41,351 nt of DNA from NCBI GenBank assembly GCA_011369465.1, contig DRQG01000117.1:1-41351 (forward strand), in the 5' to 3' direction. Shown here piece after piece: positions 1-41,351 of the stretch (positions within the stretch are counted from its first letter, which is position 1; the number at the start of each line of letters is the position of its first letter). The position numbers and the translations under genes were made by a program. The stretch is from Caldithrix abyssi (GTDB lineage: Bacteria > Calditrichota > Calditrichia > Calditrichales > Calditrichaceae). Under the pieces are notes generated by a model. The model saw nothing but the letters and a program-made list of their open reading frames with translations. It was not told the DNA's origin and ran no database searches.

Positions 1-358
1 TTAAGTACTCATCTAAATGCGTTTGTTTGTATTTATTTAAACATCTGCTAAGTATAGTAGATGATTTATATGTCCAGTTTATTTTATAATTTAATATCAG
101 ATGTAATCTTGTAAGATGTAAGTGATTATTCCATCTTCCGTGAATCTCAGGATGTTGTAAGGTATGTGCGTCAACACTCAGGAACTTATAAATTAAATTC
201 TTAGGATTATAAAAATCTAGTGATGAATCAAGTTCATTATTAAATATATCAACACATTCTTTTATTCCATCACTTACATTAGCTCCACAAAATTGACATT
301 TCCCCTCTTCGAGAAGTGCAATGCCATTCTTATTTGCAAAATCTATATAGCTCTGCAT
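1..358 (-). CDS. DUF5946-like protein, 3' end cut by window edge
   Basis: An open reading frame runs from an ATG at 358 to the window edge with no stop, giving at least 119 residues. The N-terminus has a CQFCG motif (residues 21-25), which could bind metal with further ligands. It is followed by a stretch reading SVDAHTLQHPEIHG and then a His/Leu-rich helix. The VDA..LQHP pattern is, from memory, characteristic of DUF5946 proteins. The gene starts two bases after the stop of the next DUF5946-like gene, so the two are probably one transcript and may make a complex. The function is unknown. The AT-rich composition matches the acquired-looking segment around it. The family call comes from a remembered motif, not a search. 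Confidence 0.6.
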   Translation of the reverse strand, partial: MQSYIDFANKNGIALLEEGKCQFCGANVSDGIKECVDIFNNELDSSLDFYNPKNLIYKFLSVDAHTLQHPEIHGRWNNHLHLTRLHLILNYKINWTYKSSTILSRCLNKYKQTHLDEYL

Positions 359-360
359 TT

Positions 361-780
361 TTATTGTTTTCCAAATAAATAAATTTCACAAAATCGTTTA
401 ATTTCTTCTTTGCTTGATTCATATTCCTTCCAAACAGAAGAACACCATTTTTTTATCATTTCATCACGGTTTAATTCGCTTTTAAGAACCTCTGATATAG
501 TAATTTCACCCCGATTTTCAGGAAGTTTAATTTCAGGAAGATAATCTTTGTAATTTGATAACACTGTGTGGGCTTGTTGAATTTGTTTTCCCGTATAATT
601 TTTTTCGATTAATAAATAAAGTCCGACTAGTGAAAAAACTAAACTAATTTTTTTAGTATCCTTATTTGCGGTTTGTGCAGTAAAAGCATCAACAATTAAT
701 TGATGAATGAAATAATCGGAATCAGAATGCAACAATGTGTAAAATGATAATTCCTCAAAAAGTTTACTGTCTGTTGTCAT
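361..780 (-). CDS. DUF5946 family protein
   Basis: This is a 139-residue soluble protein with no signal peptide or membrane helix. Residues about 15-60 read YTLLHSDSDYFIHQLIVDAF and continue with TAQTAN and GLYLLIEKNYTGKQIQQAHTVL. The last third contains ITISEVL and a KKWCSSVWKEYE helix. This HQ..VDA..AQTA...GLYL..E...TG...Q.AH layout is what I recall for the short DUF5946 proteins of Bacteroidota. No catalytic residues are assignable and the function is unknown. It lies directly upstream of a second protein with related features (1-358), with a two-base gap, so the pair is likely co-transcribed. Base composition is AT-rich, unlike the metabolic genes after 4.4 kb. Confidence 0.7.
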   Translation of the reverse strand: MTTDSKLFEELSFYTLLHSDSDYFIHQLIVDAFTAQTANKDTKKISLVFSLVGLYLLIEKNYTGKQIQQAHTVLSNYKDYLPEIKLPENRGEITISEVLKSELNRDEMIKKWCSSVWKEYESSKEEIKRFCEIYLFGKQ

Positions 781-804
781 TTGTTCTTAATTTTACTTGT
801 GGCC

Positions 805-966
805 AACATCCCAATAAACGCATTGCGTTTATTACGAAAAATAGCCTTTATAATATGAAAAAGCAAAAATCATTCAGATATTTGTCCAACAACTCGAAAT
901 AGAAAATTATTCGCCCCAAACCGTAAAATCTTATACCCCGGCGCTTAAACTTTTTCTTGAATATAA
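805..966 (+). pseudogene. tyrosine recombinase N-terminal fragment, copy 1
   Basis: From about 855 to 966 the plus strand encodes a core-binding (SAM-like) domain start: FVQQLEIENYSPQTVKSYT, then ALKLFLEYN. That is the usual opening of XerC/D-type tyrosine recombinases. The frame runs straight into the terminal repeat of a small inverted-repeat element at 967, and no catalytic domain follows. The same block, beginning with a shared AACATCCCAATAAACG sequence, recurs at 3590-3786. A small palindrome (TAAACGCA, T, TGCGTTTA) lies at its left edge, near 815. It is a broken remnant. Because it is repeated together with the adjacent element, it was probably copied as part of a larger unit. Confidence 0.65.
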
Positions 967-1130
967 TGAGTCCACTCTAAAAAGGTTTAGAAGTCATTCC
1001 GTCCCGCCTTGGCGGGATCGGAATCCATAACTTCAATAAAATCAATATACCCTGAAACGAGCCTGTCCTGGCGTCAGGCCAGAGTTCAGGGTAACATTTT
1101 ATTCGCAGTACCCTTTTTAGAGTGGACTCA
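967..1130. mobile_element. inverted-repeat (MITE-like) element, copy 1
   Basis: This 164-bp unit starts with TGAGTCCACTCTAAAAAGG and ends with the exact reverse complement of those 19 bases. It is flanked on both sides by ATAA, consistent with a 4-bp target duplication. The interior contains a hairpin-forming block (CATTCCGTCCCGCC... GGCGGGATCGGAATCC) and a CCTGAAACGAG/CTGTCCTGGCGTCAGGCCAG segment that can also fold. It encodes nothing convincing; the short minus-strand frame across it is made of the palindromes. Two further copies lie at 3787-3939 and 14119-14422. No transposase is visible in the window, so it would be non-autonomous. Confidence 0.8.
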
Positions 1131-1134
1131 ATAA

Positions 1135-1368
1135 TTAATTGATGGCATTTTGAAAGTTCTGTTTGCCGTACCAAATTTTAAGTCCTGCAATAAAAACATT
1201 CTCACCGGCTTCGGTTTTAACTATGATATCAGTCTTTCCCCTTCCGTTGAAAGTCTCTCCCGTAGCAGTGTGTCTTTTTGGGACAGAATTAAGGTATGGT
1301 AGAAAATAATCATGAGTTGTTTCTTCATCAAAATTAGCTCTTAACCTTTTTGGGTTGTAAAGGCTTTT
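1135..1368 (-). pseudogene. PD-(D/E)XK-nuclease-like protein, C-terminal remnant
   Basis: A frame without a start codon, bounded by stops, encodes about 78 residues including LRANFDEETTHDYF, TATGETFNGRGKTDIIV and ENVFIAGLKIWYGKQNF. In intact relatives the equivalent segment, as I recall it, reads about GETFN..GKTDI...(N)VFIAECKFW.G, which looks like a PD-(D/E)XK nuclease core (Asp in TDI, Glu and Lys in the E-x-K strand). Here the second acidic residue is replaced (AGLK), so it would be inactive. The frame stops at 1135, within five bases of the end of the inverted-repeat element, suggesting that the insertion or a linked rearrangement removed the rest. The family link is from motif memory. 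Confidence 0.45.
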
Positions 1369-1404
1369 TTAAGACATAAGTATAAGATACGAGGTTCATA
1401 ATAT

Positions 1405-3246
1405 TTATTTTTTAACGAACTTATACACAACTTTTTCTGAAGTTGAATTGAGCAATAAAAAATATACGCCTGAATTTAGAAAAGAAATATCTATTCTGTT
1501 ATTCTGAGGATAAAACGTTTTTATTAGTTGTCCGAGTATATTGTAAATTTTAACAGATTTTAATTCATAGAACTCACTTCCAATGGTAATAAAATTTTTA
1601 CTGGGGTTGGGGTAAATATTAAATGAAATATTCTTTGTTTTATTTTCATTTATTCCAAGTATCGTATATCCAATAAACAACTGCGTACTTCCATCGGAAA
1701 TGGAATAATGAGTATCTGGTATGATGGTTAAATCAATGCTTTCAACCGGTTCTGTTAATTCATCTTTAACTGCCGTTATCGTATAAGTTGTATTTAAAGA
1801 ATTAGCCGGAATAACTAATGTCTCAGGGAAATAGTGATAATCCAACCTGTTATCTGCCGTTCCGGAAACATCAAAGTAAACTCCCAATGGGAAAGAAATA
1901 TCATCCGCCGTTCGACTTACCGTGAAAGTGGCTGTTGTATCGTTGCCTGTTTCATATGCCGTGTCGTCATTTGTATAAATATTTACCACAGCCAGCGGCA
2001 ACGAATCAATAGATTGAACCGTGACATTAACATCGACCAAAGGAGGTTCGATGTAATATGAAACTCCATTTGGATTGTAAACGGAAAAATTACCGCTTAC
2101 ATTTTCCACTTGTATAGATTCTCCCCAGTGACTAATATTCAAAAAGTCTCTGGTAAACAAGTGGTCGTCAATAAAGATATTATCAAATGTCAGGTTGCCG
2201 AGAGGAAATCCGGAATAGTCGTATTGTTTTTGAATAAATATCGGCATATCGTAATTACCGCCATTAATTCCAACATTGCGGATTACCATATCTTTAAATG
2301 AAAGAGCAAGAGACTCTCTTTTATTCGAAAAGATAGCGTTTCCCGGTTGGCTTTCTATAATACATCTTTCAAAATTTGCATAGCCCTGTACCGGACCGTT
2401 GGAATTAACATCTACGACAATTCCTTTACTCTGATTTGATCCGATATAACAGTCTGTAACATCAACGCTTACAAAATCCGAGGTTTGATTGAGCTGCCAG
2501 AATGATAAAAGAATCCCGCCGCCTTCATTTCCAGTAATTCTACAGTCTTTTATTTTAATATTGCTTATGTAGTCATAAGCATTATCGGGTTCAAGATCTA
2601 TACCGAAAGCAGGTGGCGTTCCTGAAGTGTTTGTAATTTCGCAATGCTCTATTAAAACGTTTTGAGCAGATGTTACACTTATACCCTGCCTGTAGTTATT
2701 GTCTATTCTACAATCTTTAATGTGAATATTTGTACTTGGTACGGGCTGTTGCCAGATACCGCTTATTTCAATCCCATCTCCACCACTATCTAAAAGTTCT
2801 AATCCGAATATCTTAAAATTACTACAACCGTTTAATGAAATATTGTGTCTCCATTCACTTTCGTCATTCAAGTCTATATATTCTTGTTTGTTCATTTGAA
2901 GAGTTGCCCCGTAACCGATAAGAGAAACATTGGAGCAGTTTGTAAATGTAAAAAGCCCATTGTACAAATATGTATTGTACGCACCTGCTAAAGCAAGGAC
3001 TTTAACATCTCTTTCAAAGATAACTACTTTGTTATTGACTGTATTGTCAAAAATCAAAGGTCCGGAAACCCAGTCGCCAGCTTGTAAGTCAACATATAGT
3101 GTATCTACATTTGCGGTAAACGCATCATATAAAGCTTGTGTATCATCAATACCATTCCAACCAAACGAAGATGCTAATATGGAAGTTGCCTGTGCTGGAA
3201 TTGATAGTATTCCTAAAATGACCAATGCTAAAATGTGTTTTTTCAT
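1405..3246 (-). CDS. secreted parallel beta-helix protein with Calx-beta and T9SS sorting domains
   Basis: A 613-residue exported protein. Residues 1-20 are a signal peptide (MKKHILALVILGILSIPAQA). Residues about 30-400 form a right-handed parallel beta-helix of the pectate-lyase type, with repeated NIHIKDCRIDNN / VLIEHCEITNT / IKIKDCRITGNEGGGI rungs. Residues about 425-525 resemble a Calx-beta domain (TFTVSRT, then VIPANSLNTTYTI and KDELTEPVES). Residues about 535-613 are a type A T9SS sorting domain (FNIYPNPSKNF, YNILGQLIKTF, SGVYFLLL, ending in VKK). It is probably a cell-surface or secreted glycan-binding or glycan-degrading protein; no catalytic residues are clear. The leader is A-rich with no Shine-Dalgarno, as in Bacteroidota, and the gene is AT-rich, suggesting transfer. 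Confidence 0.85.
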   Translation of the reverse strand: MKKHILALVILGILSIPAQATSILASSFGWNGIDDTQALYDAFTANVDTLYVDLQAGDWVSGPLIFDNTVNNKVVIFERDVKVLALAGAYNTYLYNGLFTFTNCSNVSLIGYGATLQMNKQEYIDLNDESEWRHNISLNGCSNFKIFGLELLDSGGDGIEISGIWQQPVPSTNIHIKDCRIDNNYRQGISVTSAQNVLIEHCEITNTSGTPPAFGIDLEPDNAYDYISNIKIKDCRITGNEGGGILLSFWQLNQTSDFVSVDVTDCYIGSNQSKGIVVDVNSNGPVQGYANFERCIIESQPGNAIFSNKRESLALSFKDMVIRNVGINGGNYDMPIFIQKQYDYSGFPLGNLTFDNIFIDDHLFTRDFLNISHWGESIQVENVSGNFSVYNPNGVSYYIEPPLVDVNVTVQSIDSLPLAVVNIYTNDDTAYETGNDTTATFTVSRTADDISFPLGVYFDVSGTADNRLDYHYFPETLVIPANSLNTTYTITAVKDELTEPVESIDLTIIPDTHYSISDGSTQLFIGYTILGINENKTKNISFNIYPNPSKNFITIGSEFYELKSVKIYNILGQLIKTFYPQNNRIDISFLNSGVYFLLLNSTSEKVVYKFVKK

Positions 3247-3290
3247 ATTTTTTTTTGTTTTTTTGACTTGAAGGTAATGGTTTGTGTATG

Positions 3291-3384
3291 GTTAGCGGCG
3301 GATTTAAAAATACTTAACTTTCAATTTAGCACTAACTTTGTTTGATGCAATATCACTTAAATTTAGCACAAAACCGCCAATAAC
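3291..3384. repeat. attC-like imperfect inverted repeat
   Basis: The arms GTTAGCGGCGG (3291-3301) and CCGCCAATAAC (3374-3384) pair imperfectly across a 72-base interior. The interior contains two near copies of AATTTAGCAC (3322-3332 and 3359-3369). Such short-arm, spaced palindromes resemble integron attC sites or the cassette-like palindromes I remember from Bacteroidota intergenic DNA, but the canonical GTTRRRY/RYYYAAC core is not matched. It lies between the beta-helix gene start and a truncated chelatase gene, and the junction with that gene falls at its right arm. Treat the integron reading as a hypothesis. Confidence 0.35.
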
Positions 3385-3494
3385 TTACCACCGTGGGCAA
3401 GTATTAAAACTCCAATTTTTTCTGTGTTTAAAGTAAACGATAAGTTTATCATTGTAACGCCTAAAATAAAGGCGATTAATCCTGATCTTTTCAT
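3363..3494 (-). pseudogene. CbiX-like chelatase, N-terminal fragment with signal peptide
   Basis: An ATG at 3494 opens a 43-codon frame: MKRSGLIAFILGVTMINLSF, then TLNTEKIGVLILAHGG, then unrelated KLLAVLC and a stop. The first 20 residues look like a signal peptide, and IGVLILAHGG matches the beta-strand and metal-binding His loop that opens sirohydrochlorin/cobalt chelatases (CbiX/CbiK type). Everything after that loop is lost at the attC-like repeat. The promoter and operator remain intact (3525-3562), so it appears to be the severed 5' end of an iron- or metal-regulated chelatase gene. CbiX/CbiK homologues commonly occur in haem-uptake loci, which fits the operator. Confidence 0.5.
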
Positions 3495-3524
3495 AATTTT
3501 CTCTTGTTTTATATTATTAGGAGA

Positions 3525-3562
3525 CAAAGATAAGTATTATTTAGAATTATTCTAAATAATAC
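3525..3562 (-). promoter_or_regulatory. Fur-type palindromic operator with TAnnTTTG promoter
   Basis: Positions 3534-3562 form a perfect palindrome: a 14-bp arm GTATTATTTAGAAT, a single central T, and its reverse complement. The inner TTAGAAT-T-ATTCTAA has the 7-1-7 layout of Fur-family boxes. Immediately downstream on the minus strand is TATCTTTG (3532-3525), an exact match to the Bacteroidota -7 element TAnnTTTG, about 30 bases before the ATG at 3494. Operator next to promoter implies repression, most likely by an iron-sensing Fur-like or DtxR-like regulator. It now drives only a gene fragment. Confidence 0.6.
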
Positions 3563-3589
3563 AGATTTCCTTCTTCAGTAATCGACCAT

Positions 3590-4172
3590 AACATCCCAAT
3601 AAACGTATTGTGTTTATTACAAATATATGTTAATTTAGTAAACTTTGTTTATGCTAAAAATAGCCACTATAATAAGAAAAAGCAAAAAATCATACGGCCG
3701 TTTACCGAACAACTCGAAATAGAACATTATTTGCCCCAAACCGTAAATTCATATACCTCGTCGCTTAAACTTTTTCTTGAATATAATGAGTCCACTCTAA
3801 AAAGGTTGTAGATGTCATTCCGGGCTTGTTCCGGAATCCCGTGCCGTAAAACATAGGATGCTGAAACGAGCCTGTCCTGGTGTCAGGCCAGGGTTCAGGG
3901 TGACATTTTATTCGTAGCACCCTTTTTAGACTAGACTTATATAATGAAAAGCTAAAAGTATATGAAATCGCTGATGAGAAATTCATACCAATTTGCACTT
4001 CTGTCCCAAGAGCGATATTGTTCCTTCCCGGGAGACAGGCAATCGCCGATATTTGTTATATACAGGAATTGCCTGGTCATAAAAACCGGAAACGTCCCAA
4101 ATATATACCCAAGTTTCTTCCTGTCCCATCAACAAAATCACCGGGCCGGCGGACGATTTGGATATATAGCAG
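3590..4172 (+). pseudogene. tyrosine recombinase remnant, copy 2, split by inverted-repeat element
   Basis: The left part (to 3786) repeats the block at 805-966 and encodes FTEQLEIEHYLPQTVNSYTS, then SLKLFLEYN, a recombinase core-binding domain. It is interrupted by the inverted-repeat element at 3787-3939. From 3940 an open frame reads YNEKLKVYEIADEKF and then ADICYIQELPGHK and STKSPG. This resembles the integrase C-terminus DIRYIQELLGHKSSKTTEIY...STKS, with the LGH box and the region of the catalytic tyrosine degraded. The central Arg/His catalytic region is missing. The two halves are in different frames. It is clearly non-functional; the C-terminal assignment is less certain than the N-terminal one. 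Confidence 0.6.
3787..3939. mobile_element. inverted-repeat (MITE-like) element, copy 2
   Basis: This 153-bp copy starts TGAGTCCACTCTAAAAAGG. It ends with a diverged terminal repeat (CCCTTTTTAGACTAGACTTA). TATAA lies on both outer sides, again consistent with an AT-rich target duplication. The interior has the variant module CATTCCGGGCTTGTTCCGG, a GCCGTAAAACATAGGATG linker and a CCTGTCCTGGTGTCAGGCCAGG hairpin. It occupies the same position relative to the recombinase fragment as copy 1, so one of the two sites probably arose by duplication of the pair, not by independent insertion. Confidence 0.75.
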
Positions 4173-4295
4173 ACGCCTCGTGAACAAAGATATTTGTTTA
4201 AAAATTTTTGGTTACAAACATTCCAGAATAGTGGATTTTATTCTATTTAGTAGTCGGCCAGCTCATTTGGGTAAGAACACTGTCCGCCGGCTCCC
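4143..4295. repeat. long-range GC-rich inverted repeat
   Basis: GGGCCGGCGGAC (4143-4154) pairs with GTCCGCCGGCTCCC (4282-4295) with one mismatch or bulge. The arms enclose about 127 AT-rich bases that show no gene of their own. The left arm lies at the end of the decayed recombinase C-terminus. It could be a recombination site, an element end, or a chance hairpin. From 4296 to 4377 I see nothing more. Confidence 0.35.
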
Positions 4296-4377
4296 AGAGT
4301 TCTAATTAGTTTCCTTTCGAATATCCATACATTATTTAATCTAACCAAATAATCGGGTTCGCATGATGTCTGTTCCT

Positions 4378-4944
4378 TTATTCCATTCCCAATTTTTGCT
4401 TTTGTTCCAATAGGCGAAGCGCCTCATTTAACCGTTTTTGTTTGGTTTCTTCTTTCTTCGCGCCGGTAATCCACAGGATGTACTGTTTCCGGTGGCCCGG
4501 GGGTAAGGTATTGAAATATTCCCAGGCCGATGGGCGCTTCTTTAATTCTTCTTCCAACTCTTCCGGAAGACAGACGACCGCAGCGGCTCTTTTATCATTA
4601 AATTCCCGGTCGTATTCCATCCTCTGCTCAAATACGGCACGCCCGGAGTCGCTCATTTTGTTCTCGCGAATCATCTTCCGGGCAATTTCGATATTGCGCG
4701 GCGACCATTTACTTTTTGGCCGGCGCGGGGTGAAACGGTGCATATAGCGCTCATCGTCCAGCCTTTTTTTGATGCCGTCTATCCAGCCGAAACAAATGGC
4801 TTCTTCCACCGACTCTTCATAGGTGACCGAGGGCTTGCCGGTATGTTTTTTATAATAGGCCAGCCAGATTTCCCGTTCCGCATCGTGGTTTTTGTGCAGC
4901 CAGTTCCGCCATTCCCGGCGGTTTTTTGCCTGTATTATTTTCAT
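4378..4944 (-). CDS. YdeI/OmpD-associated (OmdA) family protein
   Basis: A 188-residue soluble protein. The N-terminal half has the pattern WRNWLHKNHDAEREIWLAYY, YEESVEEAICFGWIDG and RFTPRRPKSKWS that marks the YdeI/OmpD-associated family. The C-terminal RPSAWEYFNTLPPGHRKQYI segment is the OmdA-type helical domain. The family has been linked to bacteriocin protection and envelope stress, but no biochemical activity is firmly established. I prefer the second Met (MKIIQAKNRREW), since family members begin there; an in-frame ATG seven codons upstream (4965) is possible. It stands alone, divergent from the small membrane gene at 5189. It marks the start of the higher-GC chromosomal part of the window. 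Confidence 0.85.
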   Translation of the reverse strand: MKIIQAKNRREWRNWLHKNHDAEREIWLAYYKKHTGKPSVTYEESVEEAICFGWIDGIKKRLDDERYMHRFTPRRPKSKWSPRNIEIARKMIRENKMSDSGRAVFEQRMEYDREFNDKRAAAVVCLPEELEEELKKRPSAWEYFNTLPPGHRKQYILWITGAKKEETKQKRLNEALRLLEQKQKLGME

Positions 4945-5188
4945 GTTTTTACCATAAACATACATTTCAAATCAATCTAAAGCAGGTATTGAATAAGTGC
5001 AAATGGTTCTTTCTCAGTTTGACTATCTCTATCTCTTCAAAAAACGAAGGTTGAGACCAGGAACGGGATTACTTCATGTATCCGCCAGGGGATGGAAAAC
5101 AAATAACGGAATAATCTGTTTCAAGATTTGTTTTAATTGTATATATTCGGCAATATATCAGAACTTCATCATCAATTCCGGGAGAGGT

Positions 5189-5488
5189 ATGCGTAAAATT
5201 AAATACTGGCGGGAAGATTCCTTTCTTTCCACCAACGGAACCATACTCAAATATGATAAACTGGAGCACGCCCTGTTGGGTTTGTTTGGTATGATGGTTA
5301 CGCTGCTTTGGCTTAAGCCGGTTGGTATCCAACCTATCATTCTATTTTGGCTGGGGTGGAACCTTGTCGGGCTGTTGTGGGAAATCTTTCAGGTCTTTGT
5401 GCAAAACCAGAAGTTGGAAATAAAGGATATTGCCGCCAATAATATAGGTTTTGTGGTTGCAGGGTTGGCTTTTGGTGTGGTTGGGTGA
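5189..5488 (+). CDS. small VanZ-like membrane protein
   Basis: A 99-residue protein with three hydrophobic stretches, at about residues 28-45, 48-66 and 80-98. YDKLEHALLGLFG near residue 22 and LLWEIFQ near residue 68 match the D-K-x-x-H and E-x-x-Q pattern of small VanZ-like and related inner-membrane proteins. Start: the frame stays open back to 4997, but ATG at 5189 directly follows GGGAGAGGT, a good ribosome binding site, and the upstream extension lacks recognisable features. The function is unknown; VanZ homologues have been tied to lipid or glycopeptide-related envelope roles. Upstream sequence 4966-5188 holds nothing else I can recognise. Confidence 0.55.
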   Translation: MRKIKYWREDSFLSTNGTILKYDKLEHALLGLFGMMVTLLWLKPVGIQPIILFWLGWNLVGLLWEIFQVFVQNQKLEIKDIAANNIGFVVAGLAFGVVG

Positions 5489-6010
5489 AAGTTTTTAGTT
5501 AATAAGCTGTTAGCTATTGGCTCTTGGCTGTCAGCTCTCGGCTATCTGCTTTTGGCTATTTGCTACTTGCCCTGATCCCGCCCGGGCGGGACGAAGGGTT
5601 GGCTCTCAGTTATCAGTTAATTTCCACTTTCCAGCATCCAGCATCGAGTATCCAGTTCCCAATTCCGAGTTCCGAGTTTCCCCCGCCACGGCGAGTTCTT
5701 CGCTACGCTACGAAAGTTGTCAGTTTTCAGTTTTCAGTTGTCAGTTAACAGTCATCAGTTATCAGTTATTAAGTTATTGGGTTATTTGTTGGTTATCGGC
5801 TATCAGATTTTAATTCGTAATTGAATAATTCGTAATTTATTCAAAATTTCCAGCATCGAGTATCCGGTTCCGAGTTCCCAGTTCCAAATTTCAAATTTCC
5901 AGTTTCCAATTACTTGTCACGCGTTACTTTGTGCCTTTGTCCCTCTGTCCCTTTGTGCCTATTTGTAATTATTCTCCGTTCATTATTACATTTTTTTGTA
6001 TATTCCCTTT
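5489..6010. repeat. low-complexity word cluster A
   Basis: About 500 bp without a gene, built of short reiterated words: GCTATTGGCT variants, then TCAGTTATCAGTT, TTCCAGCATCCAG, a CCCCGCCACGGCGAG...CTACGAAAGTT block (5681-5718), GTTATTAAGTTATTGGGTTA, AATTCGTAATT, TTCCAGTTTCCAATT, CACGCGTTAC and TTTGTGCCTTTGTCCC. A CCGCCCGGGCGGG palindrome sits near 5580. The same word families return in the gaps at 9.1, 16.6 and 32.8 kb. Open frames here are artefacts of the repeats. Confidence 0.8.
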
Positions 6011-6031
6011 TGTTTAAATAGGAAGAAAATC

Positions 6032-6805
6032 ATGAAAACAAAACTGGAGATTGCCAAAAACTGGCTGCCGCGTTATACCGGCACGGAAATTGACGAGTTC
6101 GCCGATTATATTTTGATTACCAATTTTCCCGATTACGTGCACGCCTTTGCCGACCAATTTAACTGTGAGATTAAAGGCGAGGGGAAACCAATGCAAACGG
6201 CTACCAATAGTCACGGCCTGACCATTATCAATTATGGCATGGGCTCGCCTAATGCAGCGACCATTATGGACTTACTGACCGCTCGTCACCCAAGGGCGGT
6301 ATTGTTTTTGGGTAAATGCGGCGGTTTAAAACGTTCTACGGAAATCGGTCATTTTATTCTTCCCATTGCCGCTATTCGCGGGGAAGGAACCAGCAAGGAT
6401 TATTTCCCGCCCGAGGTGCCGGCGCTACCTTCTTTTAAACTGCACAAATTCGTGTCCGATAAAATCATTCAATACGGACAGGAATATCGTACGGGCGTGG
6501 TTTATACCACCAACCGCCGGGTGTGGGAATGGGATTTGAGATTTCGGGAATATCTGCAATCGCTTTCGGCCATTGCCATCGATATGGAGACAGCGACTGT
6601 GTTTATCGTAGGGCATGCCAATGAGATTTCCCGCGGAGCGCTGCTCCTGGTTTCCGATATGCCGCTGATTCCCGAAGGTATTAAAACGGCGGAAACGGAT
6701 AAAATGGTAACCCAAAAATTCCGCGATCTGCATCTTAAAATCGGTATTGAAGCCATGACCGAGCTGGAAGAAAAGGGAGAAGAAATAAAGCATTTTAGAT
6801 ATTGA
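6032..6805 (+). CDS. amn: AMP nucleosidase
   Basis: AMP nucleosidase hydrolyses AMP to adenine and ribose 5-phosphate in the cytoplasm, adjusting the adenylate pool. The 257-residue protein is the short Bacteroidota-type form, equivalent to the catalytic C-terminal half of E. coli Amn. It has the phosphorylase fold: INYGMGSPNAATIMDL (about 69-84), AVLFLGKCGG (about 90-99), LPIAAIRGEGTS (about 110-121), VYTTNRRVWEWD (about 158-169), AIDMETATVF (about 185-194) and LLVSDMPLIPEG (about 206-217). ATG at 6032 is chosen over 5996 because AGGAAG lies just before it and relatives begin MKTKLEI. Adjacent genes are on the same strand but separated by repeat DNA, so it is probably its own transcript. Confidence 0.9.
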   Translation: MKTKLEIAKNWLPRYTGTEIDEFADYILITNFPDYVHAFADQFNCEIKGEGKPMQTATNSHGLTIINYGMGSPNAATIMDLLTARHPRAVLFLGKCGGLKRSTEIGHFILPIAAIRGEGTSKDYFPPEVPALPSFKLHKFVSDKIIQYGQEYRTGVVYTTNRRVWEWDLRFREYLQSLSAIAIDMETATVFIVGHANEISRGALLLVSDMPLIPEGIKTAETDKMVTQKFRDLHLKIGIEAMTELEEKGEEIKHFRY

Positions 6806-6933
6806 CAGAGGAAAGTTGGGATATGGAGGTAATGGAGTAGTGGAGCGTTGCCCTTCAAAACTCCAATACTCCTTTACTCCACCACTCCATCATTCCATCC
6901 ATTCACCAATTCAACTAACCATAGGTTGTTAAT
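6806..6933. repeat. GGAGTA-type inverted words between amn and the methyltransferase gene
   Basis: ATGGAGGTAATGGAGTAGTGGAG (6822-6844) is answered by CTCCAATACTCC and TTTACTCCACCACTCCAT (6860-6891), giving an imperfect stem that could end transcription or form a cruciform. The same words occur at 8564-8606. No Shine-Dalgarno is obvious before ATG at 6934. Confidence 0.5.
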
Positions 6934-7812
6934 ATGGCAAATGATTTATTGCGAGAACTGAATTCCGGTAAAATCCTGCTTAGCGACGGGGCAATGGGCA
7001 CGGAATTGCAAAAGCGCGGCATGCCCGCTGGCAGTTGTCCCGAACTGCTCAATATCGAACAGCCGGATGTGGTACAATCCGTTTACCGCGACTACTATCA
7101 GGCCGGGTCGGATATTGTTGAAACCAACACCTTCGGCGGTAACCGGTTTCGTCTGAAACATTACGGTTATGAGAAGCGGGTTAGCGAATTTTGCCGACGG
7201 GCGGCGGAACTGGCCAAAGAGATTTGTCCGGCCGGTAAATATGTGGCCGGTTCCATCGGGCCGAGCGGGGAAATTCTGGAACCGCTGGGTTCGATGTCTG
7301 CAACAGAAGCCTATGACGCCTTTGCCGAACAGGCGGCCGCTCTGGCTGCGGGTGGCGCGGATGTGCTGTTTGTGGAAACCATGATGGATGTGGAAGAGGC
7401 GGTTCTGGCCGTAAGGGCAGCCAAAGAAGCAACGGATTTGCCGGTTTCGGGCACCATGACCTTTGACTTGACCGATAGCGGCCCGCGCACCTCTTACGGT
7501 ACGGATGCAGCAACGGCCGTTCAGCGATTGAGCGAAGCAGGGGCAGATATTTTGGGCGCCAACTGCGGCAACGGGATGGAAGTGGTTTTACAAACAATGA
7601 AGGTGATGCGGCCGCTTACCGAAAAGCCTCTTCTGGCTCAGCCTAATGCAGGCATTCCGGAAATGGTAGATAAAGCTCTTGTTTATAGTGAAACACCGGA
7701 AACCATGCGGGATAAATACAAAGAGCTTATCGATATGGGAGTGAATATTATCGGCGGGTGTTGCGGGACGAACGCGGAATATATCCGTATGCTGCGCAGA
7801 CTCATCGGATGA
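6934..7812 (+). CDS. homocysteine S-methyltransferase family protein
   Basis: A 292-residue cytosolic TIM-barrel protein of the zinc homocysteine methyltransferase family, the same fold as the first domain of MetH and as betaine-homocysteine methyltransferase. Seen motifs: LLSDGAMGTELQKRG (15-29), ETNTFGGNRFRL (63-74), GSIGPSGEILEPLG (107-119), and the zinc ligands C211 (GANCGNG) and C276-C277 (GGCCGT). It lacks the folate, B12 and activation domains of MetH, so it must use another methyl donor (S-methylmethionine, betaine) or act with a separate corrinoid protein; none lies beside it. Its last 11 bases overlap the end of the convergent peptidase gene. Confidence 0.8.
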   Translation: MANDLLRELNSGKILLSDGAMGTELQKRGMPAGSCPELLNIEQPDVVQSVYRDYYQAGSDIVETNTFGGNRFRLKHYGYEKRVSEFCRRAAELAKEICPAGKYVAGSIGPSGEILEPLGSMSATEAYDAFAEQAAALAAGGADVLFVETMMDVEEAVLAVRAAKEATDLPVSGTMTFDLTDSGPRTSYGTDAATAVQRLSEAGADILGANCGNGMEVVLQTMKVMRPLTEKPLLAQPNAGIPEMVDKALVYSETPETMRDKYKELIDMGVNIIGGCCGTNAEYIRMLRRLIG

Positions 7813-8521
7813 GTTTCTGTAAACGTCTTATCCGTTCCGGCAGGGGAGGATGGGTAGAAAAAAAATTAAATCCTGCCGGATTCCCCCGTTGTTTGTCATG
7901 CATACGTCGAAGCATATTTATCGCGGCTTCACGCTCAAAACCGGCGCTGCCCATAAGCAGGGTGCCGTAGTGATCGGCATGAAATTCGTTTTCCTGCGAA
8001 TAGCTGCTTTGAATGAGCTGGGTGATGGTCTGTTTGGCCAGTTGGCCCAGCGCCCCTCCTTTTTGTAAAGCCGCAGCGATCATATTGAGTGAATGACTGG
8101 TCATAATGCGCTTTAAGGGATGACCGCTGACAATGTGTACAATCTCATGCCCCAAAACCGCCGCTATCTCATCGGCATTTTGCCGGCACAAATCAATCAG
8201 GCCGTTGCTGATAAATACAAAGCCGCCGGGTAAAGCAAAGGCGTTTACATCGCTGGATTCAAATACGTAGAAATCGAACCTCCGCAAAGGATTTTTTACC
8301 CGTTGTACCAGGCGATTTCCCACATCAGATATCAATGAGGTATAAGCTGCGTTTTCACTGACGCGCAGTTCGGACAGCATCTGATCAGCCATTTCACGGC
8401 CCACGGCGCGTTCCGAGCGCAGGGCTTCTTCCTCACTGCCAAAATAGGACTTCAGAATCCATTTGGGCTTGCGCAGTTTGCGTCCGGCCGCCCGGCCGAG
8501 ATTGTAAAAAAAATCGCTCAT
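7802..8521 (-). CDS. M48 family zinc metallopeptidase
   Basis: A 239-residue Ste24/HtpX-superfamily peptidase. The zinc site is complete: H125-E126-x-x-H129 (LGHEIVHIVSGH) and E179 in SYSQENEFHADHYG; ALPGGFVFISNGL (96-108) and HPPLPERI (224-231) are typical of the BepA/LoiP-type group. No signal peptide or membrane helix is visible, unlike most periplasmic members, so it may be cytoplasmic or the true start may be missed. Likely role is protein quality control. It converges on and overlaps the methyltransferase gene by 11 bp. The gene upstream on the same strand (8606-9064) is separated by a hairpin. Confidence 0.85.
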   Translation of the reverse strand: MSDFFYNLGRAAGRKLRKPKWILKSYFGSEEEALRSERAVGREMADQMLSELRVSENAAYTSLISDVGNRLVQRVKNPLRRFDFYVFESSDVNAFALPGGFVFISNGLIDLCRQNADEIAAVLGHEIVHIVSGHPLKRIMTSHSLNMIAAALQKGGALGQLAKQTITQLIQSSYSQENEFHADHYGTLLMGSAGFEREAAINMLRRMHDKQRGNPAGFNFFSTHPPLPERIRRLQKLIR

Positions 8522-8563
8522 AAAACCTGCAAAGAATAGATGAATTGGTGAATAGGTGAATTA

Positions 8564-8606
8564 ATGGAGTGTTGGAATATTGAACAGCATTTCTCCAACA
8601 CTCCAT
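8564..8606. terminator. hairpin after the acetyltransferase gene
   Basis: ATGGAGTGTTGGA (8564-8576) and TCCAACACTCCAT (8594-8606) form a perfect 13-bp stem with a 17-base loop, ending on the stop codon of the GNAT gene. There is no T-run, so it may act as a transcript-end stem rather than a classical terminator. The words are shared with 6822-6891. Confidence 0.45.
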
Positions 8607-9064
8607 TACTCCAACCTTCCACGACCCCGTTTTTTGCTTTCCTTCTTCATATAGTGTTCCGGATGGGGCAACGGCTTAAATCCGTATTTTGCGTACAGCC
8701 CGTGGGCGTCCAGCGTGGCCAGCAGCATGGGCATTCCTTTGCGCAAAACCGGATGATCCATAATACAATCCATGAACCATTTTCCCAATCCCTGCCCTCT
8801 GTATTCTTCCGCAATAATGACATCGCACAAATAAGCAAAGGTGGTCTGGTCGGTGATAACACGGGCGAAACCGATTTGCTTTTCCCGCTGAAAAAGACCG
8901 AAACAGAGCGAATGTTCCAGGGTTTCTTTAACCGTTTGCAACGAACGCCCTTTGGCCCAGTACGCACTGCTAATCATGCGGTGTATCGCTTCCACATCCA
9001 TCCGTTTGACGTCGGTATGAATGGTGAAATCGTTTTGGTGCCATTCTTTGTACGGGAATTGCAT
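8606..9064 (-). CDS. GNAT family N-acetyltransferase
   Basis: A 152-residue single-domain acetyltransferase. The acetyl-CoA pyrophosphate loop is EEYRGQGLGKW (residues 86-96), preceded by the beta-4 strand FAYLCDVIIA. The C-terminal LYAKYGFKPLPHPEHYM is the usual Y..GF end of the fold with a HPEHYM tail common in a group of uncharacterised GNATs. The substrate is unknown. The C-terminus is Lys/Arg-rich. It lies downstream of word cluster B and is followed by a hairpin, so it is probably monocistronic. Confidence 0.85.
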   Translation of the reverse strand: MQFPYKEWHQNDFTIHTDVKRMDVEAIHRMISSAYWAKGRSLQTVKETLEHSLCFGLFQREKQIGFARVITDQTTFAYLCDVIIAEEYRGQGLGKWFMDCIMDHPVLRKGMPMLLATLDAHGLYAKYGFKPLPHPEHYMKKESKKRGRGRLE

Positions 9065-9069
9065 AGTTT

Positions 9070-9655
9070 TATATTTTGGCTATTAGCTATTAGCTGCCTG
9101 CCCTGAGCGTAGTCGAAGGGTCAGTTATCCCCGCCACGGCGGGTTCTTCGCTTCGCTACGAAAGTTTTAAGTTCTAAAATCAACATTCGTTAATCGGTGT
9201 TCAAAGTTCAACTTTATGTTATTGGTTATTGAATTGGCTGTTAGCTGTTGGCTATTGGCTGTAAGCTATCGCCCTTAATTCGTAATTCACTCCCAGTATC
9301 CGGTTCCCAGTTTCCAATTTCGATTTACTAATTTCCAGTTTTTAGTTCTCAGTTACTAAGTTATTGAGTTATTAAGTTATTGGGTTATTAGTTCCCAGTT
9401 TCGAATTTCCAGTTTCCAGCATCCAGTTCCTATTTACTCGTCACGCGTCACCTGTCACTTGTTACTTTTTTCTTGCGTTACTTTGTGCCTTTGTCCCTTT
9501 GCCCCTATGTGCCTATTTATTCGTAATTCGTAATTTAATGATTCGTAATTGTTTTCCAGTTTCCAGCATCAAGCATCCAGTTCCCAATTCCCAGTTCCGA
9601 GTTTCCAATTTCCATTTACCCGTCACCAGTTACTTAACGCTCTGTGCCAAAGCAA
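9070..9655. repeat. low-complexity word cluster B
   Basis: Nearly 590 bp without a gene. Word families in order: GGCTATTAGCTATTAGCT; CCCTGAGCGTAGTCGAAGGG; the CCCCGCCACGGCGGG...CTACGAAAGTT block (9129-9166); GCTGTTGGCTATTGGCTG; AATTCGTAATTC; GTTCCCAGTTTCCAATTTC; GTTATTGAGTTATTAAGTTA; TTTCCAGTTTCCAGCATCC; CGTCACGCGTCACCTGTCAC; TTTGTGCCTTTGTCCC; ATTCGTAATTCGTAATT; and a second TTCCAGCATCAAGCATCCAG run. The order is close to that of clusters A and C. Confidence 0.8.
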
Positions 9656-9680
9656 CATAAATGTTGCGGTACGTTCATTA

Positions 9681-11231
9681 TTACAACGGTATATTTCCAT
9701 GCTTTTTGGGCGGATTGCTGTCTGCCTTATTCTCCAGCATACGCAGGGCCTGAATGATGCGCACCCGGGTATAGCGCGGTTCGATCACCTCGTCGATGTA
9801 ACCCCGTTCCGCTGCCAGATAAGGGTTGGCGAATTTTTCGCGGTATTCCTGTTCCTTTTGGGCCAGCATGGCTTCCGGGTCTTCGCTGGCGGCAATTTCC
9901 TTTTTAAAGATGATTTCCGCTGCGCCCTTCGGCCCCATAACGGCAATTTCGGCGGTGGGCCAGGCGTAGTTGGCGTCAGCGCGAATGTGTTTGGAACTCA
10001 TCACGTCGTAAGCGCCGCCATAGGCTTTACGGGTGATGACGGTAACTTTGGGTACCGTAGCTTCGGCAAACGCGTACAGCAACTTGGCGCCCTGCTTGAT
10101 GATGCCGCCCCATTCCTGAGCCGTGCCCGGCAAAAAACCGGGGACGTCTTCAAAGGTAATTAAGGGAATATTGAAAGCGTCGCAAAAACGGACAAAACGC
10201 GCCCCTTTTACCGAGGCGTCGGTGTCCAGCACACCGGCCAGATGCGCCGGCTGATTGGCCACAATTCCTACCGAATACCCGTCAATACGGGCAAATCCTA
10301 CAATAATGTTTTTGGCATAATCGGGATGGATTTCAAAAAAACTGCCTCTGTCGATAACCAGTTCGATCACTTCTTTCATATCATAAGGCTGGTGGGGCCG
10401 TTCGGGAATAAAATCATCCAGCTCATCCACCAGTCGGTCGGGTGGATCATCGCCAGGCAAACGGGGTGGATCATCCAGATTGTTGGACGGAATATAAGAG
10501 ACGAGCTGCCGGATTTTCTGCAGACACTCGATATCGTTCTCACAGGTTAAATGATTAACGCCGCTTTTGGAAGCGTGGGTTTCCGCGCCGCCCAATTCCT
10601 CTGAGGTGACTTCCTCGTGAGTAACAGTTTTCACCACATTCGGCCCGGTTACAAACATATAGCTGGTGCCTTTTACCATAAAAGTGAAATCGGTAATGGC
10701 CGGCGAATACACCGCACCGCCGGCGCACGGCCCCATAATAGCGGATATTTGCGGAATAACGCCCGAAGCCAGGGTGTTGCGCAGGAAAATTTCCGCATAG
10801 CCGCCCAGACTGACCACCCCTTCCTGAATACGCGCCCCGCCGGAATCGTTTAAACCGATTACCGGCGCACCTACTTTCATAGCCTGATCCATAATTTTAA
10901 TAATCTTTTCAGCGTGCGCCTCCGACAGGCTACCGCCGAAAACCGTAAAATCTTGTGAGAATACAAACACCAGACGACCGCCTATATTCCCATAACCGGT
11001 AACGACGCCGTCACCCAGATAATGTTGTTTGTCCAGTCCGAAATCTTTGGATCGATGCTTTACCAGCATATCCATTTCCACAAAACTGCCTTCGTCCAGT
11101 AGATAATCAATCCGTTCGCGTGCTGTTAATTTACCTTTGGCGTGTTGAGCTTCGATACGTTTTTCACCGCCGCCCAACAGGGCTTCTGCGCGCAGTTTCT
11201 GCAGGTGCTGGAATTTGTCTTTGTGTTTCAT
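9681..11231 (-). CDS. acyl-CoA carboxylase carboxyltransferase (propionyl-CoA carboxylase beta-type)
   Basis: A 516-residue carboxyltransferase of the PccB/MmdA family, which moves CO2 from carboxybiotin to propionyl-CoA (giving methylmalonyl-CoA), or the reverse in sodium-pumping decarboxylases. Visible signatures: [20 protein letters not shown] (31-50), [30 protein letters not shown] (the N-domain oxyanion region), [25 protein letters not shown], and in the C-domain [20 protein letters not shown] and [15 protein letters not shown]-like ([11 protein letters not shown]). ATG at 11231 follows GAGGACTCT. No biotin carboxylase, biotin carrier or OadB-like gene is adjacent, so the partner is encoded elsewhere. 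Its functional companions are probably the mutase genes at 13660 and 14729. Confidence 0.9.
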
Positions 11232-11335
11232 AGAGTCCTCTTGATAAAGAATAAGCGTTTTTATCGTTCAAATTTTTCATTATCTGGTTCGATCCTGCCA
11301 TCACTGGACAGGTTGATTGTAATTCTTACCTTGTT

Positions 11336-11522
11336 GTCATCCTGAGCCCCATTGTCATCCTGAGCCCCGTCGAAGGATGACATTAGGCCGACCTGATACC
11401 GTCTCATTGCCGCGTAATAGTTCGACGGTGCTCACTATGACGCTGTTGTTTGTTCCTGCGTCAGTAACCATCATGTCATCCTGAGCCCAACTGTCATCCT
11501 GAGCTACGTCGAAGGATGACAT
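11336..11522. repeat. 28-bp palindromic repeat group, left of the GIY-YIG gene
   Basis: Full palindromic units occur at 11354-11381 and 11493-11520 (plus orientation) and 11414-11441 (opposite orientation). The unit is GTCATnnTGAGC, three variable bases, then GTCGAAnnATGAC. Half units (GTCATCCTGAGCCC) precede two of them. The stretch 11407-11522 is one copy of a 116-bp direct repeat whose partner is at 11890-12005. It fills the gap between the GIY-YIG gene and the carboxylase gene. Confidence 0.8.
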
Positions 11523-11552
11523 ATATTCAATCGCTTGTTAAAAACTCTTCTA

Positions 11553-11849
11553 TCAGCGTTTCTTCAAATTATACCTTTTAGCTAACTCCGGCAATTGATC
11601 GAACTGCCCATGGATTAATGCTTCTTTTTTCGCTCTTCGCCAGCCCTTTATCTGCTTTTCTCTTTGTATGGCATAAATAACTTCGGGATATGATTCGGCA
11701 TACACTAAAGCCACAGGCCTTCTTTTAAAGGTGTAACATCCCGGATCTATTCCTTGCTGATGTTCTACAAGCCGGCGTTCAATATTGTTTGTAACACCTG
11801 TATAGTAGGAACCATCCGAGCATTTTAATATGTATATGTAATAATCCAT
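11553..11849 (-). CDS. GIY-YIG nuclease family protein
   Basis: A 98-residue single-domain GIY-YIG protein of the UvrC-N-terminal / UPF0213-like type. Seen: YYIYILKCSDGSYYTGVTNN (the GIY and YIG strands, residues 3-22), R26 in NIERRLVEH, the RRPVALVYAESYPEV strand with catalytic-type Glu at about position 52, and the QREKQIKGWRRAKKEALI helix. Such small proteins are presumed DNA endonucleases, but few are characterised. It is enclosed by two copies of a 116-bp repeat rich in palindromic units (left 11407-11522, right 11890-12005), which suggests a link with spread or maintenance of those repeats. The start ATG is the only one that preserves the first strand. Confidence 0.85.
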   Translation of the reverse strand: MDYYIYILKCSDGSYYTGVTNNIERRLVEHQQGIDPGCYTFKRRPVALVYAESYPEVIYAIQREKQIKGWRRAKKEALIHGQFDQLPELAKRYNLKKR

Positions 11850-11889
11850 TTGGTTGATTTGGTGATTATTCTTGCTGTTGTATCTTCTC

Positions 11890-12160
11890 TTGCCGCGTCA
11901 TAGTTCGACGGCGCTCACTATGACGCTGTGGTTTGTTCCTGAGTCAGCAACCACAATGTCTTCCTGAGCCCCAATGTCATCCTGAGCCCTGTCGAAGGAT
12001 GACATAACTGCCCGTGAACCATCGTAGAGCCCCCTCGTCCTGGTTCGACACGTCCCGCCTGCAGCGGGACTGCTCACCATGACGCTATTATTTATCTCAA
12101 TCCACCTTAGCGTCATCCTGAGCGTAGCCTATCCCGACTTGTTGGGGTCGAAGGATGACA
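11890..12160. repeat. 28-bp palindromic repeat group, right of the GIY-YIG gene
   Basis: Units at 11897-11924 (inverted) and 11976-12003 (direct) lie in the second 116-bp direct repeat (11890-12005); by hand comparison it differs from the left copy at about 13 positions. Two expanded units follow: 12037-12084, whose centre carries a GTCCCGCCTGCAGCGGGAC hairpin, and 12113-12160, whose centre carries about 20 extra bases (CTATCCCGACTTGTTGGGG). There is no gene in 11850-12176. Confidence 0.8.
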
Positions 12161-12176
12161 CGCTCGTTGCACATCC

Positions 12177-12905
12177 TCACATCATCCCTCTGGCCTTAAA
12201 ACTGAAATAATCCTTCTCGGAAAGAATAATATGATCGTACAACGGAATACCCAGTATATCGCCGCTTTTCACCAGCCGTTCTGTGATGGCCACATCTTCG
12301 TCGCTGGGCTCAACGTTACCGCTGGGATGGTTGTGCAATACGATAATGCCTTTGGCCATGTATCGCACGGCTTTGTTGAATACATCGCGCGGATGCACGA
12401 TGGATGAATCCAGCGTACCGCGGCTGACTTCAAAATCGGAGATACGCTTCATAGCTGTATCCAGCAAGACGACGAAAAAACATTCCTTATCGCGATGCCC
12501 CAGAACCGGTTGGTAGATGCGCGCTACCTCGGCCGGATTGCGAAAGCTGATCAGCTTGCTCTCGGCTTTTTCTTTTTGCAGATTGCGATAAATTTGGAAG
12601 GCTGCCAGCAAGGTAACTGCCTTGGCCGGACCGATACCGGGTATTTTCTGCAATTCTTTAAAGGAAGCATCGCTTAGCGCCTGTAAGGTACCGAATTCGT
12701 TTAATAACCTGCGGGCCAGTTCCACGGCATTATAACGCACGGTACCCTGTCCCAGTAAAATGGCGATAAGCTCCACGCTGGAAACGGATTCCGGACCTTC
12801 GCTCATCAAACGTTCGCGCGGACGATCGGCCACCGGCCAGTCGGTAATGCGGGAACGGTAAAAATTGTTTTTTTTACTTTTAGGCTCGTCCTCTTTCATA
12901 TTCAA
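12177..12905 (-). CDS. radC: RadC family JAB-domain protein
   Basis: A 242-residue RadC protein. Residues about 28-100 form the helical N-terminal region (RPRERLMSEGPESVSSVELI) with a helix-hairpin-helix, IPGIGPAKA (88-96). Residues about 120-240 form the JAB/MPN domain with E141 and the metal motif H191-N-H193-P-S-G...S201-D-x-D204, followed by a YDHIILS strand. The name reflects an old repair phenotype that was later questioned; homologues near mobile DNA are common. The gene follows the barrel protein gene region closely (13 bp between the barrel gene's stop and this start), so the two may be co-transcribed. Confidence 0.9.
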   Translation of the reverse strand: MNMKEDEPKSKKNNFYRSRITDWPVADRPRERLMSEGPESVSSVELIAILLGQGTVRYNAVELARRLLNEFGTLQALSDASFKELQKIPGIGPAKAVTLLAAFQIYRNLQKEKAESKLISFRNPAEVARIYQPVLGHRDKECFFVVLLDTAMKRISDFEVSRGTLDSSIVHPRDVFNKAVRYMAKGIIVLHNHPSGNVEPSDEDVAITERLVKSGDILGIPLYDHIILSEKDYFSFKARGMM

Positions 12906-12918
12906 AGTTTGTCAGAAT

Positions 12919-13623
12919 CTATAAATAGACGGATAACCCGAATTTTATAGTGTTCCATTGGATATAAGAATTATTTACTTTGTAAATATAGGTAAAGGGT
13001 TGAGCGTAACTGTATTTATTTTCGGTACTTTCTCCCTGGCGATAACCGATGGTGAGGGAATAATCAAATAATAAACTCATATTCCTCATAAAAAACCATT
13101 CGAGCCCGGCGGTCAATTCCAATCCAAATCTTCGGGTCGAAGATTTTATATCTTTATACGGTAAGATTTTACCGCTATCGGCATTCCAATAGGTTGAGTT
13201 ATAAGATTGGTTAGCCCAGCCGAAGAAAGGCCCGGCGCCAAAATAAAACTTAATATCGTCGTTTGGATTGGGATATATGATGTATTGAACGCTAATGTTT
13301 GTGTATATCTTGGAATCATCTTTATTCAACTGACTATCCAGACTATCCGTATTGTAAAAATAATCTGAATTTTCTATTTGTCTTTTATCCGCGGAAAAAC
13401 CGAGGCCTACGCGTAAAGCGCTGGTGTTATTGAAATGATATTTAAACGAAACCGACCCCCCTCGAAAATCCATAAATCGTAAAAACTCAACAATGCGCAA
13501 TTGAATGGAAAACTTAGGGAAGGTAAACCGGGTGCTGTCCGGATTTTCCTGAGGAAATCCGATAGATACAAGAAGAAAAACAAATATCACGCTCAATGCG
13601 AAAGGCGAATTTTTTTTTAACAT
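12919..13623 (-). CDS. outer-membrane beta-barrel-like protein
   Basis: A 234-residue exported protein. Residues 1-25 are a signal peptide (hydrophobic ALSVIFVFLLVSIGFPQ). The remainder alternates polar and hydrophobic residues in beta-strand pairs, for example ALRVGLGFSADK, YTNISVQYIIYP, IKFYFGAGPFFGWA, FGLELTAGLEWFF and MSLLFDYSLTIGYR. It ends with NTIKFGLSVYL, a plausible last barrel strand. It resembles 8-stranded OmpA/OmpW-like barrels in size, but I recognise no specific family. It is upstream of radC by 13 bp and downstream of the mutase small subunit; the functional link is unclear. Confidence 0.6.
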   Translation of the reverse strand: MLKKNSPFALSVIFVFLLVSIGFPQENPDSTRFTFPKFSIQLRIVEFLRFMDFRGGSVSFKYHFNNTSALRVGLGFSADKRQIENSDYFYNTDSLDSQLNKDDSKIYTNISVQYIIYPNPNDDIKFYFGAGPFFGWANQSYNSTYWNADSGKILPYKDIKSSTRRFGLELTAGLEWFFMRNMSLLFDYSLTIGYRQGESTENKYSYAQPFTYIYKVNNSYIQWNTIKFGLSVYL

Positions 13624-13659
13624 TATGCTCTCTCCTTTGCAATTGTGGGAAGTGTAAAT

Positions 13660-14070
13660 TTATTTAACGGAGTGTTTCTCGCTGTACCATCTTTTTATGT
13701 ATTCCACCGCCTCGGTTAGAGATGAACCCGGCCCGAACAGCCGACCGGTGCCCATTTCCTGTAGTTTTTTAATTTCTTCCTCGCCCATAATACCACCGCC
13801 GGTGAGCAGAACATCATCCATATTATTTTCTTTCATCAGTTTCAGTACACGCGGGAAAACGGTCATGTGTGCGCCGGAAAGAATGCTCAGAGCGATCACA
13901 TCCACGTCTTCCTGCATGGCGGCGTCCACGATCATTTCCGGGGTTTGGCGCAAACCGGTGTAAATTACCTCGAAACCGGCGTCGCGAAAGGTGGCGGCTA
14001 CAACTTTAGCGCCCCGGTCGTGGCCGTCCAGGCCCGCCTTGGCCACTAAAACACGTATCTTTTCAGACAT
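13660..14070 (-). CDS. methylmalonyl-CoA mutase, cobalamin-binding subunit
   Basis: A 136-residue stand-alone B12-binding domain. The base-off/His-on signature is complete: D15-G-H17-D-R-G20 ([10 protein letters not shown]), LSILSG (61-66) and LTGGGI (89-94). It is the small partner of the catalytic subunit encoded at 14729, as in the archaeal-type split mutases that isomerise (R)-methylmalonyl-CoA to succinyl-CoA with adenosylcobalamin. The order on the minus strand is catalytic subunit then this gene. They are separated by 658 bp filled with an inverted-repeat element and palindromes instead of being adjacent. GGAGAGC just upstream of ATG serves as ribosome binding site. Confidence 0.9.
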
Positions 14071-14118
14071 ATAGAAGCTCTCCTTTATTCATATATTTTT
14101 TACTATATGTTCTATTAT

Positions 14119-14422
14119 TGAGTCCACTGTAAAAAGGTTGTAGATGTCATTCCGGGCTTGTTCCGGATATAACATAGGATGCTGAAACAAGTTCAGCAGG
14201 ACGCGTTAGGTCATTCCGGGCTTGTTCCGGAATCCCGTGCCGTAAAACATAGGATGCTGAAATGAGTTCAGCACGACAGGTTACGCCATTCCGTCCCGCC
14301 CTAGCGGGATCGGAATCCATAACTTCAATAAAATCAACAGACCCTGAAACAAGCCTGTCCTGGCGTCAGGTCAGGGTTCAGGGTAACATTTTATTCGCAT
14401 CACCCTTTTTAGAATAGACTCA
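14119..14422. mobile_element. inverted-repeat (MITE-like) element, copy 3, enlarged
   Basis: The left end is TGAGTCCACTGTAAAAAGG and the right end CCCTTTTTAGAATAGACTCA. TTAT lies on both outer flanks (14115-14118 and 14423-14426), the reverse complement of the ATAA target at copy 1. At 304 bp it is about twice the size of the others because the interior carries three stacked modules: two CATTCCGGGCTTGTTCCGG...GCTGAAA..AGTTCAGCA units and one CATTCCGTCCCGCCCTAGCG unit like that in copy 1. It has split the mutase subunit genes. Confidence 0.8.
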
Positions 14423-14520
14423 TTATTATTGTCTAAAATAAACTTTATGCCGGAAAATAAGCCTTGTTTTTTTAATAAGTTATGGAAAATTTTAGTATCA
14501 TTTGTTGTTCAGGCCCATGT

Positions 14521-14700
14521 TCCACCCCCCTCATTCCCCCCTTGACAAGGGGGAAGTAAAAGGGGGTTATTGTGTGAGTTGCCACCACGTAAATGCCATT
14601 TAGGACAAACTTGATTTTCTATCAAATACTAAAGTGTTAATTCCCCATAGAAAAAATCAGACGATTCTTCACCCGATAAGTCGGGATTCGAAATGACAAT
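14521..14700. repeat. further palindromes in the mutase subunit gap
   Basis: CCCCCTT-GAC-AAGGGGG (14537-14553), with an outer CCCCCCTCATT/AAGTAAAAGGGGG arrangement, forms one palindrome. ATTCTTCACCCGATAAGTCGGG followed by TTCGAAATGAC (14665-14696) forms another, related to widespread GATTCTTCG...AATGAC repeats. With the element at 14119-14422, the gap 14071-14728 holds three unrelated palindrome families and no gene. Confidence 0.55.
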
Positions 14701-14728
14701 TCGGGTATGTGCATAAAGGCTATCGGCG

Positions 14729-16369
14729 TTAAAACTCCGTCGATTCCACATACTCTCCGTATACTTCCTTTAAAGTGTTAATCATTTCGCCCACCGTAGC
14801 GTACGCTTTGGCGGCGTCCACCAGAATGGGCATCATGTTGGTGCTGCCTTGGGCGGCTTTTTTGAGTTCGGCCAGAATATTTTGCACTTTGGCGTTGTCC
14901 CGTTCGGCGCGCAGCTTTTTCAGATTTTCCCGCTGCCGTTTTTCCACTTCGGGCGAGATCTGCAGCAGGGGAATCTCAATTTTTTCGTTTTCGTCCTTGT
15001 ATTCATTAACACCAACGATAATGCGGTCTTTCTTCTCGATCTCGTTTTGATACTGATAAGCGGCGCGGGCGATTTCCTTCTGGAAAAATCCTTTTTCGAT
15101 GGCCGGGATCACGCCGCCCAAATCGTCTATCTTTTTGAAGTATTCTTCGGCTTTGGCTTCCATTTTGTTGGTCAGGTCTTCTACAAAATAACTGCCGGCC
15201 AGGGGATCGATGGTGTGGGCAGTACCGGTTTCATAGGCCAGTATCTGTTGCGTGCGCAGGGCGATTTTTACGGCTTTTTCCGAAGGCAGAGCCAGGGTTT
15301 CATCCATCGAATTGGTATGCAGCGACTGCGTACCGCCCAACACGGCGGCCAGCGCCTGATAGGCCACGCGCACGATGTTGTTTTCCGGCTGCTGGGCGGT
15401 TAACGTACAACCGGCCGTTTGGGTATGGAAACGCAGCAGCCAGGAGCGGGGATTTTTAGCGCCGTATTTGTCGCGCATGCGTTTGGCATAAATACGCCGG
15501 GCAGCGCGGAATTTGGCAATTTCTTCGAAAAAGTCGTTGTGGGAATTGAAAAAGTGAGACAGACGCGGCGCAAATGCGTCCACATCCAGCCCGCGCTCGA
15601 TGGCGGCTTCCACATAGGCAAAACCGTCGGCCAGGGTGAAAGCCAGTTCCTGCGCCGCCGTGGCCCCGGCCTCGCGGATATGATAGCCGCTGATGCTGAT
15701 GGTGTTCCACTGCGGCATGTGCTCGGTACAGTATTCGATCATATCCACAATGATGCGCATGGACGGGCGGGGCGGGAAGATATATTCCTTCTGGGCAATG
15801 TACTCTTTCAAAATATCGTTTTGAATGGTACCGCGCACTTTGTCCAGAGGAACGCCCTGTTTTTCGGCGATGGCGATGTAAAAAGCCAGCAGGATCATGG
15901 CCGGCGAATTGATGGTCATCGAAGTGGAAACCTGATCGATGGGAATTCCTTCGAACAGGGTTTCCATATCTTTTAGCGAACTGACCGAAACACCGCACAC
16001 ACCCACTTCGCCCTCGCTCATCGGATCGTCGGCGTCGCGGCCCATTAAAGTGGGCAGGTCAAAAGCAACGGAAAGACCGGTTTGTCCGTTGGCCAGCAGA
16101 TATTTAAAGCGTTGGTTGGTGTCTTCCGGTGTTCCGAAACCGGCAAACTGGCGCATGGTCCACAGACGGCCGCGGTACATATTGGCGTGAATGCCGCGCG
16201 TATAGGGAAACTGTCCAGGATAGGACAGGTCGCGATCATAATCGAAATCCCGAAGCATATCCGGCGTACCCATTAATTCCACGGGTTCCCCGGAGGCGGT
16301 GATAAATTTAATATCGCGCGTTTTGGCCTGCTTCACGGCTTCCTGCCACTTTTTATAATTCTCGTTCAT
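14729..16369 (-). CDS. methylmalonyl-CoA mutase, catalytic large subunit
   Basis: A 546-residue protein equal to the TIM-barrel part of methylmalonyl-CoA mutase without the C-terminal B12 domain, which is encoded separately at 13660. Signatures: [20 protein letters not shown] near residues 49-68, [10 protein letters not shown], the substrate/B12 tunnel strand [13 protein letters not shown], and [19 protein letters not shown] followed by [20 protein letters not shown]. The C-terminus is a linker-like helix ([17 protein letters not shown], then [19 protein letters not shown]). ATG at 16369 follows GGGAGTC; the frame extends to 16444 but those residues are not family-like. It should act with the small subunit in propionyl-CoA assimilation or propionate formation. 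No MeaB/ArgK chaperone is adjacent. Confidence 0.9.
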
Positions 16370-16549
16370 AAAAAGACTCCCGCTAAAATTTATTTTCCAA
16401 TTTTGTTTACTCTGAAAGAAGTTACAGCTGAAAAAGCATATCAAACAGCATAAAAAATAACGGCCTTATACGGCGTGATTTAATATACAAAAGGAAAAAG
16501 AATAATACATAATAGAAAATGCTTACTAAGAGTGAAAAGATGAAGATTT

Positions 16550-16835
16550 AGCTGTCGGTTATCGGCTTTTGGCTATAAGTGGTCAGTTTTCCCCGCCACG
16601 GCGGGTTCTTCGCTACGCTACGAAAGTTCCAAGTTACTAAGTTATTGAGTTATTAAGTTGTTGGGTTATAAGTTCCCAGTTCCCGGTTCCCAGTTTCCAG
16701 TTTCCAGCATCAAGTATCCAGCATCCATTTCCCATTTTCTAGTTTCAAGTTTCTAATTACTTGTCACGCGTTACCCGTCACCTGTCACTTTTTCTTGCGC
16801 TGCTTTACGTTTTTGTATTTTTGTTTCTTAAATCT
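16550..16835. repeat. low-complexity word cluster C
   Basis: The words run GTCGGTTATCGGCTTTTGGC; CCCCGCCACGGCGGG...CTACGAAAGTT (16591-16628); GTTACTAAGTTATTGAGTTA; TTCCCAGTTTCCAGTTTCC; AGCATCAAGTATCCAGCATC; and TTGTCACGCGTTACCCGTCA. This is the same order as clusters A and B. The rest of the 16370-16953 gap is AT-rich leader sequence without a gene. Confidence 0.8.
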
Positions 16836-16953
16836 CGTGAATTGTATTAACTACCATTCTCAGGCCTCAGCAGAAAAATTAATTATCCAAAAAGTTGTAA
16901 CTTATAGCGTTCTTTACTAACTTGATACCACGTTTTATCCAGAGGAGAACACC

Positions 16954-17112
16954 ATGAATTTCGGTATGACTGAAATCCTGATCATCCTGTTTATTATTCT
17001 GTTATTATTTGGCGCCAAACGCATCCCGGACCTGGCTCGCAGTCTGGGTTCCAGCGTTAAATCGTTTAAAAAGGGAATTACCGATCAGGAAGAGGAAGAC
17101 GCTTCCTCCTGA
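16954..17112 (+). CDS. tatA: TatA/TatE-type twin-arginine translocase subunit
   Basis: A 52-residue protein: MNFGMTEILIILFIILLLFG, then AKRIPDLARSLGSSVKSFKK and an acidic tail ending DASS. It has the TatA/E plan: short periplasmic N-terminus, a transmembrane helix (about 6-20), the FGAKRIPDLARSLG hinge and amphipathic helix, and a charged C-terminus. It forms the pore that exports folded Tat substrates. The acidic tail is shorter than in most TatA, so TatE-like is possible. AGAGGAGA at 16941-16948 is a good ribosome binding site. No tatC is adjacent; it appears to be a single-gene unit between word cluster C and clpB. Confidence 0.9.
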   Translation: MNFGMTEILIILFIILLLFGAKRIPDLARSLGSSVKSFKKGITDQEEEDASS

Positions 17113-17213
17113 TTATAGTATTTAACAGACAATATGACAGACCTCATATCACCGGATAGGTCTGCTCCACCTTCCATATCCTCTTTATTTCCTGAAAATC
17201 AACATTTTAGAGC

Positions 17214-17231
17214 ACTGGCACCATTCTTGCT
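17214..17231 (+). promoter_or_regulatory. sigma-54 (-24/-12) promoter of clpB
   Basis: CACTGGCACCATTCTTGCT contains TGGCAC and TTGCT with GG (17217-17218) and GC (17229-17230) exactly ten bases apart, the spacing required for RpoN promoters. The only departure from TGGCACG-N4-TTGC is C for G after the CAC. Transcription would start near 17242, leaving about 22 bases to the ATG at 17265 with AAGGAGG in between. An enhancer-binding activator would be needed; none is encoded in the window, though rpoN itself is at 33759. Confidence 0.65.
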
Positions 17232-17264
17232 TTAGCCTTCCTTAAAAAAATAAAGGAGGAAAAA

Positions 17265-19877
17265 ATGACAGTTGATAAATTAACCATAAAAGTACAGGAA
17301 GCGCTGAGCGAGGCTCAGCAGCTGGCGGGTGAATATGCCCATCAACAAATTGAACCGGAGCACCTGCTGCGCACCTTGATCACCGATACGGAAGGTGTGG
17401 TGCAGGCCATCATGCGTAAATTCGGTATCCCCGTGGAATCGGTTGAGGCCAAACTGGACGAAGCCATTAAAACCATGCCTAAGGTATATGGCGGGGGAAC
17501 CGGGCAGGTGTATCTGAGTCAGCGTCTGAACAACCTGATTAACGAGGCCTGGAAGGAAGCGCAGGCCTTGAAAGATGAATACATCAGCAGCGAACACATT
17601 CTGCTGGCTATGACCAAAGAAAAGGACGGAAAAGCGGCGGAAATTCTGCACGCCTTCGGGTTAACCGAAGAGATGGTGCTAAAAGCGCTTCAGGAAATCC
17701 GCGGCAATCAGCGGGTAACCGACCAGAACCCGGAGGACAAATATCAGGCTTTGCAGCGTTACGGACGTGATTTAACCGAACTGGCGCGTCAGGGCAAACT
17801 TGATCCGGTCATCGGCCGGGATGAAGAAATCCGCCGCGTATTGCAGGTACTTTCGCGGCGGACTAAGAATAATCCGGTGCTCATCGGCGAGCCGGGTGTG
17901 GGTAAAACGGCTGTTGTGGAAGGCCTGGCCCATCGTATTGTTAGCGGCGATGTACCGGAAAACCTGAGCGACAAACGCATTGTGGCCCTGGATATGGGCG
18001 CGCTGATCGCCGGGGCCAAGTTCCGTGGTGAGTTTGAGGAACGTCTGAAAGCGGTATTGAAAGAGGTAACCGGTTCCGAGGGCAAAATCATCCTTTTTAT
18101 AGATGAGTTGCACACGCTGGTAGGCGCCGGTGCAGCGGAGGGCTCCGTGGATGCCTCCAACATGATCAAACCGGCACTGGCCCGGGGCGAACTGCATACT
18201 GTAGGCGCCACGACGCTGGATGAATATCGCAAGTACATCGAAAAAGACGCCGCCCTGGAACGCCGTTTCCAACCGGTCATGGTGGATGAACCCAGCGTGG
18301 AAGATACGATCTCTATTCTGCGCGGATTGAAAGAGAAATACGAAGTGCATCACGGTGTGCGCATACAGGATTCCGCGCTGGTTTCCGCGGCCGTACTCTC
18401 GCACCGTTATATATCCGACCGATTTTTGCCGGATAAGGCCATCGACCTGATTGACGAGGCGGCCTCCAAGCTGCGCATAGAAATCGACTCCATGCCGGAA
18501 GAACTGGACGATGTGGAACGCCGCATCAAACAGCTGGAGATTGAGGCTGTGGCCCTGCGCAAAGAAAAGGACAGCGCCTCCAAAAAGCGGCTGGAAGACG
18601 TAAAAGCGGAAATCGCCGACTTGAAGGAAAAAGCCGGGGAACTGAAAACCCGCTGGCAGGCCGAGAAAGACACCATTCAGGCCATTCGGGAACTGAAGAC
18701 CCGTCTGGAAAATTACAAGGTGGAAATGGAAAAAGGCGAACGGGACGGGCAGCTGGATCGTGTCGCCGAAATTCGATACAGTTTAATTCCCGAAGCGGAA
18801 AAGGAATTGGAACAGCTCAATAAAAAGCTGGCGGAACTGCAAAAAAACGGCGCAATGCTCAAAGAGGAAGTGGATGAGGAGGATATTGCCGAAATCATCT
18901 CACGCTGGACGGGCATTCCCGTGCAAAAAATGCTGGAGAGCGAAAAGGAAAAATTGCTGCACATGGAAGAACGGTTGCGCAGCCGTGTTATCGGACAGGA
19001 GGAAGCCATTGTGGCGGTTTCCGACGCCGTCCGTCGTAACCGGGCCGGATTGGATGACCCGAACCGACCCATCGGTTCATTTATCTTTCTCGGGTCAACC
19101 GGCGTGGGTAAAACCGAACTGGCCCGGGCTCTGGCCGAGTTTCTGTTTGATGACGAAAATGCCATGGTACGCATCGATATGTCCGAATACATGGAACGCC
19201 ATTCCGTTTCACGCCTGATCGGATCGCCTCCGGGCTACGTGGGTTACGAAGAGGGCGGCCAGCTTACCGAACAGGTGCGCCGCAAACCCTATTCGGTCGT
19301 ATTGCTGGATGAAATCGAAAAAGCGCATCCGGAAGTGTTTAACATTCTGCTTCAGGTTCTGGACGACGGTCGTCTGACCGACAATAAAGGCCGTACCGTC
19401 GATTTCAAAAATACGATTATTATTATGACCTCCAACCTGGGCGCCGGATACATACGCGAACGGATGGAACAGCTTAACGGTAAATCGTCCGATGCGATCT
19501 ATGATGAAATAAAAGAAAACGTGATGAATATTCTGAAACAGTCTTTAAGGCCGGAATTTTTAAACCGGGTGGATGATATTATCGTCTTCCATCCGCTGGA
19601 TCTGGAACACATCAAAGAGATCGTGCGGCTGCAATTTAAGCATGTACAAAAGATGCTGGAATCCAAAGGGCTTAAAGCCGAGATTTCTCCAGCGGCTCTG
19701 GACTATCTGGCCCACAAAGGGTTCGATCCCATTTACGGTGCCCGCCCGCTTAAACGGTTGATCCAGAAAGAACTGGTAAACGAACTGGCTAAAGAACTGC
19801 TTAAAGGGGCTGTTACTGCGGGGCAGACGGTGACCATTGATTCTGACGGAAAAAATATTAAATTTGTAGCCAAATAA
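17265..19877 (+). CDS. clpB: ATP-dependent disaggregase ClpB
   Basis: A full-length 870-residue ClpB, the Hsp100 that threads aggregated proteins through its central pore together with DnaK. Domains: Clp N repeats (about 4-145); AAA1 with Walker [10 protein letters not shown] (208-216), Walker B ILFIDELH (276-283) and pore loop [11 protein letters not shown] (250-260); the coiled-coil M domain (about 405-530), which separates ClpB from ClpA/C; AAA2 with Walker [10 protein letters not shown] (610-618), pore loop GYVGYEEGG and DEIEKAHP; and a C-terminal D2-small domain. No ClpP-binding loop is expected. AAAGGAGG precedes the ATG. The start lies about 22 bp after a sigma-54 promoter; no CIRCE element is seen. 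Confidence 0.95.
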
Positions 19878-19883
19878 TCCTCA

Positions 19884-19925
19884 AACCATCCCTCAAAACG
19901 TATGGGGGATGGTTTCTTTTTACTC
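19884..19925 (+). terminator. rho-independent terminator of clpB
   Basis: AAACCATCCC and GGGATGGTTT form a stem closed by a TCAAAACGTATGG loop, followed by CTTTTT. It lies seven bases after the clpB stop, separating clpB from the rhodanese operon. Confidence 0.85.
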
Positions 19926-19953
19926 TTCATTAAACCAAACAGGAAGTCCCGTG

Positions 19954-20358
19954 ATGAATACTAAAGTATTATACACCGTTGTTACCGTCCTTATTCTTGC
20001 CGCTCTCGGATATTTTTTTCTGCGTAAAAGTCCTGCCGATAAGGAATTTGCCATTACAAATATCACTGCCGAAGAAGTTAAAGCCAAAATTGACCGGCAG
20101 GAAGATATCGTTTTACTGGATGTACGCACACCGGCGGAATTCGACGGTCCGTTGGGACATATCGATGGCGCCTTGCTCATCCCTTTAAATGAACTGCAAA
20201 ACCGTGCTGCCGAGCTGGATTCCCTAAAGGACAAAGAGATTATCGTGTATTGTCGCAGCGGTAACCGCAGCCGTTACGCCACGGAATTTCTTTCGCAGCA
20301 GGGCTTTCATGCCGTAAATATGCTGGGCGGTATGAAGGCCTGGAACAAGTTGAAATAA
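19954..20358 (+). CDS. membrane-anchored rhodanese-like protein
   Basis: A 134-residue protein with an N-terminal membrane anchor (residues 5-23, VLYTVVTVLILAALGYFFL) and a periplasm-facing rhodanese domain (about 35-134). The active loop is C100-RSGNRS; DVRTPAEFDGPLGHIDGA (56-73) and GGMKAW near the end are standard. Rhodaneses carry sulfane sulfur as a Cys persulfide. ATG at 19954, after AGGAAGTCCCGTG, is preferred over 19909, which lies inside the clpB terminator. It is the first gene of a five-gene redox operon ending at 22335, so it may deliver or sense sulfur for the periplasmic cytochrome or thioredoxin encoded downstream. Confidence 0.85.
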   Translation: MNTKVLYTVVTVLILAALGYFFLRKSPADKEFAITNITAEEVKAKIDRQEDIVLLDVRTPAEFDGPLGHIDGALLIPLNELQNRAAELDSLKDKEIIVYCRSGNRSRYATEFLSQQGFHAVNMLGGMKAWNKLK

Positions 20359-20395
20359 ATTTGAATGTTTCAATAAAAATGAAAATGCACATGCC

Positions 20396-21484
20396 ATGAA
20401 AATTTCAATTTTAGTTTTGGTGATAGTATTTTTCGCTACATCGGCATATTCTCAACTGTTTAAAGCGGAAGAGAACACTACTTGTGCCGATTGCCACGAA
20501 GACATTTACGAGCATTGGAAGACCTCCATGCACGGGCGCTCCACGGCAGAATCCGATATACTGTACAAAGCTATGATGAACTGGGCTGTTGAGGACACAA
20601 AAGGCAAGGCCAAAAAATTGTGTGTACAGTGCCATACTCCGTATCAGGCTCTTAAAGGGCAGGAAGGGATATCGGAATCGGATTTAGGGCGACCGGTGGA
20701 TTGTGTGTATTGCCATTCCATCGATAATCTCCAGCAGCATCCCCGTTTTTCGATGACCTATTACGGCCCGAGGGACAATACCGAGGAAGATTTTCATAAA
20801 ATAGAAAAACGGGAACATTTCTCGGACGGAAGCCTCTGCCTGAGCTGCCATGCGGAATTAAAAAACCCCAAACAGCTTTCCGTTTGCGTAACCGGCGATG
20901 AATTTGCCGAAAGGCCGGATCAATCCAAAACATGCCAGGATTGCCATATGCCCCAAAGCAAAGATGACGAGGGAGGAGCATATTCCGGGCACGGTTTTAA
21001 CGGAGCGCATAATCCGGAATTTTTGCATAAGTCTTTAACCCTTAAAACGTCTAAAACAGACAGTGGGATAGAGGTGGTTATAATCAATGACAAAGCCGGC
21101 CACAGCTATCCAACCGGTTCGCCTTTGCGGCAGGTTATTTTAAAAGTGGTTGCGCGTGATGAAAAGGGGAATATTGTATTCGAAAACTGGAAAGAAAACC
21201 CACTCGAAGAGGACAAACAAGCGGTTTTTATGAAAATTTTTGAGGACGAAGAAAAATACGCGCCCGTTCCACCCTGGCGGGCAGCAGGTGTGAAAATGGA
21301 TCAGCGTTTTAAAGCCGGCGAAACCCGCAGACTGGCCTACAATATGCCCGAAACGGCCAAAGAAGTAACCGTGAAACTACTGTTTCGTTTGGCGCCGCTG
21401 CCTATTCTAAAACGGCTTGGAATCGATGACCCTTATCTGAAAAAAGCGCATCTAATCGATGAGCAGACGGTTCAATTCAATTAG
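20396..21484 (+). CDS. exported five-haem cytochrome c (c554-like)
   Basis: A 362-residue periplasmic multihaem protein. Signal peptide residues 1-20 (ending SAYSQ). Five CxxCH haem sites: C30-H34, C76-H80, C103-H107, C148-H152 and C180-H184. The spacing, with YWGPRD-like YYGPRDNTEEDF between the third and fourth sites, resembles the cytochrome c554/c-prime group that transfers electrons in N and S metabolism. Residues about 210-362 form a haem-free beta domain (VVIINDKAGHSYPTGSPLRQ) also known in such proteins. The substrate is not deducible; sulfur or nitrogen oxides are candidates given the rhodanese, DUF1858 and thioredoxin neighbours. Confidence 0.85.
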   Translation: MKISILVLVIVFFATSAYSQLFKAEENTTCADCHEDIYEHWKTSMHGRSTAESDILYKAMMNWAVEDTKGKAKKLCVQCHTPYQALKGQEGISESDLGRPVDCVYCHSIDNLQQHPRFSMTYYGPRDNTEEDFHKIEKREHFSDGSLCLSCHAELKNPKQLSVCVTGDEFAERPDQSKTCQDCHMPQSKDDEGGAYSGHGFNGAHNPEFLHKSLTLKTSKTDSGIEVVIINDKAGHSYPTGSPLRQVILKVVARDEKGNIVFENWKENPLEEDKQAVFMKIFEDEEKYAPVPPWRAAGVKMDQRFKAGETRRLAYNMPETAKEVTVKLLFRLAPLPILKRLGIDDPYLKKAHLIDEQTVQFN

Positions 21485-21496
21485 AAGGGATTAACG

Positions 21497-21706
21497 ATGC
21501 ACATTACTGCGGATATGCTCATCGAAGATATTGTGGAACAATATCCGCAAACCATCAAACCCATGCAGGAAATGGGCGTACAATGCATGGTATGCGGCGA
21601 ACCGGTTTGGGGTACTTTGGAAGAAAAAGTCCGCGAAAAAGGATTGGATAACTTAGAGGAAATAGTCCGTCGTTTAAATGATGTTATAGATAATACACCA
21701 TCATAA
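21497..21706 (+). CDS. DUF1858 domain protein
   Basis: A 69-residue protein consisting of a single DUF1858 domain, recognised by ITADMLIEDIVEQYPQTIKPM and GVQCMVCGEP. It resembles the N-terminal module of ScdA/RIC di-iron repair proteins and a stand-alone family often encoded beside hybrid-cluster or redox proteins. C30 and C33 form a CMVC pair that may be redox-active or bind a metal. It begins 12 bases after the cytochrome stop with GAAGGGA upstream, so it is in the operon. Confidence 0.85.
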   Translation: MHITADMLIEDIVEQYPQTIKPMQEMGVQCMVCGEPVWGTLEEKVREKGLDNLEEIVRRLNDVIDNTPS

Positions 21707-21727
21707 TACATACAGATAAGGAAAGAA

Positions 21728-21946
21728 ATGGAATTTTTCAAACATCGCTGGGCAAAACCGTTGGTTTTTGGCCTGATCGGAATGAGCGCAGGCTATGCCT
21801 ACTATTATTTTATCGGCTGCACCAGCGGAAGTTGCCCGCTAACCAGCAATCCGTTTATCACAACCGGCTATGGCCTCGGCGCTGGATTGATTTTGGGTTG
21901 GGACGGAAAGCGACCGGTTAAGAAGAAAGAGGAAGAAGAAAAATAA
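21728..21946 (+). CDS. DUF6132 family membrane protein
   Basis: A 72-residue protein with two membrane spans (about 10-29 and 46-58). Its conserved core, YYYFIGCTSGSCPLTSNPF (25-43), places two cysteines (C31, C36) at a membrane edge, and the tail is charged. The same pattern defines DUF6132 as I remember it. The function is unknown. The stop TAA overlaps the next ATG by one base (TAATG), so it is translationally coupled to the thioredoxin. Cysteines at the membrane beside a thioredoxin suggest a disulfide or sulfur relay. Confidence 0.8.
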   Translation: MEFFKHRWAKPLVFGLIGMSAGYAYYYFIGCTSGSCPLTSNPFITTGYGLGAGLILGWDGKRPVKKKEEEEK

Positions 21947-22335
21947 TGGATAGTATTTTATATATTGTACTTATTATCGTTGGCTTTTTTGTTGCCATGC
22001 AAGTGTATATTCGCCTGGTTAGCGCCTTAAAAAAAGGGAAAACCATAAGCGGAGTGAAAGGCGAGATCGGCCGGGAAATCGAAAAGGGCAACAAAGTGCT
22101 AGTGTATTTTTTTACTCCTACCTGTTCGGCCTGTAAGCCGATGACGCCGGTTATCGAAGAACTGCGCAAAGAATTTTCTAATTTATTTAAGGTTAACCTG
22201 GCACGGGATATGGATACGGGACGCCATTTTGGGGTGATGGGGACGCCGGCATTGGTTCTGGTGGAAGATAAAAAGATAAAGTCTTATATACTGGGGGCAC
22301 GCAACCGGCATTTCATCGAAAAATTACTGCGTTAA
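21946..22335 (+). CDS. membrane-anchored thioredoxin-fold protein
   Basis: A 129-residue protein with one N-terminal membrane helix (about 3-23) and a thioredoxin domain. The active site is C60-S-A-C63 in FFTPTCSACKPMTPVIEELR, and the cis-proline is P101 in GVMGTPALVL. It is probably periplasm-facing. A CSAC rather than CGPC site hints at a specialised reductant or oxidant. It is the last gene of the rhodanese-cytochrome-DUF1858-DUF6132 operon, followed by a strong terminator. Confidence 0.85.
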   Translation: MDSILYIVLIIVGFFVAMQVYIRLVSALKKGKTISGVKGEIGREIEKGNKVLVYFFTPTCSACKPMTPVIEELRKEFSNLFKVNLARDMDTGRHFGVMGTPALVLVEDKKIKSYILGARNRHFIEKLLR

Positions 22336-22374
22336 CCCGGGTTTAAGTACGGAAAAAAAGAAACATGCTAAGGT

Positions 22375-22398
22375 AGCGGGAAAAATCCCGCTTTTTTT
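22375..22398 (+). terminator. rho-independent terminator of the redox operon
   Basis: AGCGGGA-AAAA-TCCCGCT followed by TTTTTT, 40 bases after the thioredoxin stop. It closes the five-gene operon before the histidine kinase. Confidence 0.9.
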
Positions 22399-22485
22399 AT
22401 CTAAAAAAATGAGAAAAATCCTTAATAAATAAGAAATTAGAACGATAATACCATTACCTCAAATTCATCAATAACCGGTAAAACT

Positions 22486-23508
22486 ATGACCGAAGAAGAT
22501 ATTCGTACGATTGAACGTAAATATTTCTCTGGTATCGAGCTGGAATTAGCAGAGTATAAAGATTTGTATAATAAGGGCTTAGAGTTAATCCAAACTGAAC
22601 CTCGCCCTAAACAGTTACTGCTGGACATTTTGGATGAATATCAAAAAAGACTGGATGACCTTCCGCCTGTTGATTTGAGTGAAACGGGTCTTAAAAACTT
22701 GCCCAATGGCGTAAAAGAACGGGTTAAATCCCTTGTTTTGTTTGGCACACAGGCCGTATTGATAAAAGAGAATGCAGCCCTGCTGGAAGAACTGCGCCGA
22801 GTCAACGAAAACTACCGCAATCTGCTCAGTCTTGTTTCGCATGAATTCAAAAATACGCTTACTTCAATAAACGGATATACCCAACTGATTGAAAAACGGA
22901 TCCATAGCAGCAAGTATGATTCGCTGCCGGAGCTGAATGAGAATATTAACAGGTTGTCGGCAAACCTGTTCGGTTTGGTGGAAACTTTGTTCAGTATGTT
23001 GCTGATAGAAGAAGGCGAACTTCGCTTAAACAGAAAATTTTTTGATATTGTAGAGGATTCGTTGAAACCGGTGCTTTTGGAATTGCGTATGCGGTTGACA
23101 AAAGCGGGAATGCAGGTAGAAGTGGAAGCAGGCAACGAAAAAAATATCGTGTTAGGTGATGAAAAACTCATGCAGCTTGTGTTCCGAAATCTGATACTCA
23201 ACGCCATTCAGTACGGAAAAAAAGGCACAAACATAAAAATAAAGATTGATCGGAAAGAGAATCATATCGATATTATAGTAGTTAACAGCGGGAATGGGCT
23301 GGAAAAGGAACAGTTAAACAGAATCTTTGAAAAATTTTCCCGTTTCCATTCAACAAATAATCGTACCAATATCGGAATCGGATTATTTGCCGTAAAAAGT
23401 ATAATCGAACTGCACGGTGGAACCATCGAGGCGGAATCGAATATGGATGAAGGTATGCGGTTTACAATCCGTTTACCGTTTACGAACAATAATGAAGCAG
23501 TGGAGTAA
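22486..23508 (+). CDS. soluble sensor histidine kinase
   Basis: A 340-residue cytoplasmic kinase with no membrane segment. Residues 1-110 are an unrecognised, mainly helical sensory region ending in a coiled coil (KENAALLEELRRVNENYRN). HisKA: H119 in LVSHEFKNTLTSINGYTQL. HATPase: N-box LILNAIQYGKKG (about 232-243), G1 VVNSGNGL, F-box IFEKFSRF and G2 IGIGLFAVKSIIELHGG (about 300-316). The residues after the His are E-F-K-N where E-[FL]-[KR]-[NT] is usual, so it should be active. No response regulator is adjacent; two bases downstream is an RsbW-like ATPase, an unusual partner. Start: ATG at 22486 after AACCGGTAAAACT, with no strong Shine-Dalgarno. Confidence 0.85.
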   Translation: MTEEDIRTIERKYFSGIELELAEYKDLYNKGLELIQTEPRPKQLLLDILDEYQKRLDDLPPVDLSETGLKNLPNGVKERVKSLVLFGTQAVLIKENAALLEELRRVNENYRNLLSLVSHEFKNTLTSINGYTQLIEKRIHSSKYDSLPELNENINRLSANLFGLVETLFSMLLIEEGELRLNRKFFDIVEDSLKPVLLELRMRLTKAGMQVEVEAGNEKNIVLGDEKLMQLVFRNLILNAIQYGKKGTNIKIKIDRKENHIDIIVVNSGNGLEKEQLNRIFEKFSRFHSTNNRTNIGIGLFAVKSIIELHGGTIEAESNMDEGMRFTIRLPFTNNNEAVE

Positions 23509-23510
23509 AC

Positions 23511-24062
23511 ATGCAGGATATTATACGTTTTCATGTTCCTTGTAAACTGGAATACACCAAAATGGTGGAAGATGTGGCCGAACTGGTGGGCAAGCATTTG
23601 GCCAGCGACGGTAAAGATTCGTTTGGAGGTAAACTTCGTACCGTTATGAACGAAGTATTCATCAATATCGTGGAACATTCCAACACGGCCGCCCAAAACG
23701 AAATCGTACGCTTCCAGTTCGAACTGGGTTACAAGTATTTTACGATTTCCATCTACGATTATGGCCCGGGATTTAAAGCCGACAAGTTTTATCCTCCCTA
23801 TCCCAAAGAAATCGTTGGCAAACGATTTAAGCTGCGTGAGGTTATTGACGGAATCGTTTACTTTATTGTTGTTGACCCTTTCAGCATATCTTTTCAGTTT
23901 GAAGAAAAGGAAGAGGCCGATCTGGATCAGTTGGTGGAAATGACCGAGATCAAAGATCATGGGATGGGCGTTTCCATTATTACCAAGATCATGGATACGG
24001 TGAGCTACTCTTACATAGGGCAGGGTAAATACGATTGGAAGCTGATCAAGAAAATTGGCTGA
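23511..24062 (+). CDS. RsbW-like ATP-binding protein
   Basis: A 183-residue protein with a GHKL ATPase fold of the anti-sigma-factor kinase type: N-box NEVFINIVEHSN (47-58), G1 IYDYGPGF (81-88) and G2 DHGMGVSIITKIMD (149-162). About 50 extra residues (about 92-142, including VDPFSISFQFEEKEEADLDQ) separate G1 from G2, where an RsbW lid is normally short. It begins two bases after the histidine kinase stop, so the two are translationally linked. It may phosphorylate or sequester an anti-anti-sigma or other regulator in a pathway fed by the kinase, but no STAS-domain or sigma gene is adjacent. Confidence 0.75.
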   Translation: MQDIIRFHVPCKLEYTKMVEDVAELVGKHLASDGKDSFGGKLRTVMNEVFINIVEHSNTAAQNEIVRFQFELGYKYFTISIYDYGPGFKADKFYPPYPKEIVGKRFKLREVIDGIVYFIVVDPFSISFQFEEKEEADLDQLVEMTEIKDHGMGVSIITKIMDTVSYSYIGQGKYDWKLIKKIG

Positions 24063-24207
24063 AGCATCCCGTACAATTCCTTTGATTGCCTGCCTCGTTC
24101 GCAAAAAAATCTGCGAAAAATGCGTAATTACCGCTTGCCATTCATTTATGCCACTCGTATATTTTTTTATTGGATTATTTTCGAAATTATCAAACAAAGG
24201 AGTGAAT

Positions 24208-25371
24208 ATGAGCGAATTAACACCGGGTATGCCTCTTACGCAGCTTTCCGAAGAAGAACAGTTTTTTTATCAAACCGTCCGTGATTTTGCCCAGGAAAAA
24301 ATCAAACCTCTCAGCACACAAATGGATAGAGATGCAAAATTCGATCCGGCCATACATAAACAATTTTTTGAAATGGGATTGATGGGTATCGACGTCCCCG
24401 AAAAATTTGGCGGTGCGGAGACATCCTTTTTTATGTCCATTTTGGCCATTGAAGCCCTGAGCTATGTGGACGCTTCTGCCGGTGTAATGGTGGATGTACA
24501 GAATACACTGGTGAACAATTGCTTCAAGAATTGGGGCACTCCGGAGCAGCACGCCAAATATTTTCCGCAACTAACTTCAAATAAAATCGGCGCCTATGCG
24601 CTTTCCGAGGCCGGATCCGGCAGTGACGCTTTTGCGCTTAAAACCCGCGCCGTGGATAAAGGCGATTACTGGGAACTTACAGGACAAAAAATGTGGATCA
24701 CCAATGCCGGTGAGGCCGAAATTTTCATCATCTTTGCCAATATCGATCCGGATAAAGGGTATAAAGGTATTACAGCCTTTATTGTTGAGCGCGATTTCGA
24801 AGGCTTTAGCGTGGGCAAAAAGGAAGATAAGCTGGGTATCCGCGCTTCATCCACCTGCGAACTGATCCTGGACGGCTGCAAAGTGCCTAAGGAAAATGTT
24901 TTGGGCGAAGTGGGCAAAGGCTACAAAGTGGCTATTGAAACACTGAACGAGGGACGCATCGGCATCGGCGCTCAAATGGTTGGTTTGGCGCAGGGTGCGC
25001 TGGACGCTGCGCTTAAGTACACCCAGGAACGGGAACAGTTTGGTAAAACGTTAGCCAGTTTTCAGGCTGTTCAATTTTCGCTGGCCCAGGCCGCTACAGA
25101 GCTGGAAGCCGCCCGTCTGTTGGTGTACAATGCAGCTCGGATGAAGGACGCCGGAATAAATTTCATAAAAGAAGCAGCTATGGCTAAACTGTACGCCTCC
25201 CAGTTGGCGCAAAAGATTGCCTCGGATATGCTCGACCTTTTTGGCGGTTACGGCTTTACCAAAGAATATCCGGCCGAAAAATTTTACCGCGACTCCAAAA
25301 TCGGCACTATTTACGAAGGTACCAGCAATATGCAATTGCAAACCATCGCCAAGCTGATACTTGCCAAATAG
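24208..25371 (+). CDS. acyl-CoA dehydrogenase
   Basis: A 387-residue flavoprotein of the short/medium-chain acyl-CoA dehydrogenase family, making the first alpha,beta-dehydrogenation in fatty-acid oxidation with electrons passing to ETF. Signatures: YALSEAGSGSDAFALKTRA (FAD/substrate loop), WITNAGEAE, DKLGIRASSTCELILDGCKV, ERIQFGK-like EREQFGKTLASFQAVQF, LDLFGGYGFTKEYPAEKFYR and the catalytic E370 in IYEGTSNMQL. ATG at 24208 follows AAAGGAGTGA; the frame runs back to 24055 but that overlaps the RsbW-like gene. The butyryl-CoA type is a fair guess. No ETF gene is present, and a terminator follows. Confidence 0.92.
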   Translation: MSELTPGMPLTQLSEEEQFFYQTVRDFAQEKIKPLSTQMDRDAKFDPAIHKQFFEMGLMGIDVPEKFGGAETSFFMSILAIEALSYVDASAGVMVDVQNTLVNNCFKNWGTPEQHAKYFPQLTSNKIGAYALSEAGSGSDAFALKTRAVDKGDYWELTGQKMWITNAGEAEIFIIFANIDPDKGYKGITAFIVERDFEGFSVGKKEDKLGIRASSTCELILDGCKVPKENVLGEVGKGYKVAIETLNEGRIGIGAQMVGLAQGALDAALKYTQEREQFGKTLASFQAVQFSLAQAATELEAARLLVYNAARMKDAGINFIKEAAMAKLYASQLAQKIASDMLDLFGGYGFTKEYPAEKFYRDSKIGTIYEGTSNMQLQTIAKLILAK

Positions 25372-25376
25372 TCTCT

Positions 25377-25409
25377 AAAAAACCCGGAATTTTTCCGGGT
25401 TTTATTTTA
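25377..25409 (+). terminator. rho-independent terminator of the acyl-CoA dehydrogenase gene
   Basis: AAAACCCGGAA-TTT-TTCCGGGTTTT followed by ATTTTATT, starting six bases after the stop. Confidence 0.9.
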
Positions 25410-25512
25410 TTATCCGGTATTGAAGGATAAATTTGGATATAGATTAATTCAATGTTACTCTACCTCTGATAAAATCTGAAACATGGCGTTTGAAACAAAC
25501 AAAAGAAACAAC

Positions 25513-26313
25513 ATGAGAAAGATTTTTTTGATAGCTACCGTTGTTTTTCTTTTTGGCCATTCCGGCCGCACACAAACCGTTATGCTGCATAATCTGCCCG
25601 GAAACTCGACTTCTTTTTCGGTGAAGTTCCAGCATCCTTTTTTTACGCGCACCGGCAGCCCGTTGTACTCGGGCATATACGAAGTCTTTGTAAATACACC
25701 CATTGGCGAAAAGTATGGTTTGGAAATGGCCGTTCCCTTTTCATACTCGTCCATGGAAGGGTTTTATGAGGATGGTGTGGGAAATGTTTATATTGGACTG
25801 CAAACCAGGAAGGCCTTTGCGGATAATGCGGGCAGCAGCGGTGCGTTCGGTCTGTTTTTGCCGACGGCATATAGTAAAACAGAGATTTTTGGCAGCCTGG
25901 CGAATTTTATAAATTACTATAAATACGTATCCGAAACGGTAACCATCTACGGAAACTATGCCTACCGTACATACACTCCAACCAATGTGATGGTAACCTT
26001 TGAAATAGGACCGGCGCTCACCATTCCCATCAGCGATGAGGGAAGAGACGCTAATTTGTTGTTGCACTATGGAGGCGGCTTAGGCTTTGAGCTGCAAAAA
26101 ATTACTCTGTTTACCGAGCTGACAGGGTTGATGATAATAAACGAATATTCTAGAGAACTCAGCGATCGATTTACGCATAGTTTTGGTTTTGGTATGCAGT
26201 ATAAAGGGCATAATTTTCGGCCTGCTATATTTTTCAATCTTTATCTAAAAGAAAATTTGAGCGATGTTGTCGATGGCGTTTTGAGCCTGAAAATAGAGGT
26301 CGGCAGGGATTGA
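25513..26313 (+). CDS. outer-membrane beta-barrel-like protein
   Basis: A 266-residue exported protein starting at M11 of the longer frame: MRKIFLIATVVFLFGHSGRT then Q, a signal peptide. The mature part is a run of amphipathic strands with aromatic ends, such as KYGLEMAVPFSYSS, VGNVYIGLQTRKAF, GAFGLFLPTAYSK, VMVTFEIGPALTIPI, LLLHYGGGLGFELQ, THSFGFGMQYKG and FRPAIFFNLYLKE. It has transporter-like barrel character but no recognised family, and it ends LSLKIEVGRD without a terminal aromatic. It follows the acyl-CoA dehydrogenase terminator and ends two bases from the convergent flippase gene. Confidence 0.6.
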   Translation: MRKIFLIATVVFLFGHSGRTQTVMLHNLPGNSTSFSVKFQHPFFTRTGSPLYSGIYEVFVNTPIGEKYGLEMAVPFSYSSMEGFYEDGVGNVYIGLQTRKAFADNAGSSGAFGLFLPTAYSKTEIFGSLANFINYYKYVSETVTIYGNYAYRTYTPTNVMVTFEIGPALTIPISDEGRDANLLLHYGGGLGFELQKITLFTELTGLMIINEYSRELSDRFTHSFGFGMQYKGHNFRPAIFFNLYLKENLSDVVDGVLSLKIEVGRD

Positions 26314-26315
26314 TA

Positions 26316-27560
26316 TTAAATCGTTTTGTGTTTAATCACCTTTTTATACAGGATAAAATACGCTGCCAAATCATAACCGTTCGCTGCCAGAACCGCCGCT
26401 GCCGCGCCGTTGATCCCCCACTGCGGAATGAAAATCAGACTAAGTAGAATTAAAACAGCCTGCACCTGGAAAGTGATATTGCGGATTTCCCGTCCCTTGC
26501 CCTGCGCTTTGAGAAATGAAGTGAACGGCATGGCCAGACCGGAAAGCCCGAAGGCGATGGCCAGAATGTACAAGGCCTCAATACCCGGCAGATAATCGGC
26601 GGAGAACACGTAAATGATAATCGGTTTGCCCAAAACCATTAAAGCGGACACGCCGGCTATCTGAAAAAACAGGTTGGTTTTAAGAATGGTACTGCCGATA
26701 TGCGGACTATTGGCAAAACTATGATAATGGCTGCGGGAAACGGCTGTGGCAAAATGAAGCAAGGGCACACTAAGTGTAAACGACAGCGTATAATAAGCCA
26801 GCTGCCGGGCATCCAGAAAATAAGCCAGAAAAAGTTTGTCGGCGTGCATAATTATCGTGCTGATCAAATTGGCAACATATAAATGCCTTCCGAAAGAGCG
26901 GGTTTCTTCCCGCAAAACCGCCAGGTTTTCCTTAATGTGTTTAAAGACCGGACGTAAGCGCAAGATGAAATAGAAGGAAACAAACCCAATGGAAACAAGG
27001 AACAAAAGAATGCTTGATTCCAAAGTATAGGAAAGAGTCAGGGCAAGCAGGCTCAAACCGAGTACATAGAACAATCGTGGCAGGAAGGTGTAAAAAGATA
27101 AACCCGATATATCGCCTTTGCCCCGCAGCAAGATAAGCAGCATGGTCTGCCAGATCATTGTAAAGGCAAGGGGGGCATAGGTGGATAAAAGGTTGCCGAT
27201 GGCCACTTCGAAAAACCGGTCTGAAAAATAAGACCATATAAAAACGAACAGACAATAAAGCAGGCCGCTGACCAACGAGAACAACAGTACTACACCACTC
27301 AGTTCACTGATTTTCTGCCGGGCTTTTTCTACGGCAATCCGGCGCGAGGCCGACTCGTATATCCCGAAGCTGAAAAAATGGTGGGAAAACGTAAGCGTGA
27401 TAATAAAAAAGTTAAGCCGGCCAAAATCATCCACATTCAGATAATGGGTGTTCAGCTTTGTCGCCACAAAACCCAGAGCCGTATTGATCAAGATGGCCGT
27501 GTACAGATAAGCCGTCTTTTGTATTCCTGTGGTTGCGTTCTCTGAACGATTCTTCAGCAT
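26316..27560 (-). CDS. polysaccharide flippase (Wzx/MATE-like)
   Basis: About 414 residues with 12-14 predicted membrane helices, for example TAYLYTAILINTALGFVATK, VLLFSLVSGLLYCLFVFIWS, IWQTMLLILLRG and VLILLSLIFIPQWGINGAAA. It has the polysaccharide-biosynthesis plan of lipid-linked oligosaccharide flippases that move glycan repeats across the inner membrane. A TTG at 27584 overlaps the upstream glycosyltransferase stop by four bases and gives eight more residues; ATG at 27560, with ACAGGA upstream, is chosen. Fourth gene of the surface-glycan operon. Confidence 0.85.
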   Translation of the reverse strand: MLKNRSENATTGIQKTAYLYTAILINTALGFVATKLNTHYLNVDDFGRLNFFIITLTFSHHFFSFGIYESASRRIAVEKARQKISELSGVVLLFSLVSGLLYCLFVFIWSYFSDRFFEVAIGNLLSTYAPLAFTMIWQTMLLILLRGKGDISGLSFYTFLPRLFYVLGLSLLALTLSYTLESSILLFLVSIGFVSFYFILRLRPVFKHIKENLAVLREETRSFGRHLYVANLISTIIMHADKLFLAYFLDARQLAYYTLSFTLSVPLLHFATAVSRSHYHSFANSPHIGSTILKTNLFFQIAGVSALMVLGKPIIIYVFSADYLPGIEALYILAIAFGLSGLAMPFTSFLKAQGKGREIRNITFQVQAVLILLSLIFIPQWGINGAAAAVLAANGYDLAAYFILYKKVIKHKTI

Positions 27561-27580
27561 AGATAAAACGAATCCTGTTC

Positions 27581-28714
27581 TCAAGTAAACAAGTGATCAA
27601 AAGCCCGCCGTATCAAAACTTCCTCATTTTCCCAGCATAATTCTTTTGCCGCTGCGATACAATTTTTCCGCCAGCGCTGCAAAATATCCCTGTTGCCGGC
27701 AAGTTCATCCAGCAAATCTGCTATTGCCGCCGGGTTCTGCGGATCAACGGTAATCCCGACCTCGTAGCGGGTAATATAGTTTTGCATTGTCAGGATATTG
27801 CTGGCCAGTACGGGCAAACCGGCCATCAGATAATCAAAAAATTTATTGGGGAGTGCGTAACGGTGGTTATCGCTGACGGGCAGCAGCATTACGATTCCCA
27901 AATCGTTTTCGGGCAGCAGGGCAAACAACCGATCCATGAGTTGCATTTCCATAAAACGCACCCGCTCGGTAAGAGCGGATTCAGCACAAATTTGCTGCAA
28001 TGTATTTTTCAGTACACCGTCGCCTATCAGGGTAAGACGGATGTTCTTGTTTGTACAGCGTGACAAAGCCTGTAACAGGTTTTCCAGCCCGCGCTCGGGC
28101 ATAAAATAACCGTGATAAACCAGACGGAATTCTGTATCCGACCGTTCGGCAGCTTTGACAGGTTGTCGGAATGGGGGTACGTTACGAATCAGCTGCCAGT
28201 TGGTAAAAAACGGATAACGCCGGTGTAATTGTTCCAGAATAGGTTCGGATACGGTTAAAGCCAGAGCGCTTTTTTTAAGCCCGAGTTTTTCCAGCCACAG
28301 CCATAAAGAACGCCGGAGTGGACGGTTTTGCAGAGAGGGCAGTCCGGCAAAGTACTCGTGGGCATCATAGATCAGCCGGAATTTTTTAAATAATTTTGCG
28401 AACAGCACCGCCGGCATCGGCCAGACACCGCGTACAAACAAGACATCATAGGAACGGAAAACGAGCAGAAAAACAAGCAGTTTGTTGAAGCCGATAAACA
28501 TGAGCGGGCCGGAACGGGCCAATAAAGGCAGCCGGGTAATCCGAACTTTTACAGGCAAAGTTACTGTTAATGCGGATTCACTGCGAGCGGCAATCACTTC
28601 AACGTACCAACCGGATTTCAGCGCAGCGTTAATCTGATTTTGAAGCCGGCGGTTGTGCTCAATAGGATTGATCGTCACGAAAAGCGCACGAATCTTTTTT
28701 GTTGTCTTTCTCAT
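27581..28714 (-). CDS. glycosyltransferase family 4 protein
   Basis: A 377-residue GT-B glycosyltransferase. The N-domain opens RALFVTINPIEHNRRLQNQI. The mid region has LIYDAHEYFAGLP and ALTVSEPILEQLHRRYP. The donor-binding C-domain has RLVYHGYFMPERGLENLLQA (FMPERG corresponds to the E-x7-E area), LIGDGVLKN and LPNKFFDYLMAGLPVLASNI. It should add a sugar from a nucleotide-activated donor to a lipid-linked glycan. It overlaps the upstream deacetylase-like gene by four bases (ATGA) and the flippase frame closely, so the genes are translationally coupled. Confidence 0.88.
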   Translation of the reverse strand: MRKTTKKIRALFVTINPIEHNRRLQNQINAALKSGWYVEVIAARSESALTVTLPVKVRITRLPLLARSGPLMFIGFNKLLVFLLVFRSYDVLFVRGVWPMPAVLFAKLFKKFRLIYDAHEYFAGLPSLQNRPLRRSLWLWLEKLGLKKSALALTVSEPILEQLHRRYPFFTNWQLIRNVPPFRQPVKAAERSDTEFRLVYHGYFMPERGLENLLQALSRCTNKNIRLTLIGDGVLKNTLQQICAESALTERVRFMEMQLMDRLFALLPENDLGIVMLLPVSDNHRYALPNKFFDYLMAGLPVLASNILTMQNYITRYEVGITVDPQNPAAIADLLDELAGNRDILQRWRKNCIAAAKELCWENEEVLIRRAFDHLFT

Positions 28715-30306
28715 TTGTGGGGCGTCCGCTCAGATTTTGATAAAGCTATTTCCAATCGTAATTCTTCACTATTAAAAATGATTTCCTGCATATTGTTCTC
28801 TGTCGGTTGCCAGGGGATTCTGTTTCCGTTTTGATCGGTTGCACGTAATACTTTACCGGAAATGCGTACGCCGCCCGGCATAGCTTTGCGGGGATGTTCG
28901 ATCACCAGGGTTATGGTGTTCGCTTTTTCATCCACAGAAACGAGGCGCAGAGCCCGGCGGGTTTCTTTCCATTGCAATTGCTGCCACAGAGGAGCAATGA
29001 ACGGTTTGTATTGTTCAGCCAGCATGGTGATTTCGTTCCATACACGGCTCCAGTAGGGATGGCTGTACATATTACTGGGATGCCATAATACGGTTAATAC
29101 GGTGCCGTATCTTTGAGCGGTTTCGAAAAATGATCGGATAGCGCCCCACGCAACATCGGTATCGGTTCCTCCGCCCGGCAGAGAGGATTCGAAAAAGGCG
29201 GTGGGAAATTCGGTGCAGTTCAGAGTTCTGTTCTCCCGCCAGTCAAAACAGGTAAACGGTCCGCCCGTTCCGGCGCGATAACCGGCCCGGCGGCGATAGG
29301 CCAGAGAGCAATCATAGCTGAGTCCGGAATTTTCTGCTGCCCGCCATAAATCGGGATAAAGGCCGCGCAGATAGTGCTGGCGCATGCCATGCAGCGGTTT
29401 TCCGACGACCTCTTCCAGCCGCTTTTTTTCCTGAAGAAAACGCCGGGGATGCTCAAAAGTAAACCGGCTGGGATGCAATCCGACTTCGTGACCTTCCGCT
29501 TCCAGCCGACGGATCAAGCTGCGAAAGCGGTTTGATTTAATGTTGTAGCGGTAGTGTCTGCCTTCCCAGGGTCTGGCAATAAAATTAAAGGTGGCCCGCC
29601 AGCCTTTGTCGTTATAGAACGGTAAAAGCCGATCGAAGGCCCAAACCGCGGCTTCCGCTTCCTGTAAGATGCGCTTTTTTGAATGGGAAAACCATCCCTG
29701 CAGAATTCGTTTTACGGGATTTGCAGCCCGGGTAATGTCCACGTCGTGGGTAAACGAGAACCCCATTTTTCGGCCTTCCGGAAAGGCGCTTTTGCGCAGA
29801 TAGATAAAGCCCTGCTCGCGGAAGATGCGCTCGATTTTTTCCGTAAACCAGGCGCAGATGATATCCACAACCGGGCGTTTAAACCGGCCGTACCGATAAA
29901 GCGGGTGATTTGTGTGGTTTTTATCGGCGTCATCGGGATGGCCGTAGTCTCTTTCATAGAGCAGGGATAAAAAGAAGAATACCGTGGCGACAACGTCGAA
30001 GGGAATAATACCGCGGTAGGCTTTCGAAAGCCCCACAACGGGAAGCGCTTCGCCGTTTATGCTAAATTCGTCCCAGGTAATTTCCTGATCGGGTAACAGC
30101 AATGGGTCAATGGCGGCAGGTAATTGGATGGCTGGAAATTTATGTGTATCGGTTTCATTGCCGTAAAGTAAAACCAGCCCCGGCCCATCGATCCCGGAAA
30201 TATTTGGCTTCCACTGGTAAAAGAAACCGCTGCGTTCCAGCAGATAATCGATGGTGTAGCGCACGGCAGGGGTTGTGTGTTCGTTTTCTATACAAAAAAT
30301 TTGCAT
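28711..30306 (-). CDS. polysaccharide deacetylase-like protein with N-terminal DUF7033-type region
   Basis: A 531-residue protein without signal peptide. Residues 1-170 resemble the DUF7033 region found before NodB-type domains in Bacteroidota. The NodB-like barrel follows: FSFTHDVDITRA (184-193) with D188 and D190, RATFNFIARPW, GHEVGLHPSRFTFE (272-285) with H273 and H278, MRQHYLR (308-314), and VLWHPSNMY near residue 420. NodB enzymes use a TxDD and HxxxH metal site; here THDVD and HEVGLH fit, but activity is not proven. A C-terminal beta extension follows. The gene overlaps the GT4 gene by four bases. Likely glycan N-deacetylation or modification in the cytosol or at the membrane. Confidence 0.8.
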   Translation of the reverse strand: MQIFCIENEHTTPAVRYTIDYLLERSGFFYQWKPNISGIDGPGLVLLYGNETDTHKFPAIQLPAAIDPLLLPDQEITWDEFSINGEALPVVGLSKAYRGIIPFDVVATVFFFLSLLYERDYGHPDDADKNHTNHPLYRYGRFKRPVVDIICAWFTEKIERIFREQGFIYLRKSAFPEGRKMGFSFTHDVDITRAANPVKRILQGWFSHSKKRILQEAEAAVWAFDRLLPFYNDKGWRATFNFIARPWEGRHYRYNIKSNRFRSLIRRLEAEGHEVGLHPSRFTFEHPRRFLQEKKRLEEVVGKPLHGMRQHYLRGLYPDLWRAAENSGLSYDCSLAYRRRAGYRAGTGGPFTCFDWRENRTLNCTEFPTAFFESSLPGGGTDTDVAWGAIRSFFETAQRYGTVLTVLWHPSNMYSHPYWSRVWNEITMLAEQYKPFIAPLWQQLQWKETRRALRLVSVDEKANTITLVIEHPRKAMPGGVRISGKVLRATDQNGNRIPWQPTENNMQEIIFNSEELRLEIALSKSERTPHK

Positions 30307-30314
30307 CGCCGGAT

Positions 30315-31331
30315 TTAAACCTGTTTTTTGCGATTGTGCCGCAGGGCTTCGTTGATTTGTACGATTTTTCTGACAAAACCGCTACGGTAACGGGAAAGAC
30401 CGTAGTAGGGAATAAGGCTGCCCCCAAAACCGCGTTTAAACTGTTCCAGAGCGGGCGTATTGGCGCCGATAAAATCGAATTCTTTATGCCGAAGACGCTC
30501 GTCGCCGAAAACGCTGTGGAGCAGAAAGGCCATCGGTTGTACATGCTTGTAAGCCCGTTTGATTCCGGACAGGGTGTAATAAACCGTGTTCCTGTCTTCT
30601 GTAAGCAGGACGCCGCCGATCCGTTCACCGCCGGCCGTACGCACATAGAACAATCGTCCTGTTTCTTCCCGTAAAACGGCTTCTGTCAAACGCAGCACAT
30701 CCTTTTTGGGAAGCGGCGGATTGAAACCGTGCGCCCGGTAACTCTGTTCCACAAAATCAGCTATAGGTTCGCACTCGCCGGATGTTTCGACGGAAAGACC
30801 TTCTTTTTCCGCCGTACGAATCTGGCGCTTTAAGGTATTGTTATAACGCGTTTCCGCGTTACCGTCCAACGGCAAACGATACGTGTAGAAGGGAAAAGCT
30901 TCAAACCCGGACCATAAATAGGGGCGGATATCGCTTAATTGGGGATGCGTTGTAATTCGGATAAAATCGAATCGCTGTAACAGATGTCGGGCCAACAACT
31001 CGTGGCATTGTAAATTGAAGGCGATGCGCGTGGAATTTTTTTCGGCGCTTTCCTGCTTTAACACCGGGCCTGTGTATGGGGTAAAAGGAACGGGCGTAAG
31101 CGCATGTAAACCAAAGCGTTTGTGCGGCCAGTACAACAGACCGCCCTGCACCACTTCGTTTTTTTCTATCAGCAGGATTTTATAGGGCCGACCCGTAAGC
31201 GTCTGAATGATGCGCGCCCATTTAAGGCCGAAAAACAAGGGCAGATTGTTTTCTTCGATAAATTCCTTCCATAAGGCCTCTTCGCCGGGTTGTAATTGAC
31301 GGAGAGTGTATTTGGATGATTGATCGTGCAT
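30315..31331 (-). CDS. FemAB-like GNAT acyltransferase
   Basis: A 338-residue protein with two GNAT-like halves of the FemAB/BioF2 type. Features: FFGLKWARIIQTLTGRPYKI near the start, TPVPFTPYTGP, RYNNTLKRQIRTAEKEGLSV (the usual N..KR.IR.A.K.G motif), VEQSYRAHGF, RIGGVLLTEDRNTVYYTLSG, and EFDFIGANTPALEQFKRGFG (the substrate-loop pattern). ATG at 31331 with AAGGG upstream is preferred to GTG at 31352. FemAB relatives transfer aminoacyl or acyl groups; in exopolysaccharide loci they may modify a sugar. First gene of the operon, with eight bases to the deacetylase-like gene. Confidence 0.78.
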   Translation of the reverse strand: MHDQSSKYTLRQLQPGEEALWKEFIEENNLPLFFGLKWARIIQTLTGRPYKILLIEKNEVVQGGLLYWPHKRFGLHALTPVPFTPYTGPVLKQESAEKNSTRIAFNLQCHELLARHLLQRFDFIRITTHPQLSDIRPYLWSGFEAFPFYTYRLPLDGNAETRYNNTLKRQIRTAEKEGLSVETSGECEPIADFVEQSYRAHGFNPPLPKKDVLRLTEAVLREETGRLFYVRTAGGERIGGVLLTEDRNTVYYTLSGIKRAYKHVQPMAFLLHSVFGDERLRHKEFDFIGANTPALEQFKRGFGGSLIPYYGLSRYRSGFVRKIVQINEALRHNRKKQV

Positions 31332-31365
31332 GCAAGGCCCTTGTTCGCGCACAAAAAGTTTGACG

Positions 31366-32730
31366 TTAGAGGATGAAACGGCTCAGGTCTTCGTCTTCCA
31401 CTACCTGATGCAGCGATTTGCCGACGGTCTCACCGTCAATTACGATTTTATCCACCTTCTTTTCCGGCAGATCAAATAAAATGTCTTCCAGCAGCGTGGA
31501 CATAATCGTATGCAGCCGCCGGGCGCCGATATTTTCCGAGCGTGTGTTTACCAGCGTGGCGATGCGTGCAATTTCGCTGATGGCCTCGTCTGTAAACTCG
31601 ATGGTTACGTTTTCCGTTTTCAACAGAGCATGGTATTGTTTGATCAGAGCGTTTTTCGGTTCGGTCAGGATACGGATAAAATCGTTTTCGCTAAGGCTGC
31701 TCAATTCCACGCGAATAGGGAAGCGGCCCTGCAGTTCCGGTATGAGGTCGGACGGTTTGCTGACGTGAAAGGCGCCCGAAGCAATGAACAAAATATGGTC
31801 GGTTTTAACCATGCCGTATTTGGTAACCACCGAGGTTCCTTCCACTACCGGCAGCAAATCGCGCTGCACCCCCTCGCGCGATACATCCGGCCCGTGTTTG
31901 GCGGATGAAGGGCCGGCTATTTTATCAATTTCATCCAGAAAAACGATGCCGGAATTTTCCGCCCGCTGGATGGCGATACGAATGACCTCATCCATATCGA
32001 TCAGTTTTTGAGCCTCCTGCTGGGTGATGATTTTTAGAGCCTCCGCCACGGTGGTTTTGCGTTTTTTGACCTTTTTAGGCATAATGCCGCTAAACAGTTC
32101 CTGTATGTTCAATCCCATTTCCTCAATACCCATCGGGGAAAAAATCTGCATCATCGGTGTGCTGTCGCTGGGTACGTCTATTTCCACCATGCGGTTGTTG
32201 AGAGAACCATCCAATAGCTGGCTGCGCAGTTTTTCCCGTGTGCGCTGGTGGCGCAGTTCCAGTTCGTCGTCTTCTTTCATTTCCCCTACGGGTTTCGGCC
32301 GGGATGAAATGGGCGGCAAAAGCATATCGAGCACCCGTTCAATGGCATGATCGCGGGCTTTGTCTTCCACTTCGCGGGTTTTCTCTTCTTTTACCATGCG
32401 CACGCTGATTTCCACCAGGTCGCGGATGATGGATTCCACATCACGGCCCACATAGCCCACTTCGGTAAATTTGGAAGCTTCCACTTTAACAAAAGGCGCC
32501 TGGGCCAGTTTGGCCAGACGGCGGGAAATTTCGGTTTTGCCGACACCAGTAGGCCCGATTAAAATAATATTGTTGGGCATAATCTCTTCGCGTAGGTCGT
32601 CGGTTACATGCTGACGTCTCCAGCGATTGCGCAAAGCTATGGCTACCATCTTTTTAGCCCGTTCCTGGCCGATAATATATTTGTCCAGTTCTTTTACGAT
32701 CTGTTTCGGTGTTAGCTCATCTATTTTCAT
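31366..32730 (-). CDS. hslU: HslU, ATPase of the HslUV protease
   Basis: A 454-residue AAA+ unfoldase that feeds substrates to HslV. Walker [10 protein letters not shown] (59-67), pore motif [20 protein letters not shown] (about 80-99, with GYVG), an I domain (about 110-240) rich in charged residues, Walker [14 protein letters not shown] (about 258-270), and sensor/arginine finger elements [17 protein letters not shown]. The C-terminus DEDLSRFIL is the HslV-docking tail. The start is ATG 32730 after TCCGGAGC. It is separated from hslV by 336 bp containing word cluster D, whereas the pair is normally adjacent. Confidence 0.95.
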
Positions 32731-32759
32731 TGCTTTTGCTCCGGAAGGATTTTATTTGT

Positions 32760-33050
32760 TCGTTAGTAGTTATCAGTTATCAGTTATCAGTTTTGGCTAT
32801 CGGCTGTCGGCTATCAGCTCTCGGCCATTGGCTATTAGCTGTTGGCTATTGGCTATAGGCATTTGTAATTCCCAGTAATCCAACAATTCACCAATTCATC
32901 AATTCATTAATCGTTGGCTATTGGCTATAGGCATTCGTAATTCGTAATTGACCAATTAGTAATTGATTTCTCGTCACGTGTCACTTACTACTTTGTACTA
33001 AATACTAAATACTAAATACTATGTACTTTGTACTATGTACTTTGTGCCTG
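32760..33050. repeat. low-complexity word cluster D, between hslV and hslU
   Basis: GTTATCAGTTATCAGTTATC; then GGCTATCGGCTGTCGGCTA; GGCTATTAGCTGTTGGCTA; AACAATTCACCAATTCATC; ATTCGTAATTCGTAATTG; GTCACGTGTCACTTACTAC; and TACTAAATACTAAATACTA with TATGTACTTTGTACTATGT. It shares the GGCTATTGGCT, TTCGTAATT and CGTCACGTGTCAC families with A-C but lacks the CCCCGCCACGGCGGG block and adds a TACTAAA family. Confidence 0.8.
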
Positions 33051-33066
33051 TTCATTCTTAATCCGT

Positions 33067-33618
33067 TTACTCCAGCACTTCCACGCGAATATTGCTGTTG
33101 GTGTAAATACAGATATCCGCAGCGGTTTGCAGGGCCTCTTTGGCAATTTCCGCACTGGAAAGCCTGGAATACTTGATCAGACTGCGTGCTGCGGCCAGCG
33201 CATACGGTCCGCCCGATCCGATCGCGGCAATGCCGTCATCCGGTTCAATGATATCGCCTGTGCCCGAGATGATAAAAACATTTTCTTTGTCCATCACCAC
33301 CAGCAGGGCTTCCAGACGGCGTAAGTAGCGATCCGAACGCCAGTCTTTGGCCAGTTCCACGGATGACTTGGGCAGGTTTCCGGAATAGCGTTCCAGTTTT
33401 TCCTCAAAGCGCTCGAATAAGGTAAAGGCGTCTGCGGCAGCGCCGGCAAATCCCGCAATAATTCGGTTGTTGTACAATCGACGTAGTTTAACTGCCGAAT
33501 GTTTCATAATGGTGTTGCCCATGGTTACCTGCCCGTCGCCGGCTATGGCCACCTGGCCGTTATGCCGAATGCCGATAATAGTTGTAGCGTGAATGGTTGA
33601 ACTTTGTGTATGATTCAT
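33067..33618 (-). CDS. hslV: HslV, proteolytic subunit of HslUV
   Basis: A 183-residue proteasome-type peptidase. The catalytic N-terminal threonine is expected at T12 or T13 in [20 protein letters not shown] after an 11-12-residue propeptide ([11 protein letters not shown]), longer than the single Met in E. coli but like ClpQ relatives. Other conserved parts: [54 protein letters not shown], and [20 protein letters not shown]. It forms a dodecamer capped by HslU hexamers. It precedes hslU on the minus strand with a repeat cluster in the gap. rpoN lies upstream. Confidence 0.95.
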
Positions 33619-33758
33619 TCTGAAACCTGTTGTTTATTGTAATGATGATTGAATTATCGAATTAATGAATTATTGAATTTCCGGATTGTTTGTAAGAAAG
33701 TTTACTTTAGCCTTGAAAGCGTCAACAATTTAGATATTCATCTGTTCTGCGTGCCTTT

Positions 33759-35228
33759 CTAAATGCCTCTTCTCAATCTGGCAACCGGAATTTTCAGTTG
33801 CTCGCGGTATTTGGCTACCGTACGCCGGGCAATAGGGAAGCCTTCGCTTTTTAAAATTTGAGAAATTTTTTCATCGCTTAACGGTTTATGCGGGTCTTCG
33901 GCTTCCACCAGTTCCTTGATCCGGTTCTTGATTTTGCGGGTGGAAATTTCTTCTCCGTCTTCATTCTCGATGCGTTCGTTAAAAAAGTATTTCAATTCAA
34001 AAACGCCGTAATCGGTTTGCACATATTTACCGTTTACCACACGGCTTACCGTGGAAATATCCATCCCGATCATCTCGGCTATTTCGCGCATGATAAGCGG
34101 TTTGATGTGTTCCGGTCCTTTTTCAAAGAAATCCCTCTGCTTTTCAATAATCGCTTCCATTACTTTAAGCATGGTGAATTTGCGCTGATAAATGGATGAA
34201 ATAAACCAGCGGGCCGATTCGACCTTTTTACGAATATATTGTCGGGTATCTTTATCGGTGTTTTTCTTATCCAGCAGCATCTTTTTATAGGTATTGCTGA
34301 TGCGCAGCGGGGGAATGTTCCAGTCGTTTAAAGATACAACGAATTTGTCGTCCACTTTTTCCACAATGAAATCCGGTACGATGTAATTGTTGCGTAATTC
34401 GAATTGCTCTTCGCCCGGCTTGGGATTCAGCTTTAATATAATATCAATATTTTCTTTCAGGGTATCTTTGTCGATTCCCAGCTCATCCATTATTTTTTCG
34501 TAACGTTTGTTTTTAAATTCTTCAAAATGATCGCGCAAAATGGCATAGGCAATGGTATCCTGCTTGCCTTGCTCTTCCAGTTGTACCATCAGGCACTCGC
34601 GCAGGTTGCGGCTGCCCACGCCGGTAGGATCCAGTCGTTGTATCTTTTTTAAAACGCTCTCCACTTTTTCGGGGGTCGTGTCGAACATGGCAGCAACATT
34701 TTCCAGCGTTACCGATTGATCGAGATACCCGTCATCGCGGATACTCCAGATTAAATACTCCCCGATAGCGCGTTCTTTTTCATTTAAGGATAAAATATGT
34801 AATTGATCCAGAAGATGTTCGGGCAGGGTGGATACGTGTACTTCGGGGCGTTCGTAATCTTCCTGGTTACGGTCGCGCGGAACGCGTATTTCGAAAGCCT
34901 CATCATCATTAAGCAGGTTTTCCAGGTCCGTATCTTCCTGGGCCTGTTGGAGTTCTTCTTTGTCGTAGTCATCGTTATTTTGTTCGTTCTCTTCGATCAG
35001 TTTCAGCTCTTCTTCAACCTGTTCATCGCCTTCCTGGTCGTCGCTGGTTAATTCTTCCGTATTTACTTCTTCTTCCTCTTCACCCTCTTCCAGTACGGGG
35101 TTCTGTTCCAGTTCGCTTTTAATCTTCTGCTCCAAACTGAGCAGGGGTAATTGCAGCAGAGTGGACAGAAGAATTTGCTGAGGCGTCAGCCGTTGTTCCA
35201 GTCGTAAATTCTGTTGAAGATGAATCAT
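33759..35228 (-). CDS. rpoN: RNA polymerase sigma-54 factor
   Basis: A 489-residue sigma-54. Region I is Gln/Leu-rich (LQQNLRLEQRLTPQQILLST, then LLQLPLLSLEQKIKSELEQN). Region II is long and acidic (about 48-112, with EEGEEEEEVNTEE). Region III holds the core-binding and DNA-binding parts, with LDPTGVGSRNLRECLMVQLE, FTMLKVMEAIIEKQRDFF, MREIAEMIGMDISTVSRVVN, and the RpoN box ARRTVAKYREQLKIP near the C-terminus (the family motif is ARRTVAKYRE.L.I). It directs -24/-12 promoters such as that before clpB at 17214. The gene stands apart from hslV by 140 bp with no terminator seen. Confidence 0.95.
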   Translation of the reverse strand: MIHLQQNLRLEQRLTPQQILLSTLLQLPLLSLEQKIKSELEQNPVLEEGEEEEEVNTEELTSDDQEGDEQVEEELKLIEENEQNNDDYDKEELQQAQEDTDLENLLNDDEAFEIRVPRDRNQEDYERPEVHVSTLPEHLLDQLHILSLNEKERAIGEYLIWSIRDDGYLDQSVTLENVAAMFDTTPEKVESVLKKIQRLDPTGVGSRNLRECLMVQLEEQGKQDTIAYAILRDHFEEFKNKRYEKIMDELGIDKDTLKENIDIILKLNPKPGEEQFELRNNYIVPDFIVEKVDDKFVVSLNDWNIPPLRISNTYKKMLLDKKNTDKDTRQYIRKKVESARWFISSIYQRKFTMLKVMEAIIEKQRDFFEKGPEHIKPLIMREIAEMIGMDISTVSRVVNGKYVQTDYGVFELKYFFNERIENEDGEEISTRKIKNRIKELVEAEDPHKPLSDEKISQILKSEGFPIARRTVAKYREQLKIPVARLRRGI

Positions 35229-35565
35229 CGTTTCCTTTTCTCTGGTAAATGCACAGCGCTGAGATTGAACGTAATATTAAATTGGCACAATTTATGTAAC
35301 AACTTATGTATTTTATAAAATGGATGCAAGAGGTATTCTTGCCTTTGCCAAAAAAGCGTAGGTCCATTATTGATATTCGGAACGGTACCGGTAATAAAAT
35401 TTGTTGAAAAACATTGGCACCAATTACAGTTTCTTTTTTATGAAGTTTTTATGATAGGGGTTTCGTAACTGTGATTATCCACGGCGCTCTATCAAATGAA
35501 CAAAAAATTGATTTAGGGGGGAAAATAAAAACTTAATAAAGCGGGCTCAGATATTGCAAAGATAA

Positions 35566-35649
35566 TTCCATTTTAAGCAAAATGGAACTGATTCGAGGGG
35601 ATTGTTGCCTGCTTAATCCTCTCACTGATCGTATCAGTGAGAGGATTAA
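35566..35649. repeat. two strong palindromes in the rpoN upstream gap
   Basis: The gap 35229-35761 has no gene. TTCCATTTT-AAGC-AAAATGGAA (35566-35587) is a 9-bp-arm hairpin. TTAATCCTCTCACTGAT (35613-35629), loop CGT, and the exact reverse complement (35633-35649) form a 17-bp-arm palindrome. Neither is followed by a T-run in either direction, so they are not simple terminators; operator, attachment-site or transcript-stem roles are possible. The remainder is AT-rich rpoN leader in which I see no confident promoter. Confidence 0.65.
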
Positions 35650-35761
35650 GGGGCGTTTAAAGTTTTAAAGAACGAACAAGTACATTTATATTCTGAATAT
35701 CAAATTTTCTCGGATCCGGATATTGTCTGAAATACTTGACTTCTCGTATTCATACCCAAAT

Positions 35762-37111
35762 TTATCGCACCAAAAGCATCTTTTTGGTTTGGCTGAAGTT
35801 TTCCGAATCTAAAGTATACAGGTACACGCCCGAGGCCACCGGCCGGCCGAAGTCATCATTGGCGTCCCATTTCACTTGCTGCGCGCCCGCCGGCAAGCTC
35901 TCATTCAGCAGCGTACGCACTTTGCGTCCCTGCAGATCGTATACAACCAATTTAACCGGTGCGGCAACCGGCAAGCTAAAGGCGATGGTTGTGGAAGGAT
36001 TGAAAGGATTGGGATAATTCTGTTCCAATTTAAAATCGGTAGCAACGGCAGATTCCGATGGCAGCTCGGAAGGCGTATCCAGATAAACAACCCATGACTC
36101 ATAAGCCGCCTCCGTCGTGGTCCGATATCCGCTGCCGGCTATAACCGTGCCGTCCCGCGAAATAGCCTGGCAATAATCGAAATATGCCCAATCCGGATTA
36201 CCATATGTGACATTATTGCGGGCGAAAAAATCTTCAATAAGTTCGAAACCGTTTTCGTCAGTATATACAAAACCGTCATTATGGATCGTGCTGGTTTCGT
36301 AAGTTCCTACAATGACTTTGTTATCGGATACATCATCGGCATAATCGTTTTGATTACCCGTGGGATTAAGATCGACCATACCGCCGGTTTCGGTCCAGAC
36401 AAAAGCACGGCCGTCTGAACCGCCAACGATATACAAACCGTTCGGGCTTATATCATGGGCCTCGCCCAGCTCTGACGGAGGATTGGCCAGCGTACCCAAA
36501 TAGAAAGAATCCGGGTTCCACATCACAGCCCTGCGCTCAAAATTGCTGTTCTCGTCCCAGCCCACAACGATAGAACCGTCGGCGTTTACACCTAAAGCTT
36601 TGCTGCCCTGCCCGCCGTTCATGCCGAGCATTGTAAAACTGTCGGCCTGTGTCCATTTGTAGGCTTCCACATGGGAATAATCCCACCATTGCATACCCAC
36701 AATGGTGCTGCCATCGGAAGACACACCAAAGGCATCTGTGTACCAATCGGGATGGAAGGGCTCTGCCAGCAAAGAACCGATGTTATGCCACTGTCCGTCC
36801 TTCCAGTAACCGGCTACAAAACAGGTGTCGCCTTCAGGTGTTGTAACCGTGGGATCTAAAAAATCTCCAACGATCATGGTATCATTGGTAACATCATAAG
36901 GATGACACCAGCCCAGTTCCACCCGTCCTGTTCCATAAGTCCAGTAGTAACCTTTATCGCCAAAACTTCCGACAACTATTTTACCGTTATCCGAAATTCC
37001 TTCTGCGCCGCCCGGTCCGATATAAATAACTTCATTTACGGGCTGAGCGAAAAGATATCCCTGTCCAAGATAAAATAATGAGATTAAAATAAGGTTGAAT
37101 AAATTTCTCAT
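35762..37111 (-). CDS. secreted HAF-repeat protein with T9SS sorting domain
   Basis: A 449-residue exported protein. Signal peptide residues 1-22 (ISLFYLGQGYLFAQ). Residues about 28-345 are repeated units of the type GVSSDGSTIVGM, GVNADGSIVVGW, DISPNGLYIVGG and AISRDGTVIAGS with W/Y-rich strands, the HAF/extracellular-repeat pattern that builds a beta-propeller-like surface protein. Residues about 360-449 are the type A sorting domain: LEQNYPNPFNPSTTIAFSLP, VVYDLQGRKVRTLL, SGVYLYTL and a basic end (KKMLLVR). It would be exported by T9SS and attached to or released from the cell surface. It lies 124 bp downstream of the hybrid sensor kinase on the same strand, so co-regulation is possible. Confidence 0.9.
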   Translation of the reverse strand: MRNLFNLILISLFYLGQGYLFAQPVNEVIYIGPGGAEGISDNGKIVVGSFGDKGYYWTYGTGRVELGWCHPYDVTNDTMIVGDFLDPTVTTPEGDTCFVAGYWKDGQWHNIGSLLAEPFHPDWYTDAFGVSSDGSTIVGMQWWDYSHVEAYKWTQADSFTMLGMNGGQGSKALGVNADGSIVVGWDENSNFERRAVMWNPDSFYLGTLANPPSELGEAHDISPNGLYIVGGSDGRAFVWTETGGMVDLNPTGNQNDYADDVSDNKVIVGTYETSTIHNDGFVYTDENGFELIEDFFARNNVTYGNPDWAYFDYCQAISRDGTVIAGSGYRTTTEAAYESWVVYLDTPSELPSESAVATDFKLEQNYPNPFNPSTTIAFSLPVAAPVKLVVYDLQGRKVRTLLNESLPAGAQQVKWDANDDFGRPVASGVYLYTLDSENFSQTKKMLLVR

Positions 37112-37235
37112 TTTTTTCCCCTCGCTTAAATAAAACTACAATGTTTGAATAAAATATACGGTGTCTTGACCGGGTAGTCTTTGCAAAACCGCTCAATAGT
37201 TATGCAAAATCAAACATTTGTAAAATGCCAACGAT

Positions 37236-40200
37236 TTATGACCTTTTATGGTAGGCTCCGGGCGGGCAACCGAATTGTTTCTTAAAACTGCGTGTAAAAC
37301 TTGATTGATCCGAAAAACCAACCTGCATGGCAATCTCGGCCACATTACCGGCCTTTTGCAACAATAAATCGGCAGCGCGTTGCAGTCGCATGGAGCGGAT
37401 GAGTTGCCCGGCGGACTGGTCGATGAGTGCCCGTAGTTTGCGGTTGAGGTGAGTGGTGCTAAAAGCGGCTTCGGCGGCGAGGATATCCACGCTAAACGAT
37501 TCGTCGCCGATATGGGTTTCGATAATGTTAATTACCTTTTCAAGAAAAGCCTGGTCTGCAGAAACCGCACTGATTTCCGAGGGTTTGATTACGGTTGCTT
37601 TGCTGAATCGCTCCCGTAATTGACGCCTCGTACGGATCAGATTGTTGGCCCGGGCCAATAGTTCCTGCTGATTGAACGGTTTGCTCAAATAGGCGTCGGC
37701 GCCGGATTCGATACCGTCGATTTTATCATCAATTGAAGCGCGGGCCGTGAGCAGAATAACGGGAATATGACTGGTTTTTTCATCCTTTTTTAACTTTGAA
37801 ACCAGCTCGAAACCGTCCATTTCGGGCATCATTACATCGGAAATAATCAGATCGGGCATAATCTCCATCGCCCGCTGCAGCCCCCTCTTCCCGTTTTCAG
37901 CTTCCCGGATGCGGAATCTGCTTTCCAGATTTTGACGCAGATATGCCCGCATATCGCTGTTGTCTTCTATAATCAATACCATTTCCGTTTGTTTCTCTGT
38001 GTTTCGTTCTCCGGACAGCTCTTGCCTTTGTTCTGTTCCATTCGACAAAACGGTAATTCCCTTTGGCTGATAATCCTCAGTATCGGCCTTTTGTATGGGT
38101 TCCTGCCGTTCGGAAAGGGGTAGCAGGACGGTGAAATCTGTGCCAAGGCCGGGTTCGCTTTTAACGGTAACTCGTCCCTGATGTAGCTCCACCAGTTCCT
38201 TTACCAGAGCAAGGCCCAAACCGGTACCTTCATAAGCGCGGGTTTTTGAACTGTCCGCCTGATAAAAACGGTCAAAGATATGGGGCAGCTTATCAGCGGC
38301 AATGCCGGTTCCGGTATCTTTTACGTGGATGACTGCCCATTTACCGGCGGGATTGTTTAACTCTTCTTTCTCCCTTTCTGCTATTTGAATGGTCACGGAT
38401 ACCGCTCCACCAGGCGGTGTGAATTTTAAAGCGTTGAACAGCAGATTTTCGAACACCTCTTCCATTTTCTCGGAATCAAATTCGAGAATGATATTTTCCG
38501 GCTCGCTGTAAAAATTGAGTCGGATCATTTTTTGTTTGGCCAATGATTCAAAAGAAAAGACCATTCCCCGAAGAAAGCGCACCAGTTCGTGAGGAGCGCG
38601 TTTCAGCTTAAGGCTTTGTACCTCTATTTTGGATAGATCAAGTAATTGATTGATCAACTGCTGCAAACGGCGGGTATTGCGGGAGGCCATTTTAAGTTTG
38701 GCTTGTTCACCCTCTGCTATACCCGATTTCAGAACGCTTTCGACCTGTCCCATAATCAAAGTGAGCGGTGTGCGGAATTCGTGGGTAATGTTAGCGAAAA
38801 AGCGTGATTTTAAGCGATCCATTTCCTTCAGCTTTTCCGCTTGTTCACGGATTTTCTGCGTTCGTTCAGCAACAAGGGTTTCCAGCTTTTTCGCTTTCCG
38901 CTCCAGAAAGAGTAAGCGGCTACGCAAGGTTGTATAAATGATGAGAATTAACAGCAGCAGGTACAGTGTATATGCCCACCAGGCCTGGTACCAAGGGGGA
39001 TTTATCTGAAAAGAAAAAGAAACGGGTCGGCTGACCCGACCGGAACCATCGCGGGCACGTACCCTGAAAATATAGCTTCCGGGCGGAAGCTGCTCAAACG
39101 TTTTGATATTTCGGGAGGTCCATGCAGACCATCCCGTGTTAAATCCCTCCAAAAGATACTGATAACGTACCTCCGCTTCACCGACTGCACCGGGCAGGGC
39201 AAATTCAAAAGTAAGTGTATTGGATTTGAAAGGCAGTGCATTTATCGTTTGTGGTTTGCCTGTCCCGCCAAAAAGTAATGAATCGTTGTTCAGGGTAATT
39301 TTTCGTAATAATACGATATTTTTTGCAGGCTCTGGGGTAGAATCACGTGGTGAGTAGATAAATCGCACTAACTTTTTCGAACCGCCAAACCAGAATACAT
39401 CCGGCTGTAAGGTATCATGGTAGATTCTGCGTCCCAGTTTACGGTCCCCCGCAAGCTGCAGCAGCGGCAGTGGTTTTAACATGCCGTTTTTCAGAAGATA
39501 TATGCGGGAGCGGTCCATGGTTTCTTCCTGAATCCAGATACGTTTTTCATTATCCGTTGCCGCCTGGAAAAAGCGGCGGATATTGTCACGATAATGTATC
39601 GGAAACTTGGCATCCGGCATGAATCGGTCACTTTGAGGATTGTAGCGCATAAACCCTTTTTGCGTGGCTGCAATAATACGGTTACTGATATTAAACAGGC
39701 TGTAGGCGTTTTTGATCTGACCACCCAAATCATAGCGATTAATGCGGAAACTTCCGCCCGGTTGTGGGGTTAATTTAATTACCTTTTGCAACATGGTGCC
39801 GAGCCAGAGATTTCCGCTGTGGTCTTCTGTAATGTAGCGTACATCTTCGCTTATACCGGCAATGCGTCCGCCGTCCTGCCAGAAACTTTTGCGGAACTTA
39901 AGCATAGCCAGCCCGTCTAACAGTCCTACATAAACGGTATTACTGTCTCGCTTAGACTGAAACAGGGAAAGAGCATTATGCCAGGATGTGGAAACCAGAT
40001 TGGCCCGTTCGTTACGAACCTCTGCTACACCATCCGTGGAAGCGGCCAGGAGCAGTTTTTTGGCTTTTAGCAAAGACCAACTTTGCAAATCTATACCCGG
40101 AATTTTTTTGAAGCGCGGCGCTCCCCCCGGTTTCATCGCCGGTGCCAAAACACGCAGGCCGCGAATGGTAGCGCAATATAAACGCCCCTTAAAACGGATA

Positions 40201-41324
40201 ATAGAGTTCACTTCGCTATCAATTCCCAATCGCTCATCGAACAGGGTGAAAGGCAGATTGTAGTTGATACGGGCAATCCCATTTTGCAGAGCCAGCCAAA
40301 GGGCGCCGTTTTTGTCCGGATAAGCAGCATAAACCGTGGGATCGGCCAGCCCGGCCTGCTGGTCGATAATCCGGATGATTTTTCCATTCCGGTTCATCAG
40401 CAGCAAACCGCCGTGAATTGTTCCGAGGGCCAGAGTACCATCGGGCAAAAAGGTGCTGTTCATGTATAGAATATTTTTCTTTAGATAGACATCGGTTTCT
40501 GTTTTAAAAGGGGTGAAGGTCTTTCCGTCATAAAGAAAAAATCCGGATGGCTTAACATAGACCAAAATAAGTTCGTTTCCCGTTGCTTTGTCGGGATTCG
40601 TTTTAACAGACCAGGGCTGCATTAAAAAAACCGTACTCCGGTTAAGACGGTCACCGTCCGGCACCAATTGCAGCCTGTCTCCTTCTATGCTGAACAACCC
40701 GCGATTCTGTTGCATAACGTAATAACGCCCGTTAACCAGAAAACTAAGGTGAAAATTGGTTTCCGGTCGCCAGATTTTAATCGATGATATTCGGGGAGCG
40801 CCGTTTTCCTGTAAATGAATCCTGATGCGGAAAATATGCGAATAACTCTGAAAGTAAATTTGGTTATCATGTACCAGCGCTTTCCAGACATGCCCGAATT
40901 GACGCTCTGTTTCGGGAATCTGTTGTACCCATGAATGATACACCAAACGCCCTAACGAATCCGGCTGCAAATAACCGATTTCGTTATGACCGCCCACATA
41001 AATGCAACCGTCTGAATCTATGGCCAAAGAACGGACCACCTCGTTGGGTATCGGGATCAGACGCCAGGATGCGCCATCGTATTCCAGCACGCCGTAATTG
41101 TTGCCGAAATACATAATACCCCTTTTATCCTGGATGATGGCCCAGTTCTGGTCATCTGCGCCATATTCATTGGGAAGGTAATTGCGGATAAGCGGAAGCC
41201 CTTTTTCCTCATATCCCGGAACATTAATTTTTTGGGGAACGGCATATATTTTATCGGAAATAGACCCGAAACAAAGGATAAACCAGATTAAAAAAAACCA
41301 TTTATGCCGGTAGGTAATGTTCAT
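37236..41324 (-). CDS. hybrid two-component system regulator (sensor kinase, receiver and AraC output in one protein)
   Basis: A 1362-residue hybrid system. Signal/anchor residues about 8-28, then a periplasmic two-component-regulator beta-propeller (about 40-690, with Reg_prop-like GNLWLGT, GALWLALQNGIARI and RGIMYFGNNYGVLEYD), a Y_Y_Y domain (about 695-775, QYLLEGFNTGWSAWTS), a membrane helix (about 781-799), HisKA with H848 in ANITHEFRTPLTLI, HATPase (N-box LLFNALKF, DTGTGIA, GTGLGLALV), a receiver (MVLIIEDNSDM, phospho-acceptor D1163 in IISDVMMPEMDG, K in LSKPF), and an AraC HTH (about 1263-1360, MQVGFSDQSSFTRSFKKQFG). ATG at 41324 is used; TTG at 41330 would add two residues. In Bacteroidota such proteins sense glycan fragments. 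No SusC/D pair is next to it. Confidence 0.93.
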   Translation of the reverse strand: MNITYRHKWFFLIWFILCFGSISDKIYAVPQKINVPGYEEKGLPLIRNYLPNEYGADDQNWAIIQDKRGIMYFGNNYGVLEYDGASWRLIPIPNEVVRSLAIDSDGCIYVGGHNEIGYLQPDSLGRLVYHSWVQQIPETERQFGHVWKALVHDNQIYFQSYSHIFRIRIHLQENGAPRISSIKIWRPETNFHLSFLVNGRYYVMQQNRGLFSIEGDRLQLVPDGDRLNRSTVFLMQPWSVKTNPDKATGNELILVYVKPSGFFLYDGKTFTPFKTETDVYLKKNILYMNSTFLPDGTLALGTIHGGLLLMNRNGKIIRIIDQQAGLADPTVYAAYPDKNGALWLALQNGIARINYNLPFTLFDERLGIDSEVNSIIRFKGRLYCATIRGLRVLAPAMKPGGAPRFKKIPGIDLQSWSLLKAKKLLLAASTDGVAEVRNERANLVSTSWHNALSLFQSKRDSNTVYVGLLDGLAMLKFRKSFWQDGGRIAGISEDVRYITEDHSGNLWLGTMLQKVIKLTPQPGGSFRINRYDLGGQIKNAYSLFNISNRIIAATQKGFMRYNPQSDRFMPDAKFPIHYRDNIRRFFQAATDNEKRIWIQEETMDRSRIYLLKNGMLKPLPLLQLAGDRKLGRRIYHDTLQPDVFWFGGSKKLVRFIYSPRDSTPEPAKNIVLLRKITLNNDSLLFGGTGKPQTINALPFKSNTLTFEFALPGAVGEAEVRYQYLLEGFNTGWSAWTSRNIKTFEQLPPGSYIFRVRARDGSGRVSRPVSFSFQINPPWYQAWWAYTLYLLLLILIIYTTLRSRLLFLERKAKKLETLVAERTQKIREQAEKLKEMDRLKSRFFANITHEFRTPLTLIMGQVESVLKSGIAEGEQAKLKMASRNTRRLQQLINQLLDLSKIEVQSLKLKRAPHELVRFLRGMVFSFESLAKQKMIRLNFYSEPENIILEFDSEKMEEVFENLLFNALKFTPPGGAVSVTIQIAEREKEELNNPAGKWAVIHVKDTGTGIAADKLPHIFDRFYQADSSKTRAYEGTGLGLALVKELVELHQGRVTVKSEPGLGTDFTVLLPLSERQEPIQKADTEDYQPKGITVLSNGTEQRQELSGERNTEKQTEMVLIIEDNSDMRAYLRQNLESRFRIREAENGKRGLQRAMEIMPDLIISDVMMPEMDGFELVSKLKKDEKTSHIPVILLTARASIDDKIDGIESGADAYLSKPFNQQELLARANNLIRTRRQLRERFSKATVIKPSEISAVSADQAFLEKVINIIETHIGDESFSVDILAAEAAFSTTHLNRKLRALIDQSAGQLIRSMRLQRAADLLLQKAGNVAEIAMQVGFSDQSSFTRSFKKQFGCPPGAYHKRS

Positions 41325-41351
41325 AAGCAAACGTCTGTTTGTGTTTATAAA

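Follow-up and report, generated by a model that had tools for sequence, protein, structure and literature searches.

Does the small GIY-YIG nuclease gene at this Caldithrix abyssi locus merely lie among the palindromic repeats that surround it, or do gene and repeats belong together as one mobile system? Bacteria commonly carry palindromic repeats between their genes, of which RAYTs explain only a part. We analyzed the locus within its window, the whole stretch of 41,351 nucleotides to which it belongs, and compared it with related and more distant genomes.

The GIY-YIG gene and its protein

The gene (positions 11553–11849, minus strand) encodes a protein of 98 residues whose sole Pfam match is to the GIY-YIG domain (PF01541, E = 4.1e-19). 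The invariant Tyr, Arg, His and Glu residues are all kept in the alignment of class-1 proteins (A1), and the protein is predicted from these residues to be catalytically intact. There are eight GIY-YIG matches in the genome, and the only strong match to class 1, the class of the window protein, is the window gene itself (151 bits; the next scores 75). NCBIfam holds no family for the protein, and its relatives give weak matches there to group I intron endonucleases, far under the cut-off. Rfam returned a sub-threshold snoRNA match alone and no known RNA family, PADLOC gave no match to an anti-phage defence system, and nothing useful was obtained from PHROGs. A profile search related the protein to the UPF0213 proteins, the nearest solved relatives by sequence being 1zg2 and 1ywl. 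Over about 90 residues it is 62–64% identical to proteins of Nitrospinaceae, Bacteroidota and Ignavibacteria/Ignavibacteriae, but only 46–55% identical to the other class-1 proteins in A1, all of which come from relatives. Because the window protein is closer to proteins of distant phyla than to the class-1 proteins of its own relatives, this pattern of identity fits horizontal transfer, as far as sequence alone can tell, and ancient paralogy is not excluded.

Organization of the palindrome array

The gene sits between two copies of a 116-bp direct repeat (11407–11522 and 11890–12005). The preliminary description of this DNA had put the differences between them at about 13, and we counted exactly 13 of 116 positions (89% identity over 117 positions in a separate repeat comparison). 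It had also described each copy as one unit plus one inverted unit, which a search with the consensus GTCATNNTGAGCNNNGTCGAANNATGAC bore out. Allowing up to three mismatches, this search found five units in the window, every one within the array, and no match in 100 dinucleotide-preserving shuffles of the window. Three are full units on the plus strand (11354–11381, 11493–11520 and 11976–12003; the first is a 28-bp palindrome) and two are inverted (11414–11441 and 11897–11924, minus strand); the one at 11414–11441, with one mismatch to the consensus, has a different yet complementary stem. The core TGAGCn2-30GTCGAA is present 12 times in the window, where 0.4 occurrences would be expected. The two expanded units reported previously are real, although the ends given for them were off by one base: one with an expanded inner hairpin spans 12037–12083 on the minus strand (core 12044–12076) and one with an expanded centre, recovered by the core search, spans 12112–12159 on the plus strand. 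The statement that no full units lie elsewhere in the window holds for the 28-bp form only, since the core search also found an isolated short unit, CCCTGAGCGTAGTCGAAGGG, sharing the core of the array, at 9101–9120 (plus strand).

Half-units of the form GTCAT..CTGAGC lie upstream of three plus-strand units. The half-unit GTCATCCTGAGC, assigned to repeat family D3 at 11336–11347, recurs at 11475–11486 and, as GTCTTCCTGAGC, at 11958–11969, on the plus strand and 18 bp before a full unit each time. These half-units may be cut or repair intermediates left behind in the array.

We scored covariation of the stem over 85 distinct 5' arms, with re-mated arms as the control. Pairing at the third and fourth stem positions outside the core is seen in 74 and 80% of units, respectively, compared with 32 and 30% of re-mated arms, and G-C, C-G, T-A and A-T pairs are all used there. 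The unit has a fixed core and a free but complementary stem. Single-strand DNA folding of one window unit gave an 8-bp stem (z = -3.2), and another window unit folded no better than shuffles (z = -0.15).

Empty sites in related genomes

The array occupies the gap between two genes of a conserved pair, an acyl-CoA carboxylase (carboxyltransferase) gene (9681–11231) and radC (12177–12905), both on the minus strand. The gap is 945 bp in the window and contains eight core-like matches, compared with 9–354 bp and no core-like match in all nine relatives that keep the pair; the flanks examined in those nine contain no GIY-YIG gene. A second case is provided by the class-1 gene of G005, which sits in an array of 21 cores over about 1.3 kb. 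No core was present in the corresponding region of its congener G013 or in the 352 bp available from G012. As the matching sites are empty in relatives, gene and repeats are additions to both sites. For the window, the comparison of sequences identifies gene and array as an insertion into the radC–carboxylase pair, in which the order of arrival of gene and repeats is undetermined.

Enrichment of palindromes around class-1 genes

We examined about 60 small GIY-YIG loci, taken from the window's genome and from its relatives within the class, and their placement is non-random: one group immediately follows tRNA genes and shares their strand, and the remainder lie mostly inside palindrome arrays. 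Repeat coverage around the GIY-YIG genes falls from 36.5% within 250 bp to 14% at 250–500 bp and 1.5% beyond 4 kb, and coverage close to the gene exceeded that farther away at 48 of 51 loci from 40 related genomes (Wilcoxon p = 1.2e-9). For a wider sample we searched a genome collection with the class-1 alignment, which yielded 80 named loci, mostly from Bacteroidota and Rhizobiales, together with Nitrospinota, Ignavibacteriae, Anaerolineales, Sulfuricurvum and Fibrobacter. With the class-1 core defined as GAGCn2-4G[TC]CGAA on either strand, its density at these loci was 3.32/kb within 250 bp, 0.95/kb at 250–500 bp and 0.037/kb at 2–5 kb, making it about 90 times denser next to the gene than at 2–5 kb. 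Repeat coverage was greater near than far at 77 of the 80 (p = 1e-14), and palindromes built on a GAG..TCGA core with 5 bp or more of stem occurred at 2.41/kb near these genes against 0.014/kb far from them.

A strict core was found no more than 500 bp from the gene at 46 of the 76 class-1 loci with enough flank, and on both sides at 24. The other 30 (about 40%) have none in that range; several of these, chiefly from Flavobacteria and Rhizobiales, have variant cores instead, which we read by eye as TCGAGTG..TATCGAGAAC in Flavobacteria and CTGAGG..CCTCGAAGG in Rhizobiales. When perfect 8-bp stems were used as the measure of palindromes, counts beside the gene exceeded distant ones at only 26 of 46 loci, which is not significant (p = 0.49), probably because stems contain mismatches and terminators elsewhere are counted. 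Repeat coverage and the core motif were adopted as measures only after this null result.

Repeat type and nuclease clade

Among relatives, the small GIY-YIG genes divide by clade: class 1 is accompanied by TGAGC..GTCGAA hairpins and class 2 by GTCATT.. palindromes, and the genes of a third branch immediately follow tRNA genes. Counted within 600 bp of the gene, class-1 loci have 3.56 class-1 cores/kb and 0.08 GTCATT/kb, class-2 loci have 0.06 and 5.45, and the tRNA-linked clade has 0.00 and 0.45, respectively. Three loci that we labeled YhbQ/YazA-like from their sequence (L111, L115 and L118) have 0.32/kb of each motif and thus no enrichment of a cognate palindrome, and the class-1 core is absent from 31 RAYT loci totaling 91 kb. 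No other result speaks as strongly as this double dissociation against a chance association or a site that is simply permissive.

In a tree of 85 rows, the repeat class follows the nuclease clade, the GTCATT label requiring 3 changes against a mean of 15.7 for shuffled labels, the class-1 core label 9 against 20.3 and the tRNA-Ser label 2 against 5.9. The class-2 clade has an SH-aLRT support of 99, and the three YhbQ/YazA-like proteins form a clade of their own, likewise with a support of 99, that does not include the window protein, although resolution is lacking at many inner branches. Class-2 GIY-YIG genes also occur in the window's genome, where L003/L095 (G000:C22) and L002/L087 (G000:C12) lie beside GTCATTCCGACGAACG.. 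and GTCATTCCGAACTTGATTCGGAAT.. repeats, and these are a second nuclease-repeat pairing in the same genome.

tRNA-linked relatives

We took as a tRNA-GIY pair any two such genes on the same strand separated by less than 120 bp (n = 18). In 12 of the 18, the sequence beyond the GIY-YIG gene repeats at least 14 nucleotides from the 3' end of the tRNA or from the flank of that end, compared with none of the control tRNAs, of which there were only four. Some of these tRNA-end copies run on into a second copy of the GIY-YIG gene. By analogy, this plan, a nuclease gene between copies of its presumed target, matches the 116-bp repeats of the window.

In the window's genome, L004/L101 (G000:C100) and L005/L110 (G000:C4) are GIY-YIG genes beside tRNA Val and Ser, between duplicated stretches of tRNA, and G000:C100 carries a run of repeated tRNA fragments. 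In relatives, 12 GIY-YIG loci lie 4–56 bp downstream of a tRNA (L072, L074, L086, L088, L091, L094, L103, L112, L114, L121, L125 and L126). The Ser- and Cys-linked genes cluster by isotype on the tree, and several tRNA-linked genes are tandem copies 290–400 bp apart.

Dispersed units within and across genomes

Searching the window's genome for the strict plus-type unit gave 27 places, overlaps included, compared with none for a reversed-pattern control. Most have no GIY-YIG gene nearby, which is to be expected where a single nuclease gene is matched by many dispersed repeats, and they commonly alternate with an inverted unit of different stem, GTCATGGTTCGACnnnGCTCACCATGAC. By analogy, the dispersal is the pattern of REP-like elements and the alternation is BIME-like. 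The genome has two Y1_Tnp genes, and its RAYTs are flanked by other palindromes. One RAYT-like gene, L036 (G000:C51), lies amid CCCACGA..TCGTGGG palindromes and is a normal REP/RAYT pair.

We compared the number of cores across 40 genomes of the class, calling a class-1 gene at 140 bits or more. The median was 39.5 cores in the 12 genomes with the gene and 11.5 in the 28 without it (Mann-Whitney p = 4e-4, with no phylogenetic correction). The excess of cores correlated with the presence of a class-1 gene (rho 0.56, p = 1.5e-4) and not significantly with the number of RAYTs (rho 0.23, p = 0.15), kinship being uncorrected in both cases. G036 was scored as lacking the gene, yet it has 129 cores and, close to a contig end, a class-1 fragment beside units; at this genome the contrast is therefore understated. 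In genus g6, the sole member without a class-1 gene, G012, has only background cores. Dispersed units are present in G025 (complete) and G010 (73% complete), in which no class-1 gene was detected, and units can thus persist or spread without one. The orphan palindromes with the class-1 core in these two genomes are either relics or the product of another driver.

Discussion

The evidence points to an undescribed nuclease-repeat system of REP/RAYT-like or homing-like kind. We consider it probable, with real room for doubt, that the gene and its repeats are one coevolved selfish-DNA system in which the nuclease multiplies the units; its binding, cutting and spreading of the units are inferred. 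This reading is built on the observed structure of the array, the enrichment across phyla, the match of clade and repeat, the covariation of the stem, the correlation of gene and units, and the empty sites. The preliminary description had drawn a parallel with REP/RAYT, and this has gained support on three counts: units are strongly enriched beside genes of this GIY-YIG class in unrelated genomes, the proposed search for empty sites succeeded at the radC–carboxylase pair (nine of nine relatives) and at the G005 array (two congeners), and unit number per genome follows the class-1 gene in the 40 genomes, with G025 and G010 as exceptions. Each of these three results has its equivalent in the evidence by which RAYT/REP was defined (PMC2817692). 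That a nuclease drives the repeats is as much an inference now as it was then.

In the mechanism that we propose, a single class-1 GIY-YIG endonuclease would recognize a hairpin or cruciform with the fixed core TGAGC-nnn-GTCGAA and a free self-complementary stem, and would cut the DNA at or near the units. Recombinational repair of the cut would then copy units, or units together with the gene, to new places. The outcome would be a lone nuclease gene within an array, with numerous cognate palindromes scattered elsewhere, an arrangement formally equivalent to RAYT/REP except that the nuclease is hydrolytic. It is inferred at each step that units are bound and cut by the protein, that the cuts make them spread, and that the route is homing-like repair copying. 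GIY-YIG enzymes cut hydrolytically, and we know of none that rejoins strands, from which we infer that repair-driven copying is likelier than cut-and-join transposition.

Of the alternatives, the one that survives best, which we regard as possible if rather unlikely, is that a free-standing homing-type gene targets palindromes (or tRNA 3' ends) as landing pads and spreads into them, the palindromes being multiplied by an unidentified agent. The tRNA-linked relatives would suit such a gene, as they adjoin tRNAs and 12 of 18 have a tRNA-end copy with no sign of genome-wide tRNA multiplication, and so would the orphan units in genomes without a class-1 gene. However, unit number correlates with the class-1 gene, G012, the one member of genus g6 without the gene, stays at the background level of cores, and no other transposase is linked to the units, the RAYT loci having none.

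We find it very improbable that the protein is a structure-specific nuclease in the service of the host, kept beside repeats because it trims or resolves their hairpins and cruciforms. Its sporadic presence, its closer identity to proteins of distant taxa and its insertion at empty sites look like those of a mobile gene, and a repair enzyme need not reside in its own substrate, even though the profile relation to UPF0213 proteins (1zg2 and 1ywl) and the established action of Slx1 and like GIY-YIG enzymes on branched DNA would be compatible with such a role.

A RAYT at another place in the genome might have spread the units as ordinary REPs, leaving the GIY-YIG gene a bystander, but this reading is close to refuted. 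Despite the two Y1_Tnp genes and the BIME-like alternation within the array, we rejected a RAYT as driver on the absence of cores from the 91 kb at 31 RAYT loci, the lack of a significant correlation between core and RAYT numbers, and the different palindromes that flank the RAYTs of this genome. Chance, by which small dispensable genes and repeats would both gather in permissive intergenic DNA, has next to nothing left in its favor beyond the intergenic position of both, as the repeat type matches the nuclease clade and neither the three YhbQ/YazA-like loci (0.32 cores/kb) nor the RAYT loci (0) are enriched; the double dissociation rules it out as long as it holds in larger samples.

If the preferred reading of a nuclease that multiplies its own palindromes is true, a second, unrelated nuclease family with clade-matched palindromes explains a further share of intergenic repeats, REP systems have evolved convergently, and there is a connection to tRNA-linked selfish genes. 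A target with a fixed core and a free stem would be an unusual mode of recognition, and one small protein and short oligonucleotides are enough to test the system directly. A wider proposal, to which we give even chances, is that small GIY-YIG nucleases are a large unrecognized superfamily of bacterial site-specific selfish genes, each clade matched to one hairpin-forming DNA (TGAGC..GTCGAA, GTCATT.. or a given tRNA 3' end), and are the engine behind many REP-like repeats in, for example, Bacteroidota and Alphaproteobacteria. We found no report in the open-access literature that links GIY-YIG genes to REP-like palindromes; preprints and most subscription journals lay outside the search, and priority is not assured. 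The 2006 survey of the GIY-YIG superfamily leaves palindromes unmentioned.

Comparison with known systems

The double-hairpin elements of fungal mitochondria are mobile hairpins, and the genomes that carry them contain GIY-YIG genes as well. To our knowledge no clade-matched pairing of nuclease and repeat is known for them, and the class-1 system, unlike them, is bacterial. The UPF0213 or YhbQ-YazA proteins (1zg2 and 1ywl) are equal to the window protein in size and domain, but the three loci sampled show no enrichment of a cognate palindrome and the window protein falls outside their clade.

Free-standing GIY-YIG homing endonucleases of phages and mitochondria (relatives of I-TevI) share with the class-1 system a domain with its catalytic residues, a gene with its presumed target beside it, on both sides, and a patchy distribution that suggests horizontal transfer. 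As to the homing criterion that the gene adjoins its recognition sequence and that an empty allele exists, empty sites and, in the sister clade, tRNA-end copies are observed, and the recognition sequence is undetermined. In contrast to those enzymes, the target here would be a multicopy palindrome or tRNA end rather than a unique coding sequence, and in the window protein, of about 100 residues, a separate DNA-binding domain was not found.

The RAYT/REP systems, in which TnpA_REP is associated with REP/BIME, were defined by the counterpart evidence of flanking, clade matching and abundance (Nunvar et al. 2010, PMC2817692). The class-1 system resembles them in having a small gene flanked by palindromes, alternating inverted units, and many dispersed units for few genes, as well as a repeat type that follows the protein clade and a repeat number that tracks the presence of the gene. 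It is not a member of RAYT/REP, because its enzyme is a GIY-YIG nuclease and not a Y1 (HUH) tyrosine transposase; its core is TGAGC..GTCGAA, and the relatives of its nuclease use tRNA 3' ends or a second type of palindrome.
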